Part shown: piece by piece, positions 1-64,000 of the stretch
How the letters are laid out: each line of letters opens with the position of its first letter
Position numbering within the stretch: position 1 is the first letter of the stretch
Assembly: GCF_903642095.1 (NCBI RefSeq)
Contig: NZ_CAHJWD020000056.1
Span: 1-64,000 of the forward strand
From: Bathymodiolus brooksi thiotrophic gill symbiont
GTDB taxonomy: Bacteria > Pseudomonadota > Gammaproteobacteria > PS1 > Pseudothioglobaceae
DNA: 64,000 bases
Reading direction: 5' to 3'
The notes under the pieces: model-generated
The model's input: only the letters and a program-made list of their open reading frames with translations
The model's database searches: none
Told to the model about the DNA's origin: nothing
Made by a program: the position numbers and the translations under genes

Positions 1-369
1 ATAAAATCCAAAACAAGCACGGATAATACTTGCACCAATGATGGCATTTGGGAAATTGGATTAACCACAGGTGCAACCTGTCTTAAATTAACTATTAAAG
101 ATGGTGGTGCAAACGATACCGATGGTGCTCAATCTGACAACACTGGTGATGTTAATGGTGTGATTGAAAACACTATTTCAATAGCGGCGCCTGCTTCCAC
201 TCCCATAGATCCTAAAGATCCTGCAGATCCTAGTGGCAGTAGTGGTGGCGGTGGTGGCGGTGGTTGTGTTTACAATCCTAATGCCCCTGCTAGATTTGAT
301 ATGGGCTTTATCTTGTTAATGGTGTTGAGTGCTTATTATTTAATCAGAAGAAAACGCCGATTTGTTTAA
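1..369 (+). CDS. C-terminal part of a surface/anchored protein (choice-of-anchor U type, JDVT-CTERM-like tail)
   Basis: The frame is open from the first base of the window, so the 5' end lies outside. The visible 122 residues hold a short acidic stretch with the pattern LTIKDGGANDTDG...NGVIEN, which resembles the choice-of-anchor U domain. A Pro/Asp linker follows, then seven Gly and a Cys, a conserved-looking NPNAPARFD segment, one hydrophobic helix and the basic tail RRKRR. Gly-rich/Cys/TM/Arg-rich ends of this kind are known as JDVT-CTERM-like sorting signals, in which the Cys is probably processed or lipidated. The upstream part and real function are unseen. A strong terminator follows directly. 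Confidence 0.7.
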   Translation: MKSKTSTDNTCTNDGIWEIGLTTGATCLKLTIKDGGANDTDGAQSDNTGDVNGVIENTISIAAPASTPIDPKDPADPSGSSGGGGGGGCVYNPNAPARFDMGFILLMVLSAYYLIRRKRRFV

Positions 370-392
370 TAAATAAAGCAAACAAAGAAAAA

Positions 393-418
393 AGCCCCGT
401 GAAAACGGGGCTTTTTTT
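393..418. terminator. Rho-independent terminator
   Basis: An 8-bp GC-rich stem (agccccgt / acggggct) with a 4-base loop is followed by seven T. It lies 23 bases after the stop of the anchored-protein gene. An A-run precedes the stem, so it could also work for the opposite strand, where the yciI-like gene ends at 622. Confidence 0.9.
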
Positions 419-437
419 GAGCAAACCTTGCCTGATT

Positions 438-504
438 TATACTTACCCTCAAACCCAAGTATACCTTCCCCTTGCAAAGTAGGGAAGGGTTTATAACCCT
501 TCCC
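438..504. repeat. Two adjacent hairpins between convergent genes
   Basis: Two inverted repeats lie close together. The first has arms at 438-444 and 457-463 (7 bp). The second has arms at 482-490 and 496-504, a perfect 9-bp stem with a 5-base loop. Neither is followed by a T-run. The stretch 370-621 otherwise holds no convincing gene; a 64-codon minus-strand ORF at 340-534 runs straight through the hairpins and terminator and looks spurious. Confidence 0.5.
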
Positions 505-621
505 AATGGCAGTAAATTTACAAGGATAGTCCATAAATCCACCCCTACTTGTTAATATGAGAAGGGAAAGATAGATTGCTCAAGCACCATTTTTGAAAAT
601 GCTATAGATTAGAGATTTTAA

Positions 622-921
622 TTACGGCAATACTTTCTTAAATGGCTTAACCACAACATTTGCATACGCACCAGATATCCAATAAGGATCTGCATTTGCC
701 CAAGTTTGAGCATCCTCAAGGCAATCAAACTCTGCCACTACCAACGAGCCAGTAAAACCTGCCTCGCCCGGATCATTGTTGTCAATCGCAGGATGAGGTC
801 CCGCTAAAATCAATCGCCCCTCATTTTTAAGCACATTTAAACGCTCAATATGTGCTGGACGCACTAACATTCTTTTTTTTAACGAATGCTCAACATCCTG
901 TGAAATAATTGCATACAACAT
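622..921 (-). CDS. YciI family protein
   Basis: This is a 99-residue single-domain protein of the YCII family, a ferredoxin-like fold of about 95-100 residues. The family shows MLYAIISQD at the N-terminus, a conserved His near residue 24 (RPAHIERL), AGP near residue 41, and a C-terminal DPY / GAY pair followed by a PFKKV strand, all present here. Bacterial YciI proteins are small, probably enzymatic proteins of mostly unknown reaction. The start has a GGAGG ribosome site inside the 3' end of the upstream DUF2238 gene, two bases away, so the two are co-translated with dapB. Confidence 0.85.
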
Positions 922-923
922 TA

Positions 924-1559
924 TTAATTCCTCCAGTGACGCTGACTAAGTAACGCTAATAATCCAAAGACACAACTGCCTAATATGTCCATCAACATAT
1001 CTTTTTGTGCATCCCAAATATCACCTTGTGAACCCAAAAAGGCAGCGCCCGATTCTCCGCCTTCAACAACGGCATAAGCCATTTCAATAATTTCATAACT
1101 TGCCGCCCAAAATCCTAAGGCAAATACGCCAAATACCCATGCCATTAAATGATTTCTCACCCATTGTTTGCGTAAACTTATTTCAACCACGGGATAGGCA
1201 AAAACACCGACCAAAAAATGCCCTAAGCGGTCAAAATTATTACGCCCTTCAGGCAAAATAAAATCAAGCCCTAACTTTGACAATAAATTGTTACCCCAAT
1301 CAAAAGGCACCAATTCAAAAGTAAAATGTCCGCCAATAGTGTGATAGCACAAAAACAAAGCCATTAAAAAATAAGAAAGATTTGAAAATTTAAAACTAGA
1401 ATAAGTCATCAGCAAAATACCAACAACAATTAAAACTGGGATGTTTTCCGCCCACCAAGTTACCCTGTCATAAGGATTAATTGCTAATGCAATAAATAAA
1501 GTCGTATAAATTACCAATAAAATAAGTGGTATTTTGTGTAAATATATTTTCATATTCAT
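924..1559 (-). CDS. YjdF-like inner membrane protein (DUF2238)
   Basis: This 211-residue protein has about six hydrophobic segments. It carries the signature of the DUF2238/YjdF family: [10 protein letters not shown] near residue 92, then [17 protein letters not shown] near 126, [10 protein letters not shown] near 172, and a [17 protein letters not shown] motif before the last helix. The His, Asp and Glu residues in and beside the helices suggest a membrane enzyme or metal site, but no function is known. The start at 1559 has AGGAGA eight bases upstream; ATG at 1553 is an alternative. It sits between dapB and yciI in one transcription unit. Confidence 0.85.
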
Positions 1560-1570
1560 AAAAGTATCTC

Positions 1571-2656
<1,086 letters not shown>

Positions 2657-3418
2657 ATGGAAAACATACACAACCTTTGGCTTATTTGCCTTTTTTTCGC
2701 TTGCCTTCTCTTTGTATTCTGCCTTATTATCCCCCCTAAAAAAATAGGTAGAATTTTGCCATTTTTTACTGCATTCTGGCCCAGTAAAAATATTCAATTA
2801 GATTTTCAATCTGTCTCTTATGTGGCGTTACACAGAAATATTATTAATAGAGTTATTCACTATTCTATTTTTGTAGATGCGTTTGCGTGGCTCTTAATTC
2901 TTGATAGTTTTTGGCATGGTTTTTTGTATATAGCCTTACTGCTTTTTATTGTCCAAACCCTCTTAATCAAAGAATTGAAATTTACAATATTGGCTAACTT
3001 AATATTACTCACAACGCTAACAATTCTGCTTTCTTCTTTTGAAAGCAATATAGAATATTTGATGTTATGGACAATATTAAGCGCTGCTTTACGCGTAATT
3101 GGACATTTTTTTGAGCCATTACCACCTTTTTTAATTGATAATAGCGGTCAATTTTCCCCAATAAATCTTGCAACACTAAAAAAACTTGGCTTAGTTAGAA
3201 CAATTGCCTTGCTTCCTATTGGTTTTCTTGCAGAGTTTTTATCTGGGCAGGCAAATCGTTTATTTTTAGTGCAAATAAACGCAATAACCAGCAAACTATA
3301 TAAACACCAACGCATTTTAGCTTGGAAAAATGTCGTTAAAAAAGGCCTTAATTCTTACAAAGAAGGGATTAAGCAAGAGCCTTTATTCAAAAGTTATTGT
3401 CGTTTTTTTGAAAAATAA
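2657..3418 (+). CDS. Unrecognised multi-pass membrane protein
   Basis: I do not recognise this 253-residue protein with certainty. It starts with a hydrophobic helix (residues 6-25). Further hydrophobic stretches lie at about 67-100, 105-125, 130-150 and 178-195, and the last 60 residues are basic and soluble. The motif VIGHFFEPLPPFL near residue 147 recalls the GH..fE..rPAL segment of Mpo1/YGL010w-like (DUF962) membrane proteins, but the similarity is short and may be chance. It stands alone, with divergent dapB upstream and convergent kdsA downstream behind a palindromic element. Confidence 0.6.
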   Translation: MENIHNLWLICLFFACLLFVFCLIIPPKKIGRILPFFTAFWPSKNIQLDFQSVSYVALHRNIINRVIHYSIFVDAFAWLLILDSFWHGFLYIALLLFIVQTLLIKELKFTILANLILLTTLTILLSSFESNIEYLMLWTILSAALRVIGHFFEPLPPFLIDNSGQFSPINLATLKKLGLVRTIALLPIGFLAEFLSGQANRLFLVQINAITSKLYKHQRILAWKNVVKKGLNSYKEGIKQEPLFKSYCRFFEK

Positions 3419-3483
3419 GTAATATTAACCTGATAGTGTTATTATGTTCAAAAATACAATGCATAACGGTGAAGCCCTTACAC

Positions 3484-3602
3484 AAGTGAATTATTAACAA
3501 AAAATCACTTTTACCTATTTGGTATTTTTTTTAAATCCAGCCCTTTTCTGCTTAAGCATGCCACCAAGTCGAAAAAAATTGAATTTTGTTAATAATTCAC
3601 TT
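3484..3602. repeat. Palindromic element, variant member of the window's MITE-like family
   Basis: The outer arms 3484-3502 and 3584-3602 are perfect 19-bp inverted repeats (AAGTGAATTATTAACAAAA). The interior (3500-3580) resembles the interior of the copy at 7758-7919: a TTTTTACC.A.TTGGTA.TTTTTTTAAA.CCAGCC-like string and a mirrored partner near the right arm. The termini differ from the GAGACC ends of the other copies, so this is either a divergent family member or a related element. It separates two convergent genes. Confidence 0.65.
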
Positions 3603-3615
3603 ATGCAGAATTCTC

Positions 3616-4449
3616 TTATAATTTGTTTTCTAAAAAACCGTTCCTCTTAGTTATGCCGTCCAATTCTTGCAAAGTTTTGAGTAATTCCCTGATTTTGTCA
3701 ATGGGCATAGAATTAGGGCCATCGCTTTTAGCATTGTCAGGATTGGGGTGTGTTTCCATAAAAATACCGCTAATACCAACTGCAATAGCTGCTCTTGCTA
3801 AAACGGGTACCATTTCTCGTTGCCCACCTGAGGTTGTGCCTTGTCCACCCGGTTGCTGAACAGAATGTGTGGCGTCAAATACTACGGGGCATTTTGTGCT
3901 ACGCATACTCGCCAAACCACGCATATCGGAAACCAAAGTATTGTAGCCAAATGAAGTGCCACGGTCGCAAATGGTAATCTTTTCATTGCCAACTTCAAAA
4001 GCCTTATCAACAACATTTTGCATATCCCACGGTGCTTGGAATTGACCTTTTTTGATATTAACGGGCAAACCTTGTTTGCAAACATTTTGAATAAAATTGG
4101 TTTGACGCACCAGAAAAGCAGGGGTTTGCATCATATCTACTACCGAGGCAACTTCATCAAGTGGTGTATCTTCATGCACATCAGTCAGCACTGGCACACC
4201 CACTTCGTCTTTAACCTTTTGCAAAATACGCAAACCTTCTTCAACGCCCAAACCTCTAAAACTACTGGTGCTGGTGCGATTGGCTTTATCGTATGAAGAT
4301 TTATAAATAAAGTTAATGCCCAAATCCTCAGTAATTTTCTTCAAATAAATGGCTGTTTCCAAAGCCAATGCCTCAGATTCAATGACACAAGGCCCTGCAA
4401 TTAAAAAAAACGGTTGATCGATACCCACTTCAAAATCTAATAATTTCAT
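3616..4449 (-). CDS. kdsA: 3-deoxy-8-phosphooctulonate synthase (KDO-8-P synthase)
   Basis: KdsA condenses phosphoenolpyruvate with arabinose 5-phosphate to give KDO-8-phosphate, for the lipid A inner core. The protein is 277 residues, the usual length. Signature strings include [10 protein letters not shown] near residue 16, the [12 protein letters not shown] block near 49, LTDVHE near 95, QAPWDM near 138, [11 protein letters not shown] near 160 and [11 protein letters not shown] near 190. The N-terminal Asn/Cys metal position was not resolved by eye. kdsB and lpxK lie 12 kb away in another operon. The gene is divergent from trpC. Confidence 0.97.
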
Positions 4450-4530
4450 AATTTACATTCTATACAAAAAACTCAGCACCAATTATATTCGTTTAAAATA
4501 CAGCAATAGAGATAAATAAATTAAATAACC

Positions 4531-5328
4531 ATGACAAACACACCTGATATTTTAAAAAAAATTATTGCGCGTAAAGAAGAAGAGATTGCCGAATGTAAAA
4601 ACAACATTTCTGTCAAAAAAATGCTTGAGGATGCTTATAAAAATCGTGACACACGGGACTTTTACCAAGCATTAAAAGACAAAGCAGACCTTAAACAAAA
4701 TGCCATTATTGCAGAAATTAAAAAAGCATCTCCCTCTAAAGGGGTTATGCGTGAGAATTTTAATCCTGTTGAGATTGCCAAAAGTTACGAGCAAGCAGGT
4801 GCATCCTGCTTGTCGGTTTTAACTGATAAAGATTTTTTCCAAGGAGACAATCAATATTTGACCGATGTGCGTGCCGCAATTTCACTACCTGTGCTACGCA
4901 AAGAATTCATTATTGACCCTTATCAAGTTTATGAATCCAGAGTTTTAGGTGCTGATTGCATTTTACTGATTGCCGCTTGTTTAAGCGATGAGCAAATGGA
5001 AGATTTAGCAATGCGTGCTATCGCCATTAATATGGATGTTTTGGTTGAAGTGCATAACCTAGAAGAGCTACAACGAACCTCTAAATTACGCCTACCAATG
5101 ATTGGCATTAACAATCGAAATTTACGCACATTTGGCGTATCACTGCAAACAACAGTTGAATTATTAAGTAAAATTGAAAACGATACGCTGATTATAACCG
5201 AAAGTGGCATTTTGAGTGCAGAGGATGTAGCATTTATGCACAAACATGATATTTATAGTTTCTTGGTTGGTGAAGCATTTATGCGCCATGAAAATCCTGG
5301 CAAGGCCTTACAGGAGATTTTCATATGA
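4531..5328 (+). CDS. trpC: Indole-3-glycerol phosphate synthase
   Basis: TrpC closes the ring of carboxyphenylaminodeoxyribulose phosphate in tryptophan synthesis, in the cytoplasm. This 265-residue TIM barrel begins with the family's ILKKIIARKEEEI helix. It shows IAEIKKASPSKG (catalytic Lys, residue ~65), LSVLTDKDFFQG near 100, LRKEFIIDPYQV near 120, GADCILLIAA near 138, GINNRNLRTF near 193, and ESGI near 223. It is the monofunctional form without fused TrpF. The stop overlaps the start of the next gene by four bases (ATGA), implying coupled translation. Confidence 0.97.
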   Translation: MTNTPDILKKIIARKEEEIAECKNNISVKKMLEDAYKNRDTRDFYQALKDKADLKQNAIIAEIKKASPSKGVMRENFNPVEIAKSYEQAGASCLSVLTDKDFFQGDNQYLTDVRAAISLPVLRKEFIIDPYQVYESRVLGADCILLIAACLSDEQMEDLAMRAIAINMDVLVEVHNLEELQRTSKLRLPMIGINNRNLRTFGVSLQTTVELLSKIENDTLIITESGILSAEDVAFMHKHDIYSFLVGEAFMRHENPGKALQEIFI

Positions 5329-5738
5329 AAACAACCATTAAATGGATTAACGATATGATGATGGTTGGCGAATCTGCCAGCGGTCACGCTGTGGTTATGG
5401 ATGGCCCTGAAGAATTAGGGGGCAAAAATTTAGGCATTCGCCCCATGGAAATGTTATTACTTGGCATGGGCGGATGCACAACCATTGATGTGGTCTCTAC
5501 GCTCAAAAAAATGCGTGAAAATATACGCGATTGCCACGCTGAAATTACTGCCGAGCGTGCAGATGAACACCCCAAAGTTTTTACCAAAATCCACATTCAC
5601 TTTATTGCAAAAGGTAGCAATCTCAACGACAAAAAAGTAGCAAAAGCCGTTAGTTTATCAGCTGAAAAATATTGTTCTGCCTCCATCATGCTTGGCAAAA
5701 CTGCCAAAATAACACATGATTTTGAAATTCATGAATAA
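5325..5738 (+). CDS. OsmC family protein
   Basis: This 137-residue OsmC/Ohr-fold protein is closest in pattern to the YhfA-like branch. The first conserved cysteine lies in LGMGGCTTIDV (about residue 50) and the second in EKYCSASIML (about residue 116). In the family these two cysteines reduce organic hydroperoxides or act in sulfur-related thiol chemistry. The exact substrate cannot be read from the sequence. It overlaps trpC by four bases upstream and the next small membrane-protein gene by eight bases downstream, so the block is a compact operon. Confidence 0.9.
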   Translation: MKTTIKWINDMMMVGESASGHAVVMDGPEELGGKNLGIRPMEMLLLGMGGCTTIDVVSTLKKMRENIRDCHAEITAERADEHPKVFTKIHIHFIAKGSNLNDKKVAKAVSLSAEKYCSASIMLGKTAKITHDFEIHE

Positions 5739-5952
5739 CGCTTGGGGCTGGTTCGGCACAATCACAGGCATCACAGGTGGCTTACTGGTGGCACTTAACT
5801 TTGAATATTCTAAATTTGGCTATCTTTTTTTTATGGCATCAGCCATCAGTTGGATTATTCAAGGTGCTAAAAATAATGATAATTCTTTAATATTACTTAA
5901 CACTGTCTTTGTTTGTGTTAACACAGTGGGGATTTACCGTTGGTTTTCTTAA
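5731..5952 (+). CDS. Small membrane protein (SemiSWEET/PnuC-like pattern)
   Basis: A 73-residue protein is predicted if translation begins at the ATG at 5731, which overlaps the OsmC stop. An upstream ATG at 5716 would add five residues but lies deeper in osmC. The sequence holds three hydrophobic segments: an N-terminal WGWFGTITGITGGLLVAL, a middle YLFFMASAISWIIQG, and a C-terminal SLILLNTVFVCVNTVGIYRW. This three-helix plan with a terminal YRW resembles half-transporters of the SemiSWEET/PnuC kind, but the family assignment is only by shape. Confidence 0.6.
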   Translation: MNNAWGWFGTITGITGGLLVALNFEYSKFGYLFFMASAISWIIQGAKNNDNSLILLNTVFVCVNTVGIYRWFS

Positions 5953-6359
5953 GGGTATTTTTCTGCACTTTTTACCTTTGTCTATTGCCATTAAGCGTGA
6001 TAGCAGATGACAAAAATAACGACTCTTTGTCCAAAAATATTGAAAAAGAACACCAAAATTTATCAGAACTTGGAATTAAATTAGAAATGGATGTTAATGC
6101 ATTCGAAATCTCAACACAAGCCAACAGCATTAACAAAAAATTACTTCATTATGATCGTCAATTAGGCTCACCTAAACCCTATAAAGATCATCAATGGAAT
6201 GAATCCGAAACAACAATTCTTGACGCAAAAATGAAATTACAGGTAATAAAAAATAAAATGAGCATTCAGGGCAATTGGGGACAAATAAAACTTAGAATGC
6301 AAAATTTAAAAAGTAAAAACCCCGGTAGGCTAAAACTCAAATATCAATATGGTTTTTAA
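5940..6359 (+). CDS. Hypothetical exported protein
   Basis: No family was recognised. The likely start is TTG at 5940, overlapping the preceding stop. This gives a 139-residue protein with a signal peptide of about 22 residues (hydrophobic core FFCTFYLCLLPLSV, cleavage after VIA-D). The mature part is charged, rich in Lys, Asn and Glu, and mostly helical in character; it ends in an aromatic GF typical of some envelope proteins. It is last in the trpC chain, with 45 bases before the tRNA-Ser gene. Start codon and function are uncertain. Confidence 0.5.
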   Translation: MVFLRVFFCTFYLCLLPLSVIADDKNNDSLSKNIEKEHQNLSELGIKLEMDVNAFEISTQANSINKKLLHYDRQLGSPKPYKDHQWNESETTILDAKMKLQVIKNKMSIQGNWGQIKLRMQNLKSKNPGRLKLKYQYGF

Positions 6360-6386
6360 ACTGTTTCAAACTGTTATCTCTTAGCG

Positions 6387-6392
6387 TATAAT
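6387..6392 (+). promoter_or_regulatory. Probable -10 element of tRNA-Ser
   Basis: A perfect TATAAT lies 12 bases before the mature tRNA 5' end, the usual distance for a tRNA promoter. The region 17 bases upstream (6364-6369, TTTCAA) is a poor -35. Confidence 0.5.
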
Positions 6393-6404
6393 ATCGTCCT
6401 TTAC

Positions 6405-6497
6405 GGAGAGTTGGCCGAGTTGGCTGAAGGCGCGCCCCTGCTAAGGGTGTATAGGGTTTATCCCCTATCGAGGGTTCGAATCCCTCACTCTCCACCA
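6405..6497 (+). tRNA. tRNA-Ser (anticodon GCU)
   Basis: This is a class II tRNA with a long variable arm. The acceptor GGAGAGT pairs with ACTCTCC, and the D-arm GGCCGAG..GGCTGAAGGC is typical of tRNA-Ser. The anticodon loop CTGCTAA places GCT at 6440-6442. The variable-arm stem is ATAGGG/CCCTAT, and the T-arm is GAGGG-TTCGAAT-CCCTC. The CCA end is encoded. The discriminator base before CCA reads A, where the E. coli serine tRNAs I recall have G. Confidence 0.95.
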
Positions 6498-6509
6498 TAT
6501 TTTTTACAC

Positions 6510-6551
6510 AAAAAAAACCCTTTAAAATAGAAATTTTCTAGGGTTTTTTTT
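6510..6551 (+). terminator. Terminator after tRNA-Ser
   Basis: An A-rich arm ending in ACCCT pairs with AGGGTTTTTTTT, and an inner TTAAAAT/ATTTTCT-type pairing extends the stem. A T-run of eight follows, 13 bases after the tRNA. Confidence 0.75.
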
Positions 6552-6899
6552 CGCTCTTTCAATTTAAAAAATTTACACCAGTTCACGCAATAAATTTTCT
6601 CCACCACTCTCCTATTTCACTACATTTCCAGCCTACACCATTTCCACCAAAACTTACTCTTATTCTCTAGTCTCCACAAAATAGTTCCTAATAATCCAAC
6701 CATACTTTAGCTTCTTGCTTTAATAACACACTCAAAAATATTTTGGGGAATAAATAAAAGAATAGCGGCTCCTTTATTCTGAGTTTGTTTTGCAAGTAAA
6801 TTTAATGGATTATTTTTATAAATTAATATAATTATTTATTGAAAATGATATTAACAAAAATCGGGTAAAATTTTTAAATTGTTTTTTATACTATTTACC
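6552..6899. other. Intergenic region before thiG
   Basis: This is about 350 AT-rich bases with a pyrimidine-rich strand bias between 6590 and 6700. A weak hairpin around 6755-6780 pairs AGAATA-type and TTATTCT-type arms. The conserved second TPP-riboswitch box was not found, so no riboswitch is called. No ORF of note was seen. Confidence 0.4.
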
Positions 6900-7679
6900 A
6901 TGATTGACACTTCTTTGATAATCGCTGGAAAAACTTACCAATCTCGCTTGCTGGTTGGTTCGGGAAAATACCAAGACCTTAACGAAACTAAATTGGCAAC
7001 TGAGGCGGCGGAAGCTGATATTATCACTGTTGCTATTCGTCGCACTAATATTGGTCAGGATAACAACGAACCTAATTTATTGGGGGTTATCTCGCCAGAG
7101 AAATACACGATTTTGCCTAATACGGCGGGCTGTTACAATGCTAAAGATGCTGTGCGAACTTGCCAATTGGCTCGTGAACTTTTGGGGGGGCATAATTTGG
7201 TTAAACTTGAGGTTTTGGGTGATGAAAAAACCCTTTACCCTAATATTGTTGAAACTCTATCTGCTGCACAAACACTGGTCAACGATGGTTTTGATGTTAT
7301 GGTTTACACCAGTGATGACCCAATTGTTGCCAAAGAATTGGAAAATATCGGCTGTTGTGCCATTATGCCTCTCGCCTCACTCATCGGCTCGGGTCAAGGT
7401 ATTGCCAATCCTGCCAACATCAAACTTATTAAACAACATGCGAATGTCCCTGTTTTGGTTGATGCAGGCATTGGTTGTGCGAGTGATGCTGCTAAAGCTA
7501 TGGAACTTGGCTGTGATGGCGTGTTAATGAACTCAGCCATTGCTAACGCTACTAACCCAATTCTAATGGCAAGTGCTATGAAACATGCTGTTATTGCTGG
7601 TCGAAAATCTTTTCTTGCAGGGAGAATGATGAAAAAGGCCTACGCTTCTGCTTCATCGCCGATGGAGAATTTAATTTAA
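6900..7679 (+). CDS. thiG: Thiazole synthase
   Basis: ThiG forms the thiazole phosphate of thiamine from 1-deoxyxylulose 5-phosphate, dehydroglycine and the ThiS thiocarboxylate. The ATG at 6900 gives 259 residues, a normal length; an upstream TTG would add seven residues without family support. Seen are LLVGSGKY near residue 18, the Schiff-base lysine in LVKLEVLGD near 100, VYTSDDP near 135, [12 protein letters not shown] near 155, VLVDAGIG near 187 and [10 protein letters not shown] near 210. It stands alone here; thiS lies 43 kb away at 50860. Confidence 0.96.
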
Positions 7680-7752
7680 GATTTTGGTAAATATTTTATT
7701 GTGACTAGCAATTATTTCAATAAAATTTAGATAAATTTAACACTGAACTTAT

Positions 7753-7924
7753 AAGATGAGACCTTTACATAAATATGAATAATCATCAAAAATCTACTTT
7801 TTACCAACTTGGTAATTTTTTTAAACCCAGCCTTAGTCTTGCTAGGACAGAGTTTAAAAAAATTACCAATTCGACAAAAATTGAATTCTGCTAATCATCC
7901 ATATTTATGCAAAGGTCTCAAGAT
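7753..7924. mobile_element. MITE-like element, longest copy, with 5-bp target duplication
   Basis: The element spans 7758-7919 (162 bp). Its ends are GAGACCTTTACATAAATATG and, inverted, GAGACCTTTGCATAAATATG. The interior is a near-complete palindrome around a centre at about 7838, with mirrored ACCAA.TTGGTAA, TTTTTTTAAAC and CAGCCTTAGTC/GACAGAG parts. The flanking bases AAGAT (7753-7757) and AAGAT (7920-7924) are identical, as expected for a target-site duplication. It encodes no transposase. Confidence 0.85.
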
Positions 7925-8036
7925 GAAAAACACCATAAAATTATTATTAACATTTATGTTGATTTTTCCTGCTTATAACCAATCACACGGTGCACGAAAT
8001 CATCGTAAAAATAGAAAGAATGGTCGTATGATTTAG
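7923..8036 (+). CDS. Possible small exported peptide (doubtful)
   Basis: A 37-codon ORF begins three bases beyond the MITE-like element. The first 22 residues look like a signal peptide (MKNTIKLLLTFMLIFP..., ending near SHGA), followed by 14 mostly basic residues (RNHRKNRKNGRMI). The longer in-frame ORF from 7809 reads through the element and is not credible as a gene start. The context, length and absence of a ribosome site beyond the element make it uncertain; it may be a gene remnant. Confidence 0.25.
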   Translation: MKNTIKLLLTFMLIFPAYNQSHGARNHRKNRKNGRMI

Positions 8037-8083
8037 AGTAAAGCTATTGAATATTAACTCAGTTATGCCATTTTTCAAAAAAA

Positions 8084-8995
8084 TCAATGGCAAATAGATA
8101 AAATCCATTGCTCAAATTTTTGAATATTTTTATTGTTACTGTGTGATTTTGGGTAAACCAGATGATATCCGGGGGATTTAATGACTTTGTTTTGGTAGAT
8201 TTTAACCAATTGACCAGAATCCAAATCATCGGCCACCAATATACTTCTGGCAATCGCTACTCCTTGCCCAGTAATAGCGGCTTGTAATACTAAATGCGAT
8301 TGACTGAGTGTAAGTGCTTTATTGTCTTTAATGTCAACTTTGAGCAATTTGGAAAAATCATCCCAATCAGGCTCAATAAAGATACCGTAGGACTCAAACA
8401 CACAATCAACAGAATCATGGATTAAGGTGTGGTGTTTTAGGTCATTGAGCTTGTCAAAGTTGTATTTTCCAGTGAGTAATTTAGGGCTGGCAACCAAAAA
8501 CATATCTTCATCCATTAAAAATTTTGCTTCTAAATTTACATGATGTTGATGCCCAAAACTGATGCTTAAATCGTCATTTTTAAAATTACTAAGCCCAATA
8601 TGGGCATTAATGTGGATATCAATATCGGGGTATTTTTGATTAAAATCGGTCAAACGGGGAATGAGCCATTTAATAGCAAGCGATGGCAAAATGCTGATAG
8701 TTAAAATACTTTTCTTTGAATCCTTGTTAAGTTTTTCCAAAGCACTGCTTATTCTATCTAATGCAATGTTAATAGGATTTTGCAAGGCAACCCCTTGTTC
8801 TGTTAATTTTAGTTGTCTATGTAATCTATGAAACAAATCAAACCCAAGGCGTTGTTCTAATAGCCTAATCTGCTGGCTTACCGCCGCTTGAGTGATAGAA
8901 AGTTCCTCTGCTGCCTTGGAAAAACTCAGATGTTTGGCAGCAATGCTAAAAGTATTTAAGTTGTTAAGGGGAGGTAGTTTATTCTTCATTTTCAT
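8084..8995 (-). CDS. LysR-type transcriptional regulator (GcvA-like)
   Basis: A 303-residue LysR protein. The N-terminal winged helix-turn-helix spans about residues 8-66 (LNNLNTFSIAAKHLSFSKAA, then SITQAAVSQQIRLLEQRLG, then LFHRLHRQLKLTEQG). The effector domain follows, with the ILPSLAIKWLIPRLTDFNQKYPDI pattern common to the GcvA/AmpR branch. It is divergent from the LysE-family and TSUP exporter genes, with 90 bases between, so it very likely controls them and itself. The inducer is unknown. Starts at 8995 and 8989 are both possible. Confidence 0.93.
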   Translation of the reverse strand: MKMKNKLPPLNNLNTFSIAAKHLSFSKAAEELSITQAAVSQQIRLLEQRLGFDLFHRLHRQLKLTEQGVALQNPINIALDRISSALEKLNKDSKKSILTISILPSLAIKWLIPRLTDFNQKYPDIDIHINAHIGLSNFKNDDLSISFGHQHHVNLEAKFLMDEDMFLVASPKLLTGKYNFDKLNDLKHHTLIHDSVDCVFESYGIFIEPDWDDFSKLLKVDIKDNKALTLSQSHLVLQAAITGQGVAIARSILVADDLDSGQLVKIYQNKVIKSPGYHLVYPKSHSNNKNIQKFEQWILSICH

Positions 8996-9085
8996 AAGTA
9001 TATCTTATGTTAGATATAAGTTTTTATCGTTTGTAAAAATAAATTTGAGTTTTATAATGGTCGTTTTATAATTTGAATAAAGTCG

Positions 9086-9685
9086 ATGAATTTCCAATAC
9101 TTTTTATTATTTTTTGGTTTAATGTTCCCCTTAATTTTTAGCCCCGGTCCTGCCAATATCGTTTGCACTATGGCAGGTATTAAACAAGGCGTTAAAAAAT
9201 CTATCCCACTCATAACAGGGATTAATGTAGTTTCTATCCTGTATTCGCTACTTGTTGGCTTTGGCTTAGACAAGGTTTTAAAGCGTTATCCTGATTTAAC
9301 GGCTACTTTACAAATATTGGGTGCACTGTATCTTGTTTATTTGGCCTATAAATTTATTAAACCACGCCCACGGCAAGCAGATATTAATAAAACTTATAAT
9401 TTTTGGAATGGCGTTATCCTACAGGCACTTAATCCTAAGGCATTTTCAGCACAACTCTTAATGTTTTCAATGTTACTTGACGGTAGTTTTAACCAAACAG
9501 AGCAAGTATTTTATTTGATATTTATGCTAACTATTTTGAATATTTCAACCCATTTTACTTGGACATTTATAGGCAATAGTCTTTCCAAATGGATGACCAA
9601 TCCAGTGGCAGAAAAAAGCCTGAGTTACCTATTTGCCAGTGCATTGCTACTAATTGCTATTTGGATTGTATTTTATGTTCATTGA
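9086..9685 (+). CDS. LysE family amino-acid exporter
   Basis: A 199-residue RhtB/LysE-type transporter of the inner membrane with about six helices. Seen are the opening FFGLMFPLIFSPGPANIVCTMAGIKQG (the conserved SPGPA and G.kqG), LGALYLVYLAYKF near residue 80, and GVILQALNPKA near 110, which are family landmarks. Members export amino acids or related compounds; the substrate cannot be fixed from the sequence. It overlaps the TSUP gene by 11 bases and is divergent from a LysR regulator. Confidence 0.9.
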   Translation: MNFQYFLLFFGLMFPLIFSPGPANIVCTMAGIKQGVKKSIPLITGINVVSILYSLLVGFGLDKVLKRYPDLTATLQILGALYLVYLAYKFIKPRPRQADINKTYNFWNGVILQALNPKAFSAQLLMFSMLLDGSFNQTEQVFYLIFMLTILNISTHFTWTFIGNSLSKWMTNPVAEKSLSYLFASALLLIAIWIVFYVH

Positions 9686-10463
9686 AGATTCGTTGTTAGC
9701 AGATTATTTACTCATCGGTATAATAATATTGATATTTGCCTCTTTTGTTGCTGGGTTTTTAGATGCAGTGGCTGGTGGTGCAGGATTAATTTTGGTGCCT
9801 GCCTTTATTTTGACTGGAATGCCACCACAATTAGCATTAGGACAAGAAAAACTTGTTAGCACACTCGGCACATTTTCAGCTATTTACAACTATTTTAAGG
9901 GTGCTAAAATTATTTGGAAAATAGTGATATATGGCATACCAACAGCACTAATAGGTGCCTATATTGGTGGCAAGGTTATTTTATCTATTGACGAATCCAT
10001 CGTTGGGAAAATCATCTTTTTCTTAATCCCAATTGGATTGCTTTTTTCTTTTATACCAAAGCAAAATAAAAACGATGGTGTTTATCAGCCTAATCAAAGA
10101 GACATTCACATAATTTTGCCATTGGTGTGCCTTGTAGTGGGTTTTTACGATGGATTTTTTGGCCCTGGCACAGGCAGTATTTTGATTCTAACACTACATT
10201 TTCTGATTCGTATGCCTTTACTTGAATCGTCAGCAACTTCTAAAATTTTTAATTTAGCCTCAAATATAGGTGCCTTTACTGCCTTTTTTATTGCTGGAAA
10301 AATGGCGTTCATTATCGGAATGCCCCTAGTTTTGGCAAGTATTAGTGGTAATTATTTGGGTAGCCACCTCACCCTTAAAAGTGGAGATAAAATAATTAAG
10401 CCTTTGATATTTACTGCAATTGCTATTTTATTTATATCACTTGGGGTTAAATATATTTGGTAA
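9675..10463 (+). CDS. TSUP/TauE-SafE family permease
   Basis: A 262-residue eight-helix permease of the TSUP family (YfcA/TauE/SafE). The N-terminal repeat shows FVAGFLDAVAGGAGLILVPA and ALGQEKLVSTLGTFSA. The second repeat shows VGFYDGFFGPGTGSILIL and SATSKIFNLASNIGA, the expected duplicated G-D-F-G-G-G plan. Family members move sulfite, sulfoacetate, thiosulfate or other organosulfur anions. In a sulfur oxidiser, sulfite or sulfonate export is plausible but unproven. The ATG at 9675, inside the lysE-like 3' end, was preferred to TTG at 9654. Confidence 0.88.
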   Translation: MFIEDSLLADYLLIGIIILIFASFVAGFLDAVAGGAGLILVPAFILTGMPPQLALGQEKLVSTLGTFSAIYNYFKGAKIIWKIVIYGIPTALIGAYIGGKVILSIDESIVGKIIFFLIPIGLLFSFIPKQNKNDGVYQPNQRDIHIILPLVCLVVGFYDGFFGPGTGSILILTLHFLIRMPLLESSATSKIFNLASNIGAFTAFFIAGKMAFIIGMPLVLASISGNYLGSHLTLKSGDKIIKPLIFTAIAILFISLGVKYIW

Positions 10464-10508
10464 TTTTGTTCTTTATTCCCAAATTCTACTTGAGAAAGGC
10501 ATAAAAAT

Positions 10509-10826
10509 TTACTCTAAAAAATCTTCAACTACCTCTTCTTTAGCTTGCATAACTCTCACACCCGGTTTAACTAACACTTCTAAAAAGAAAGTGTCCAAAC
10601 CCTCTACATCCGCCTCTGAAATGACTTTGTTGATTTCAGAAATATGAATAGTGTCAGAGGAGGATTCATTTGCACCGTAGCGACAATCAAAATCCCAAAA
10701 ATCCACATCTTCAGGTAATTTTTTATTACGCTCGCGTTTAATATATTTTTTAAGTTCATATTTAATCGCTTCAACTACTCTGGGTCTTTTCTTTTTAGGG
10801 TGTGTAAAACTGAATGTTTTTTTCAT
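10509..10826 (-). CDS. DUF6172 family protein
   Basis: This 105-residue protein matches, from memory, the small DUF6172 family. It starts with MKKTFSFTHPKKKRPRVVEAI, continues with a basic YELKKYIKRERNK helix, then EDVDFWDFDCRYG, and later IHISEINKVISEA and FFLEVLVKPGVR. There is a single Cys in FDCRYG. Function is unknown. It is a monocistronic gene between convergent TSUP and divergent bioF; its start at 10826 is the only good one. Confidence 0.7.
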   Translation of the reverse strand: MKKTFSFTHPKKKRPRVVEAIKYELKKYIKRERNKKLPEDVDFWDFDCRYGANESSSDTIHISEINKVISEADVEGLDTFFLEVLVKPGVRVMQAKEEVVEDFLE

Positions 10827-10959
10827 AATAACTGGATAATAAAATGCTTGGATTCCATTATAAACGCAACACTTGTTAATTGGTTAAAAGAATCTATTAA
10901 CCACTCTTTTAAATAGGATTATTTTTTTTAAAAATGGTATAACGGTTAAAATATCCTTA

Positions 10960-12033
10960 ATGAAATTCACTAACACCCTAACGGAACTAAAAAATCAGCA
11001 TCTTTATCGGCAGGTTAAAATTGCTGATAATACTTGCGTGGATTTTTGTTCAAACGATTATCTGGGGTTGAAAAACCATCCTCAGGTGGTTAAGGCATTT
11101 AAACAAGGGGTGGATGAATACGGGGTAGGTTCTGGTGCGGCACATCTGATTAGTGGGCATACTCAGGCACATCAAATGCTAGAAGAGGCGTTAGCTGATT
11201 ATCTGGGTCAGGAAAAGGTGTTGTTATTTTCAACGGGGTATATGGCGAATATTGGGGTGTTTTCTGCGCTTAAAAATGAACTTGATTGGGTGTTGCAGGA
11301 TAAACTTAATCACGCTTCATTGATTGATGCAAATCATTTAATTGGCTTACCCCTTCAGCGTTATTTACATAATAATATTGAATCTCTGAGAAAAAAAACA
11401 GACAAACAAACTGGGCAGGGATTGATTGTTACAGATGCTGTCTTTAGTATGGATGGCGATCAGGCGGATATGGGTGCATTGGATAAAATTGCACAAAAAT
11501 CAAAGGCAATTTTAATGCAGGATGATGCACATGGATTTGGTGTTTTTCAGGCAAATATTCCTCAAAATTCAATTTATATGGCAACGCTGGGAAAAGCGGC
11601 AGGCACAATGGGGGCGTTTGTGGCAGGGGATGGGGATTTGATTGATTTTTTAGTGCAAAAATCACGCCCTTATATTTACACCACGGCAATTGCACCAGCT
11701 TTGTGCGTTGCCACTTTGGAGAGTTTGGCGTTGATTAAACAAGGCAATCAGAATGCTAAATTATTAGACAATATTCAGTATTTTCAGCGTCTTGCTGGAA
11801 CGCTAGATTTACCTATTAAAGCATCCAATAGTGCCATTCAACCCCTTGTTGTGGGTGATAGTGAAAAAGCAACTCACCTTGCAGAAAAATTATTAAATGC
11901 AGGTTTTCATGTGGGTGCTATTCGCCCACCGACTGTGGCAAAAGGCACAGCGCGTTTAAGAATAACACTCAATGCCAACCATACGAAACACCAAATCAAT
12001 CAATTACTAACCCAACTTAAAGATGCTTTATAG
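10960..12033 (+). CDS. bioF: 8-amino-7-oxononanoate synthase
   Basis: BioF condenses pimeloyl-ACP/CoA with L-alanine in biotin synthesis, using pyridoxal phosphate. The 357-residue protein has DFCSNDYLGL near residue 29, GSGAAHLISGHTQAH near 57, STGYMANIG near 91, DKLNHASLIDA near 110, DAVFSMDGDQADM near 155, DDAHGFGVF near 182 and the PLP lysine in ATLGKAAG near 207. It overlaps bioH by 11 bases. The usual bioA, bioD and bioB partners are not in this window. Confidence 0.96.
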   Translation: MKFTNTLTELKNQHLYRQVKIADNTCVDFCSNDYLGLKNHPQVVKAFKQGVDEYGVGSGAAHLISGHTQAHQMLEEALADYLGQEKVLLFSTGYMANIGVFSALKNELDWVLQDKLNHASLIDANHLIGLPLQRYLHNNIESLRKKTDKQTGQGLIVTDAVFSMDGDQADMGALDKIAQKSKAILMQDDAHGFGVFQANIPQNSIYMATLGKAAGTMGAFVAGDGDLIDFLVQKSRPYIYTTAIAPALCVATLESLALIKQGNQNAKLLDNIQYFQRLAGTLDLPIKASNSAIQPLVVGDSEKATHLAEKLLNAGFHVGAIRPPTVAKGTARLRITLNANHTKHQINQLLTQLKDAL

Positions 12034-12760
12034 TCATACTGTTGGTCAAGGGCAAACATTGGTTTTATTGCATGGCTGGGGGTTTAATTCTGAATTATTT
12101 AATACATTAATTGAACAGTATAAAAACCAATATCGCATAACCGTGATTGACTTACCGGGTCATGGTAGAAGTGATGAAGTCAAGGGGGGAGTAAATGAAT
12201 GGTGTGATGAAATTATTAAAATTTTGCCTAATAACCCAATATTACTCGGCTGGTCATTAGGAGGGTTATTGGCAATAAATATCGCCAATAAAATCAAAGT
12301 ATCAGCATTGATATTGGTCGCTGCTACGCCTAAATTTGTGCAAACCAATGACTGGGTTTATGGCATAGATGCAAATAATTTTCATCAATTTTCTGATGCG
12401 TTATCGCTCAACCTGTCCAAGGGGTTAAAGCGTTTTATTAGTTTACAAACCAGCGACAAAGCACAACTTAAAATACTAAATCAATCTATTGATGCACTGC
12501 CTGCAAACGCCAAGGCACTCAATCAAGGCTTAGAAATTTTATTAAACAGTGATTTCCGCCATCAATTCAAGCAACTAAAAATACCCGTGCAAATTATTTT
12601 AGGCAATCGCGACACCTTGGTGCCTGCTAATATTGCACACTGGTATGCGTGCCTTGCAACTTCAAAGCCTGATGTCAAAGTTGAGAAGGTGTTGGTTACT
12701 ACACTCAATACGGGGCATTTGCCTTTTTTACATCCAGATTTTAAGTTGCGTATAATTTAG
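12023..12760 (+). CDS. bioH: Pimeloyl-ACP methyl ester esterase (BioH)
   Basis: This 245-residue alpha/beta hydrolase frees pimeloyl-ACP from its methyl ester so that BioF can use it. The opening is [17 protein letters not shown], as in BioH. The nucleophile elbow is GWSLGG (Ser about residue 76), the acid lies in LGNRDTLVP (about 195), and the His in [10 protein letters not shown] (about 231). Directly overlapping bioF, it is a biotin gene by context. No malonyl-ACP methyltransferase BioC is adjacent. Confidence 0.9.
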
Positions 12761-12779
12761 GAAAATTTTGGAGGAAAAA

Positions 12780-13268
12780 ATGAAGGCACTTGTTGGAGTT
12801 ATTATGGGGTCAAAATCTGATTGGCCAACGATGAAAAATGCAGTAGAAATGCTAGAGCAATTTGGCATTCCGCATGAAGTTCAGGTGGTGTCTGCACATC
12901 GCACCCCTGATTTGATGTTTGAATACGCTAATACTGCCAGTGAACGAGGACTCAAAGTCATTATTGCAGGGGCAGGTGGTGCAGCACACTTACCGGGTAT
13001 GGTAGCGAGTAAAACCATTGTGCCAGTGCTGGGCGTACCTGTGCAATCGCGTGCACTGAGTGGACACGATTCTTTGTTGTCTATTGCACAAATGCCGGGA
13101 GGCATTCCTGTTGGCACATTAGCGATTGGTGAGGCGGGTGCAAAAAATGCGGGCATCCTTGCTGCACAAATTATTGCCAATGAAAATAATGCAGTGAAAG
13201 AGAAGGTTTCTGCCTTTAGAGCCAAGCAAACGCAAGATGTTTTAGACAATCCCAATCCTAAAAACTAA
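12780..13268 (+). CDS. purE: N5-carboxyaminoimidazole ribonucleotide mutase
   Basis: PurE moves the carboxyl group of N5-CAIR to give CAIR in purine synthesis. The ATG at 12780 has GGAGG seven bases upstream and gives 162 residues. Signature strings are [11 protein letters not shown] near residue 8, [11 protein letters not shown] near 40, [14 protein letters not shown] near 66, PVLGVPVQS near 86 and [17 protein letters not shown] near 105. The catalytic His lies in SAHRTP. It is followed after 11 bases by purK. Confidence 0.97.
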
Positions 13269-13279
13269 GGGTATTTAAA

Positions 13280-14371
13280 ATGAAAGTAGGTATTTTAGGT
13301 GCAGGTCAATTAGGAAGAATGCTTGCCATTGCAGGTTATCCCTTAAATCACCAATTTGGTTTTTCAGGTAATAACAATGACGAGCCTTCCTCTTTATTGG
13401 GGCATATGTTTACTGGTGAAAAAAACATTGAATCGCTGATTAACTTTGCCGATGTAATTACCTATGAAAGTGAAAATACCGATATAGAGATTGTGAAAGC
13501 CATCAGCCAAAAAGTGGCAGTTTATCCCAGTGAAAAATCCCTTTTCACCACCCAACACCGTGGTCGTGAAAAGGCCTTATTTAATCAGCTCAATATCCCT
13601 TGTGCACCCTATCAAATGGTTAATTCTGAGGCAGATTTAAAACAGGCGGTTGAAACAATTGGCTTACCTGCAATCTTAAAAACAGCCACTGAAGGTTATG
13701 ATGGTAAGGGTCAATTTTTAATGCGTGAAGCAAATCAAATCACTGAAGCGTGGGATAGTATGAGTGGCGTTGAGTCCATTTTAGAAGGTTTTGTTGATTT
13801 TAAGCGTGAACTTTCTCTGATTGCCGTGCGTGACACTAACAACAATCACAAATATTACCCTTTGGTCGAAAATGACCATCATAATGGCATTTTGCGATTA
13901 ACTATCGCCCCTGCACAAAATATTGACGAATGCCTACAAAAAACTGCCGAACGCTATATGCAAACCTTACTGGATGAAATGAACCATATTGGCGTTCTAA
14001 CTATTGAATTATTTGAAACTGAAAATGGACTGGTGGTCAATGAAATGGCACCTAGGGTGCATAATTCAGGACATTGGAGCATAGAAGGTGCAAATACTTC
14101 ACAATTTGAAAACCATATTCGTGCCATTACTGGTCAACCGCTCGGCGATACTACGCCCACCCATCCATTTTGCGCAATGATTAATATTATTAGTAAAATT
14201 GGTGATACCGATATTGTGCTAAATATGCCCAATGCACATCTGCACTTATACGACAAAGAAGAGCGTATTGACAGAAAATTAGGGCACATTAATATGACAG
14301 CAAGTTCTGAGCAAGAACTTAATGATAGCATTCAAAAATTACAGGCGTTTTTACCCAATGTTGACAATTAA
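13280..14371 (+). CDS. purK: 5-(carboxyamino)imidazole ribonucleotide synthase
   Basis: PurK uses ATP and bicarbonate to carboxylate AIR to N5-CAIR, the substrate of PurE encoded just upstream. This 363-residue ATP-grasp protein opens with the pre-ATP domain KVGILGAGQLGRMLAIAG. Then come YESENTDIE near 58, ILKTATEGYDGKGQF near 135, EGFVDFKRELSLI near 170, and FETENGLVVNEMAPRVHNSGHW near 250, the metal/ATP site. The length is usual. It overlaps or abuts the DUF3846-like gene that follows. Confidence 0.97.
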   Translation: MKVGILGAGQLGRMLAIAGYPLNHQFGFSGNNNDEPSSLLGHMFTGEKNIESLINFADVITYESENTDIEIVKAISQKVAVYPSEKSLFTTQHRGREKALFNQLNIPCAPYQMVNSEADLKQAVETIGLPAILKTATEGYDGKGQFLMREANQITEAWDSMSGVESILEGFVDFKRELSLIAVRDTNNNHKYYPLVENDHHNGILRLTIAPAQNIDECLQKTAERYMQTLLDEMNHIGVLTIELFETENGLVVNEMAPRVHNSGHWSIEGANTSQFENHIRAITGQPLGDTTPTHPFCAMINIISKIGDTDIVLNMPNAHLHLYDKEERIDRKLGHINMTASSEQELNDSIQKLQAFLPNVDN

Positions 14372-14390
14372 ATACAAATGGCACGAGGCA

Positions 14391-14657
14391 ATGCTATACA
14401 AAGTTACAGGCGATCCGATTAGCATCAAGCCCACTGACGACAAAGAAGAATTTGAAACCTCGGAACTACAAACTTTCATAGAAGGCTACTTGGGCTTTAT
14501 CAAGCAAGCAAATGGTATGCTGGTTATTAATGACGATGGTGAAGCGCTAGGACTGCCTCAAAATGAGATGGCGGGTAAAAATGGCTATGCCTTATTCGGC
14601 AATGTTATTTTTGTCCCTATCGATAATAAAAGCACGCTAGATATTACCACGCACTAA
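14391..14657 (+). CDS. DUF3846-like small protein
   Basis: An 88-residue protein is predicted from ATG 14391; ATG at 14358, inside purK, would add eleven residues. The chosen start fits the family opening MLYKV.G.PI.IKP. Later it shows LQTFIEGYLGFI, MLVINDDGEALGLPQNEMA and a C-terminal GNVIFVPI strand. This is the layout of DUF3846, a domain I know mostly from phage and plasmid proteins of unknown function. It closes the bio-pur transcription unit and converges with the glutaredoxin gene. Confidence 0.6.
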   Translation: MLYKVTGDPISIKPTDDKEEFETSELQTFIEGYLGFIKQANGMLVINDDGEALGLPQNEMAGKNGYALFGNVIFVPIDNKSTLDITTH

Positions 14658-14702
14658 TTAAAATTCTTGCCACTACAATATTTATATTTTTTTGTCTTTG
14701 TA

Positions 14703-15077
14703 TTAAGAAAAACGCTTTTCTAAATAAGCGATAATATCAGTAGTTTCCAGCATCCACTCCACCTTTTCATCATCGGTTATTTTTAAACAAGGCACTTGCA
14801 CTTTACCCGTTTCTTTAAGCAATTCTGCCCTAAAAACACCTTGCCTATTTTGTGCATCTCGGGTGATAATATTAAGATTTAAACGCCTAATGGTTCTTCT
14901 GGTTTTTATGCAAAATGGGCAACCAAAAAATTGATATAACTCAATATGTGCAGTTTCTCCATCCACTTCTTGTTGTTGTTTAGCACTTCGTTTAACTTTG
15001 CTCACTGGAATTAACCAACTGATAAAAGCAATAATCGCACCCAATCCATTTCTAAAACCTTTTAATAATAATTTCAT
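14703..15077 (-). CDS. Membrane-tethered glutaredoxin-like protein
   Basis: The 124-residue protein has a hydrophobic N-terminal segment (about residues 9-24, [16 protein letters not shown]). A glutaredoxin / GST-N fold follows: [17 protein letters not shown] with a CPFC redox site near residue 53, VQVPCLKI (the cis-Pro loop) near 94, and [13 protein letters not shown] at the end. It probably reduces disulfides at the inner face of the membrane; the tether is inferred. Its start overlaps the folD stop by four bases, putting it last in the lpxK-kdsB-folD operon. Confidence 0.85.
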
Positions 15078-15910
15078 TTTTCTTTCCTTGCCTCATAGGC
15101 GGTTAGTGTATTTTCTAATAAAGTAGCGATGGTCATTGGCCCAACACCACCAGGGACTGGGGTAATCCAGCTAGCAACTTTTTGAGCAGATTCAAAATCC
15201 ACATCGCCAACCAAACGCCCATTATCTAATTTATTGATGCCAACATCAATCACAATGGCATCTGCTTTAATCCAATCACCTTGAATCATTTTTGCAATAC
15301 CAACAGCTACCACAACAATATCAGCCTGTTTAAGTTTGCTAGGTAAATCTTGGGTTTTACTGTTGCAAATAGTAACTGTGGCACGGGCATTTAATAATTC
15401 CATTGCCATCGGTCGCCCCACAATATTCGATGTACCCACAACCACACAATTTTTGCCCACCAAATCCACACCAATCGTTTTAAGCATGGTCATCACCCCT
15501 TTGGGTGTGCAAGGGCGTAAAAAAGCGTTATTTTGCATTAGTTTGCCAATATTTTCACTGTGAAAGCCGTCCACATCTTTTGCTGGATGAATGGCTTCAA
15601 TCACCAAATTAGCATCCAAATGTTGTGGCAATGGCAACTGCACTAAAATACCATCAACCTTATCATCATTATTTAAACGCTCAATTTCAGACAATAACGC
15701 CGCTTGGCTAATGTCTGCTGGCTTGTTAATTTCTTCAGAATAAAAACCTGCTTCCTTGCAAGCGATGCCCTTGTTACGCACATACACTGCTGAAGCAGGG
15801 TCGCTACCCACCAAAATCACTGCTAAACCCGGTTTTCTCTCCAATAACACTACTTGATTAGCAATAGTTTGCCTTAATTTCCGTGCAATTTGCTTACCAT
15901 CAATAATCAC
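15074..15910 (-). CDS. folD: Methylenetetrahydrofolate dehydrogenase/cyclohydrolase
   Basis: FolD interconverts methylene-, methenyl- and formyl-tetrahydrofolate. The start is GTG at 15910: GGGAGG lies at 15918-15923 at correct spacing, and the GTG overlaps the kdsB stop (GTGA). This gives 278 residues. Seen are [19 protein letters not shown] near residue 27, the catalytic Lys in [10 protein letters not shown] near 50, [10 protein letters not shown] near 92, PAKDVDGF near 115, PCTPKGVM near 140, [14 protein letters not shown] near 160 and [11 protein letters not shown] near 252. A longer ORF reading into kdsB is a shadow. Confidence 0.97.
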
Positions 15911-16641
15911 TGTAATGCCTCCCTTACTTTGTCTAAATCTGCTTGCGTATCCACACCAAAACCTACAGTGGCACACGCTTTGCTAATATGTATATCAAAC
16001 CCTTCATTAAGCACGGTGAGTTGTTCTAATTTTTCCACTTGCTCGTAATCCGACCTATTCATAGTTAAATATTGCTTAATAAAGCCTGAACGATAAGCGT
16101 AAATACCGATATGCTTAAAACAAGTTTCAACCTTAAAATCTGCTGCGTCTCGAAAAGCGGGAATGGGTGAACGCGAAAAATAGAGTGCCTTACCAAATTT
16201 ATCAAACACCACTTTCACGCAATTTGAATCTAAATATTGAGCTTTGTCCACTACATTTTCACATAGTGTTGCCATTTGCATTTTTGAATCCGCTAAATTT
16301 TGTGCCACTTGTTGAATAACTTTTGCATCCAGCATTGGCTCATCGCCCTGCACATTTACAATAATTTTATTATCCTCAATATCCAACTTTGTCAAAACCT
16401 CTGCAATACGAGCAGTGCCTGAGGTGTGTTTGTCGCTGGTCATACAAGTGGTTGCACCAAACTCATGTGCAACTGCCTCAATACGCCTGTCATCGGTGGC
16501 AATAATCACACGACCTGCACCGCTTTTTTTAGCATTTTCATAAGTGTGTTGAATGAGGGGCTTGCCGTGAATATTTTGCAATAATTTTGCACTCAAACGA
16601 GTTGAAGCATAGCGTGCAGGAATAATGACAATAAAACTCAT
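15907..16641 (-). CDS. kdsB: 3-deoxy-manno-octulosonate cytidylyltransferase (CMP-KDO synthetase)
   Basis: KdsB activates KDO as CMP-KDO for transfer to lipid A. The 244-residue protein opens [19 protein letters not shown] (CTP-binding loop). It shows [15 protein letters not shown] near 50, [15 protein letters not shown] near 70, VNVQGDEPM near 97, [12 protein letters not shown] near 147, and [12 protein letters not shown] near 180. The ATG at 16641 shares its A with the TGA stop of the Trm112-like gene. It works with KdsA, encoded at 3616, in the same pathway. Confidence 0.97.
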
Positions 16642-16802
16642 CAACTTATTTTTCTCGCCTCTTCAACCAATAAAACTGGGATACCGTCAATAATAGGATA
16701 CGCCAATGCACTTTCCTCGCAAACCAATTCATCGTCCACTTGCTTGAGTGGTGCCTTGCTTTGTGGGCAAACCAATAATTTTAATAAGGATTCATCAATC
16801 AT
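16641..16802 (-). CDS. Trm112/YcaR family small protein
   Basis: This 53-codon gene lies exactly between lpxK (four-base overlap) and kdsB (one-base overlap). The peptide begins MIDESLLKLLVCPQSKAPL and contains VCPQSKAPL, a second Cys in ELVCEE, and the closing block LAYPIIDGIPVLLVEEAR. This is the YcaR/Trm112-like zinc-ribbon pattern (CP..K..L ... L.C....YP...GIPVLL), with two of the usual cysteines visible. In E. coli ycaR also lies between lpxK and kdsB, which supports the call. The role is unknown. Confidence 0.88.
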   Translation of the reverse strand: MIDESLLKLLVCPQSKAPLKQVDDELVCEESALAYPIIDGIPVLLVEEARKIS

Positions 16803-17716
16803 AATTTTGCGTCAAGTTGTTGTAAAAAATCTTCATCTAATTGGGCTTCTACTTGCAAAACCCACATATTTTCATCAATGAATGGTGTGCATTTTACACA
16901 ATCCTTGGCGGTCATAAGAATGGGATGTGTTTCTTTAAAATTCAAATCGTGTGCAACAAACAAATGATGATCCTTAAAAGGATGTTGAATCAAATGAATG
17001 CCCAAATCAATCAAGGTGGAAAAAAACTTATTTGGCTTTCCAATTCCAGCCACAGCATGACAAGTTTGCCCTTGAAAATAATCCAGTGGTTGCTTTTGTT
17101 GGGTTTTTAAATTAATAAATGCAATGGGTTTCAGAATGCTTTGCATAACAAAATCCACACTTTTTAAACGCTTTTTAGACTCTCGTAATGGCCCTGCTGG
17201 CAATAAAAAACCATTACCAAAACCATTTTCCACACAAATCTCAACCGCCCTACCCATACCGTAATGTTGCAAACCATCATCACTAATCACAATGCCTACT
17301 TTGTGCTGGGTAATTAAATCTTGCACCGCTTGTGCACGATTTTTATTGACCATAACTGCCACTTTGGTCTGTTGATAAATCAACATTGGCTCATCTCCCA
17401 CTCTGTCAGTCCTTGAATGTTCATCCACCAGTTGAGAAGTAGAGTCTTGCAATTTTCCACCATACCCTCGTGAAACCACGCCAACTTTTTTTCCTTGCTG
17501 TTTAAAATGTTCAACCAAAGCGATAACAATTGGTGTTTTACCTGTGCCACCAACAGTAATATTGCCCACCACAATAACAGGCACAGAAAATTGATGTGTG
17601 GTAAATAAACCAAGGCGATAAAGCCCCCTTCTGATAAGCGATAACACATAAAAAACCACCGACAATGGCAGTAATAAATAATGAACAATGCTGCTCGTAT
17701 TTAAATCAATAATCAC
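16799..17716 (-). CDS. lpxK: Tetraacyldisaccharide 4'-kinase
   Basis: LpxK phosphorylates the 4' position of the lipid A disaccharide at the inner membrane. The 305-residue protein has an N-terminal membrane helix, then SVPVIVVGNITVGGTGKTP near residue 44 (P-loop), GVVSRGYGG near 78, DEPMLI near 104, VNKNRAQAV near 119, ISDDGLQHY near 140 (catalytic Asp), GNGFLLPAGPLRE near 165, and AVAGIGKP near 222. The start is GTG at 17716, overlapping the psiE-like stop by 11 bases. It heads the LPS block with Trm112-like and kdsB. Confidence 0.95.
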   Translation of the reverse strand: MIIDLNTSSIVHYLLLPLSVVFYVLSLIRRGLYRLGLFTTHQFSVPVIVVGNITVGGTGKTPIVIALVEHFKQQGKKVGVVSRGYGGKLQDSTSQLVDEHSRTDRVGDEPMLIYQQTKVAVMVNKNRAQAVQDLITQHKVGIVISDDGLQHYGMGRAVEICVENGFGNGFLLPAGPLRESKKRLKSVDFVMQSILKPIAFINLKTQQKQPLDYFQGQTCHAVAGIGKPNKFFSTLIDLGIHLIQHPFKDHHLFVAHDLNFKETHPILMTAKDCVKCTPFIDENMWVLQVEAQLDEDFLQQLDAKL

Positions 17717-18131
17717 TATCAGACTGGTATTTTTTCTCAGTAATTTTCAATATACCTGCTGCTATTGCTAATATCAAAATTGCAACCACCATAACCAGTA
17801 AATTAAACTTATCATGTGCTACCAAAGATTTCATATCAATCACCAAAAAACGAGTAATAGCGGTAATGGCAATAAAGATTAAAAAAACAACTGGCATTCT
17901 ATGGGTTTTGAAATAAATGCCCGTCATTGCCCCTAACTCCAAATAAATAAACAACAGTAAAATATCTTTTAGTGAAGCAAAACCTGATTCGTGTTGCATA
18001 ATCAGCAAATACTCATGAATTGCCGACCAGACAATCGTAGCACCAATAATAAACAGCCCGATAATATGAAAAGTTTCGATCATAAAATTGCCTAATTGGT
18101 CAATTTTATTTTTGATATGTGTGTTTAACAT
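17706..18131 (-). CDS. PsiE-like membrane protein
   Basis: This 141-residue inner membrane protein has four predicted helices (about residues 18-40, 57-75, 80-98, 110-130). It contains LLLFIYLELGAMTGIYFKTHRMPV near residue 62, characteristic of the PsiE (phosphate-starvation-inducible E) family, and ITRFLVIDMK near 92. Function of the family is unknown. It overlaps lpxK and is probably the first gene of that operon. A palindromic MITE-like element lies immediately upstream, between it and the divergent Lol permease gene. Confidence 0.82.
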   Translation of the reverse strand: MLNTHIKNKIDQLGNFMIETFHIIGLFIIGATIVWSAIHEYLLIMQHESGFASLKDILLLFIYLELGAMTGIYFKTHRMPVVFLIFIAITAITRFLVIDMKSLVAHDKFNLLVMVVAILILAIAAGILKITEKKYQSDSDY

Positions 18132-18161
18132 TTTTTCCCCTATTTTTTAAACTTTTGCGTA

Positions 18162-18312
18162 GAGCCCTTTACATATAATAAAATTCATATTTTTGCCAAA
18201 TTAGCAATTTCTGTTAACCCTGTCTTAGCAAGACTAAGGCTGAGTCTGAAAAATTTCCAAGTTGGTAAAAAGTAAGTTCTTAATGATTATTCATATTATA
18301 TGCAAAGGTCTT
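18162..18312. mobile_element. MITE-like element, degenerate copy
   Basis: The right end, read inverted, is AAGACCTTTGCATATAATAT, and the left end is GAGCCCTTTACATATAATAA; both match the family termini with changes. The interior carries the same centre as the 7758-7919 copy (CTGTCTTAGCAAGACTAAGGCTGAGT) and the AAGTTGGTAAAAAGTAAG block. No clean target duplication remains. It occupies most of the gap between the divergent psiE-like and Lol permease genes, so it sits in both promoter regions. Confidence 0.75.
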
Positions 18313-18350
18313 TACTTTTAAAGTGCTAATTATGACAAAATATTAACCTT

Positions 18351-19586
18351 ATGAGCATTGAATTTAAAATTTCTAATCAATATTTACGATCTAGCCGAAA
18401 AAAAGGCTTGGTTTCTTTCATTTCTGGCGTTTCCATTATTGGGCTAATATTAGGTATGATGACGCTGATTACCGTTTTATCAGTGATGAATGGCTTTCAC
18501 AAGGAATTGCGTGATAGAGTATTGGGTGCTATTTCGCATTCCCACATTTTAGCCTATGACGGCAAAATCGAAAATTGGCAAGCACTACAAACAAAGATTA
18601 ACCAGCATCCAAATGTGCTTAACACCTCGCCCTATATAGAAAAATATGCACTAATCAACACGCCATTTGGCTCGCAAGGCGTTCTTATTAGGGGGGTTAA
18701 ACCAAAATTAGAAAGAAAAACCTCAGTTTTACTGGACAACATTAAATATGGTAATGCAAAATTAAACAAATCCAATATCTTAATTGGCGCAGGATTAGCA
18801 GCAGAATTGGGGGTGATTCTAGGCGATAAAGTAACTTTATTAACGCCACAATTATCTGCCAATATTCTTGGTATGCAGCCTAGATTTAAACGCTTTACGG
18901 TAACTGGTATTTTTGATGCAGGTGTTAGTGAGTATGACAATAATTTGGCTTTTATTGATCTTAAGCAAGCACAATTATTGTATGCAATGAAAACTAAAGT
19001 TTCGGGCATTCGATTAAAAGTGGACGATTTATTTAATGCCAAAAAAATTACCGAAGAAGTGCTCAATGGATTAAATTCTGATCAATACTATGGCGTTGAT
19101 TGGATGCAACAGAAGGCAAATTTCATTAAAGCCCTGAACCTTGAAAAGCAGATGATTGGCATTGTGTTGTTTCTGATTATTGCCGTTGCTGCATTCAATG
19201 TGGTTTCAATGATGGTCATGGTGGTTGCTGATAAAAAAGCCGATATTGCTATCCTCAGAACCATTGGTATGACTCCAAATCGCATTGTTAAGTTGTTCTT
19301 TTATCAAGGCATCACCATTGGCATCACTGGCATTGTTATTGGCACGATATTAGGCGTTACACTTGCACTTAATATAGAATCCGTTATTAGTGCGGTTGAA
19401 GCAATATTAGGGTTTAAATTTTTTCCTCAAGATGTGTTTTATATTAATCGCTTTCCTTCTGAAGTTCACTTAAACGATGTAATCACGGTAGCAATTAGTG
19501 CCTTTTTTTTGGTAGTCATTGCTTCCATTTATCCTGCAAAACGCGCAGGAAAACTGCAAATCTCAGAGGTGCTTAATCATGAGTAA
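18351..19586 (+). CDS. lolC: Lipoprotein-releasing ABC permease (LolC/LolE family)
   Basis: This inner membrane permease extracts mature lipoproteins and hands them to LolA. The 411-residue protein has the usual plan: one N-terminal helix after SNQYLRSSRKKGLVSFISGVSIIGL, a periplasmic domain of about 220 residues (including PYIEKYALI and GVKPKLERKT), then three C-terminal FtsX helices. The cytoplasmic coupling sequence KKADIAILRTIGMTP is near residue 297. It overlaps lolD by eight bases. No second permease gene follows, so the complex may use one permease type, as in LolF systems. Confidence 0.9.
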   Translation: MSIEFKISNQYLRSSRKKGLVSFISGVSIIGLILGMMTLITVLSVMNGFHKELRDRVLGAISHSHILAYDGKIENWQALQTKINQHPNVLNTSPYIEKYALINTPFGSQGVLIRGVKPKLERKTSVLLDNIKYGNAKLNKSNILIGAGLAAELGVILGDKVTLLTPQLSANILGMQPRFKRFTVTGIFDAGVSEYDNNLAFIDLKQAQLLYAMKTKVSGIRLKVDDLFNAKKITEEVLNGLNSDQYYGVDWMQQKANFIKALNLEKQMIGIVLFLIIAVAAFNVVSMMVMVVADKKADIAILRTIGMTPNRIVKLFFYQGITIGITGIVIGTILGVTLALNIESVISAVEAILGFKFFPQDVFYINRFPSEVHLNDVITVAISAFFLVVIASIYPAKRAGKLQISEVLNHE

Positions 19587-20250
19587 AATTATTGAATGCA
19601 GCGAACTAAATTACAATTACCACAATGGTAGTGTCCAAACGCCCGTGCTAAACGCCTTAAATTTAGTCGTTAATCAATCCGAATCTCTTGCCATCGTTGG
19701 ACAGTCAGGTTGTGGTAAATCCACTTTGCTTAATTTATTGGGCGGTATGAGCCAACCTAGCGCTGGAAAAGTAATGGTCAATGGGTCTGATTTATCACAA
19801 TTGAATGAAAAGAAAATCACACTTCTTCGTGCACAATATTTGGGGTTTGTATATCAGTTCCATCATTTATTAAAAGATTTTAGTGCCTTAGACAATGTGG
19901 CAATGCCACTATTAATTCGTGGCGACGACACACAAACAGCACTTAAAAAATCTAGTAAAATCTTAACCGATATTGGCTTACAAGATAGGCTCAATCATAA
20001 GCCTGCAGAATTATCTGGTGGCCAACGACAACGGGTTGCTATTGCTCGTGCCTTAATTAACAAGCCAAATTGCTTGTTGGCTGATGAACCCACAGGTAAC
20101 TTGGATGCCAAAAGCGCAAAAGAAGTTTTAGGTTTAATGATGGAACTTAATCAACAACAAAAGTCAGCTTTAATTTTAGTTACCCACGATATGTCCATTG
20201 CCAAAAAAATGGACAGATTTTTAACTTTAGAAAATGGAACCCTGATATGA
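19579..20250 (+). CDS. lolD: Lipoprotein-releasing ABC ATPase
   Basis: LolD powers the Lol permease at the cytoplasmic face. The ATG at 19579, overlapping the permease stop, gives 223 residues, the family length; the upstream part of the open frame lies inside the permease gene. Walker A is GQSGCGKST (about residue 42), the Q-loop is [17 protein letters not shown] near 90, the ABC signature is [15 protein letters not shown] near 147, Walker B is [12 protein letters not shown] near 168 and the switch His lies in VTHD near 205. The Px[10 protein letters not shown] pattern is LolD-type. Confidence 0.95.
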
Positions 20251-20798
20251 ATATACATCAAATGCAAATTTCTTATTCAAACCAAGAAGATAGACTTATC
20301 CTAAGCATTAACAGCAAAGACAATGAAGAATTGCGTCTATTTTTAACCCGTCGAATTGTAACCTCATTTTGGGATATTCTCAATAAAACAATCAGCCATT
20401 CTTTATCTATTCAACCTACACCTGATGATATGTTGGAATTGCCAGAATCGCAAAAAAAACAGATGGAACAAAAAATGGCACAGCAAATACAACAGCAGAA
20501 CATAATTGAAAAAAGTGATTATGAAACGCCTTTTAACAAAGGGGATAAATTTCCGATGGGTGAAGAGCCTATTTTGGTGGAAAAAGTTACCATTAATGTT
20601 TATGAAAATAACAATACTGCTCTTATTTTTGAAAGCAATAATGGGCAAAATATTAACTTAAATCTAACGCCACAACTGTTGCTCAACTTATCTGATTTAC
20701 TTATTAGAATTATGCCAAATACAAATTGGAATATTAATTTGAAGGGTGATGCCAATATGCTTACCTCTGACAACCAAGATAAGTTAGCTTTGCATTAA
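20247..20798 (+). CDS. Unrecognised conserved-type hypothetical protein
   Basis: This 183-residue protein overlaps lolD by four bases (ATGA), so it is translated with the Lol genes. It opens IHQMQISYSNQEDRLILSINSKDNEELRLFLTRRI, a pattern I associate with small cytoplasmic hypothetical proteins in other proteobacteria. A Gln/Met-rich, probably helical middle follows (residues 65-92), then a beta-rich end (VTINVYENN...ALIFESNNG, LNLTPQLLLNLSDLL). There is no signal peptide or membrane segment. A link to lipoprotein sorting is only suggested by position. Confidence 0.75.
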   Translation: MNIHQMQISYSNQEDRLILSINSKDNEELRLFLTRRIVTSFWDILNKTISHSLSIQPTPDDMLELPESQKKQMEQKMAQQIQQQNIIEKSDYETPFNKGDKFPMGEEPILVEKVTINVYENNNTALIFESNNGQNINLNLTPQLLLNLSDLLIRIMPNTNWNINLKGDANMLTSDNQDKLALH

Positions 20799-20824
20799 TT
20801 CATTTACTTGATTAATTTGAGGCG

Positions 20825-21202
20825 CTAATTTCGTAGCGTTATTTGATTGCCAATTTTGGTTAAAATATTATTTTCGTCAACATAACACAAGGTTGGTTTG
20901 TAATACTTAACTTCATCTTCGCTATAACTAGCATAAGAAGCAATAATCAATAAATCACTTACATTTGCCTGATGTGCCGCTGCACCATTCACAGAAATCA
21001 CACCTGAATTGTCTTTGCCACGAATAGCATAGGTGGTAAAGCGATTGCCGTTACTAATGTTGTAAATTTGGATTTGTTCAAAAGTGCCAATCCCTGCTGC
21101 ATCTAATAAAATCCCGTCAATTTCACACGAACCTTCGTAATCTACCTCACTGGCAGTGGTGGTTACACGATGGAGTTTAGATTTTAAAAATATTCTTTGC
21201 AA
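20825..21202 (-). CDS. panD: Aspartate 1-decarboxylase
   Basis: PanD makes beta-alanine from aspartate for pantothenate and CoA. The 125-residue precursor self-cleaves at Gly-Ser in DYEGSCEID (Ser about residue 25) to give the pyruvoyl group. Also seen are [16 protein letters not shown] at the start, the catalytic Tyr in TYAIRG near residue 57, NGAAAHQ near 72 and IIASYA near 86. It lies six bases downstream of oadB on the same strand and may be co-transcribed with the oxaloacetate decarboxylase genes. Confidence 0.96.
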
Positions 21203-21207
21203 AATAT

Positions 21208-22338
21208 TTAACTCAAAAACTGAATCATAATACCAGCAGCAATCGCCGAACCAATCACACCAGCAACATTTGGACCCATCGCATGCATTAATAAAAAGTT
21301 ATGTGGATCAGTCTCTAAGCCTACTTTATTAGAAACGCGCGCTGCCATCGGCACCGCAGAAACACCTGCTGAACCAATTAAAGGATTAATTTTATTTTTA
21401 CCAAAAGTGTTCATCAGTTTTGCCATCAACAATCCACACGCCGTGCCAATTGCAAATGCCACCATACCAAGCACCAAAATACCCAGCGTTTCAGGCTGTA
21501 AAAACTTATCTGCCATTAACTTTGAGCCAACCGCCAAACCTAAGAAAATCGTAACAATATTGATTAATGCATTTTGTGTGGTATCACTCAATCTATCAAC
21601 CACACCCGACTCTTTCATTAAATTACCAAAGGCAAACATACCCAATAGTGGTGCTGCATCTGGCAAAAGCAATGCCACCAACATTAGTAACATAACTGGG
21701 AAAATAATCTTTTCCGCTTTTGACACTTCACGCAATTGCACCATTTTAATTTGACGCTCTTTTTTAGTGGTCAAAGCACGCATAATTGGTGGCTGAATAA
21801 GTGGCACTAAAGCCATATAAGAATAAGAAGCTACTGCAATTGCACCCAATAAATCAGGTGCCAATTTTGAAGCAACATAAATACTGGTAGGGCCATCAGC
21901 ACCGCCAATAATGCCAATCGCAGCGGCATCATTCAGGCTAAAATCAAAAATACCAATGGTGGTTAAGCCTATTGCACCCAATAAAGTAGCAAAAATACCA
22001 AACTGTGCTGCCGCACCGAGCAATAAAGTTTTTGGGTTGGCAAGCAAGGGTCCAAAATCAGTCAATGCACCCACGCCCATAAAGATAATCAATGGAAAGG
22101 CACCAGATTCAATACCTATCACATAAAATACATGCAAAATACCACTGCCTTCAGCGATACCTGCACCAGGGATATTGGCTAGAATCGCACCAAAACCAAT
22201 TGGTAATAACAACAATGGCTCAAATTTTTTAACAATGGCCAAGTATAAAAGTAGCATACCTACAAGCAACATCAGCCCCTGACCCCAAACCATTTGCTGT
22301 AACCCTGTATTTGCCCAAAGTGTGTTTAATTGTTCCAT
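21208..22338 (-). CDS. oadB: Sodium-pumping oxaloacetate decarboxylase, beta subunit
   Basis: This is the membrane subunit that decarboxylates carboxybiotin and exports Na+. The 376-residue protein has about nine to eleven hydrophobic helices. It includes the family strings [17 protein letters not shown] near residue 40, [16 protein letters not shown] near 82, the Na+-site region [19 protein letters not shown] near 135, and [19 protein letters not shown] near 322 with [21 protein letters not shown] after it. It is the last of oadG-oadA-oadB on this strand, followed by panD. Confidence 0.95.
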
Positions 22339-22416
22339 TCAGAGACCTTTGTGTGATTATGAATAATTAGAGAAATGAGGTTTTGATGATTGCTCATAAT
22401 TGTATCAAAATTTGCT

Positions 22417-24249
22417 TCATACCATGCTTAATAAAGTTTGACCCACTGTTACGGCATCACCTTCTTTAACGCTGACACTGGCCACTACCCCACCTTTTGC
22501 TGCTTTGATTTCAGTTTCCATTTTCATGGCTTCTAAAATAACCAAAACATCACCTTCATTAATTTTTTGATGTGGCAATACCATTACTTTCCAAATATTG
22601 CCAGAAAGAGGTGCACCAATTTCCTCAGCACCTGCAGTAGGTATTTTATCAATTATTTCTTTTTCTACTGGCATGTCTGCTGATGCGACTACATCTGATG
22701 CTGATTTCATAGAAGTAACATTGCCACCTGCAGAAACATCAACTTTGTAAGAAGTGCCTTTAAAGGAAACGGTATAACTACCCTCTTCGGTCGAATTATT
22801 AACACTATTACCTGCTTCTGGAACAGATTCAAAAAAATCGGCATTATTGCGATTTTCTATAAAATTAATACCCACTTGTGGGAATAAGGCATAAGTTAAT
22901 AAATCATCAATTTTATCATCGGCTATGGTTAAGTGCTTTTCTGCAACAATCTTATCAAACTCTTGTTCCAAAATATGCATTTCTGGTGCAATATTATCTG
23001 CTGGGCGACAAGTAATTGGCTTACCACCATCTAAAACCTTGGTTTGCAAAGCTTGGTCAACAGGGGCTGGTGTTGCACCATATTCGCCTTTTAAAATGCC
23101 TGCGGATTCTTTAGTAATGGTCTTATAACGCTCGCCTGTTAAGACATTTAAAACCGATTGTGTGCCAACAATTTGTGAGGTGGGTGTTACTAATGGAATG
23201 TAACCCAAGTCTTTACGCACTCGCGGAATTTCCGCCATGACCTCGTCCATTTTATCAATGGCATTTTGCTCACGCAGTTGGCTTTCCATATTGGTCAACA
23301 TACCGCCCGGCACTTGCGACAATAAAATTCTTGAATCCACGCCTTTAAGTGAGCCTTCAAACTGTGCGTATTTAGCACGAATGGGTCTAAAGTAAGCATC
23401 AATTTCTTCTAATTTCTCTAAATCTAACCCTGTTTTTCTTGGACTATTTTCTAAAATAGACACCACTGAGTTAGTCGCCGAATGTCCGTAAGTCATACTC
23501 ATAGAACCAATTGCTGTATCTACACGGTCAATGCCTGCCTCAACTGCTTTAACAATTGAAGCTGTTGATAATCCCGTGGTCGCATGTGCGTGTAATTGAA
23601 TCGGAATATCGATGGTTGCTTTGAGTTTTTTGACCAAATCATAGGCATCATAAGGATGTAGCAAACCTGCCATATCTTTAATACATAAAGAGTGTGCACC
23701 CATGTCTTCAATGGCTTTTGCCATATCAACCCAAGTTTGCATTGTATGCACTGGACTCACTGTATAAGAAATTGTGCCTTGTGCATGCTGACCCAATTTA
23801 ACTGTTTGGTCAACTGCCGTTTTAAGGTTACGCATATCATTCATTGCATCAAAAATACGAAATACACTCACACCATTTTCAGCACAACGGTCAATAAATT
23901 TTCGCACCACATCATCACTATAATGACGATAGCCTAATAAATTCTGCCCTCTGAGTAACATTTGCTGAGGCGTGTTAGGCATTACTGCTTTGATTTCACG
24001 AATCCTATCCCAAGGGTCTTCGCCAAGATAGCGAATACAAGAATCAAAAGTTGCCCCGCCCCAAGATTCCATCGACCAATAGCCAATCTTATCCAGTTTG
24101 TCGGCAATCGGTAGCATATCGTCTATACGCATTCTCGTTGCAAACAGAGATTGGTGCGCATCCCGAAAAACAAGTTCGGTAATTTCTACTTTTTTAGTAT
24201 TTCCCTGACTGACAGGCTTTTGAATAATATTCTTTAGAAAATCTAACAT
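22417..24249 (-). CDS. oadA: Oxaloacetate decarboxylase, alpha subunit
   Basis: OadA transfers the carboxyl group of oxaloacetate to biotin. The 610-residue protein has a carboxyltransferase TIM barrel (residues ~20-290): LVFRDAHQSLFATRMR near 28, ESWGGATFDSCIRYLGEDPW near 60, the metal-site HAHATTG near 218 and the catalytic Lys in LCIKDMAGLL near 185. A conserved carboxylase (PYC_OADA) domain follows. The C-terminal biotinyl domain holds the biotinylated Lys in EAMKMETEI near 577. It sits between oadG and oadB. The enzyme probably couples oxaloacetate breakdown to a Na+ gradient. Confidence 0.96.
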   Translation of the reverse strand: MLDFLKNIIQKPVSQGNTKKVEITELVFRDAHQSLFATRMRIDDMLPIADKLDKIGYWSMESWGGATFDSCIRYLGEDPWDRIREIKAVMPNTPQQMLLRGQNLLGYRHYSDDVVRKFIDRCAENGVSVFRIFDAMNDMRNLKTAVDQTVKLGQHAQGTISYTVSPVHTMQTWVDMAKAIEDMGAHSLCIKDMAGLLHPYDAYDLVKKLKATIDIPIQLHAHATTGLSTASIVKAVEAGIDRVDTAIGSMSMTYGHSATNSVVSILENSPRKTGLDLEKLEEIDAYFRPIRAKYAQFEGSLKGVDSRILLSQVPGGMLTNMESQLREQNAIDKMDEVMAEIPRVRKDLGYIPLVTPTSQIVGTQSVLNVLTGERYKTITKESAGILKGEYGATPAPVDQALQTKVLDGGKPITCRPADNIAPEMHILEQEFDKIVAEKHLTIADDKIDDLLTYALFPQVGINFIENRNNADFFESVPEAGNSVNNSTEEGSYTVSFKGTSYKVDVSAGGNVTSMKSASDVVASADMPVEKEIIDKIPTAGAEEIGAPLSGNIWKVMVLPHQKINEGDVLVILEAMKMETEIKAAKGGVVASVSVKEGDAVTVGQTLLSMV

Positions 24250-24254
24250 TTTTT

Positions 24255-24491
24255 CTATGCCCCTCTATGTATCTTAATGGCTTCCTCAATGACAAACTTA
24301 GTTTCTTCGTCTAATTCATCATCCATTCCATTAACTGCAACTGATGCTTGCCTATTTATCCTTTGAATAATAATCGACATTAGCTTGGTAACAAACACCA
24401 GTAAAGTCAAAAACAAAAAAACAAAACCCATCCCAAAAAGGGTTAGGTTTAACGCTTCTGCTATTAAATCTACTTGTTCCATATTATTCAC
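24255..24491 (-). CDS. oadG: Oxaloacetate decarboxylase, gamma subunit
   Basis: OadG is the small membrane subunit that joins the alpha and beta subunits. The 78-residue protein has one hydrophobic helix (about residues 17-40, LFGMGFVFLFLTLLVFVTKLMS) after the typical LIAEALNLTLFGMG opening. A polar tail ends in FVIEEAIKIHRGA. It starts at 24491 or at the internal ATG at 24482, and ends five bases before oadA. Short as it is, position and pattern make it reliable. Confidence 0.9.
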   Translation of the reverse strand: MNNMEQVDLIAEALNLTLFGMGFVFLFLTLLVFVTKLMSIIIQRINRQASVAVNGMDDELDEETKFVIEEAIKIHRGA

Positions 24492-24503
24492 TTTAATTTA
24501 ATT

Positions 24504-24588
24504 TGGTACCGATGGACGGGGTCGAACCGTCACTCCTTGCGGAACTGGATTTTGAATCCAGCGTGTCTACCAATTCCACCACATCGGC
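24504..24588 (-). tRNA. tRNA-Leu (anticodon CAA)
   Basis: A class II tRNA on the minus strand. The 5' acceptor GCCGATG pairs with CATCGGT (a G-U at the first pair), and the D-arm is GGTGGAATTGGTAGACAC, typical of leucine tRNAs. The anticodon loop TTCAAAA places CAA opposite 24552-24554. The variable arm is GTTCCGCAAGGAGT-like, the T-arm is GACGG-TTCGACC-CCGTC, and the 3' ACCA is encoded. It lies between infA and oadG. Confidence 0.95.
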
Positions 24589-24599
24589 AATATCTTTTT

Positions 24600-24818
24600 T
24601 TATTTATGTCTAAAAGTAATTCTACCCTTAGTTAGATCATAAGGTGTCATTTCTACCGTTACCCTATCCCCTGGTAAAATACGAATATAGTGTTTACGAA
24701 TCTTACCAGAAATATGTGCCAACACACTGTGCCCATTCTCTAGCTCAACAGTAAAGGTGGTGTTTGGTAATTTTTCCTTAACAACGCCTTCTAATTCAAT
24801 GTAATCACTTTTTGACAT
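24600..24818 (-). CDS. infA: Translation initiation factor IF-1
   Basis: IF-1 binds the A site of the 30S subunit during initiation. The ATG at 24818 gives the usual 72 residues; a longer frame adds five residues without support. The single S1/OB domain reads [27 protein letters not shown], then [37 protein letters not shown], all standard. It is directly upstream of tRNA-Leu on the same strand. Confidence 0.97.
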
Positions 24819-24913
24819 ATACCCTTTTATCAATAAAAAAAGTTATTTTACTCCATTGCCACACTCTTAAACAAAAAAAGGTTAAGGTTTTAACGCTAAA
24901 ATAAATACGCTAT

Positions 24914-24987
24914 GAGGCCTTTGCATAAATATGGATGATTAGCAGAATTCAATTTTTGATGATTATTCATATTTATGCAAAGGTCTC
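24914..24987. mobile_element. MITE-like element, shortest copy (74 bp)
   Basis: The ends are GAGGCCTTTGCATAAATATG and, inverted, GAGACCTTTGCATAAATATG. It equals the 101-bp copy at 41867-41967 minus a 26-bp segment lying between two short AATTTTT repeats, plus one A. The element lies between the divergent infA and metF genes, 37 bases before the metF start. The flanks (GCTAT / ATTAT) agree only partly, so any target duplication has decayed. Confidence 0.8.
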
Positions 24988-25023
24988 ATTATAATAAGCC
25001 TATTTAGACTATATTAAATACAA

Positions 25024-25845
25024 ATGAAAACAAGTTTTGAATTTTTCCCACCAAGGACTGAAAAAGGCAAACAAAATTTAGCACAAGTTCAACAAGAATT
25101 AAGTGTTATTCAGCCAGACTATTTCTCTGTTACTTTTGGTGCTGGTGGCACAACACAAGATGCCACATTAGAGACAATATTAAACATTCAGAAAAATGAC
25201 CTCGTTTCTGCCGCCCCTCATTTGTCTTGTATTGGTTCAGAAAAAAAGAATATTATTGGGCTACTTGACCAATATAAAGCAGTTGGAATTAATCGAATTG
25301 TAGCTTTGCGTGGCGATATTCCATCAGGTGTGCGTGATATTGGTGATTTTCATTATGCCAATGAATTGGTTGAATTTATCAAAACACATTATGGTGAGCA
25401 ATTTCACATTGAAGTGGCAGCTTATCCTGAAATGCATCCACAAGCCAAAAATATCCACGCTGATTTACAACATTTTGCCAACAAAGTAAGGACTGGTGCA
25501 GACAGTGCGATTACGCAATATTTTTATAATGCAGATGCCTATTTTAGATTTGTTGATGACATTGAAAAACTGGGCATTAATATCCCAATAACACCAGGTA
25601 TTATGCCAATTACTAACTATACACAATTGGTTAGATTTTCTCATATGTGTGGTGCAGAAATTCCAAAATGGATTTTAGAAAGATTAAAGTTATATGAAAA
25701 TGATCTTGATGCACTGAGTGCATTCGGCACAGAAATAGTTACTAACTTATGTCAAACGCTTAAAGACCAAGGTGTGAACAATTTTCATTTTTATTCAATG
25801 AATCGCACACAACCCTCATTAGACATTGCTAAAACCATTCTATAA
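25024..25845 (+). CDS. metF: 5,10-methylenetetrahydrofolate reductase
   Basis: MetF reduces methylene-THF to methyl-THF for methionine synthesis, using FAD. The 273-residue protein begins SFEFFPPRTEKG (catalytic Glu in EFFPP). It shows SVTFGAGGTTQ near residue 39, HLSCIGS near 69, IVALRGDIP near 98, VAAYPEMHPQA near 130, KVRTGADSAITQYFYNAD near 157, and PGIMPITNY near 192. It is monocistronic, with a MITE-like element in its upstream region and a convergent HTH gene behind. Confidence 0.95.
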   Translation: MKTSFEFFPPRTEKGKQNLAQVQQELSVIQPDYFSVTFGAGGTTQDATLETILNIQKNDLVSAAPHLSCIGSEKKNIIGLLDQYKAVGINRIVALRGDIPSGVRDIGDFHYANELVEFIKTHYGEQFHIEVAAYPEMHPQAKNIHADLQHFANKVRTGADSAITQYFYNADAYFRFVDDIEKLGINIPITPGIMPITNYTQLVRFSHMCGAEIPKWILERLKLYENDLDALSAFGTEIVTNLCQTLKDQGVNNFHFYSMNRTQPSLDIAKTIL

Positions 25846-25879
25846 AACACGCCAAAAAATAGTATATTTTTATGTTCAA

Positions 25880-26314
25880 CTAATGTTGAGATTTAACCCA
25901 ACCTTGTAACTTATGCAGAGAGATCTTATCTTGAGAGTGACAATGTGCTTCAAGTGCTTCTAAACGCTCAGTTAATTCAGAAAATACCATTTCATAGTGT
26001 TGGTTCTTGATTTGAGCTTTATAAAGTTTGGTTTTTAGTCCGTTAATAATGCCCATATAAGATTTCTCATTTTCACTATGTAGCCCTTTGTCAACTTCTA
26101 TTTTCTTTATGGCATCGTTTTTAATTTGTTGCATTTTTTGGATATATTGATCTTGTTCAGAATTTAGACCTACATTCGGATACGCTAATCTTAGGCTGTC
26201 GGTTGTTACATAACCTTCGTGCGTTTGTAATTTACCGCTGTTAATTTGGTTTTGAATATCAAAACGGCTGATGCCCAACATTCTTGCTGCCTTGGATACG
26301 CTTAATTTAACCAT
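25880..26314 (-). CDS. Helix-turn-helix / coiled-coil protein, function unknown
   Basis: The 144-residue protein opens with an excisionase/MerR-like helix-turn-helix: LSVSKAARMLGISRFDIQNQINSGKLQTHEGYVTTDSLRLAYPNVG (in two parts, residues 3-48). The remaining 95 residues are charged and helical, probably coiled coil (KMQQIKNDAIKKIEV..., YEMVFSELTERLEALEAH). It ends with HKLQGWVKSQH. A single-gene unit between metF (convergent) and hemD. It could bind DNA, but no partner or family name is certain. Confidence 0.75.
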   Translation of the reverse strand: MVKLSVSKAARMLGISRFDIQNQINSGKLQTHEGYVTTDSLRLAYPNVGLNSEQDQYIQKMQQIKNDAIKKIEVDKGLHSENEKSYMGIINGLKTKLYKAQIKNQHYEMVFSELTERLEALEAHCHSQDKISLHKLQGWVKSQH

Positions 26315-26390
26315 TTACCTCTCTCCCCTTAAGTAAGTTATGGATAACAAATTAACCTCATTTTATGGGTTTGTCAAGTCTATTAGCGTT

Positions 26391-27119
26391 TTATAAACTA
26401 CATTGAATGGCTTCAAGTAGCCCTTCATCACAGGTTTTTATTGCCACTTTAATTTGATTAAAACCTATGGATTGTGCAAAAACTTTAATGCGTTCGCTTA
26501 ATACCACGAGTGGATAACGCTTAATTAAATTCAGTGCTTCTTTGTCAATTTGTTTAACTATAAACACCAGTGCAGAAAGATTTTCAACACTAGTAGCGGT
26601 AATAATGCCTTGATTACTCTGTAAAAACTTTAACAAGGAATCACGATGCAAAGGCGTGATGTTGCATGGCACACGCCGATAAACTTCAATATATTCAACT
26701 TCATTATTTTTACTCAAACCTTCTTTAAGTGTTTCTCTACCACCTTCGCCTCGAAAAATCAAAACAGACTGATGATGCAACGCTTGTAATTCACTCATTG
26801 CCAATAAAGCCTCACTTGAAGCTTTTTGTGCTGGGAAGGCATCAACTTGAATACCTTGTTCTTCCAACTTTTTTGCAGTTGTAGCACCTACAGCAAAAAC
26901 CTTAGTGGATTGATAATCTAACATTTTTAGAGTTTTTAACCCGTATTCAACCGCATTAGCACTGATAAAAATCAGTGCATCATAATTCGCTTTAAGTGGC
27001 TTATTGTTAAGTGACTTAATCTCCAAAGTAGGGAATAACACTGGTTGATAACCCTGCTCACTGAGTAAAGTTTGCAATGATTGAACTTGCGACAGGGTGC
27101 GTGTTAACAATATACGCAA
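26391..27119 (-). CDS. hemD: Uroporphyrinogen-III synthase
   Basis: HemD cyclises hydroxymethylbilane to uroporphyrinogen III, the precursor of heme and of the siroheme that DsrAB needs. The 242-residue protein starts at TTG 27119 with RILLTRTLSQVQSLQTLL. Sequence conservation in the family is low, but FPTLEIKS near residue 30, ALIFISANAVEYGL near 47, VFAVGATTAKKLEEQG near 68, LIFRGEGGRETLKEG near 115, YRRV near 140 and ITATSVENLSAL near 167 are typical. It lies three bases after the DUF72-like gene. Confidence 0.9.
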   Translation of the reverse strand: MRILLTRTLSQVQSLQTLLSEQGYQPVLFPTLEIKSLNNKPLKANYDALIFISANAVEYGLKTLKMLDYQSTKVFAVGATTAKKLEEQGIQVDAFPAQKASSEALLAMSELQALHHQSVLIFRGEGGRETLKEGLSKNNEVEYIEVYRRVPCNITPLHRDSLLKFLQSNQGIITATSVENLSALVFIVKQIDKEALNLIKRYPLVVLSERIKVFAQSIGFNQIKVAIKTCDEGLLEAIQCSL

Positions 27120-27122
27120 GAC

Positions 27123-27722
27123 TTAGTATCCCAATAATTCAGAAATAATGCGAATTTTATCTAAAGTTTCACGCTCTGCAAACTTACATATCAATATGGT
27201 TTTAGTATTCACGCTTTTAATGCTTTCAAGATAACACCGCATTTTCTGATCGTCCCATATTTCCGCAGTATACAACACTGGGTATTTATTAAAACTAAGA
27301 AATAACTCTAATACTTCTACCTCTTTCAACTTTAATTTAAGCGCTTTAGAAGATTGAAAGCAAATCTTATAACCAGATAATATATCCATTATTGCTGCAC
27401 TTGGTGTGTTAGTAACTTCACAGAATAAAATAAAATCATCTGCATAGTCTTGCACAATATTCAATAATTCTTTCAGTGTTTTTACATCAGTTAATTGCGA
27501 CTCTTCAACTGTTAACACTAGGATAAATTTTTCCTCTTCATCATCATCTTTTATATCTTCAAAGATTTGATCAAGATCTTCATTTGTGTCAATCGCCAAA
27601 GAAAGTGCTTTAAAAGGGACGGCATAATAATCAAAGCGCCAATCTTCTGGTAAATCATCAGGATAAAAATCATCTTGCAAGCCCAGTCCACTACGACCAA
27701 TTAAAAATTCTGTTTTGTTCAT
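27123..27722 (-). CDS. DUF72-like protein, short divergent form
   Basis: The ATG at 27722 gives 199 residues. The open frame extends further upstream, but only as the antisense of the antiporter gene. The N-terminus FLIGRSGLGLQDDFYPDDLPEDWRFDYYAV resembles the opening of DUF72/YecE proteins (IGtsGw...FYP..lp...L.yYa..F). The protein is shorter than usual (about 240-300) and has an acidic insert near residue 75. Function unknown. The pair with hemD is close-packed; the start is divergent from the exchanger with 49 bases between. Confidence 0.65.
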   Translation of the reverse strand: MNKTEFLIGRSGLGLQDDFYPDDLPEDWRFDYYAVPFKALSLAIDTNEDLDQIFEDIKDDDEEEKFILVLTVEESQLTDVKTLKELLNIVQDYADDFILFCEVTNTPSAAIMDILSGYKICFQSSKALKLKLKEVEVLELFLSFNKYPVLYTAEIWDDQKMRCYLESIKSVNTKTILICKFAERETLDKIRIISELLGY

Positions 27723-27771
27723 TTTGTTGAATATCCCTTTATAATAAGCAAAAAGTTTTTCTTTATTAATT

Positions 27772-28725
27772 ATGACCGATATTCTACTAGCAATTACTAC
27801 TCTTTTAACAGGTTTTATACTTTTAATTTGGAGTGCAGACACATTTACCAATAATGGGGCGAAAATTGCCACTATTTTCAAAGTATCGCCTTTAGTAATT
27901 GGCTTGCTTATTTTTGGTTTTGGCACTTCTGCACCTGAGATGTTAGTGTCTGGTTTGGCGGCAATAGATGGGAAAACAGGGTTAAGCATTGGTAATGCCA
28001 TTGGTTCTAATATTTTTAATATTGCCCTTGTGCTTGGCATTAGTGCAATTATTACCCCCATTGAAGTAAAAAGCGAGATTCTAAAAAAAGAATGGGTGTT
28101 TTTAATATTTGTTACAATTGTTACTGGTTTGCTATTATGGGACAAGCATCTTGGTATAGTTGATGGGTTAATTTTGGCATTCTTATTGGTTTTATTTTTA
28201 GCTTACACCTTAATAACTGCCAAAAATAAAAAGAATCACGAATTTGATGAACTAGAGCAAATAACCGATAAAGACCAAGTGGGTAAAACTTGGCTTATGC
28301 TTATCATTGGGCTGGTGGTGTTAGTTTCTAGTGCAAAAATGATTGTATGGGGTGGTGTAAAAATCGCACAAAATTTTGGTGTGTCAGATTTAATCATTGG
28401 CTTGAGTGTGATTGCACTCGGCACCAGTTTGCCTGAATTGGCTGTATCAATCAGCAGTGTTTTGAAAAAACAATATGAAATGGTAGTTGGCAATGTGATT
28501 GGTTCTAATCTGTTTAATACTGTGGCAGTGCTTGCTATTCCGGGGCTAATTCATCCATCTACCGTGGCAGATGGCGTTATTTATAGAGATTATCCCGTGA
28601 TGCTACTGCTCACTATTTTATTATTCATTGTCTCTTACAAATTTCATAAAAAACACATTATTAACCGCTTTGAGGGTGTGATTTTGGTCAGTGTATTCAG
28701 TATTTATATGTGGCAATTATTTTGA
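27772..28725 (+). CDS. Calcium/sodium antiporter (CaCA family, YrbG-like)
   Basis: The 317-residue inner membrane protein has about ten helices in two inverted repeats. The alpha-1 repeat reads LIFGFGTSAPEMLVSGLAA... GNAIGSNIFNIALVLG (residues ~45-85). The alpha-2 repeat reads VIALGTSLPELAVSISSV... VVGNVIGSNLFNTVAVLA (residues ~205-250). The acidic Glu in each SAPE/SLPE motif is the ion site in the NCX fold. It belongs to the K+-independent YrbG branch by size. Its stop overlaps tsaE. Confidence 0.93.
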   Translation: MTDILLAITTLLTGFILLIWSADTFTNNGAKIATIFKVSPLVIGLLIFGFGTSAPEMLVSGLAAIDGKTGLSIGNAIGSNIFNIALVLGISAIITPIEVKSEILKKEWVFLIFVTIVTGLLLWDKHLGIVDGLILAFLLVLFLAYTLITAKNKKNHEFDELEQITDKDQVGKTWLMLIIGLVVLVSSAKMIVWGGVKIAQNFGVSDLIIGLSVIALGTSLPELAVSISSVLKKQYEMVVGNVIGSNLFNTVAVLAIPGLIHPSTVADGVIYRDYPVMLLLTILLFIVSYKFHKKHIINRFEGVILVSVFSIYMWQLF

Positions 28726-29183
28726 ACATAACATTTCATAGTGAGGCTGAAATACAGCAATTTGCTCAAACCTTAGCACACAATGTGCAAAATCTTAACC
28801 ACGCTATTGTTATTTATTTAGAGGGTGATTTAGGTGCAGGAAAAACCACACTGGCGAGAAGCTTTATTCAAACTTTTGGCTTTCAACGCGTCAAAAGCCC
28901 CACTTATTCTTTGGTTGAAAGTTATCAAAACCAAGCCGTTAATATTCATCATTTTGATTGTTATCGCCTAAGCGACCCAGAAGAATTAGAATACATTGGT
29001 ATCCGCGAATACTCAGAAGGTAACCATATTCAACTAATTGAATGGGCAGAATTAGGCAAAGGTATGATTGCTCCTGCCGATTTAATTATTCATATTAACG
29101 GTGAAGACAACAGCAGAACTTTAACACTCACACCACAGAATAACATCGGAAAAAAATTACTACAATTTTTGGAAACGGTATAA
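28710..29183 (+). CDS. tsaE: tRNA threonylcarbamoyladenosine ATPase TsaE
   Basis: TsaE is the ATPase that works with TsaB and TsaD to put threonylcarbamoyl on A37 of ANN-decoding tRNAs. The protein has a Walker A EGDLGAGKTTLARSFIQ near residue 38, the typical VKSPTYSLVESY near 61, and HHFDCYRLSDPEELEYIGIREY near 79. A LIEWAEL motif near 110 completes the set. The start is GTG at 28710 or TTG at 28722, which overlaps the antiporter stop; the size is normal either way. A YciO/TsaC-type protein is encoded at 59888. Confidence 0.94.
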   Translation: MAIILNITFHSEAEIQQFAQTLAHNVQNLNHAIVIYLEGDLGAGKTTLARSFIQTFGFQRVKSPTYSLVESYQNQAVNIHHFDCYRLSDPEELEYIGIREYSEGNHIQLIEWAELGKGMIAPADLIIHINGEDNSRTLTLTPQNNIGKKLLQFLETV

Positions 29184-29195
29184 AACACCGTAATT

Positions 29196-29528
29196 TCAAG
29201 ACTTTTTAGGTGCAACGCTCTCTTCAGGTGGCTCATAATTTGGGTCATTTGGATTCATAAAAATAAACCCATAACCACCTTCGGTATCAATCTCATCAAA
29301 ATCAACTACCATACCTTCTAACAATTCTTTTTGTGCATAGGTAAGCACATATTCAATACCATTTGATTCCAAGTGAATATCGGCATCTGAGCGTTCATCA
29401 AACCCCATTAAATATTGAAAACCTTGGTCTATTTTATCAACTGCAAAACGCATTAATAAACCTTGTGTATCAGGATTTTGAGTGGAAAGTCCGATTTCTT
29501 CAGCAGCGCGTTTGGTGATTGTAATCAT
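29196..29528 (-). CDS. dsrR: DsrR, cysteine-free A-type-like protein of the Dsr system
   Basis: DsrR has the fold of IscA-type iron-sulfur carriers but lacks their cysteines. In A. vinosum it is thought to act on expression of the dsr operon. The ATG at 29528 gives 110 residues, none of them Cys. The frame reads ITITKRAAEEIGL, then LLMRFAVDKIDQGFQYLMGFDE, and DGMVVDFDEI-like and GGYGFIFMNP at the end. It follows dsrN by 22 bases as the last gene of the operon. The expected dsrS is not found after it; convergent tsaE is. Confidence 0.93.
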   Translation of the reverse strand: MITITKRAAEEIGLSTQNPDTQGLLMRFAVDKIDQGFQYLMGFDERSDADIHLESNGIEYVLTYAQKELLEGMVVDFDEIDTEGGYGFIFMNPNDPNYEPPEESVAPKKS

Positions 29529-29550
29529 AATTTTTAATGATGCAAGAGGT

Positions 29551-30915
29551 TTAGCCTCTTGCTGTCTTTTTCTCCTTAATAAAATTGACAAACTGTATAA
29601 CCCAATGATTGTTTCCTACACTTCTTAGATGGGTGTAGGTTGCTAATAGATTATGGATTAGAATTCCATCCTGCTTATTATCCACACCCACACCGCGTAA
29701 AACCTTGTAGGCATAACGGGTTTTAGGGTTAATATTTTCGAGTTTAGAATAATGAAATTCATGTGCATAAATTGTTGGGGCGACTTTGTTCCATGGGTGT
29801 TCATTGTTGGGTGTTAATTGCACATAGCCTCTACCAATCGGCTTAGGTGTCATTATTGTATCAGCTTGAATAACACCAACCATTTTATGTGATTTCTCTT
29901 GATAAGTAATTTTTCGACTGAGATACATTAACCCGCCACATTCTGCATAAGTTGGTAAACCCTGTTGTATTGCTAATTTAATATTATCAAGTAAGGCTTG
30001 GTTGGCACTCAATGCTTCAAGTTGCATTTCTGGAAAACCACCGCCGATAAACAGCCCATCACATTTGGGTAATTCTGCTGCTTTAAGTGTATCAAAATAT
30101 ACAATATTAACACCTAAAGATTGAAAGGCATCCAAATCATCTTGATAGTAAAAACCAAAAGCCTGATCTTTGGCAACGGCAATCGTTAAATTAACAGAAG
30201 TTGTGATTGACGCAGGCGTGTTAGTTAGAGGGGGTTTATTGTGAAAAGATAAGATTTTACTTAAATCCACTTGGTCAGCAACTATCTTGGCGACACCATT
30301 AATAAAAGTTTGCGAGTGAGTCGATTCATTTGCTGGCACAAGCCCCAAATGTCGCTCATCAATAACAAGGTCTTTGGAACGACGAACCGCACCCACAACA
30401 GGAATATCTGTGTAATATTCAATAGCTTGAATAAGTTTTGACTCATGACGCTCGCCTGCCACCTTATTAAGAATAACGCCAGCAATATTAACATTAACAT
30501 CAAAAGTCTGGTAACCCATTAATAAGGGGGCAATGCCCCGAGTAATGCCGTTGGCATCAATCACTAAAATAACACTGGTATTTAATAATTTCGCCATATC
30601 AGCATTGGCATCACCCCCTGCTACACTCATGCCATCATACAGCCCTTTATTGCCTTCAATAATAGCAATATCACTGTTTGCACTTTGGTTTTCATACAAT
30701 TGAATGATTTCATCATTCGTCATATTATAAAAATCTAAATTGTAACAAGCGTTACCACTGGCTTGAGTAAGCCACAAGGGATCAATATAATCAGGGCCTT
30801 TTTTGAACGCAACAACTTTAAGCGATTGTGCCTTAAATGCCGCACACAATCCTAGACTGACAACAGTCTTACCTGAAGATTTATGAGCGGCAGAAAGGTA
30901 GATAGATGAGGGCAT
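29551..30915 (-). CDS. dsrN: DsrN, cobyrinate a,c-diamide synthase-like amidase
   Basis: DsrN resembles CobB/CbiA and is thought to amidate siroheme for DsrAB. The 454-residue protein has the N-terminal P-loop-like ATPase part (SAAHKSSGKTVVSLGLCAA near residue 7, KGPDYIDPLW near 39, EGNKGLYDG near 85). A class I glutamine amidotransferase end follows: GLFIGGGFPEMQLE near 290 and the catalytic Cys in TYAECGGLMYLS near 327. The His and Glu expected near the C-terminus lie in the YAHEFHYS region. It is 13 bases after dsrP. Confidence 0.95.
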   Translation of the reverse strand: MPSSIYLSAAHKSSGKTVVSLGLCAAFKAQSLKVVAFKKGPDYIDPLWLTQASGNACYNLDFYNMTNDEIIQLYENQSANSDIAIIEGNKGLYDGMSVAGGDANADMAKLLNTSVILVIDANGITRGIAPLLMGYQTFDVNVNIAGVILNKVAGERHESKLIQAIEYYTDIPVVGAVRRSKDLVIDERHLGLVPANESTHSQTFINGVAKIVADQVDLSKILSFHNKPPLTNTPASITTSVNLTIAVAKDQAFGFYYQDDLDAFQSLGVNIVYFDTLKAAELPKCDGLFIGGGFPEMQLEALSANQALLDNIKLAIQQGLPTYAECGGLMYLSRKITYQEKSHKMVGVIQADTIMTPKPIGRGYVQLTPNNEHPWNKVAPTIYAHEFHYSKLENINPKTRYAYKVLRGVGVDNKQDGILIHNLLATYTHLRSVGNNHWVIQFVNFIKEKKTARG

Positions 30916-30928
30916 ACCTCATTATGGG

Positions 30929-32128
30929 TTAAATTTTATGATGTGGGTCTGCCACTTTGTCTGCTAGACTTTCAGGTAAGAATGGCAAAAACTTTACTAA
31001 AAGAGTAACGACAACTAATGCCAACGCCAGACCGCCAACACCTAAGGCTATTTCAGGAAATGATGGTGTGTATACTACAATATCGCCATAACCTTCTAAA
31101 ATCTCTTTGCCTGGGAACATTTCTAATGGATAGGCTTGACCGCCAACAATTAACACATACATTTGAACAATGCCGCCAATAATAACCAATATCGATGCCA
31201 AACCTAAAACAGAACGATTGCCTTTCACTGCTGGATGATAAATTAAGATAAGTGGCACAATCGATCCTAATATTATTTGCCCATACCAAAATAAATTGGT
31301 GTAAATACTCCCATTAGCAAATAAAATCATTTCTACATTGTTGTTTTCAGCAAGATAAATATTACCAATATGAAACACAATCACAAAATACAAAACGGCT
31401 GCCACAAATACACCAAGTAAGTTTCTTAGGCGATTTAAAATTACATCACCCAATGGACGATCGCCCCACTTGTAACTTGCTATCAAAATTAAAATAAAGA
31501 AAGCCAAGCCAAAAGAAAACGACATAACGATAAATTTAGGTGCCATAATCATGGCATCATAAGTATGACGAGCAACCAATAAACCAAAAATAGAACCTGT
31601 ACCAGTAGTTAATACCAAACGCCAAATAAACGCCGCTATGCCAATTTTTCGACTAAATTTATTCATTCTGCGTTCAAACATCATCCACAAATACACCGCA
31701 ACAATGACAAAAAAACCATTATATAAAATAATATTCCAAGCAAAAATTGACTTAAAATTATACTCCGTCATTGCCACAATTAGACGATCAGGGCGACCTA
31801 AATCAAGCACCAAAACCATTAAGCCACCTGCTAATAATGCCAACGACACCAAACCTGATAAGCGTGATAAAGGCTTATAAAGTTTATTTTGAAATACCGA
31901 TGCAATAGAGGCAACATTAAGCGCACCTGAGGCGGCGATAATCAAAAATAAAGCGAATACATGTGGTATTCCCCATACAATACGATTATTCATACCTGTC
32001 ACATAATGACCGTGATGCTCCATAAAATACACACTGCCCAATGCAGTTAAAATAAGAACGCCTAGACCTGCAACAAGTGCATAAAAACCTAAACTTCTAC
32101 CTTCTATTTGTTGATAACGAATGTTCAT
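30929..32128 (-). CDS. dsrP: DsrP, NrfD-type membrane subunit of DsrMKJOP
   Basis: DsrP is the quinone-facing polytopic subunit that pairs with the iron-sulfur protein DsrO. The 399-residue protein has about ten membrane helices. NrfD/PsrC-like strings include HGHYVTGMNNRIVWGIPHVFALFL near residue 34, LDLGRPDRLIVAMTEYNFKSIFAWNIILYNGFF near 110, and IVGGQAYPLEMFPGKEI near 335. No cofactor motif is expected or seen. It follows dsrO by 18 bases and precedes dsrN. Confidence 0.95.
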   Translation of the reverse strand: MNIRYQQIEGRSLGFYALVAGLGVLILTALGSVYFMEHHGHYVTGMNNRIVWGIPHVFALFLIIAASGALNVASIASVFQNKLYKPLSRLSGLVSLALLAGGLMVLVLDLGRPDRLIVAMTEYNFKSIFAWNIILYNGFFVIVAVYLWMMFERRMNKFSRKIGIAAFIWRLVLTTGTGSIFGLLVARHTYDAMIMAPKFIVMSFSFGLAFFILILIASYKWGDRPLGDVILNRLRNLLGVFVAAVLYFVIVFHIGNIYLAENNNVEMILFANGSIYTNLFWYGQIILGSIVPLILIYHPAVKGNRSVLGLASILVIIGGIVQMYVLIVGGQAYPLEMFPGKEILEGYGDIVVYTPSFPEIALGVGGLALALVVVTLLVKFLPFLPESLADKVADPHHKI

Positions 32129-32146
32129 AATTACTCTTTAAGCCTT

Positions 32147-32875
32147 TTAAATTCCGCTATAGCGAACACCAGTATTCAGATTTAAATCTGCTCTGATTTG
32201 TGTAGATTGAATTTTCCTAAGTGTTTGATTAATCTTGCTATTGGCATCATACAAATCACCAAAAATAACGCCGTTGCTACTCACTGCCTCAGCACAAGCA
32301 GGCATTTCGCCTTTATCAACACGATGAACACACATTGTGCAAGATTCAACTGTGCCTTTGCCACGAGGCATATGTTCTTTTTGATTACTCAAATCTTCAT
32401 GAACAAACGAGCGCGCATCGTAAGGGCAAGCCATCATACAATAGCGACAACCAATACATAAGTGCTTGTCCACCAACACAATGCCATCTTCACGCTTCAT
32501 TGAGGCGTTAGTTGGGCAAACATCTACGCAAGGTGGATGTTCGCAGTGTTGACACATCATTGGTAGCATATCAATCTTACCAGTAACCTTGTCCTTTACT
32601 TTAATCTTCTTAATCCAGCTTGGTTTTTGATGACCAGTAGAATGTATTTCACTGCCCCAACCATTTTCTTCTTGACAAGCGTTAACCATATCATTAATAT
32701 TCGACTCGGTCAGTTTGTTGGTGTCAACCAACATTCCCCAGCGTTTTTCGTTGGTTACTGGATTGTCATTAGCGGCAAATGTAGTGAGCGTAATGCCACT
32801 AGCAATCGTTGCTACACCCGCCGTAACAGCCGTTGTATTCTTAAGAAAATCACGGCGATTTAGTTCTTTATTCAT
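32147..32875 (-). CDS. dsrO: DsrO, periplasmic iron-sulfur subunit of DsrMKJOP
   Basis: DsrO carries four [4Fe-4S] clusters and passes electrons between DsrJ and DsrP on the periplasmic side. The ATG at 32875 overlaps the dsrJ stop (ATGA) and gives 242 residues. It begins with a Tat signal (NRRDFLKNTTAVTAGV, twin Arg at residues 6-7). Cluster motifs follow: MCQHCEHPPCVDVCP near 112, CIGCRYCMMACPYD near 150, and CTMCVHRVDKGEMPACAEA near 190, with an earlier conserved CQEENGWG region. The arrangement is that of NrfC/DsrO proteins. Confidence 0.95.
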   Translation of the reverse strand: MNKELNRRDFLKNTTAVTAGVATIASGITLTTFAANDNPVTNEKRWGMLVDTNKLTESNINDMVNACQEENGWGSEIHSTGHQKPSWIKKIKVKDKVTGKIDMLPMMCQHCEHPPCVDVCPTNASMKREDGIVLVDKHLCIGCRYCMMACPYDARSFVHEDLSNQKEHMPRGKGTVESCTMCVHRVDKGEMPACAEAVSSNGVIFGDLYDANSKINQTLRKIQSTQIRADLNLNTGVRYSGI

Positions 32876-33252
32876 AATCCCTCTTTTGGTGTGGTGCGAT
32901 GACAAGAGAAACAATCTAAGCTTATGCCTACTTTTTGATGGCAGGTTGAGCAGAATTGATCCGGTGCATTAATGGGCACATATTCATCATTCTTAGTAGA
33001 ACTATGGCAATCAACACATCCTTTTAACGAATCACGCTGAGTGCGAACACCTTGGCGTAATGTCTGGTCGCGTCTATGCAATAAAAACTCAGGATGCATT
33101 TTTCTAATTTCATCAAGACTAGGGTGAATATCTTTACTTTTTCCCTCATCCTTTAGCTCAGTAGCTCTATCACCAAGGTTAGCATGCTCATCATCATGCG
33201 CTAACACAGTGTTAAGCGATAGCGTTAGAAAAATAACTAATAAATGCTTCAT
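32872..33252 (-). CDS. dsrJ: DsrJ, triheme cytochrome c of DsrMKJOP
   Basis: DsrJ is a small periplasmic cytochrome c of the Dsr membrane complex. The protein carries three CxxCH heme sites: CVDCH, CSTCH and CFSCH, near residues 80-115. The start at 33252 has an AAGAGA site six bases upstream and yields 126 residues with a signal peptide (KHLLVIFLTLSLNTVLA). An ATG at 33276 would overlap dsrL. A conserved Cys needed for the unusual His/Cys heme ligation of DsrJ was not located with confidence. The stop overlaps dsrO. Confidence 0.93.
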   Translation of the reverse strand: MKHLLVIFLTLSLNTVLAHDDEHANLGDRATELKDEGKSKDIHPSLDEIRKMHPEFLLHRRDQTLRQGVRTQRDSLKGCVDCHSSTKNDEYVPINAPDQFCSTCHQKVGISLDCFSCHRTTPKEGL

Positions 33253-33268
33253 AATCATTCTCTTTAAA

Positions 33269-35233
33269 TTACTCACCTAGTCCCATTTGAATATAGCCTG
33301 TTGGACATACATCTGCACAGATATGGCAACCAACACACTTGTTATAATCGGTATCAACATAACGACCGAGTGTTGCTTGATCTTTCTTAACCTTAAATAC
33401 CGCATCTTGTGGACAATACATCACACAGTTATCACATTCAAAACACAAGCCACAAGACATACAACGCCCTGCTTCTTGTTGTGCCTCTTCTTCGCTATAA
33501 CCAATTAAACGCTCGTCAAAGTTACCCAATACATTATCAACATTTACCAATTTATGCTTGCGTGCATTACGCTCTTCATTATCAAAGTGCCCTAAGAACA
33601 ATTCTGTATGTGGAATGATTGATGCGAATGAACGGTCTTCATAGTTATGCACCGCATAACCTGCAGTGTCTGTTGCTTCACCAAATGCACCACCTTTTTC
33701 ATAGTCTGAAGGCGCTAAATCCCACTCATTAAGTTTTGACATAAGGTCAAAATAATGAACGTCAACTTTGTTACGAGCTTTTTGACTACTACCTGAAAGA
33801 TAATCACCAATACTCTCAGCAACAATACCTGCTTGACCAATCGCTGTTGTCAACAAGTGTGGGCGAACCACATCGCCACAAACAAAGAAACCAGGTTTAT
33901 TCGGCACTTGGAAATTTTTGTCGGCATCAATAAAACCATGCTCGTTGAAAAATGAATCATCCATACCTTCACCATCAACACCTTGTCCAATTGCAGGAAC
34001 AATAAGCTCACATTCAACATCAAACTCAGAGCCTTCAATTGGCGTAGAACCGTCTTCTTCTAAGCGAACAAAACGCAATGCAATTGCCCGACCTTCTGCA
34101 TTTTTAATTACTTCTATCGGTTGTAATTGCCCTTGAATTTCAACACCTTCACGGTTCGCATCATCAATTTCTTCTTGTGCTGCTGGCATATTTTCAATTG
34201 TAGAGCGTGTTGTCAATAACACATCCGCACCTAAGCGCTTAGAAGTATCAACCACATCATGTGCAGTGTCATCAAAAATAACACGCTCAGGACGGTCTTT
34301 ATCAGCCGTATTTTCAATATTACCCAAACGACGCGCAACTGACACAACATCAATTGAGGTATCACCACCACCAATACAAATCACTTTACCTGTAATATGC
34401 TTTAAACGGCCTTGGTTGTAGGCTTCAAGAAATGCAACGCCAGAAACACAATTCGTTGCATCACCACCGGGAATTGGCAACATACGACCACTCATTGCAC
34501 CAATAGCAAACAATACTGCATCATAATCTTTTTCCAATTGTTCCATGGAAATATCCACACCCACTTTGGTGTTCATTTTAGTTTCGATACCCGTCTCAAT
34601 AATGCGATCAATCTCATATTTCAATACATCGCGTGGCACACGATAGTCGGGAATACCATACATCATCATGCCGCCCAATTGTTCATACTTTTCAAATACG
34701 GTTACGCTATGACCTTGCTTGCGTAATTGCAATGCTGCAGATAAACCGCCACAACCACCGCCAATAATAGCCACTTTTTTACCAGTGTCTTTAGCATTAA
34801 CTTCAAATTTATAACCTTCTTTTTGGGCATTATCACCAATAAATTGCTCTACTGCATTAATACCAACTGTGTCTTCAACTTCGTTACGATTACAGCCGTC
34901 TTCACAAGGTGCTGGACAAACTCTACCCATAATCGATGGAAATGGATTTGAATCTGTTGAACGACGAAAAGCATATTCCTGCCATGATAAATCACCAGAA
35001 GGTTTTTCCATTCCACGAACAATATCTAACCAACCACGAATGTTATGACCAGAAGGGCAAGAGCCTTGACATGGTGGCGTTTGGCTCACATAAGTTGGAC
35101 ACTTATGTGAAGTGTCGTTTTGAAAAATCTTTTGGCTCCATGGCACTGTGCCTAATTCATCGCCCTCATCTTTAAACATTCTAAATGTGTGGTTATCACC
35201 TTTGTGAATTTGTCCGTATGGATTCTTTTGCAT
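33269..35233 (-). CDS. dsrL: DsrL, NAD(P)H-linked iron-sulfur flavoprotein
   Basis: DsrL resembles the small subunit of glutamate synthase. It links DsrAB to NAD(P)H, so that sulfane-sulfur oxidation can deliver electrons to NAD(P)+. The 654-residue protein has N-terminal cluster cysteines ([25 protein letters not shown]) and an FAD Rossmann site VAIIGGGCGGLSAALQLRKQG near residue 150. A second dinucleotide site, VICIGGGDTSIDV, lies near 286. Two C-terminal [4Fe-4S] motifs complete it: CMSCGLCFECDNCVMYCP and CVGCHICADVCPTG. The end GLGE and its position between dsrK and dsrJ fit. Confidence 0.96.
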   Translation of the reverse strand: MQKNPYGQIHKGDNHTFRMFKDEGDELGTVPWSQKIFQNDTSHKCPTYVSQTPPCQGSCPSGHNIRGWLDIVRGMEKPSGDLSWQEYAFRRSTDSNPFPSIMGRVCPAPCEDGCNRNEVEDTVGINAVEQFIGDNAQKEGYKFEVNAKDTGKKVAIIGGGCGGLSAALQLRKQGHSVTVFEKYEQLGGMMMYGIPDYRVPRDVLKYEIDRIIETGIETKMNTKVGVDISMEQLEKDYDAVLFAIGAMSGRMLPIPGGDATNCVSGVAFLEAYNQGRLKHITGKVICIGGGDTSIDVVSVARRLGNIENTADKDRPERVIFDDTAHDVVDTSKRLGADVLLTTRSTIENMPAAQEEIDDANREGVEIQGQLQPIEVIKNAEGRAIALRFVRLEEDGSTPIEGSEFDVECELIVPAIGQGVDGEGMDDSFFNEHGFIDADKNFQVPNKPGFFVCGDVVRPHLLTTAIGQAGIVAESIGDYLSGSSQKARNKVDVHYFDLMSKLNEWDLAPSDYEKGGAFGEATDTAGYAVHNYEDRSFASIIPHTELFLGHFDNEERNARKHKLVNVDNVLGNFDERLIGYSEEEAQQEAGRCMSCGLCFECDNCVMYCPQDAVFKVKKDQATLGRYVDTDYNKCVGCHICADVCPTGYIQMGLGE

Positions 35234-35251
35234 ATCAAATCTCCTTATCTA

Positions 35252-36838
35252 TTATTCTGCTTCTATAGTTGCTTCTTCTGCCACTTTGGCTTCAGAATCA
35301 TCTGTTTGTGGTTTATCCATAATGATTGCCTCACTCACCAATTGGTGTGCACTCATAATCATATAGGGGTCGAAATCAAATTTTGGTAACACTTTGCTGA
35401 ATTGTGACTTACAAATTGCACAAATGGCAACCAGTGTATCAACCGCATCAGTCTTTTCTACTTCTTTCAATGCTTGCATTCTAGGCATTGCACCTTTAAT
35501 ACGAATCTCCATTAAGTCGTCTGTTAGCAGTCCGCCGCCGCCGCCACAACAAAAGGTTGATTCCATAATAGTACCACGCTCCATATCTACGAAATTATTA
35601 CAAACTGCTTTAATTACTTCACGCGGAAGAATGAACTGACCATTTGGGATGCCACCCATATTAGTCGCTCTCGCAACATTGCAAGAATCATGAAAAGTAA
35701 CGGTTTTATCATCATTAGCAGATTTGTCAAATTTCAACTTATTGCGTTGAATTAAATCGTGCGTATATTCAATAATATGTTGTGGTTGTGGATAGCGAGA
35801 ATCCAATTGATTCTGTAGTTTTAAAGCATATTTATCAGTTGTATCCGCACCTGCACCAACACCTGATAAAGTGTTCCAAAAACTATAAGCCACACGCCAA
35901 GCATGACCGCACTCGCCTACCATAACACGAGAAACTTCAAGATCAAGTGCCGCCTTACGAATTCTAAGTGCTGCTTTACGCATTATGTCGTAAGAGCCAA
36001 TAAACATACCAAAATTTGCACCTTCAGAGGCATAAGAACTCATCGTCCAACTCACGCCATCTTGATGAAAAACTTTACCATAACCAATCAAACCATCAAT
36101 ATGTGGCTCAGCAAAGAAATCTGCCGATGGGGTAATAAGTAAAATTTCAGCACCTTTAACATCCAATGGATATTTAACGGCAACACCTGTTTCTTCTTCA
36201 ATTTCCTCTTCAAGGTCAAGTAAGGTATCTCGTAGAGCTGGCTCAGGTAAACCCAAATTATTACCAATTGTAATTGCCTTGCCTAAAATTTGATTGCAAT
36301 ATTTTTGACCAAGTCCAACTGCATCCAATACTTCACGAGCTGCCATTGAAATCTCAGCAGTATCAATACCATAAGGGCAAAACACACTACAACGGCGACA
36401 CTGTGAACATTGGTGAAAATAGTTATACCAATCATCCAGCATTTTATCGTCTAACTCTTTGGCACCAACTAATTTAGGAAAATATTTGCCTGCAAAAGTA
36501 AAATGACGGCGATAAACACTTCTGAATAAATCTTGACGAGCCACTGGCATATTTTTAGGATCTGACGAACCTAAAAAATAATGACATTTATCTGTGCAAG
36601 CACCACATTTCACACAAGCATCTAAAAATACTTGAACTGAGCGATACTTAGACTTTAACTCACCCATTTTATTAATAGCAACTTCTTGCCAATTATCAAC
36701 TTTTTCACCAGGGAAGCCTAAGGGTTTTTGAAATTCTTCAACAGATTTGAACGGGCCATTGCCAGCCATAATACCTTCGTTAATCTTAGGAATTTCTAAA
36801 TAAGTGGGTAATTTTGGTACTTCGAAATCGTTTGCCAT
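35252..36838 (-). CDS. dsrK: DsrK, catalytic iron-sulfur subunit of DsrMKJOP
   Basis: DsrK resembles the heterodisulfide reductase HdrD and reacts with the DsrC thiol/disulfide pair. The 528-residue protein has two ferredoxin motifs, CVKCGACTDKCHYF near residue 75 and CSQCRRCSVFCPYGID near 140. It has HdrD-type CCG segments, with HDSCNVAR near 385 and STFCCGGGGGLL near 430, expected to hold the catalytic noncubane cluster. It is cytoplasmic and membrane-bound through DsrM, whose start is one base downstream. Confidence 0.96.
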   Translation of the reverse strand: MANDFEVPKLPTYLEIPKINEGIMAGNGPFKSVEEFQKPLGFPGEKVDNWQEVAINKMGELKSKYRSVQVFLDACVKCGACTDKCHYFLGSSDPKNMPVARQDLFRSVYRRHFTFAGKYFPKLVGAKELDDKMLDDWYNYFHQCSQCRRCSVFCPYGIDTAEISMAAREVLDAVGLGQKYCNQILGKAITIGNNLGLPEPALRDTLLDLEEEIEEETGVAVKYPLDVKGAEILLITPSADFFAEPHIDGLIGYGKVFHQDGVSWTMSSYASEGANFGMFIGSYDIMRKAALRIRKAALDLEVSRVMVGECGHAWRVAYSFWNTLSGVGAGADTTDKYALKLQNQLDSRYPQPQHIIEYTHDLIQRNKLKFDKSANDDKTVTFHDSCNVARATNMGGIPNGQFILPREVIKAVCNNFVDMERGTIMESTFCCGGGGGLLTDDLMEIRIKGAMPRMQALKEVEKTDAVDTLVAICAICKSQFSKVLPKFDFDPYMIMSAHQLVSEAIIMDKPQTDDSEAKVAEEATIEAE

Positions 36839-36839
36839 G

Positions 36840-37613
36840 TTATTCGTCCTTACCTAATGTTTCGTTTAATCTAACTTCCTGCTCTTGTTCTTGCTTCAAT
36901 GCCCATGGTGAAATATGACGCTTCTTGCGTGAATCATCCACTTGATTTCGTGTTGGACTAAAGAAAATACCGGGCACATGTAATAATTTTGAAATTGGGA
37001 AAATTGCCAACAATGAAAATGCCAAGAAAATATGCACCAAAAAATGTATTTCTGTTGGTAAATTTGCCCAATCAAAACTCAGCAACCCAGAGGCAAAATT
37101 CTTCACCATAATAACATCAGTATGATTACTGGTAAATGTCATCACTACGCCACTCACGCCAATCACTAACAGTAAAAGCAACATTAAGTAATCAGATGGA
37201 GCTGAAATATAACGAATACGCTCAACCACAAATCGACGACCCAGTAAGCCAAATAAACCGATAACCATGGCAAAAGCTGCGTATTTAAATGGTTGAATCA
37301 ATAAAAATATCTCAGGCAAATCACCTGGCCAAAAATAACGAGCATGACGAATTAAAACCAACAACAAGCCCACATGAAATAACCAGCCAAACAACCAAGT
37401 CCACTTATTAGATTTAAATAGGCTTTCAAATAAAACAACTTCGCGTGCCAGTCGCATAACCACACCTGTTTGTGTCAATGGAGTTGGTGCAGTTGGAATT
37501 TTAAGAGGTGCAGGCGTTACCCAATATTGATAGATTTTTCTCGCCATACCAACAAGAAAAATCACCAAAGATAAGTAGAATAAAGCCGTAAAAAAAATAC
37601 TTACTAAAGACAT
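36840..37613 (-). CDS. dsrM: DsrM, cytochrome b subunit of DsrMKJOP
   Basis: DsrM is the NarI-like diheme membrane subunit that exchanges electrons with quinones and DsrK. The ATG at 37613 gives 257 residues; the longer open frame reaches into the dsrC-dsrM hairpin. Five to six helices are seen, starting with SLVSIFFTALFYLSLVIFLVG. Candidate heme His residues lie in FHVGLLLVLIRHARYF near residue 96 and HFLVHIFLAFSLLAIFPISKLLHV near 200. It begins the MKLJOPNR part of the operon after a 100-base gap. Confidence 0.95.
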   Translation of the reverse strand: MSLVSIFFTALFYLSLVIFLVGMARKIYQYWVTPAPLKIPTAPTPLTQTGVVMRLAREVVLFESLFKSNKWTWLFGWLFHVGLLLVLIRHARYFWPGDLPEIFLLIQPFKYAAFAMVIGLFGLLGRRFVVERIRYISAPSDYLMLLLLLVIGVSGVVMTFTSNHTDVIMVKNFASGLLSFDWANLPTEIHFLVHIFLAFSLLAIFPISKLLHVPGIFFSPTRNQVDDSRKKRHISPWALKQEQEQEVRLNETLGKDE

Positions 37614-37640
37614 ATTGCCCTCAAAAAATTTAAAATTTAG

Positions 37641-37668
37641 GAAAACACCCGAATAAACGGGTGTTTTC
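37641..37668 (-). terminator. Stem-loop between dsrC and dsrM (attenuator or processing site)
   Basis: Arms 37641-37651 and 37658-37668 form a perfect 11-bp stem (GAAAACACCCG / CGGGTGTTTTC) with a six-base loop. On the coding (minus) strand it is followed by AT-rich sequence but no clean T-run. It sits between dsrC, usually the most abundant Dsr protein, and dsrM. Partial termination or mRNA protection is likely; which one cannot be told by reading. Confidence 0.7.
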
Positions 37669-37713
37669 AATTAATATTCACTTAAAAGACACTAGACCTT
37701 TTAAGTCAAATAT

Positions 37714-38037
37714 TTAGATACAACCAGTTGGCTTAGGAAGACCAGCAAAACGACAACCTTGCTTACCAGGGCCATATGGGAATAAAGAATATAGGTACTT
37801 AGAGTTACCTTTTTCTTTACCAAATTGCTTGCCAATTGCCTTAGTTAATACACGAACCGCTGGTGCAATTTGATATTCTTCAAAGTAATCACGCAAGAAA
37901 TTAATAACATCCCAATGTTCTACAGATAAATCAATATCATCACCTTTTGCCATTTCTACAGCAATCTCCTTTGTCCAATCTTTAAGATCTACCAAAAAAC
38001 CCTCTTCATCTACTTCTGCGCCTAAAATATCAGCCAT
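37714..38037 (-). CDS. dsrC: DsrC, sulfur carrier of the Dsr system
   Basis: DsrC carries sulfur on its C-terminal arm as a persulfide or trisulfide between DsrEFH, DsrAB and DsrK. The 107-residue protein ends FPYGPGKQGCRFAGLPKPTGCI with both conserved cysteines, Cys95 and the penultimate Cys106. It also has the loop insertion (about residues 72-83) that separates true DsrC from TusE. The rest (DEEGFLVDLKDWTKEIA, HWDVINFLRDYFEEY) is standard. It lies between dsrH and dsrM, in front of a strong hairpin. Confidence 0.97.
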   Translation of the reverse strand: MADILGAEVDEEGFLVDLKDWTKEIAVEMAKGDDIDLSVEHWDVINFLRDYFEEYQIAPAVRVLTKAIGKQFGKEKGNSKYLYSLFPYGPGKQGCRFAGLPKPTGCI

Positions 38038-38061
38038 TTTTTACTCCTATATAAAATTAAA

Positions 38062-38358
38062 TTAAAGCCATGAAACTGCAGTTCCATGCTCCACAACTAA
38101 ATCAACAAAACCTGCATAATCAACTAATTTGATATTGTCTGCAACCTTTGATGAAATTCCTCTCGCTTCAACATCTCCCTGCAATGCAAACACTCTACCT
38201 TGTGCTGCCAAATCGGCAAGCATGGGTGATTTTGTGTTTTTTGCAGCGGAAATAACACCATCTTCAATAAGTAAAATAACACTACTGTCGTCAATTGTAT
38301 TTAAACAAGACTGCAATGAATTACGCTCAAAAGATGATTTGTTTACTGTATGTAACAT
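38062..38358 (-). CDS. dsrH: DsrH, subunit of the DsrEFH sulfurtransferase
   Basis: DsrH is the TusB-like subunit of the DsrE2F2H2 hexamer that passes sulfur to DsrC. The 98-residue protein opens MLHTVNKSSFERNSLQSCLNTI (Cys near residue 18, matching the DsrH/TusB position). It then has SSVILLIEDGVISA near 26 and ends with VEHGTAVSWL, all family landmarks. It is between dsrF and dsrC in the operon. Confidence 0.95.
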   Translation of the reverse strand: MLHTVNKSSFERNSLQSCLNTIDDSSVILLIEDGVISAAKNTKSPMLADLAAQGRVFALQGDVEARGISSKVADNIKLVDYAGFVDLVVEHGTAVSWL

Positions 38359-38370
38359 ATTAAACTCCTC

Positions 38371-38775
38371 TTAAAAACTTAAACAGACATCTTGATCAGA
38401 CATCAATTTAGTCAATTCGGCATTAGAAACCACTTGAATACTTGGCTTTTCCGCCCAGTCTTCATCTTCATCTTCCCAAACCAAAGGCATTAAGTCATCT
38501 ATACTCAAGCCTCTTTCTTCTAAAGATTCTGCTGAGACAAAAAGTTGCTTAATATCGTAATCGCCAAGCGCATGATAAGTCTTAGAAAAGTTTTTCATAC
38601 CAATGCCTTCAGGATTTTGACCCTCAACAATTTGATACACGCCATCGTCAATAAACGCCAATGATACATCTTGCTCAAAAGCTGCAGCAATCAACACTAC
38701 TTCTAATGACTCTAAGGCATATACTGTGCCGTAAGGTGCCTTACGGTTTAAATACATAAATTTCTTTGTCGCCAT
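38371..38775 (-). CDS. dsrF: DsrF, subunit of the DsrEFH sulfurtransferase
   Basis: DsrF is the TusC-like subunit of DsrEFH. The ATG at 38775 gives 134 residues; another in-frame start at 38787 lies in dsrE. The protein reads KKFMYLNRKAPYGTVYALESLEVVLIAAAFEQDVSLAFIDDGVYQI (seen as a continuous family block over residues 3-50). It ends with LTKLMSDQDVCLSF. A middle acidic insert (WEDEDEDWAE, near 100) is unusual in its charge. It begins one base after the dsrE stop. Confidence 0.94.
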   Translation of the reverse strand: MATKKFMYLNRKAPYGTVYALESLEVVLIAAAFEQDVSLAFIDDGVYQIVEGQNPEGIGMKNFSKTYHALGDYDIKQLFVSAESLEERGLSIDDLMPLVWEDEDEDWAEKPSIQVVSNAELTKLMSDQDVCLSF

Positions 38776-38776
38776 C

Positions 38777-39178
38777 TTAGTCTCCAAATACCACTAAACG
38801 ATCAGATTGAATACCTGCTTCAATCAACTGACCCAAACCTGAAATACGGAAAGCTGGGTGAATGTTATTACCATCAATACCATTCTTACTTGCTTCACCT
38901 TCATCCAACATACCACGGCGAAGTGCAGCAGCTACACAAACGACCAACTCAGGTTCACCATCAGCATTTTTAATATCTAACTCAGCCCATTGGTTCACGA
39001 CATTGCGGTCATCTTGCGGTGGAATAGTAAAACGCGAAGCGTTGTCAACCCCATCATGATAGAAAAACACACGAAAAATCTCGTGTCCTTTGGCAATCGC
39101 CGCCTTAGCAAACTGATACGCTGTATCAGACGCTTGGTGCTGATAAGGACCTTCGTTAATTTGAATAGAAATCTTCAT
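38777..39178 (-). CDS. dsrE: DsrE, catalytic subunit of the DsrEFH sulfurtransferase
   Basis: DsrE is the TusD-like subunit that accepts sulfur on an active-site cysteine. The 133-residue protein has KISIQINEGPYQHQASDTAYQFAKAAI at the start, then IFRVFFYHDGVDNAS near residue 34. The active cysteine is in LVVCVAAALRRGM (Cys81, matching Cys78 of A. vinosum). It ends with AGIQSDRLVVFGD, the usual DsrE end. It follows dsrB by 11 bases. Confidence 0.96.
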   Translation of the reverse strand: MKISIQINEGPYQHQASDTAYQFAKAAIAKGHEIFRVFFYHDGVDNASRFTIPPQDDRNVVNQWAELDIKNADGEPELVVCVAAALRRGMLDEGEASKNGIDGNNIHPAFRISGLGQLIEAGIQSDRLVVFGD

Positions 39179-39189
39179 TTAAACGCTCC

Positions 39190-40263
39190 TTAGAAACGGA
39201 TATAAGCTGATGAATTAAGCTGATGACGCGTACCTTTCCAGTCAGAAACATGGAACTTAGTGAACGGTAATCCAGTCTTTTCAAAGAATGCTGGCCAGCC
39301 AATACGCTCAACCCATTCCCCTACTCTTTCCCAATCACGAGCATCGGCTTTATACACGGCTAAAATCTTCTTAACCACGGCACCTACTTCTGGCCATCTT
39401 GGTGGATTATTTGGTAAGCCTGCTGCTACCAACTTCTGGAATGAAGGCTTAGAGCGTGCATTTGAGTGCTTACCACCAATCCAGATAGCAATCTTAGAAT
39501 GCTCAGGATCGTTAATTTGCATTGGCGGACAAGGTGGAAAACATGCGCCACAACAAATACATTTCTTCTCATCAACTTCCAATGTTGGCTTGCCGTTAAC
39601 CATTGCAGGACGAATCGCAGCAACAGGACAACGAGCAACAACTGTTGGACGCTCACAAACATTAGCCACTAAATCGTGGTTAATTTTAGGTGGCTTAGTG
39701 TGTTGAATGTTAATCGCAATATCACCGTGACCACCACAGTTAATCTGACAACAGGAGGTAGTCATATGAACACGATTTGGCATTTCTTCTTTTTTGTATT
39801 CATCATACAATTCATCCATCAATGCTTTTACCACGCCCGATGCATCTGTGCCTGGAATATCACAATGTAACCAACCTTGGGTATGTGAAATCATTGATAC
39901 TGTTGGACCTGTGCCACCTACTGGAAAACCAGCAGATTCTAATGCTTTAATCAAAGGATTAACTTTTGCTTCAGCGTCCACCATAAACTCAACATTTGAG
40001 CGAATAGTAAAACGAATGTAACCATCGCCAAACTCATCAGCAATATCTGCTAATTTTTTAATTGTATATACATCCATCTGTCTTTGTGTACCGCAACGAA
40101 TAGTCCAAACTTCTTCATTGTGCTTTGAAGTATGGTGTAATACACCCGGACGAGGACGATCATGATAAGCCCACTGGCCGTAGTTACGACGCATTGTTGG
40201 GTGCATATATTGAATAGGATCAGGGCAACCTGATTCGATAGGCATTCTTACTGGTTCAGCCAT
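39190..40263 (-). CDS. dsrB: Reverse-type dissimilatory sulfite reductase, beta subunit
   Basis: DsrB forms the alpha2beta2 siroheme enzyme with DsrA. The 357-residue protein has the N-terminal block CGTQRQMDVYTIKKLADIADEFGDGYIRFT near residue 57, GGTGPTVSMISHTQGWLHC near 115, and the cluster-siroheme cysteines in TTSCCQINCGGHGD near 168. An inserted ferredoxin domain (ARCPVAAIRP, CICCGACFPPCPPM) is near residues 210-250. The C-terminal sulfite reductase lobe follows (RVGEWVERIGWPAFFEKTG). It is 37 bases after dsrA. In this operon context it is the oxidative form. Confidence 0.97.
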   Translation of the reverse strand: MAEPVRMPIESGCPDPIQYMHPTMRRNYGQWAYHDRPRPGVLHHTSKHNEEVWTIRCGTQRQMDVYTIKKLADIADEFGDGYIRFTIRSNVEFMVDAEAKVNPLIKALESAGFPVGGTGPTVSMISHTQGWLHCDIPGTDASGVVKALMDELYDEYKKEEMPNRVHMTTSCCQINCGGHGDIAINIQHTKPPKINHDLVANVCERPTVVARCPVAAIRPAMVNGKPTLEVDEKKCICCGACFPPCPPMQINDPEHSKIAIWIGGKHSNARSKPSFQKLVAAGLPNNPPRWPEVGAVVKKILAVYKADARDWERVGEWVERIGWPAFFEKTGLPFTKFHVSDWKGTRHQLNSSAYIRF

Positions 40264-40300
40264 AATATTTTCTCCTAATGTTATTTAATAAATTTTATGA

Positions 40301-41605
40301 TTATGCGCTTGCTTCGGCTTTATTTTCAAACCATTTAGTCGCTTCTTCGTCCCACTTGTCCATACGAACATAAGACATATAACGCGGTGACTCAACCATA
40401 TTTGGATTAACTTCTAAGCCAATGCCTTCCATAAAGTTAACAATGCCGATTCTTTCAATCATTTCACCAGTGCGTTCATGCTCTAGTGCATTTTCAGCAA
40501 AGAAATCAATTACTTCACCAGCCAATTCTTCAATTGCCTCGTAATCTTCTTCACTTTCAAGTTTCATAAATGGAACAACAACTGTGCCAAACAAATCACC
40601 AATCTTCAATGTGCGTTTACCACCCATGCAAATAGTTACGCCTTTATCATCACCTGTTGCTAAAATCGCACCTTCAGTAGCATCTTTAATATAATTGTGA
40701 GTAAGTGGCGAAGTTACATTTAAACAATGCATACACTTAACGCAGTTTTTGTTGTCAATTGTCAATGAAGTATCAGATTCAACTTTCATTGCCTGAGTAG
40801 GGCAACGCGAAGTAATATTGTCAACCACATACTCCATACCTTTGTCTGCTACCATTGCTTTCCATGCATCTTGGTTGATTTTAATATCATCTCTCCAAGT
40901 GCCAATAGTTGAAAAGTCTGAACGCTCAATAGAATTCATACAGTCGTTAGCACAACCTGAAACTTTAAATTTCATTTTGTATGGTAATGCTGGACGATGC
41001 ATATCATCAAGAAATGCGTTTACTAATGTACGCAATGCTGCTTGCTCATTTGTATTTGACATTTCACAACGCGCTGCACCAACACAAGACATACCAGTAC
41101 GCACTGCAGGACCTGCACCACCCATATCAAAACCATAATCATTAAACTTGTTAAAAATAGTTTGTGTGGTTTCTTCAGTTGCACCTTGAAGCATAATATC
41201 GCCTGACTGACCATGAAATGCAATTAAACCAGAACCGCCGTTATCAACAAACATATCGCACATATCTCTTAATAACTTAGAAGTGTAATGCATACCTGCT
41301 GGTGGCTGAATTCTTAATGTGTGAAATTCACCAGCATCTTTGAATTTAAATTCGCCGTTTTCGTCCTTAAGTTCATTAAAGCGTGGGATAACGCCACCAC
41401 CATAACCAACAACACCAACTGTGCCGCCTTTCCAGTAACCTTTCTTAGTCACATACGATGTTTCAAGTGTTGCCAAAACATCACGAACCATACTGGCACC
41501 TGTGTGATCATCTTGTGCTAAACGCTTAAGGCCTGTTACGAACGAAGGCCATGGACCATTCTCCAACTCATCAAGGTTGGGCGTGTTATATAACTCTTTT
41601 GCCAT
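40301..41605 (-). CDS. dsrA: Reverse-type dissimilatory sulfite reductase, alpha subunit
   Basis: DsrA is the other half of the enzyme that oxidises sulfane sulfur to sulfite. The 434-residue protein shows WKGGTVGVVGYGGGVIPRF near residue 58, the family opening. The siroheme/[4Fe-4S] cysteines lie in CVGAARCEMSNTNE near 175 and KVSGCANDCMNS near 220. A ferredoxin insert has SRCPTQAM and CVKCMHCLNV near 270-295. The end has ERTGEMIERIGIVNFME. The first gene of the operon; GGAG lies eight bases before its ATG. Confidence 0.97.
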   Translation of the reverse strand: MAKELYNTPNLDELENGPWPSFVTGLKRLAQDDHTGASMVRDVLATLETSYVTKKGYWKGGTVGVVGYGGGVIPRFNELKDENGEFKFKDAGEFHTLRIQPPAGMHYTSKLLRDMCDMFVDNGGSGLIAFHGQSGDIMLQGATEETTQTIFNKFNDYGFDMGGAGPAVRTGMSCVGAARCEMSNTNEQAALRTLVNAFLDDMHRPALPYKMKFKVSGCANDCMNSIERSDFSTIGTWRDDIKINQDAWKAMVADKGMEYVVDNITSRCPTQAMKVESDTSLTIDNKNCVKCMHCLNVTSPLTHNYIKDATEGAILATGDDKGVTICMGGKRTLKIGDLFGTVVVPFMKLESEEDYEAIEELAGEVIDFFAENALEHERTGEMIERIGIVNFMEGIGLEVNPNMVESPRYMSYVRMDKWDEEATKWFENKAEASA

Positions 41606-41670
41606 TTTATTTCTCCAATAGTTTTAATAAATTTCCTAATTCTTATAGAAAAGGAAATGTGAACGGAGGT

Positions 41671-41676
41671 ATTATA
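41671..41676 (-). promoter_or_regulatory. Candidate -10 of the dsr operon
   Basis: On the coding (minus) strand a perfect TATAAT lies 66 bases before the dsrA start. The expected -35 position holds only a G/A-rich sequence (GGGGAA at 17-base spacing), so the promoter may depend on an activator. The spacer 41606-41866 carries no ORF of note. Confidence 0.4.
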
Positions 41677-41861
41677 CTCAAAACGCAAGAAAATTCCCCA
41701 TTTTATTAGTGATATCTAGGACTATCTCTTAGGGGGTAGATTGGTTTTTCTTTTAAAAAATTAGGTGATAACAATAAAGTCAACCTAGGCGGTATTAACA
41801 TTAGCAACACCAATAACAATTATGTTAATTGCAATTATTTAAGAGCAATGTTAATCAATAC

Positions 41862-41972
41862 TTTATGAAACCTTTGCACAAATATGGATGATTAGCAGAA
41901 TTCAATTTTTACCAAGTTGGTAAAAAGTGAATTTTTGATGATTATTCATAATTTATGCAAAGGTCTCTTTAT
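41862..41972. mobile_element. MITE-like element (101 bp) with perfect 5-bp target duplication
   Basis: The element spans 41867-41967. Its ends are GAAACCTTTGCACAAATATG and, inverted, GAGACCTTTGCATAAATTAT. The interior keeps only one ACCAAGTTGGTAAAAAGTGA block, so it is an internal-deletion form of the 162-bp copy. TTTAT flanks it on both sides (41862-41866 and 41968-41972). The right-hand duplicate contains the TAA stop of the gltD-like gene, so insertion occurred at that stop codon without altering the protein. As RNA it would form a long hairpin between this gene and dsrA. Confidence 0.88.
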
Positions 41973-43402
41973 GCTAAATATTCATCAACTTTAGTAGCAA
42001 CACCACGACCTTCATTGATTGCCCACACTACCAAGGATTGACCACGACGACAATCGCCCGCAGTGAAAATCCCTGCTTGAGAAGTAGCATATTCGCCATA
42101 ATTCGCTTGATAGTTACCGCACTTATCAAGATCAATATCTGCATCATTACTTAAATAATGTTCTGGGGCGATAAAACCCATTGATAAAAGCACCAATTGC
42201 GTGTCCCAAATTTTTTCACTGCCGTCAATTTCAATCAACTGACCTTCTTTAAAATCAACATTGACTGTGTTAAGTCCAACAACTTTACCACGCTCATCCT
42301 TGACAAATGACTTGGTCATTAAGTGATATTGCCTAGGATCTGCACCAAATACTTCTGCTACTTCGGCATGACCATAATCCACACGATAAATCAATGGCCA
42401 AAGTGGCCAAGGATTACTTTCTGCACGGTCTTCAGGAGGTTTGCCCATTAACTCAAAATTCACAATTGACTTTGCACCTTGACGCAACGCTGTGCCAATA
42501 CAATCTGTGCCTGTATCGCCACCACCAATCACAATCACATCTTTGCCTTTAGCGGATAATTCTGAATCATCAGCATGCCCAGTGTTTAATAAACTTTGCG
42601 TATTGCTAGTCAAATATTCCATCGCCAAATGCACACCGTGTGCATCACGATTATCTACTGGTAAATCACGCGCTTGTGTTGCACCCGTGGTAAATACCAA
42701 TGCATCAAAATCTTTTTGCAATTGCTTAGTGCTAATGTCTTTACCAACATTAACATTGGTAATAAAATCAATGCCCGATTCTTTGAGTAAATTCACACGA
42801 CGATCAACCACCTCTTTGCCGAGTTTCATATTAGGGATGCCATACATTAATAAACCACCAATGCGATCAGAACGCTCAAAAACGCTCACGCTATGTCCTA
42901 GTTTATTAAGCTCTTCTGCTGTCGCTAAGCCCGCAGGTCCAGAGCCGACCACTGCTACTTTTTTTCCTGTGCGATACAAGACTTTATGTGGCTGAATCCA
43001 ATTCTCATCAAAACCACGGTCAACAATGGCTTGCTCAATATTTTTAATCGTTACTGCTGGATTGTTTAATCCTAATACACACGAACCCTCACAAGGTGCG
43101 GGGCAAACTCGCCCTGTGAATTCTGGAAAATTATTGGTTTTATGTAAACGCGTTAATGCCTCTTGCCATTTGTCGTGATAAACCAAATCATTCCATTCAG
43201 GGATTAAATTATCAACGGGACAGCCGTTACTTGATTGACAAAAGGGCACACCACAGTCCATACATCTTGCCCCTTGGTCTTGCAAATGTGCAACATCATG
43301 CGTGCCAGTAAAAATTTCATCATAATCTTTAATGCGCAGTTCAACAGAACGATATGCCTCAGTTTTTCTATCAAATTCCTTAAATCCAGTTACTTTTCCC
43401 AT
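41969..43402 (-). CDS. gltD: Glutamate synthase small-subunit-like flavoprotein (GltD family)
   Basis: The 477-residue protein is a full-length GltD-type NADPH-dependent electron-transfer subunit. The N-terminal cluster domain has [20 protein letters not shown] near residue 40 and [15 protein letters not shown] near 96. FAD binding is at [23 protein letters not shown] near 147, and NAD(P)H binding at [19 protein letters not shown] near 290. The end is [22 protein letters not shown]. No gltB lies next to it: upstream is divergent rplS. It precedes dsrA on the same strand and shares its family with DsrL, so a Dsr-related role is possible. Confidence 0.9.
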
Positions 43403-43454
43403 TGTTCATCATCGTCTAAAATATCAAGGTGCATAATTATGCCATAAATTCATC

Positions 43455-43483
43455 TTGTCTATCAATCATAATGACTGTATAAT
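43455..43483 (+). promoter_or_regulatory. Promoter of rplS
   Basis: A -35 TTGTCT (43455-43460) and a -10 TATAAT (43478-43483) are separated by exactly 17 bases, a near-ideal sigma-70 promoter 38 bases before the rplS start. Confidence 0.7.
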
Positions 43484-43520
43484 TGTCCCTTTTTATAGAT
43501 TTGAAAGAAGGAATATAGTC

Positions 43521-43874
43521 ATGAATGTAATTGACCAAATTGAAAGTGAGCAGTTAAGAACCGACCTCCCTGAATTTTCATCAGGCGACACAATAGTTGT
43601 GCAAGTTAAGGTGCGTGAAGGCGATCGTGAAAGATTACAAGCATTTGAAGGCGTGGTAATCGCTAAGAAAAACCGGGGCATTGGTTCTGCCTTTACAGTT
43701 AGAAAAATTTCTCACGGTGAAGGTGTTGAGCGTGTTTTTCAAACACATTCTAAAATGATTGACTCAGTAGAAGTCAAGCGTCGTGGTAAAGTTCGCCAAG
43801 CCAAGTTATATTATCTTCGTGGCCTTACTGGTAAGAAAGCAAGAATTAAAGAAAAATTGGCGACCAAGAAATAA
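43521..43874 (+). CDS. rplS: Ribosomal protein L19
   Basis: L19 lies at the 30S-50S interface. The ATG at 43521 gives 117 residues, the usual size; the frame is open upstream but contains the promoter. Family strings: [19 protein letters not shown] at the start, [36 protein letters not shown] near 22 (seen as one block), [23 protein letters not shown] near 58, and [20 protein letters not shown] at the end. It is a single gene with its own promoter and terminator, not joined here to rpsP-rimM-trmD. Confidence 0.97.
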
Positions 43875-43892
43875 AAGTCATCCCATTTTTTT

Positions 43893-43923
43893 AAAAATAC
43901 CGACAATCAGTCGGTATTTTTTT
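43893..43923 (+). terminator. Terminator after rplS
   Basis: A TACCGAC / GTCGGTA stem of seven bases with a five-base loop is preceded by an A-run and followed by seven T, 21 bases after the rplS stop. Confidence 0.9.
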
Positions 43924-43964
43924 GTCTAAAATTCAATACTACATTAACCCTATTACAACTTACT

Positions 43965-44837
43965 ATGGATAATTTCACACTTATCGATCAATTCCTTGAC
44001 CATTATTGGCTGTCATCAGGTGCCAGTCCAAACACCCTATCAGCCTATCGTTCCGACCTCAGGATTTTTTCTCAATGGCTAAAAAGTTCCCTTGAAAAAG
44101 TTGATGATACCACCATTAATGATTATTTCAAACACAGAGAACTTAACCCCGCAACCCAAGCACGCATACTTACTTGCCTACGAGCGTTTTATCAATATCA
44201 ACTTACCATACAAGCCATTGCCCTTAATCCAACAGAAAAACTCTGCCATCCAAAGCAAGTGCAAAAACTCCCCGTCTTCTTAAACATCACAGAAGTTGAA
44301 GCATTACTTGATACACCCAACAAGAAAACCATCTTCGGTATGCGTGACCGTGCTATGTTAGAGTTGTTATATTCGTGTGGATTACGCGTTTCAGAATTAA
44401 TTAGTTTGGAGTATCACAATCTAAACCTCAACGAAGAATACATTCGTATTCATGGCAAAGGCAACAAGGAACGAATGTTGCCAATGGGTGAAGTAGCAAT
44501 GGACTACCTATCCATTTACGAAGAAAAATCTCGCCCCTTTCTCCTAAAAACTGGACAAACCGACGCTTATTTTCTAAGTAACCGTGGCTCAGGTATGAGC
44601 AGACAAAATTTTTTCTACATCATTAAAGCCTACGCCCTAAAAGCAGGTATCAGCAAGCCCCTTTCTCCACATACACTCCGCCACGCTTTCGCTACGCATT
44701 TGGTGCAACAAGGTGCGGATTTGCGTAGTGTGCAATTGATGCTAGGACACAGCGATATTTCCACTACTCAAATCTACACCCACATTCAAAATACGCAATT
44801 AAAATCTCAACATCAAAAACATCATCCTCGTGGCTGA
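43965..44837 (+). CDS. xerD: Site-specific tyrosine recombinase XerD
   Basis: XerD acts with XerC at dif to resolve chromosome dimers. The 290-residue protein has the N-terminal SAM-like domain (FLDHYWLSSGASPNTLSAYRSDL near residue 9). Its catalytic domain has the first Arg in LLYSCGLRVSELISL near 147, the Lys in GKGNKERMLP near 171, HTLRHAFATHLV near 240 and LGHSDISTTQIYTH near 266, with Tyr as nucleophile. No phage or integron genes lie nearby, so it is the housekeeping enzyme. No dif site was recognised. Confidence 0.93.
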   Translation: MDNFTLIDQFLDHYWLSSGASPNTLSAYRSDLRIFSQWLKSSLEKVDDTTINDYFKHRELNPATQARILTCLRAFYQYQLTIQAIALNPTEKLCHPKQVQKLPVFLNITEVEALLDTPNKKTIFGMRDRAMLELLYSCGLRVSELISLEYHNLNLNEEYIRIHGKGNKERMLPMGEVAMDYLSIYEEKSRPFLLKTGQTDAYFLSNRGSGMSRQNFFYIIKAYALKAGISKPLSPHTLRHAFATHLVQQGADLRSVQLMLGHSDISTTQIYTHIQNTQLKSQHQKHHPRG

Positions 44838-44972
44838 TTTTAGGTATTTCTAGGTGTGCCTTTAAAGCGAGACTTTTACGATTAATGCTTGAACAATTGG
44901 ACGGCTCTCATATTATCCATTTTTTTGAATAATGGCATCACTTGAAAACAATTGCAATACCATTAACGATAA

Positions 44973-45449
44973 TTAGATATATTTAACTTCTAAAATTTCG
45001 TAAAGAATGTTGCCTTGTGGCGCTTTAACAGTAACTTCATCACCCTCTTCGTTACCCATTAAGGCACTGGCGATTGGGGAATGGCATGAGATTTTTTTAA
45101 GTTCAATATTAGATTCATCTTCACCAACTATTTGGTAAGTAATTTCCTTGTCATCTACAAGATTCATTAAAGTAACTGTGGTGCCAAAAACGCATCTACC
45201 ATCTTGGTTAAGCTTAGTAACATCAATGACTTGCATATGTGAAAGTTTTGCTTCAATTTCTTTGATGCGTCCTTCAATAAAACCTTGTTCTTCTTTAGCA
45301 GCGTGGTATTCGGCGTTTTCTTTAAGGTCGCCATGTGCGCGTGCGGTGGCAATTTCTTCAACGATGCGTGGTCGCTCAATGTCTTTAAGGTTTAATAATT
45401 CTGATTCTAATGCTTTAGCACCTGCAACAGTCATTGGGATATTGTCCAT
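44973..45449 (-). CDS. greA: Transcription elongation factor GreA
   Basis: GreA rescues backtracked RNA polymerase by promoting transcript cleavage. The 158-residue protein has the N-terminal coiled coil ([52 protein letters not shown], residues 6-57) with the conserved Asp and Glu tip residues in [12 protein letters not shown]-terminal FKBP-like domain follows ([41 protein letters not shown]). It starts 11 bases downstream of carB; carAB-greA is a common gammaproteobacterial order. Confidence 0.97.
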
Positions 45450-45459
45450 ATTTTATCTC

Positions 45460-48400
45460 CTAGTTATTCAGTGATTGTATTGTTCTCACTGTTATTTTTT
45501 TATTAACTTTTAAGCCATCTAACATCGCAAAAGCTGCTGCCACTGTAGTGATAAATGGCACTTTATGCACCAAAGCTTGACAACGAATTGTGGCAGCATC
45601 TTCAGCGCCTTGAGTATCTTCAGTTGAGTTGATAATTAAATCAATCTCATCATTTTTAATCATATCAACAATATGTGGCGAACCTTCAGAGACTTTGTTT
45701 ACCACTTCACAATCTAAATCTGCATCGGTCAAAATTTCTTTATTGCTACGAGTTGCCACTAAACTAAAGCCTTGTGATGCGAGACGATTACCTAAATCAA
45801 CCAAATCATCCCGGTCTAATTTACGCAAACTAACAAACACTTTACCACTTTCAGGTGCACGACTACCAGCCGCTAGTTGGGCTTTGTCAAAGGCTGAGGC
45901 AAAATCTTTGCCAATGCCCATTACCTCACCTGTTGAACGCATTTCAGGACCTAAAATTGGGTCAACGCCTAAAAATTTATTGAATGGAAATACGGCTTCT
46001 TTTACGCTAAAGTGTTGTGGAATAATTTCCTTGGTAAAGCCCAATTGCTTGAGTGTTTTGCCTGCCATTACCCGTGCTGCAATATTCGCTAATGGTACGC
46101 CAATTGCTTTAGACACAAAAGGCACAGTGCGGGAAGCACGAGGATTAACCTCAATAATATAAATTTCATCATCTTGATAAGCAAGTTGTGTATTCATTAA
46201 GCCAATAACGCCCAATTTTTTTGCCATCGCAATAACTTGTTCACGCATTTCATCTAACACTTCTGTCGGCAATGAATAAGATGGTAGCGAACAAGCCGAG
46301 TCGCCTGAGTGAATACCTGCCTGCTCAATATGCTGCATAATACCACCAATAACCACAATTTCACCATCGCAAATCACATCAATATCAACTTCAATGGCAT
46401 GGTCAAGAAACGAATCTAATAACACAGGTGCATCGTTCGAAACTTGCACAGCAGTGTGCATATAGTGATCAAGACTGTCTTTGTCGTAAACGATTTCCAT
46501 AGCCCGACCGCCCAGCACATAAGAGGGGCGAACCACTAGAGGGAAGCCAATGCCATCGGCAATATCTTGTGCTTGTTCTACTGAACGAGCTGTGCCATTA
46601 AGTGGCTGTTTAAGGTTTAATTCTTGTAGCATCTTAGAGAATCGCTCTCTATCTTCTGCCAAATCAATCGCATCGGGACTAGTGCCAATAATTTTTGCAC
46701 CCGTTTTCTCCAGTGCATCCGCTAGTTTTAAAGGTGTTTGCCCGCCATAATGCACAATAATGCCATCTGGATTCTCAACATCAATCACTGCCAATACATC
46801 TTCTAGCGTTAATGGCTCAAAATACAAACGATCAGAAATATTATAATCAGTCGAAACTGTTTCAGGATTGCAATTCACCATAATGGTCTCATAGCCATCC
46901 GCACGCAATGCTTTTGATGCATGCACACAACAATAATCAAATTCAATACCTTGTCCAATACGATTAGGCCCACCACCCAAAATTAATATTTTTTTCTTAT
47001 TGGTTGGCTTGGCTTCGCATTGTTGCTGGTAAGTGGAATACAAATATGCCGTTTGCGTATCAAACTCAGCTGCACAACTGTCAACTCGCTTAAAAACAGG
47101 CTTAATATTTAATGCTTTTCGGCGTTCACGCACAGACGATTCACTGCAATTACACAGTTGTGCCAAACGCGCATCGGAGAAACCTTTGCGCTTTAAATCA
47201 AATAATTCACTGGCATTAATATCGGTAATGTTACTGGCATTAATTTGCATTTCACTAGAAACAATATCTTGTATTTGTGCCAAAAACCAAAAATCAACTT
47301 TGGATAAATCAAACACCTCTTCAAGGGTCATACCAAATCTAAACGCATCTGCTAGATAAAAAATTCGCTCGCCACGAGCAGAAATACACTCACTTCTAAT
47401 TTTATTGCGTGCATCATCAGCACCCAAATCAACAATTGGGTCAAGTCCAACTTTGTCGGTCTCTAAACCTCTAAGTGCTTTTTGCAAAGATTCTTGAAAA
47501 GTTGAACCTATTGCCATTACTTCGCCTACAGATTTCATTTGTGTCGTCAGTCTGTCATCCGCTTTGGGAAACTTTTCAAAGGCAAATCTTGGAATTTTGG
47601 TAACCACATAATCAATACTTGGCTCAAACGAAGCAGGTGTTTTGCCTCCCGTAATGTCGTTATCAAGTTCATCAAGGGTGTAACCTACTGCAAGCTTGGC
47701 TGCCACTTTTGCAATCGGAAAACCGGTTGCTTTTGACGCTAAAGCGGATGAGCGAGAAACCCTTGGATTCATCTCAATAATCGTCAATCGTCCATCTTTT
47801 GGATTGAGCGCAAATTGCACATTGGAACCGCCTGTATCTACGCCAATCTCACGCAAAACAGCCAGCGAAGCATTACGCATTATTTGGTATTCTTTATCAG
47901 TTAAAGTTTGGGCAGGAGCAACCGTGATTGAATCACCCGTGTGAATACCCATGGGGTCAAGATTTTCAATTGAGCAAATAATAATGCAATTGTCTTTATG
48001 GTCACGCACCACTTCCATTTCAAACTCTTTCCAGCCCAAAATTGACTCTTCAACCAACAATTCATTAGTCGGGGAAAGGTCTAGTCCTCGTTCACAAATT
48101 TCAACAAATTCTTCTTTATTATAAGCAATACCGCCCCCTGAACCCCCCATAGTGAATGAGGGGCGAATAACAGTTGGAAAACCTACCATTTCCTGAACAA
48201 CAAACGCCTCTTCCAGATTATGTGCAACGGCTGCCTGAGGCATATCAAGCCCAATTTTAAGCATTGCTTCACGGAACAAATCACGGTCTTCTGCTTTATT
48301 AATGGCTTCTTTTTTAGCGCCAATCATCTCAACACCATATTTTTCTAACACGCCGTATCGCTCTAAATCTAGCGCACAATTCAGTGCCGTTTGTCCGCCC

Positions 48401-48669
48401 ATCGTTGGTAGCAGTGCATCAGGCCTCTCATCTTCAATAATTTTTTCAACTGTGTGCCATTCAATTGGTTCAATATAAGTTGCATCTGCCATTTGTGGGT
48501 CGGTCATAATCGTAGCTGGATTGGAATTAACCAAAATCACCCGATAACCTTCTTCACGCAATGCGGCACACGCTTGTGCACCTGAATAATCAAATTCACA
48601 CGCCTGCCCAATGACAATAGGGCCGGCACCAATGATTAAAATACTTTTTAGGTCTTGTCTTTTAGGCAT
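45460..48669 (-). CDS. carB: Carbamoyl-phosphate synthase large subunit
   Basis: CarB makes carbamoyl phosphate for pyrimidines and arginine, using ammonia from CarA. The 1069-residue protein has the expected two ATP-grasp halves: [26 protein letters not shown] near 9, [23 protein letters not shown] near 298, then [21 protein letters not shown] near 555, [20 protein letters not shown] near 845, and an allosteric MGS-like domain at the end. Its ATG lies only one base after the remnant of a MITE-like end, and it is separated from carA by the mlaA-like gene. Confidence 0.97.
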
Positions 48670-48684
48670 TATGTAAAGGTCTCA
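48670..48684. repeat. Remnant end of a MITE-like element before carB
   Basis: On the minus strand the 15 bases directly before the carB ATG read TGAGACCTTTACATA, the outer end of the window's MITE-like family. No matching second end lies near. This end therefore forms the leader just before the carB start codon; only a weak GAG-type ribosome site is left there. Confidence 0.6.
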
Positions 48685-48693
48685 GTTTTATAA

Positions 48694-49365
48694 TTAAAAT
48701 TCATCATCATCAGGTAAATCACCATTGTATACATCAAATTTTCGCTTTTGCAAATAAGAAGAGCGCATCACAGTATAAGGGTCATCTGATTTTTTAAGTA
48801 AGTTACTTATTGGTAATAATTTAACACGCATATCAACTGCTTGGGCTGCACCTAAGCTAGTTTTTTCTATTATGTTAATGCTTTTAGTTTGCTCCATACT
48901 TTGCAGACTATCTACCACCTCACCTGTTGTATCACGCAATGTCGAGGGGCCTAAAATCGGTAACACGACATAATTACCCTCTGGTACACCCCAAACTGCC
49001 AAAGTTTGACCAAAATCCTCATAGGTTTTTTTCAGTCCGATTTCGCCTGCCACATTAAATAAACCAAGTATCCCCAATGTGGAATTAATTAAAATTCTAC
49101 CCAATGTATTGACACTACTCACTATTTCAAACTGCACCAACTCATTACTAAATGTATTAATATCGCCAATATTAGAAGAAAAATCACTCACTCTATCTTG
49201 CACTGACTCAAAAATATTCTCCTCATAAGATCTGGCAATTGGTTCAAAAATATTCTCATCTATTGTTTGATTAAATTCAAAAATTACACGGTTAATCTCT
49301 TCCCATGGGTCAACATCATTTGCCATCAATGAAAAAGGCATTAACATTAACATTAACAATTTCAC
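48694..49365 (-). CDS. mlaA: MlaA/VacJ family outer membrane lipid protein
   Basis: MlaA removes phospholipid from the outer leaflet of the outer membrane and passes it to MlaC. The 223-residue protein has a signal-like N-terminus ([14 protein letters not shown]), then [30 protein letters not shown] near residue 19. [26 protein letters not shown] near 103 and [38 protein letters not shown] near 132 are clear family blocks. No lipobox Cys is present in the signal, unlike the usual lipoprotein form. It lies between carA and carB, an unusual place. Confidence 0.92.
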
Positions 49366-50483
49366 CCTTTCATCTCTTGTATAAAAATATCGAATAAACC
49401 ACTCATATCATGTGGCCCCGGTGAGGCTTCGGGATGCCCCTGAAAACCAAATGCTTTTTTACCAGTGACTCTAATACCTTGAATGGTATCGTCAAACAAA
49501 GACTTATGAGTTACTTCAAGATGTGCTGGTAAATTACTTGCTGATACTGAAAAACCATGATTTTGCGAAGTAATCATCACCTGTTTAGAAGCCAAATCTT
49601 GCACTGGATGATTGGCACCATGATGACCAACAGTCATTTTTTCAGTTGATGCGCCGCTTGCCAATGATAACAATTGATGCCCCAAACAAATGCCAAACAT
49701 AGGTATATTTTTTGCTAATAAAGTTTGAATATTCTCAATCGCATAATCACATGGCTCAGGGTCACCGGGGCCGTTGGACAAAAACACGCCATCGGGGTTC
49801 ATTGCCAAAACTTCTGCAACAGGTGTTTGTGCATTGACTACTATTAAATCACAGCCCCTGTCCACCAACATTCTTAAAATATTTTTTTTCACGCCATAAT
49901 CGTAAACCACCACGCTAAATTTTACCTCAAGTGGATTAAATTCACCTTTTTCAAGGGAATAAGAACCTTCATTAAAAGTATATTGTTTAGTGGTTGAAAC
50001 TACCTTGGCTAAATCCATATTTTTAAGTCCAGCAAAGGATTGTGCCTTGGTAATTGCTAATGCTTCATCAATATTATCACCTGTTATAATGCAACCTTTG
50101 AGTGCCCCTTTTTCACGCAAATGGCGTGTTAAAGCACGGGTATCGATATTGCTAATTGCAATAATATTATTGTTTAATAAATATTCATCCAATGACATTT
50201 CATTACGCCAATTGCTGTGCAATAGAGGTAAATCACGAATAATCAAACCAGAGGCATAAACCTTAGTAGATTCTTCATCAATTTGGTTAGTGCCTGTATT
50301 GCCAATATGTGGATAAGTTAGTGCCACAATTTGCTTGGCATAAGAAGGGTCGGTTAAAATTTCTTGGTAACCTGTCATTGAGGTATTAAATACTACCTCA
50401 CCTAATGTTTGACCGCTAGCACCGATTGATTTCCCTTTGAAAATTGCGCCATCTTCTAATGCTAATATAGCAACTTGCGACAC
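49362..50483 (-). CDS. carA: Carbamoyl-phosphate synthase small subunit
   Basis: CarA is the glutaminase that supplies ammonia to CarB. The start is GTG at 50483: AGGAG lies at 50490-50494, six bases before it, and the longer frame has no support. The 373-residue protein has [28 protein letters not shown] near residue 21. The class I amidotransferase domain follows: [15 protein letters not shown] near 235, the catalytic Cys in [14 protein letters not shown] near 260, and a His/Glu pair in [11 protein letters not shown] near 345. It is followed by mlaA with a four-base overlap. Confidence 0.96.
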
Positions 50484-50553
50484 TGAACACTCCTGAATTA
50501 AAAACTTCGGGAATTTTACCACAAGCAACCTTTAATCTAACAGGCAAATCAGA

Positions 50554-50559
50554 TATAAT
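50554..50559 (+). promoter_or_regulatory. Candidate -10 for the HMA-thiS pair
   Basis: A perfect TATAAT lies 34 bases before the HMA-domain gene, in the 110-base spacer to divergent carA. The 17-base-spaced -35 (TTTAAT) is weak. Confidence 0.4.
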
Positions 50560-50593
50560 CACACGCTTTGAAATCAAATAAAAAGGTGTTATT

Positions 50594-50863
50594 ATGGAAA
50601 TTACAGTAGAAAATATCAAATGTGGTGGCTGTATAGGTACCATCACCAAAAAACTGAATACAGAATTTAATACCGATAGCACCAAAGTAAATGTGGATCA
50701 AGGCACGATTGACATTAATGTTGAAGATGCCAAACGCAACGAAGTGGTCAAAATTTTACTTAACTTAGGTTACCCTGAAACTAATTCAGTTCATGGTTTC
50801 AGCTCAGCTAAAGCTAAAGCAAAATCATTCGTTTCTTGTGCCATCGGCAAAATGGATAAATGA
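50594..50863 (+). CDS. Heavy-metal-associated domain protein
   Basis: An 89-residue single-domain protein of the HMA (copper-chaperone) fold. The metal-binding loop is KCGGC (CxxC, residues 10-13 approximately), in EITVENIKCGGCIGTITKKLN. The rest follows the beta-alpha-beta-beta-alpha-beta plan (DQGTIDINVEDAKRNEVVKILLNLGYP). A short C-terminal tail has a third Cys (KSFVSCAIGK). It overlaps thiS by four bases (ATGA), so the two are co-translated. The usual partners, a copper ATPase or regulator, are absent. Confidence 0.88.
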   Translation: MEITVENIKCGGCIGTITKKLNTEFNTDSTKVNVDQGTIDINVEDAKRNEVVKILLNLGYPETNSVHGFSSAKAKAKSFVSCAIGKMDK

Positions 50864-51060
50864 TTCTACAAGTCAATGGTGAACAATTTGAAATTGCCAG
50901 TGGCTCAACCGCCACTGATTTAATCACTAAACTCGATTATCAAAACCAACGCATTGCCTTAGAGGTCAACGAAACCATTATCCCCAAATCAAATCACGCC
51001 AAATTTCTCCTAAACAAAGGAGATAAAATTGAAATTATTAAAGCAGTAGGCGGCGGTTAA
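50860..51060 (+). CDS. thiS: Sulfur carrier protein ThiS
   Basis: ThiS carries sulfur as a C-terminal thiocarboxylate for thiazole formation by ThiG. The 66-residue ubiquitin-like protein reads ILQVNGEQFEIASGSTATDLITKLDY, then IALEVNETIIPKS, and ends IEIIKAVGGG with the required Gly-Gly end. Its usual neighbour thiG is 43 kb away in this window at 6900. Instead it is coupled to an HMA-domain gene. It converges with the DUF1566 gene. Confidence 0.93.
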   Translation: MILQVNGEQFEIASGSTATDLITKLDYQNQRIALEVNETIIPKSNHAKFLLNKGDKIEIIKAVGGG

Positions 51061-51100
51061 TTGCCAAGGTTTATCCTTGACAAGAATACAGGGAAAATTA

Positions 51101-51622
51101 TTATTTAGAACGCACCAAACGAACATAATTGTTATTGTCGCGTGCTTCAGAGTTAATATGGCCATAGTTGAAATGCAACTGCCATGTATGATAGCTAAGG
51201 TCCTGAAGATTAGCAGCATTAGGCGAGGATGACCAATGGTAGTCAGTAGGCGTATTTGGAAAAATACTTTCATTGATATTAGGGTTAAAGCAACGACGAC
51301 CGACTAAAGAACTTAGTTCCTTTATATTTGGTAAACGCCAATCGATATAAGATGCAAAACTGTGATTGTTTGCTAATTGTAATGCCTCTTCCCAATTGTG
51401 CTTGGTGCCTGTGCCTGTGCTACAATCATTGCCACTTAGACCTTGAGCACATTTTTTCCACATTAAATTAGTTTGATTATCAGTAACCGTGCCATTGTCA
51501 TGATTGACATATCTGCTATCTTTCCACTCGTTAGGAATATAGTCTCGGCAGGTTTGAGCCAATAAATAGTTGGTGGCTAAAAATATAATGTTAATTGTGA
51601 AAAATAAAATTGTTTTTTTCAT
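51101..51622 (-). CDS. DUF1566 (Lcl C-terminal) exported protein
   Basis: A 173-residue protein with a signal peptide (KKTILFFTINIIFLATNYLLA, cleavage near residue 22). One DUF1566 domain follows: DNGTVTDNQTNLMWKKCAQG near 45, WEEALQLANNHSFASYIDWRLPNIKELSSLV near 78, and SIFPNTPTDYHWSSSPN and NNNYVRLVRSK near the end. This fold occurs in secreted and surface proteins, including the C-terminus of a Legionella collagen-like adhesin. It is a shorter relative of the domain in the 851-residue lipoprotein two genes upstream. Confidence 0.88.
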   Translation of the reverse strand: MKKTILFFTINIIFLATNYLLAQTCRDYIPNEWKDSRYVNHDNGTVTDNQTNLMWKKCAQGLSGNDCSTGTGTKHNWEEALQLANNHSFASYIDWRLPNIKELSSLVGRRCFNPNINESIFPNTPTDYHWSSSPNAANLQDLSYHTWQLHFNYGHINSEARDNNNYVRLVRSK

Positions 51623-51623
51623 G

Positions 51624-51917
51624 TTATGTCCTTAGTTGTGGATAGAGGCAATAAACGAAGTTTGAAATTTTTTCAAGTCGCTTGCTCTTCTGATAACCTT
51701 GCTCGTTAATAAGACGCATATACAATTGCATAAAATCATTTTGACTGCTCTTTATTAATTGCTGCAAATGTTGTGGTAATTTGTGCAAACTGTCTTTTTT
51801 AAAAATAAAACATTTGCCTTTTTGTAAAAAAATAACAAAATTTTTAACCGCACTTTCCATGTCAAAAACTAAGTATATTGCATTGCGATAAATAGAAAAT
51901 TTGTTTTGATAATTCAT
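51624..51917 (-). CDS. Unrecognised 97-residue protein
   Basis: No family was recognised. The protein is basic (rich in Lys and Gln) and probably helical, with two hydrophobic patches (AIYLVFDMESAVKNFVIFLQ near residue 13; FVYCLYPQL at the end). It starts 18 bases after the lipoprotein gene stop and ends one base before the next DUF1566 gene, so it lies in the same unit. It could be cytoplasmic or an inner-membrane helper of its neighbours; this is not established. Confidence 0.5.
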   Translation of the reverse strand: MNYQNKFSIYRNAIYLVFDMESAVKNFVIFLQKGKCFIFKKDSLHKLPQHLQQLIKSSQNDFMQLYMRLINEQGYQKSKRLEKISNFVYCLYPQLRT

Positions 51918-51935
51918 AATTTTAAAATAAAAAAA

Positions 51936-54491
51936 TCACTGTTTAGAGTGCACTAAACGAACCTGATAATATTCGTCGGAACGACGATAGTGGTAAACAT
52001 AGCCAAGGTAAAAATCTACTATCCATGCATTGGTATCATTTTCAGAATAAGGCGAGGATGACCAAAAACTACTGGTAACAGTATTTGGGAAATAATCACC
52101 ATCAATAACTGGTTTTGCAATTGATAAATCAGCAATTGAGTATAATTCTTCTATGGTTGGCATACGCCAATTATCACTACCACAGAATTTTTCAGCATTT
52201 GTGCCATCAACTAAGCCTGTCCAATCATCGTTATAAGTACCTGCCCTATTGGCACGGTCTCTGTCAATTGCAGTTTTTCCACCCCAACGATAACCATTAC
52301 CTTTGTGGTGAATATTGGTGTGGTTGTCGTCAGTAGTATCGCTATCTTCAACGCCTTCATCGGTTTTCACCTCCCAAACCAATCCTGTTACATTATCTCG
52401 CACACAAGACCATTTAGTGCCAGCACTTTCTGTGCCAGCACCACTTTTTTTCCATGCTGCATTTTGAACGCTTAACACATTACCTGTGCTACCGAGTTTA
52501 GTAAAATCAAACCCCGCTTTGCCACCACCCACTTTTGTTAAAGTGCCAGCGGCTGCTTTGGCATCTCGTCCATGTGAGCAATCTTGTGCTGATATTTCTA
52601 CACCTGTGCAGGTGGCATTATTACTTGTTGCATAACCCCCACCCCAAGTTATACCTGTGTCGTTAAGCGCCCCAATTGATGTGGCTGTTGCTTCGCCAGA
52701 TCCGCCACTTTCAAAAGTGTCCTTCACAGCCGTAACAACAAAATAATATTGCACACCATTAATTAAATTGCTAATAGTTTTTTTATTGTCTGTGATATTT
52801 TGCAATAACGAACCACCGTTTAAAGAGGCATAATTAGACAGGCTGATACCACTAAAACTTTGCTTAGCGTAATACACTTGATACCCTGTTGCCCCACTAA
52901 CTACATCCCAAGTTAAAGCAATGGTAGCTTTGGCATTGCCTTTGTTTGCTATTAGGTTTTTTGGTGTATTTAAATCAACACTAATACTTACTGTGGCAGT
53001 GTCATCTCCTATTGCATTAGTGGCTTTAATAGCGTAAGTTTTAGCTATTTGCAATACAGTAGGTGTGCCAAAGATTTCACAACCACCATTATTACTATTA
53101 CGTTCTACTATTAAGCCATTTGGAAGGCTAGGTTGACTGCTACAACTACTGGCAGCAGTACCTGTGTTGCTAAACATAAAAGCTATGATGTTCTTATGAA
53201 GAGTGAAATATTTATCTGATAAACTGGTGAGTGACGGCTTACTCATAGGGGTAGCAGTTATCCTAGCACTTAAAGGGCCTTCAGCACTATCTTTTACTGC
53301 AGTAACAATAAAATGATATAAAGTGTCACTAGTTAGTCCGCCAATGGTTTCACTGGTGCCGGATGATACTTGCACTAGTGAGGCGCTACCTAAATTGGAT
53401 ATGTTGATTTCATTTTGGGAGTAATATATTTTATATCCTGTTGCTCCGCTAACTGGATTCCAAGTTAAGGTAATAACAGCATCACCTTTAGTCGCTACAA
53501 GGTTTCTTGGTATGCCTAAACTAACGCCGATACTGACCGTGGCTGTGCTATCACCTGCGAAATTAGTGGCCTTAATGGTATAAGTTGCAGCATCTTGTAA
53601 TACGGTTGGTGCACCAAAGATTTTACAACTGCCACCAGCATGTATCACTGTTAAGCCACTTGGAAGGTTAGGTTTACTACTACAACGATTAGCAACACCG
53701 CCTGTATTTCTAAACGCAAAAGTTACAAAACTATCGCTAATCAAGTTTTTGACTGGTAAATCAACAAGCAATGGCCCGCCAATTATATCTTCTTTAATTT
53801 TCTCAATATTAGTGTTTTTAAACTTGTCCTTTAAACTATCAAATGCTACTATAAGTTTGTCTATGGTTATTTTCTCTAGCGTGCCATCAACTAAATCGAT
53901 TTTGAGTAAATCTATGACTTTACTCAGGCTACTGTCGTTGCTTGTGTCTTCTGCCTCAAGTTTTGACAACATTGCTAAAATCATTGCATAATCTCCAGAA
54001 TCGTCATTAGTCAAAGAGATTTTATCAATATCTGTAGGAAGAATTGCGGTAATGCTTTTTCCTGATAAACCAAAAGCCTTGGCAACGATGTCATTATGAA
54101 TGTCAATAACATTGTTAAGATTATTATCAAGTTGCACAGCAATTTCAGTTAATGGAGTAATGGCAAATTTTTCACCCTCAATAAAATTAAGTGCTACTCG
54201 CAATATTGGTGATTGCTTTTCATTGCCTGTTGCTTCATCAGTATATGTTCCACCAGCAGAACATTGAATTAAAGCCCTGCCAGAATAGCCAACATTAATA
54301 AAGGTAACAACACCCTTATCGCTATCATTAAAGGCCAATTCATCACCTTGTGTGCCTTCTGTTGTGATTTTATAAATAGAACAACTTGCGTTATCAATTG
54401 GCGCGGCGGAAAGGAAGCCAGACGATAATCCACCACAAGATTGTAACGCTAAAACCACCAAAACTAACAAATATTTTAATAAACTAGACAC
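51936..54491 (-). CDS. Large surface lipoprotein with fibronectin III repeats and DUF1566 domain
   Basis: The start is GTG at 54491, with GGAG at 54501-54504; an upstream ATG (54521) would break the signal. The 851-residue protein begins with a lipoprotein signal (LLKYLLVLVVLALQSCGG, lipid Cys about residue 19). After about 230 residues come two copies of a cadherin/Ig-like plus fibronectin type III pair. One copy has GIPRNLVATKGDAVITLTWNPVSGATGYKIYYS-type sequence and the other KNLIANKGNA..ALTWDVVSGATGYQVYYA. A C-terminal DUF1566 domain ends it (TGLVWEVKTDEG, DNWRMPTIEELYS, YYQVRLVHSKQ). Probably adhesive. Confidence 0.85.
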   Translation of the reverse strand: MSSLLKYLLVLVVLALQSCGGLSSGFLSAAPIDNASCSIYKITTEGTQGDELAFNDSDKGVVTFINVGYSGRALIQCSAGGTYTDEATGNEKQSPILRVALNFIEGEKFAITPLTEIAVQLDNNLNNVIDIHNDIVAKAFGLSGKSITAILPTDIDKISLTNDDSGDYAMILAMLSKLEAEDTSNDSSLSKVIDLLKIDLVDGTLEKITIDKLIVAFDSLKDKFKNTNIEKIKEDIIGGPLLVDLPVKNLISDSFVTFAFRNTGGVANRCSSKPNLPSGLTVIHAGGSCKIFGAPTVLQDAATYTIKATNFAGDSTATVSIGVSLGIPRNLVATKGDAVITLTWNPVSGATGYKIYYSQNEINISNLGSASLVQVSSGTSETIGGLTSDTLYHFIVTAVKDSAEGPLSARITATPMSKPSLTSLSDKYFTLHKNIIAFMFSNTGTAASSCSSQPSLPNGLIVERNSNNGGCEIFGTPTVLQIAKTYAIKATNAIGDDTATVSISVDLNTPKNLIANKGNAKATIALTWDVVSGATGYQVYYAKQSFSGISLSNYASLNGGSLLQNITDNKKTISNLINGVQYYFVVTAVKDTFESGGSGEATATSIGALNDTGITWGGGYATSNNATCTGVEISAQDCSHGRDAKAAAGTLTKVGGGKAGFDFTKLGSTGNVLSVQNAAWKKSGAGTESAGTKWSCVRDNVTGLVWEVKTDEGVEDSDTTDDNHTNIHHKGNGYRWGGKTAIDRDRANRAGTYNDDWTGLVDGTNAEKFCGSDNWRMPTIEELYSIADLSIAKPVIDGDYFPNTVTSSFWSSSPYSENDTNAWIVDFYLGYVYHYRRSDEYYQVRLVHSKQ

Positions 54492-54830
54492 TAATATATA
54501 CTCCAAAAATAAAAAATACACTACTCAAATTTTGTGTGAATGTAATACTGAATACTAAATACTGAATACTGAATACTAAAAATTAGTCAGTTCTTTAACA
54601 CTGCTAATTATTTAAGCAGTTTACAGTATTTTTTATTTCTACCACAGAAATTTACAATATCACCTAAGTCCATCCAATCATTGCACTCCAATTTAGTTTT
54701 ATTACTGAATCAAGATAAATCAACTATTTTTAGGGCGTTAACAAGTTTACTATGCACGATATTAAGAAAAAAATAAAGTCAAAGCTCTATTTTAAGATTT
54801 TTTTTGTCAAAATAACGGGCAAGAACTTTT
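54492..54830. other. Intergenic region upstream of the surface lipoprotein gene
   Basis: This AT-rich stretch separates the PP-loop gene from the lipoprotein gene, both on the minus strand. It holds the heptamer repeat at 54544-54578 and a hairpin with ACTGCT/AGCAGT arms (54600-54605, 54615-54620). No ORF worth calling was seen. Confidence 0.5.
54544..54578. repeat. Heptamer tandem repeat, five units of AATACT(G/A)
   Basis: Five head-to-tail 7-bp units with last bases G, A, G, G, A. They lie 53 bases upstream of the lipoprotein start, within the probable promoter or leader. Changes in unit number by slippage would alter promoter or leader spacing. Confidence 0.85.
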
Positions 54831-55874
54831 TTAAACCATCCAATTCTTTTGAATTTCATCGGCTGAAAATGGCTTAACACTTAGCATTTGCATAATGCCA
54901 GTGTCTAGTTTTACCTCTACATCAACATTGTTGTCATTCCTACCTTGAGAATAACGCGCTAGGATTTTAGCAGCAATTTGCAGGTCTGCTTGAGTAGGCT
55001 CGCCATCAATAAGTGCCAAAGGGCCATTACAGCTAATGGGATAAAGATTTGCATATTGATTACGATAGCCTTCTAAAAACTTAACCTCGCCTTCTTCACG
55101 GGCAACAATCATTTTAAAACGAGGATTTGGACGAATGTGTCTGCCAACTTTAAGCATCATCAAATCATCTAATTGATACTCACGGCTACCACGAGATTGC
55201 CACATATCGACCAATTTATCCGAGTATTGTTTGTCAGTTAAAAAACAACATCCACCTGCGGGTGTAGCATAATCTTCAAAACCATATTGCTTGGCTAAAG
55301 CCATCTGTGGTTTGCGTGTTCTACCTGAAAAATCCAATAATTTTTCTCTGTCCACCCAACCTTCAATTTCTGCTTTAGTCGGTGGCAAATGTTTGGCACA
55401 CAATGGACGCAACAACAAATCACCTGCCCCTGATTCTGCCTGCACAATCGGCATGGTTTCTTTGCGTTGTGACATAGGTCGTTGCCCCATTACTTCGCCA
55501 GTAATAATAAAATCAAAATCATGCTCTAGCATCCATTGTTTGGCTTTTTTCACCATAAAACCCTTGCAATCCAAACATGGATTCATATTCTTACCATAAC
55601 CATGTTTAGGGTTCAATAACACATCACGATATTCTTCAATAACATCAATAATGTGTAATTTTATATCAAGTTGTTCCGCCACCCATAAGGCGTTATTGCG
55701 TTTTGGTTTGTCTTTTTTCTGCTTGCGAATAGCGTGTGTATGTCCTTCCACACAAAAACCAGTAAAAAAATTAATCCCCTCTACATGAACACCTTGATCC
55801 AGCATTAATTTGGTGCTCAAAAGTGAATCTAATCCTCCTGAAATTAGCGACACTGCTTTTATTTGTTTTTTCAT
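54831..55874 (-). CDS. PP-loop tRNA thiolation-like protein (MnmA/ThiI-related)
   Basis: The 347-residue protein has a PP-loop ATPase signature VSLISGGLDSLLSTKLM near residue 8. CVEGHTH and NPCLDCKGFMVKKAKQWM (Cys pair near 100) follow, then FIITGEVMGQRPMSQRKETM near 121 and DYATPAGGCCFLTDKQ near 212. The C-terminal third (VGRHIRPNPRFKMIVAREEGE near 245) resembles the NFACT-R/DUF814-type domain fused to some MnmA-like proteins. It is likely to thiolate tRNA or transfer sulfur, but the substrate base is not known. It follows prmA. Confidence 0.8.
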   Translation of the reverse strand: MKKQIKAVSLISGGLDSLLSTKLMLDQGVHVEGINFFTGFCVEGHTHAIRKQKKDKPKRNNALWVAEQLDIKLHIIDVIEEYRDVLLNPKHGYGKNMNPCLDCKGFMVKKAKQWMLEHDFDFIITGEVMGQRPMSQRKETMPIVQAESGAGDLLLRPLCAKHLPPTKAEIEGWVDREKLLDFSGRTRKPQMALAKQYGFEDYATPAGGCCFLTDKQYSDKLVDMWQSRGSREYQLDDLMMLKVGRHIRPNPRFKMIVAREEGEVKFLEGYRNQYANLYPISCNGPLALIDGEPTQADLQIAAKILARYSQGRNDNNVDVEVKLDTGIMQMLSVKPFSADEIQKNWMV

Positions 55875-55925
55875 TTTATCCTCTGTAAACCTTGCCCATT
55901 TTTTCTCATAATTGATACAAAAATC

Positions 55926-56804
55926 TTATTTTCTTACGCCATCTACTCTACACCAGTCGTCTTTTTTCGTTACTTTTAATGCTGAAAAATAGTCGCCATA
56001 GGTAGCTAATATCATCTCCACTTGCTTGTGCAAAATACCCGAAAGCACAAGTTGCCCGCCCGACTTTAACAAGGTAGAAAAATGCACACACAAACCCACC
56101 AAAGGTTGTGCCAAAATATTGGCAATCAATAAATTCGCCTTAACCAATTGCCCTTCGTCATTCGTATGCAGGACGGAAATTTGAGATTCTATTTGGTTAT
56201 TTTCAATGTTATTTTGCGTGGCAACCACCGCTTGCGGGTCATTATCTACACAAACCGCTTGATTTGCACCCAATTTAACAGCAGCAATTGCCAAAATACC
56301 CGTCCCCGAACCATAATCAATCACACTTTGCCCAACGGGCGGATTTTCATCCAAATATTGCAAACACAAATCTGTGGTTTGATGTGTCCCCGTGCCAAAT
56401 GCCAGTCCCGGATTCATATCAATTACCACGGCATCACTCGGTAAATGTGCACTACTTTCCCATGATGGACAAATCCAAAGTCGTCTGCCAAATTGCATGG
56501 CGTGAAAATCTTTTTTACACTCATCTTCCCAAACTCGGTCTTTTAATAAAACAAAACTTGTCTCATTAATCGAACAAATACGCTTTAAAGTATCTTTAAC
56601 ATAATCTTGGTCGGCACCAACATCAAACAATGCCGTAATCGTTACATTCTGCCACAACGGTGTTTCGCCCACTTTCGGCTCAAAAATCGCATCATCATTA
56701 GTATCGCTAAAAGTAACTGAAACGCAATCCAGCCCCATTAAAACCTCGCTGATAAAATCCGCCTGCTGTTTTGAAGTATTTAGTGTAAGTTGCATCCAAT
56801 CCAT
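55926..56804 (-). CDS. prmA: Ribosomal protein L11 methyltransferase
   Basis: PrmA trimethylates ribosomal protein L11. The 292-residue protein has the N-terminal L11-binding domain (DWMQLTLNTSKQQADFISEVL) and a SAM-dependent methyltransferase domain. Its motifs are MNPGLAFGTGTHQTTDLCLQYL near 128, VIDYGSGTGILAIAAVKLGA near 165, VCVDNDPQAV near 188, and LLIANILAQPLVGL near 222 (the NILA motif). The length is as in E. coli. It begins the two-gene unit with the PP-loop protein. Confidence 0.96.
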   Translation of the reverse strand: MDWMQLTLNTSKQQADFISEVLMGLDCVSVTFSDTNDDAIFEPKVGETPLWQNVTITALFDVGADQDYVKDTLKRICSINETSFVLLKDRVWEDECKKDFHAMQFGRRLWICPSWESSAHLPSDAVVIDMNPGLAFGTGTHQTTDLCLQYLDENPPVGQSVIDYGSGTGILAIAAVKLGANQAVCVDNDPQAVVATQNNIENNQIESQISVLHTNDEGQLVKANLLIANILAQPLVGLCVHFSTLLKSGGQLVLSGILHKQVEMILATYGDYFSALKVTKKDDWCRVDGVRK

Positions 56805-56857
56805 AACCGCTGAATTATACCCTTATAAAAACCAAGCAAATGGGTTGGGTAATTAAC

Positions 56858-56863
56858 TATAAT
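56858..56863 (+). promoter_or_regulatory. Candidate -10 for the tusE-like gene
   Basis: A perfect TATAAT lies 32 bases before the start of the tusE-like gene. No good -35 is found at 16-18 bases upstream. Confidence 0.4.
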
Positions 56864-56895
56864 ATGCTTTTAATCACTATTTAGGGAAAATAAAA

Positions 56896-57186
56896 ATGGC
56901 ACTAGAAAGAACAGGAAATGGATATTTGGTTGACCCAACTATTTGGAACGAAGAAATTATGCTTGAAATGGCAAAAGAAGACGACATAGAGTTAACTGAA
57001 AGTATGATAACCCAAATCATGGCTGCCAGAGAGTATTTTGCAGAAAACTCATCAGTTCCCCCTATCAGAACCTTTGCAAAAGTCGTTGGCATTGATAAAA
57101 AAATCTTATTCAAAGAATGGCTAACAGGTCCAATGAAGCCTATCACTAAATATGGTGGAATGCCACAACCAACGGGTTGCGTTTAA
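56896..57186 (+). CDS. TusE-type DsrC paralogue with one C-terminal cysteine
   Basis: This 96-residue protein belongs to the DsrC/TusE family (GYLVDPTIWNEEIMLEMAKEDDIELT, AAREYFAENSSVPPIRTFAKVVG). It ends KPITKYGGMPQPTGCV, so the penultimate Cys (Cys95) is kept. The second DsrC cysteine (Cys95 of the DsrC at 37714) is replaced by Thr84, and the DsrC loop insertion is missing. These are TusE features: sulfur acceptor for tRNA thiolation. It has its own promoter-like -10 and a terminator. The TusBCD role would have to come from DsrEFH or from genes outside the window. Confidence 0.93.
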   Translation: MALERTGNGYLVDPTIWNEEIMLEMAKEDDIELTESMITQIMAAREYFAENSSVPPIRTFAKVVGIDKKILFKEWLTGPMKPITKYGGMPQPTGCV

Positions 57187-57211
57187 TAAGTTAAACATTG
57201 GTTAAACTTAA

Positions 57212-57240
57212 AAAAAACCCGCTTAATGCGGGTTTTTTTA
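57212..57240 (+). terminator. Terminator after the tusE-like gene
   Basis: An AACCCGC / GCGGGTT stem with a short loop has an A-run before and seven T after. It lies between convergent tusE-like and alaS, so it may serve both strands. Confidence 0.9.
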
Positions 57241-57246
57241 TCAACT

Positions 57247-57287
57247 TAGCAATTTTTTAAACCCAGCCTTAACTCTGCTAGACTAAC
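57247..57287. repeat. Central fragment of a MITE-like element at the alaS stop
   Basis: The string TTTTTTAAACCCAGCCTTA followed by CTCTGCTAGACT matches the middle of the 7758-7919 copy (there TTTTTTTAAACCCAGCCTTAGTCTTGCTAGGAC). No ends of the element remain. The alaS stop codon (57278-57280) lies in it, so the last alaS codons may derive from the element. Confidence 0.55.
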
Positions 57288-59878
57288 AAAGTCTTAATTG
57301 AAGCCAATGCCACATCCAACTTACTTGGATCTGTGCCACCACCCTGTGCCATATCTGGACGACCACCACCTTTGCCGCCAATTTGTTGTGCCACATGGTT
57401 GAGGATTTTTCCTGCTTGATATTTATTAGTTAAGTCTTTTGTTACGCCAGAGACTAGAGAAACTTTATTGTCATTTACAGCGGCTAAAACGATAACTGCC
57501 GAGCCTAATTTGTCTTTGAGTTTGTCGGCAATGTCGCGTAAATCTTTGCCACTCACGCCATCCACGATACTGACAAGTAATTTAACGCCATTAACTTCTT
57601 GTGCTTGACTAATTAAATCATCACCTTGATTGCTGGCGAGCTGTTTTTGAAATGAGGCAATTTGTTTTTCTAATTCTTTTTGTTGTTTAATCAATTGTGC
57701 TACTTTTTCTACGGCTTGTGCATTGTTTGACTTTGTCATTTGTGCAATTTGACCCAAACTGTCTTGCGTATGATTGTCAAACTGATAAGCCTCATAACCT
57801 GTCATTGCTTCAATGCGACGCACGCCAGCAGAAACACCACTTTCTGAGGTAATTCTAAACAATCCAATATCTCCTAATTGATTAACATGCGTGCCGCCGC
57901 ACAATTCTACGGAAAAATCCCCTTTACCCATCGTCAAAACACGCACAGTATCACCGTATTTTTCGCCGAATAACGCCATTGCACCTTTCTTTTTAGCAGT
58001 GTCGATATCGGTAACATCGGTATGCACTTCGGTATTACCTAGAATCTTACGATTAACCATACCTTCAATTTTATCAAGATCTGATTTGGCAATTATTTCA
58101 TCGTGTGAAAAATCAAAACGCAATTTCTCACTATCAACCAACGAACCTTTTTGCGTTACCGTTTCCCCTAAAGTTACCCGTAATGCAGCGTGCAAAAGGT
58201 GCGTGGCTGAGTGGTTTCTGGCAATGCGTTTGCGGGCTTTTTTATCTACATTTGCCTCTAATACATCGCCTACTTTTAACACGCCTTTGGTCAAAACACC
58301 GTGGTGTTCAAATGCACCTGATTTCTGTTTTTGAGTATTGTTAACTGAAAATTCTATTTTTTGGTTAGACAATATGCCACTATCACCCACTTGACCGCCT
58401 GATTCAGCATAAAAACTTGATGCTGTCAAAACCACAATCCCGCATTCACCTGCTTCAATTTTTTCAACCAATTCACCCTCTTTAATTAGCGCTTGCACTG
58501 AAGAGGTATTTTTCAACTGCTTATAACCTAAAAATTCGGTAACTGCACTAACCTCCACACCTTTTTGCGATACTTTAAAATCACCCGCTTGTCTGGCACG
58601 CTCTCTTTGCTTGGTCATTTCCACTTCAAAGCCCGTCATATCAATGGTTAAATTGTGCTCGCGTGCCACATCAGCAGTTAAATCTGCTGGAAAACCAAAA
58701 GTATCATAAAGTTTAAACACCGTTTCACCACTAATTTCACTGCCTTTAAGTTGTGCAATCGCCTCGGTTAAAATTCCCATACCTTGGTCTAGCGTCTGTG
58801 CAAATCGTTGCTCTTCTCGCTTTAATACTTTTTCAACATTGGCTAATACTTTTTTGAGTTCTGGGTAAGCGTCTTTAAGTTCCAACGCCAAAACAGGTGC
58901 CAAACGGTAGAAAAATACTTTATTAATACCAATCTTATGCCCATGACGAATGGCACGACGAATAATGCGACGCAATACATAGCCCCGCCCTTCATTCGAT
59001 GGAATAACGCCATCAACCAACATAAAAGCTGTTGAACGAATATGATCGGCAAGCACACGCACTGAGGCGTTATCTGCTTGAATATTGTCATCTTTTGGAG
59101 TTAAGTTGACAATGGCTTTGATTAAAGCTTTAAACCCATCGGTGTCGTAATTGTTGTTTTTATGCTGTAATACTGCCGCCAATCGCTCCAGCCCCATACC
59201 AGTATCTACACAAGGTGCCTCAAGGGGCTTAAGATAACCATCTTCTTGCTTGTCGTATTGGGTAAAAACCAAATTCCAAATTTCTATATAACGGTCACCA
59301 TCTTCGTCAGCATGTCCCGGCGGGCCACCTGCAATGCCTTCACCATGGTCGTAAAAAATCTCGCTTGAAGGGCCACAAGGTCCAGTATCTCCCATTTGCC
59401 AAAAATTATCCTTGGCACCACAACGAGAAATACGGTTTTTGGGAAAGCCAATTTCGTTAACCCAAATATTTTCCGCTTCATCGTCTTCTTCAAACACGCT
59501 AATCCAAAGCTTTTCTTTTGGCAGTCCGATTTCAACAGTTAAGAATTCCCATGCATATTGAATTGCTTCTCGTTTAAAGTAATCACCGAATGAAAAATTA
59601 CCCAACATTTCAAAAAAAGTATGATGTCGTGCAGTATAACCCACATTTTCTAAATCGTTATGCTTGCCACCTGCACGCACACATCGCTGGCAACTCACTG
59701 CCCGAGTATAAGGGCGTTTTTCCACGCCACTAAATACATCTTTAAACGGCACCATACCAGCATTAACAAATAATAAAGTTTTATCATTATGCGGAATAAG
59801 TGAAGCGCTTGGCTCAATAGTATGCCCTTTTGAGGCGTAAAAATCTAAAAATCTTTGTCGTATTTGTGCAGTTTTCAT
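57278..59878 (-). CDS. alaS: Alanyl-tRNA synthetase
   Basis: AlaS charges tRNA-Ala. The 866-residue protein has the class II catalytic core (QRFLDFYASKGHTIEPSASLIPHNDKTLLFVNAGM near residue 8, RAVSCQRCVRAGGKHNDLENVG near 60, HHTFFEMLGNFSFGDYFK near 87). The editing domain is HSATHLLHAALR near 560, with the zinc-site Cys in ELCGGTH near 662. A C-terminal domain follows, ending with QIGGKGGGRPDMAQGGGTDPSKL near 840. The size is as expected. Its very end runs into a MITE fragment. Confidence 0.97.
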   Translation of the reverse strand: MKTAQIRQRFLDFYASKGHTIEPSASLIPHNDKTLLFVNAGMVPFKDVFSGVEKRPYTRAVSCQRCVRAGGKHNDLENVGYTARHHTFFEMLGNFSFGDYFKREAIQYAWEFLTVEIGLPKEKLWISVFEEDDEAENIWVNEIGFPKNRISRCGAKDNFWQMGDTGPCGPSSEIFYDHGEGIAGGPPGHADEDGDRYIEIWNLVFTQYDKQEDGYLKPLEAPCVDTGMGLERLAAVLQHKNNNYDTDGFKALIKAIVNLTPKDDNIQADNASVRVLADHIRSTAFMLVDGVIPSNEGRGYVLRRIIRRAIRHGHKIGINKVFFYRLAPVLALELKDAYPELKKVLANVEKVLKREEQRFAQTLDQGMGILTEAIAQLKGSEISGETVFKLYDTFGFPADLTADVAREHNLTIDMTGFEVEMTKQRERARQAGDFKVSQKGVEVSAVTEFLGYKQLKNTSSVQALIKEGELVEKIEAGECGIVVLTASSFYAESGGQVGDSGILSNQKIEFSVNNTQKQKSGAFEHHGVLTKGVLKVGDVLEANVDKKARKRIARNHSATHLLHAALRVTLGETVTQKGSLVDSEKLRFDFSHDEIIAKSDLDKIEGMVNRKILGNTEVHTDVTDIDTAKKKGAMALFGEKYGDTVRVLTMGKGDFSVELCGGTHVNQLGDIGLFRITSESGVSAGVRRIEAMTGYEAYQFDNHTQDSLGQIAQMTKSNNAQAVEKVAQLIKQQKELEKQIASFQKQLASNQGDDLISQAQEVNGVKLLVSIVDGVSGKDLRDIADKLKDKLGSAVIVLAAVNDNKVSLVSGVTKDLTNKYQAGKILNHVAQQIGGKGGGRPDMAQGGGTDPSKLDVALASIKTLLV

Positions 59879-59887
59879 AACGCGTAA

Positions 59888-60496
59888 TTATATAGAAATG
59901 TCGCCTGCACCTTGACGGATAATTTCAATATTACCCGATGATAAATCAATTACCGTGGTTGGATCTGGCAAACAATAACCATCATCAATAATCATATCTA
60001 CTTGATTTTCTAACACTTCGCACACATCTTGAATATCATAAAACTCATAACCCTCAAGAATCAGGGAAACACTCATTAATGGCGCATCAAGCAAATCAAG
60101 GATGGCTTGCACCACATTGTGCGTAGAAATCCTTAGTCCAATGGTTTTTTTCTTAGGATGCAGCAAGCGTTTTGGCACATCGCGTGTGCCTTGTAAAATG
60201 AAGGTATAAGCCCCTGGCAAAACCTTCTTTAACAAACGAAAGGCATTATTGTCCAATTTGGCATACTCGCCAATATGCGATAAATCCCGCATCATCAAGG
60301 TAAAGTCATGGCGTTTTGATAAATTACGAATACGCCGAATGCGCGCCAAACCCTCTTTATTGCCCAATGCTGTGCCTAACGCATAACCCGAATCAGTCGG
60401 ATAAGCAATCACACTACCTGCATTTAATTCATCCACCACTTGTTTAATCAAACGATTTTGTGGATTTTGTGGATGAATTTCCAATAATTTTGCCAT
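59888..60496 (-). CDS. YciO/Sua5/YrdC family protein
   Basis: The family makes threonylcarbamoyl-AMP for the t6A tRNA modification (TsaC/Sua5). YciO itself is a close relative with a less certain role. The ATG at 60496 gives 202 residues; it shares its A with the stop of the PHP gene (TGATG). Seen are VIAYPTDSGYALGTALGN near residue 31, IRRIRNLSKRHDFTLMMRDLSHIGEYAKLDN near 52, LPGAYTFILQGTRDVPKRLLHPKKKTIGLRIS near 88, and DPTTVIDLS near 178. The lack of a C-terminal Sua5 domain and the YTFIL wording favour YciO. Confidence 0.85.
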   Translation of the reverse strand: MAKLLEIHPQNPQNRLIKQVVDELNAGSVIAYPTDSGYALGTALGNKEGLARIRRIRNLSKRHDFTLMMRDLSHIGEYAKLDNNAFRLLKKVLPGAYTFILQGTRDVPKRLLHPKKKTIGLRISTHNVVQAILDLLDAPLMSVSLILEGYEFYDIQDVCEVLENQVDMIIDDGYCLPDPTTVIDLSSGNIEIIRQGAGDISI

Positions 60497-61320
60497 CACC
60501 ATTCCCTCCACAATGCTTTATCAGAATTAGGAAAATCCTTCAAATGTCCAATTTTAATCCTTTGATTGTTCCAACCATGATAATCCGAACCACAAGAATA
60601 CAACAAATCATATTCATCCGCCCACTTAGACACTAACGCAATGTCTTCATCTGTGCTATGAGCAGTTACAACTTCTACCCCATCAAGTCCTGCATTAGAC
60701 AAATGAGAAAGCATTCGCTGCACTTTAGTCTGTGTCATACGATAACGCAAAGGATGTGCCAATACTGCCACACCACCAGCGGTATGAATCCACGCAATCA
60801 CCTCATCAAACTGTGCCCATTTTCCACCAACACCACCCGGTTTTTTTCCTGTTAAAAATCGTCTAAATACAGATTTCATATCCTTGCAAATCCCTTCTTG
60901 AATGAGCATTTGTGCAAAATGCGTGCGTGTTAGCATATCAGTTTTAGCAAGTGCTTGAGTTTTTTCCATCGCACCTACCACACCTGCACCGCCTAAACTG
61001 CGTGCCATTCTTTCAGCTCTCATTTTACGAAAATCTTGATGTTGTATCAGCCCCGCCTGCAAAGTCGGGTTGTCTTTATCAATATTCAACCCGATAATAT
61101 GAAGAGTCATATTGCTCCACATCGTTGATATTTCAACACCGTGAATCAATTTAATTTGTTGGCTATTCGCCTCTTGTTGTGCTTCGTCCAACCCATTAGT
61201 TGTATCATGGTCAGTCAATGCAAACATCTCACAACCCGACTCTTTCGCTAAACGCACTACTTCATTGGGCGATAGAACGCCATCGGAATAATAAGAGTGG
61301 TTGTGTAAATCAATTGTCAT
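60496..61320 (-). CDS. PHP-domain phosphoesterase (RnaAM/YciV-like)
   Basis: The ATG at 61320 gives 274 residues beginning TIDLHNHSYYSDGVLSPNEVVRLAKE, the first metal-binding PHP motif (HxH). Then come FALTDHDTTNGLDEA near 37, IHGVEIST near 62, GGVAVLAHPLRYRMT near 185 (third motif) and CGSDYHGWN near 247. E. coli YciV/RnaAM, with this layout, matures 5S/rRNA 5' ends and hydrolyses 3',5'-bisphosphates. The same role is likely. It is divergent from glmS and co-translated with the YciO-like gene. Confidence 0.92.
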   Translation of the reverse strand: MTIDLHNHSYYSDGVLSPNEVVRLAKESGCEMFALTDHDTTNGLDEAQQEANSQQIKLIHGVEISTMWSNMTLHIIGLNIDKDNPTLQAGLIQHQDFRKMRAERMARSLGGAGVVGAMEKTQALAKTDMLTRTHFAQMLIQEGICKDMKSVFRRFLTGKKPGGVGGKWAQFDEVIAWIHTAGGVAVLAHPLRYRMTQTKVQRMLSHLSNAGLDGVEVVTAHSTDEDIALVSKWADEYDLLYSCGSDYHGWNNQRIKIGHLKDFPNSDKALWREW

Positions 61321-61373
61321 AAGCACTATTATATTGACTATAATTTCTAACATTAATCTTAATTATTATTTGT

Positions 61374-63215
61374 ATGTGTGGAATTGTTGGTGGCATCTAT
61401 CAAAACAACATTATACCTCTCTTAGTTGATGGGCTTAAACACCTAGAATATCGGGGTTACGACTCGGCAGGCTTGGTTGTATTAACAGACGATAATATGC
61501 TACAACGCATCAGAGCAACAGGCAAAGTTGTTAACCTTGAAAACAACATTAATTCAACAACCATCAATGGCACAATTGGCATTGCTCATACCCGTTGGGC
61601 AACACACGGAAAACCCACCACAAGAAATGCCCACCCACATATTTGCAATGACAACATCGGCGTAGTGCATAACGGCATTATTGAAAACTTTTTAGCCCTC
61701 AAAACTGAGCAACAAACACACGGCTATAATTTCACCTCAGATACCGATACCGAAGTCATTGCACACGCAATCCATTACGCATTAAAAGACTGTGGCACCT
61801 TATTAGAAGCCGTGCAAAAAGCCGTTACCTCATTTGAGGGTGCATACAGCATTGGTGTAATTTCCCCAACAAGCCCAGAACATATTATTGCCGCTAGAAG
61901 TGGCTCACCTTTGGTTATTGGACTGAGTAATCAAGGTAATTTTATCGCCTCAGACCAAATGGCATTGCTGAGTATTACTAAGCAATTTATCTTTTTAGAA
62001 GAAGGTGATATCGCCGATATTACACTAGATTCTATTACTATTTTTGACAAAAACGGCACGCAAGTAAAACGGGCAATCAAAACCTCAAAACTCACACATG
62101 GACAAACTTCAAAAGGTGACTATGCACACTATATGCAAAAAGAAATTTTTGAACAACCCCAAGCCATTGGCGATACTTTAGAGTCTCGCATTACTAAAAA
62201 TCAAGTGTTAATATCAGCATTTGGACATAATGCTGAAACAATATTTAAAAAAGTTGAGCACATACAAATTATTGCTTGTGGCACCAGTTACAACGCAGGT
62301 TTAGTGGCTAAATATTGGCTTGAAGACATCGCCAAAATACCCACTCACATTGAAGTCGCCAGCGAATATCGCTATCGCAACCCCCTTATTTTAAACAACA
62401 CTCTATTTGTTACCATCTCCCAAAGTGGCGAAACAGCCGATACCCTAGAGGCACTTAAAGCAGTAAAAAAACGCAACAAAAACATCCACTCTCTCACCAT
62501 CTGCAACAGTGCCGAATCAAGCCTAACCCGTGAATCAGAACTCACCTTCCTCACCCACGCTGGCATAGAAATCGGTGTCGCTAGCACCAAGGCATTCACC
62601 ACACAACTGGTAGCATTAGCGCTACTGTCTGTTGCCATTGGCAAATGTCGCAATCAAATATCCACAGAACAAGAAACCATCATTGTCAACGGATTAAAAC
62701 GCCTACCCAATTTAATCGCAAAAACCTTAAAACAAGAGCCACAAATTATCACATTAGCCAAAACCTTTAAAAACAAATTTAACGCCCTATTCCTAGGCAG
62801 AGGTGCCATGCACGCCATCGCCATGGAAGGTGCACTCAAACTCAAAGAAATTAGCTACATCCACGCCGAAGCCTACCCTGCTGGCGAACTTAAACACGGC
62901 CCAATTGCCCTAATTGACAAAGACACGCCCGTTATTGCCATTGCCCCAAATGATGAACTACTAGACAAATTAAAATCCAACTTGCAAGAAGTTAAATCCC
63001 GTGGATCTCAAATGATTGTATTCGAAGACGAAGCCTCAAATGTAGAACCCATGGAAGGTATGAGTATTATCCCCACCACCCACAATTTAGGGCGTATCAC
63101 TGCACCCATTATCTTCACCATTCCCCTGCAATTATTAAGCTACCATGTAGCACTCACCAAAGGCACAGATGTAGATCAACCTCGTAATTTAGCCAAATCA
63201 GTTACCGTGGAATGA
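61374..63215 (+). CDS. glmS: Glucosamine-6-phosphate synthase (isomerizing)
   Basis: GlmS turns fructose 6-phosphate and glutamine into glucosamine 6-phosphate for peptidoglycan and LPS. The 613-residue protein begins with Cys2 (MCGIVGGIY), the amidotransferase nucleophile. HTRWATHGKPTTRNAHPH near 75 and ASDQMALL near 210 are in that half. Two SIS domains follow, with IIACGTSYNAGLVAKYWLE near 302, TISQSGETADTLEALK near 350, GIEIGVASTKAFTTQLVAL near 400, and the end VDQPRNLAKSVTVE. No glmS ribozyme-like leader fits in the 53-base gap upstream. Confidence 0.97.
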   Translation: MCGIVGGIYQNNIIPLLVDGLKHLEYRGYDSAGLVVLTDDNMLQRIRATGKVVNLENNINSTTINGTIGIAHTRWATHGKPTTRNAHPHICNDNIGVVHNGIIENFLALKTEQQTHGYNFTSDTDTEVIAHAIHYALKDCGTLLEAVQKAVTSFEGAYSIGVISPTSPEHIIAARSGSPLVIGLSNQGNFIASDQMALLSITKQFIFLEEGDIADITLDSITIFDKNGTQVKRAIKTSKLTHGQTSKGDYAHYMQKEIFEQPQAIGDTLESRITKNQVLISAFGHNAETIFKKVEHIQIIACGTSYNAGLVAKYWLEDIAKIPTHIEVASEYRYRNPLILNNTLFVTISQSGETADTLEALKAVKKRNKNIHSLTICNSAESSLTRESELTFLTHAGIEIGVASTKAFTTQLVALALLSVAIGKCRNQISTEQETIIVNGLKRLPNLIAKTLKQEPQIITLAKTFKNKFNALFLGRGAMHAIAMEGALKLKEISYIHAEAYPAGELKHGPIALIDKDTPVIAIAPNDELLDKLKSNLQEVKSRGSQMIVFEDEASNVEPMEGMSIIPTTHNLGRITAPIIFTIPLQLLSYHVALTKGTDVDQPRNLAKSVTVE

Positions 63216-64000
63216 CATTAAATTTAGGCAAAACTCTATCGAGTTTATCGTTATATTTGAGTAAACTTTTTTGATAGCCTGTTAGTGCTTTAATATAGCC
63301 TAATTCAACATCGAATTTTTCTTTATAAGCATCAATTAAGTCTGTAATAGTAATGGATTTCCCGAGATAACTCGTGTGTGCTAAATTAGATTCATTGTTG
63401 ACATTGGCGATTAATTTTTGATATTCGTTAAGTGATTTTTTTGCCAAACGCAATTTAACAATCAGTGCTTGTGCATCTGAAAGAATATCCTTTAATTTAT
63501 TGCTGTAATCTATGTTGAGTTTTCGCAAATTTAATTGTGCCACATGAATGTCTTTTTTATTATTAACATCAGTGCCAATTGGCATAGAAAAATTAAGTCC
63601 AGCAGTATAAAGAACGCTCTTACTCTTATAATCTGTGGTCATTGTATTGCCTTTATTGTCATTTATTTCAGCACTGATATTAAAATCTAGTTTATAAAGA
63701 GATTGATTGTTGTGATAATCTAAATCAATCTTTTTTAAACGCCTGTCAATTTCAATTTTTAACAAAGTTCGGACATTGTGTTGTAAATATTGTGTCAGAT
63801 TGGGTATGATTTTTGGGCGTTTATTGGTATTTATTTCTGGATTCTCAGTCCATAAACTTGAATCATTTAACATACTAACTAGCACTTTTTTTAAAGACTG
63901 CAATTTACTATCATTGCTTAAAATATCTTGATTTACCAATAAAATTGCTGTATTTAATTTTGATTTATCTTTCGCCTCATTCACTTTAATCGCCTTTAAC
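63202..64000 (-). CDS. TolC-family outer membrane protein, C-terminal part (partial)
   Basis: The frame stays open to the edge of the window (the apparent GTG start at 63984 is internal), so the N-terminus is outside. The 265 visible residues have the TolC plan: long charged helices (IEIDRRLKKIDLDYHNNQSLYKLDF; ILSDAQALIVKLRLAKKSLNEYQKLIANV) around two beta-type membrane segments (FNISAEIND.., YTAGLNFSMPIG). A trailing helix (DLIDAYKEKFDVELGYIKALTGYQKSLL) follows. It converges with glmS and overlaps it by 14 bases. Partner efflux genes would lie beyond 64000. Confidence 0.75.
   Translation of the reverse strand, partial: LKAIKVNEAKDKSKLNTAILLVNQDILSNDSKLQSLKKVLVSMLNDSSLWTENPEINTNKRPKIIPNLTQYLQHNVRTLLKIEIDRRLKKIDLDYHNNQSLYKLDFNISAEINDNKGNTMTTDYKSKSVLYTAGLNFSMPIGTDVNNKKDIHVAQLNLRKLNIDYSNKLKDILSDAQALIVKLRLAKKSLNEYQKLIANVNNESNLAHTSYLGKSITITDLIDAYKEKFDVELGYIKALTGYQKSLLKYNDKLDRVLPKFNVIPR

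Follow-up and report, generated by a model that had tools for sequence, protein, structure and literature searches.

A probable IS5-type MITE family with shortened forms and two end types in Pseudothioglobaceae

MITEs with a proposed or reported partner in the IS5 family are known from other bacteria. According to the available portions of one article (PMC4596501), the AT-rich repeat (ATR) of Neisseria meningitidis is a non-autonomous MITE whose proposed IS5-family parent is ISNme1, with ends GAGACCTTTGCAAAA, and the BrickBuilt MITE of Porphyromonas gingivalis occurs with ISPg1/ISPg9 (IS5 family); the ends given there for ISPg1 are GAGACCATTGCA / TTCAAAGGTCTC, and a BrickBuilt copy with perfect ends carries GAGACCTTTGCA / TGCAAAGGTCTC. 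In an animal symbiont, the IS982-derived MITE of a Cardinium endosymbiont has spread and is thought to be kept by its parent insertion sequence, as described in the accessible part of PMC9769881. The available text of the paper on B. thermophilus EPR9N reports insertion sequences by ISfinder and no MITE (PMC9789115), and the end motif of the family described here occurs in a primer in the accessible part of a Kingella paper (PMC5070880). No published description of this family was found in the open-access PMC literature, among the matches listed.

The window analyzed here comprises bases 1-64000 of an 81,483-base contig from a 2.37-Mb draft genome of 548 contigs (G000, the own genome below). 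The dispersed repeats that it contains very probably belong to an IS5-type MITE family that makes 5-bp duplications and takes its transposase from elsewhere, most likely from an insertion sequence named IS-A here. Relatives are referred to by number; G006 and G011 are taken to be the B. septemdierum and B. thermophilus symbionts, respectively.

Copies in the window

The earlier note on this DNA had described three main copies with common ends. They lie where it placed them and have the inverted ends GAGACCTTTGCATAAATATG, and the 20-bp end was found six times in the window at ≤3 mismatches compared to a mean of 0.01 in 100 shuffles (Table 1). The 101-bp and 74-bp copies are inverted relative to the 162-bp copy. 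Sequence comparison bore out that removal of the centre of the 162-bp copy gives the 101-bp copy. The 74-bp form had been described as differing from the latter by the loss of a 26-bp piece between AATTTTT repeats; that piece is gone, and one further base is gone too. The unequal flanks of the 74-bp copy are read as a probable 5-bp duplication with two bases decayed. Two degenerate relatives proposed at 18162-18312 and 3484-3602 are real, as is the fragment proposed at 57247-57287, which is a piece of the core, and the better bounds of all three are those of Table 1. The fragment proposed at 48670-48684 turned out to be a bare 15-mer at chance level in that search and is not to be counted. The statement that no transposase is encoded in the window held in profile searches with DDE_Tnp_1 and NF033581, neither of which gave a match on its contig.

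Table 1. Family copies in the window (positions in the window) and type II elements in the related genome G002 (positions in the locus named)
Feature	Position	Strand	Details
Full-length MITE copy, 162 bp	7758..7919	+	5-bp duplication AAGAT at 7753-7757 and 7920-7924; empty site in G011 (L320)
101-bp internal-deletion form	41867..41967	-	TTTAT at 41862-41866 and 41968-41972; no copy at aligned site in G008, G005, G009 (L302, L304, L307)
74-bp internal-deletion form	24914..24987	-	Flanks GCTAT / ATTAT; TATAAT motif upstream of metF; empty in 8/11 relatives
Degenerate copy	18182..18311	-	84% identity to bases 2-130 of 162-bp copy, E 3e-30
Old degenerate copy	3475..3615	+	Between two convergent ORFs; 68% identity, 158 columns, E 4e-16
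Weak degenerate copy	22342..22431	-	Between two genes on minus strand; 67%, 91 columns, E 2e-5; absent from the earlier note
Core fragment	57235..57314	+	Overlaps 3' end of alaS; 73%, 83 columns, E 6e-8
15-bp match to one end only	48669..48683	-	E 0.48, not significant alone
Type II element, 163 bp	L281:15079-15241		Ends GAGACCCCTGCATTGGG
Type II element, 163 bp	L282:11112-11274		Ends GAGACCCCTGCATTGGG
Type II element, 163 bp	L303:1293-1455		Ends GAGACCCCTGCATTGGG
Type II element, 163 bp	L327:18624-18786		Ends GAGACCCCTGCATTGGG

The 74-bp copy splits a conserved TATAAT motif upstream of metF, and the duplication leaves TATAAT beside the element end (window 24914-25024). A promoter-like match, TTCATA-18-TATAAT (10/12), spans the metF junction; the signal is weak, with three promoter-like matches in the metF stretch compared to 1.1 in shuffles. 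At the 101-bp copy, the stop codon of a 477-aa oxidoreductase gene (41969-43402, minus strand) lies within the right-hand duplication. Judged from the sequence, the window copies may have local effects on neighboring genes.

Three bases separate the 162-bp copy from the ATG of a small ORF (7923-8036, 37 aa), which by eye has a signal-peptide-like start. The aligned G011 sequence of this ORF appears longer.

Spread of the family and its insertion sites

When the own genome was searched with the 162-bp copy, as the earlier note had advised, many further copies were found, in 95 match rows (both strands, partial ones counted), and the end motif occurred 73 times at ≤2 mismatches compared to 0 in the control. 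The family was present in all 12 genomes of the genus that were searched, in G001 and G010 via weak partial matches only, and beyond the genus in 4 of 13 other genomes of the bacterial family and in 0 of 15 outside the bacterial family. A sample of 369 genomes of the class contained it in four, all of Pseudothioglobaceae, a count with which rare copies elsewhere remain compatible. Among plasmids, no match was obtained with the 162-bp copy as query. The genus that hosts the family includes sulfur-oxidising symbionts of deep-sea mussels, and its genomes range from about 1.1 to 2.8 Mb. In G011 there were 492 end matches at ≤2 mismatches (control, 0), and 28 end-paired elements made up 0.98% of the bases of an evenly spaced 400-kb sample, compared to four elements (0.16%) in a comparable evenly spaced 400-kb sample of G002. 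The mean identity of copies was 0.97 within G004 and 0.91 within G011 compared to 0.75 between these two genomes, a difference that is counted in favor of putative bursts within species.

Element copies were also seen at contig ends of the own genome (G000:C196:1-91, C339:4-56 and C34:7389-7480), which suggests that the repeats break the assembly.

Ends lying 34-260 bp apart were paired in stretches of eight genomes and the flanks were then compared. Exact 5-bp target duplications were found at 81 of the 122 end-paired elements; the stretches were picked around matches, so these counts are not densities. The sets gave 13/28 in the own genome, 24/30 in G004, 17/20 in G007, 16/27 in G011, 7/9 in G005, 3/5 in G002, 1/1 in G012 and 0/2 in G006. 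For the five larger sets, shuffled flanks gave a mean of 0.6-1.4 exact 5-bp repeats, and no other duplication length from 2 to 9 stood out comparably against shuffled flanks. In the evenly spaced samples, exact duplications were present at 10/28 elements in G011 and 3/4 in G002. Elements with no exact duplication thus numbered 18 of 28 in the G011 sample, and both of the two in G006 were of this kind.

Each of the three main window copies has at least one relative with an empty site, a comparison that the earlier note had proposed. At the 7758 site, G011 has the site without the element; in the ten other fetched loci one flank or both were missing, and there was no match in G010. At the 24914 site, the target in the empty relatives reads ACGCTATAAT (ACGATATAAT in G006), and G004 and G011 carry separate family insertions nearby; G010 was not judgeable here. 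At the 41867 site, where G003 was not judgeable, the three relatives listed in Table 1 align through without the element. No paired ends were found there in G004, G006, G001, G007 and G010, but the alignment of these was poorer; G011 has a degenerate relative by reading, and G002 has a type II element.

The elements also leave no room for a transposase gene (in the own genome, 25 of 28 paired elements measure ≤163 bp and the longest 209 bp) and have terminal inverted repeats, the outermost 18 bases pairing in the consensus fold of ten subfamily consensuses, from which G008 and G021 were left out. Together with the target duplications (81/122), the many unrelated sites and the empty sites in relatives, these are the properties of a MITE. 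Near-identical copies and intact duplications point to a family that would have been active in the recent past.

The 162-bp copy folds strongly compared to shuffles (z -8.85 as RNA and -7.40 as DNA), a result in keeping with its near-palindromic sequence. Among 79 distinct real cores, 92.2% of the cells of the central stem were paired, compared to a mean of 89.6% and a maximum of 90.4% after shuffling, and one pair failed in 45 of 78 rows. This result is weaker than that of an earlier count (95.5% compared to 90.0%), from which the consensuses of G008 and G021 were absent, as were the L160 copy and two copies of type II. Changes that preserve pairing comprise a G-C to C-G switch and, in type II elements, T-A to C-G and T-A to A-T. 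The pairing of the stem is compatible either with selection acting on it or with sequence copying from one arm to the other. A strong predicted RNA hairpin, with stem pairing somewhat above shuffles and some paired changes, is what might be seen if the host maintained the repeats as regulatory or RNA elements (terminators, riboswitches or structured RNA) and they were not mobile DNA, but this account is highly improbable. It is opposed by the target duplications and the empty sites, the latter refuting it as the primary nature of the repeats; furthermore, an Rfam scan of the window gave only two tRNAs at the gathering score, and no terminator-like site was present within the scanned stretch 24850-25060. 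A host role of single copies is possible. A terminator role of the core was considered and rejected by reading, the T and A tracts being on the wrong sides of the stem.

Shortened forms, transposase source and second end type

The internal-deletion forms described in the earlier note are real, and the same junctions recur at other sites. In the own-genome set, the 74-bp form occurs at five sites with one junction, forms of 90-101 bp at six and forms of 47-58 bp at three. In the G011 set the 74-bp junction was seen at one site and a 57-bp form at two, and in the G007 set a 100-bp form at two. By reading, the junctions lie at short direct repeats, which are TTGGTAA in the forms of approximately 100 bp, ATTTTTG/AATTTTT in the 74-bp form and TGGAT in the 57-bp form. 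We infer that the short forms would arise by slippage between such repeats across the palindrome. Exact duplications flank 3/6 of the 90-101-bp forms and 1/3 of the shortest forms in the own genome, 2/2 of the 100-bp forms in G007 and 1/2 of the 57-bp forms in G011.

Duplications show insertion and not the form that was inserted, because a copy shortened in place keeps them. They are therefore no argument against the alternative that the short forms are not mobile lineages and that a full-length copy was reduced to the short form at each site, through hairpin deletion at the same direct repeats, an account to which we give somewhat less than an even chance. With junctions at short direct repeats inside a near-palindrome, one deletion can happen repeatedly, and only one of the five 74-bp copies of the own genome has an exact duplication. 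On the other side, eight of the 11 relatives have an empty site where the 74-bp copy lies at metF, none has a full-length copy at that exact site, and one 74-bp junction is common to the five own-genome sites and a site in G011, although neither point is decisive. On the basis of the empty metF site and of the junction shared between species, we lean towards the 74-bp form having moved as such.

A search for an insertion sequence with the same ends, also advised in the earlier note, led to IS-A, the name used here for an IS5-family insertion sequence with MITE-like outer ends. Two places in the own genome matched DDE_Tnp_1, one of which is a 1140-bp insertion sequence (L074:1173-2312) with ends GAGACCTTTGCATAAATCAACC and GAGACCTTTGCATAATTCATAAC and an ATGTA flank on both sides. 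The transposase of this copy, the only one of IS-A found in the own genome, is broken, with one TAG and one TAA in its N-terminal NF033581 match; the draft may be without intact repeated insertion sequence copies. Two IS-A copies with an open 347-aa frame are present in G006, and CP125320.1 (Candidatus Ruthturnera sp. Tsphm01) contains 22 near-full-length IS-A matches. The IS-A transposase (336-aa protein) scored 245 bits with NF033581 (transpos_IS5_4) against a cut-off of 140 and matched Pfam DUF772 and DDE_Tnp_1; by these matches it is a predicted transposase of the IS5 family. The likeness of the MITE ends to those of IS5-type elements, suggested in the earlier note, agrees with the ISNme1 and ISPg1 ends in the available portions of PMC4596501.

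The ends of IS-A are GAGACCTTTGCATAAATCAAC and GAGACCTTTGCRTAATTCATAA, with one or two bases different in some copies, and exact 5-bp duplications flank 12 of 26 copies (null mean 0.56, maximum 3). MITE and IS-A agree in roughly their outermost 15-17 bp and in duplication length, and differ in the inner half of the 30-bp ends. The MITE ends are conserved over approximately 30 bp, with a mean subfamily difference of 0.02-0.08 per 10-bp block compared to 0.20-0.36 in several inner blocks, and since the match to IS-A stops at 15-17 bp a closer partner may exist. Since the agreement is confined to these outer bases, and 1.92 Mb of loci yielded no unexplained long element carrying 30-bp ends, IS-A or a close relative is put no higher than the probable transposase source of the MITE.

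That a different insertion sequence, with ends matching all 30 conserved bases, moves the MITE and that IS-A is only similar in its outer ends is unlikely. The excess of conserved end bases over the IS-A match speaks for it, as does G011, where the transposases found are only approximately 30% identical to that of IS-A despite the 492 end matches. However, the 5-bp duplication length is the same for IS-A, and a search of fetched, partly overlapping loci totalling 1.92 Mb, which admitted exact 5-bp flanks only and ≤4 mismatches in the outer 17 bp, brought up no unexplained long element with 30-bp MITE ends. Our preferred reading is that a transposase made elsewhere, most likely by IS-A, would act on the MITE ends, and that copies would be inserted with a 5-bp target duplication.

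Five rows of the long-element search had MITE-type ends, and each was explained otherwise. L245:10685-14326 contains two MITEs followed by similar sequence beside related large ORFs and was read as a local duplication; in L259:12982-14459 (G004), by reading, an insert containing transposase-like ORFs splits a MITE; and L261, L265 and L277 (319-328 bp) were judged by length to be two adjoining or nested MITEs.

The element at the 41867 locus of G002 has the same kind of core with ends GAGACCCCTGCATTGGGTATG. Among the four type II elements of G002 (Table 1), the 5-bp duplication is exact in two, has one mismatch in one and is lacking in one, and two of the four are identical in sequence; in G011, one element has a type II end on one side only. 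The type II core is 66-76% identical to five common-type consensuses (200 shuffles of one core gave a mean of 49% and a maximum of 58%), and its 30-bp ends are 55-68% identical to those of the common type, the reverse of the pattern inside the common type. The ends of the common type, GAGACCTTTGCATAAAT, are IS-A-like, and type II ends are closer to those of a second insertion sequence of G011, AAGACCCCTGCAT. This is a 1.3-kb IS5-type element encoding 341 aa that is abundant in G011 (L215, L220 and ten more loci), where 28 transposase matches cover profile positions 33-285 of 285, and exact 5-bp duplications flank 10 of the 12 copies examined. In G002, the NF033581 search gave a single weak match, and the second insertion sequence was not seen there.

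These comparisons, made on few type II elements, suggest that the ends may follow the insertion sequence while the core persists. Going further, one MITE lineage might have retained its length and its central hairpin through a joint change of both ends that matched them to two different insertion sequences; this end-switch is a tentative reading, on balance doubtful, and the part worth following. If true, the core would not be filler but would be kept by selection, for example as a structure aiding transposition or limiting harm to the host.

Significance and relation to known systems

The family takes up about 1% of the evenly spaced 400-kb sample of the largest genome of the genus. Window copies lie in a promoter-like region and at gene boundaries, so differences in gene expression between strains could follow from the family, which can also mislead assembly and annotation. 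Its shortened forms, together with its two end types, amount to a natural test of the MITE parts needed for movement.

In the available portions of PMC4596501, ATR is likewise non-autonomous and has 19 copies; the comparison made here is with its published ends. Unlike ATR, the present family occurs in Pseudothioglobaceae, its ends continue TAAATATG, and its duplications are 5 bp long. BrickBuilt resembles it in that no transposase remnant is described inside, but carries a minisatellite and has 18-19 copies per strain and no fixed duplication length, as given in the same portions of PMC4596501, whereas the present main form is approximately 161 bp long with a 5-bp duplication; for this pair, published ends only were compared. 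The Cardinium MITE belongs to another insertion sequence family and is reported, in the accessible part of PMC9769881, as unique to one strain, whereas the present family extends across a genus and beyond it. ERIC elements of enterobacteria, likened by copy number alone, also reach high numbers, and several hundred copies are not a record because up to 711 are given for Photorhabdus luminescens in the available text of PMC10969869. By its score, IS-A belongs with the NF033581 (transpos_IS5_4) insertion sequences, as a candidate partner and not the MITE itself. The kind of MITE is thus already known, and what is new is this family, its shortened forms and a sister type with different ends.
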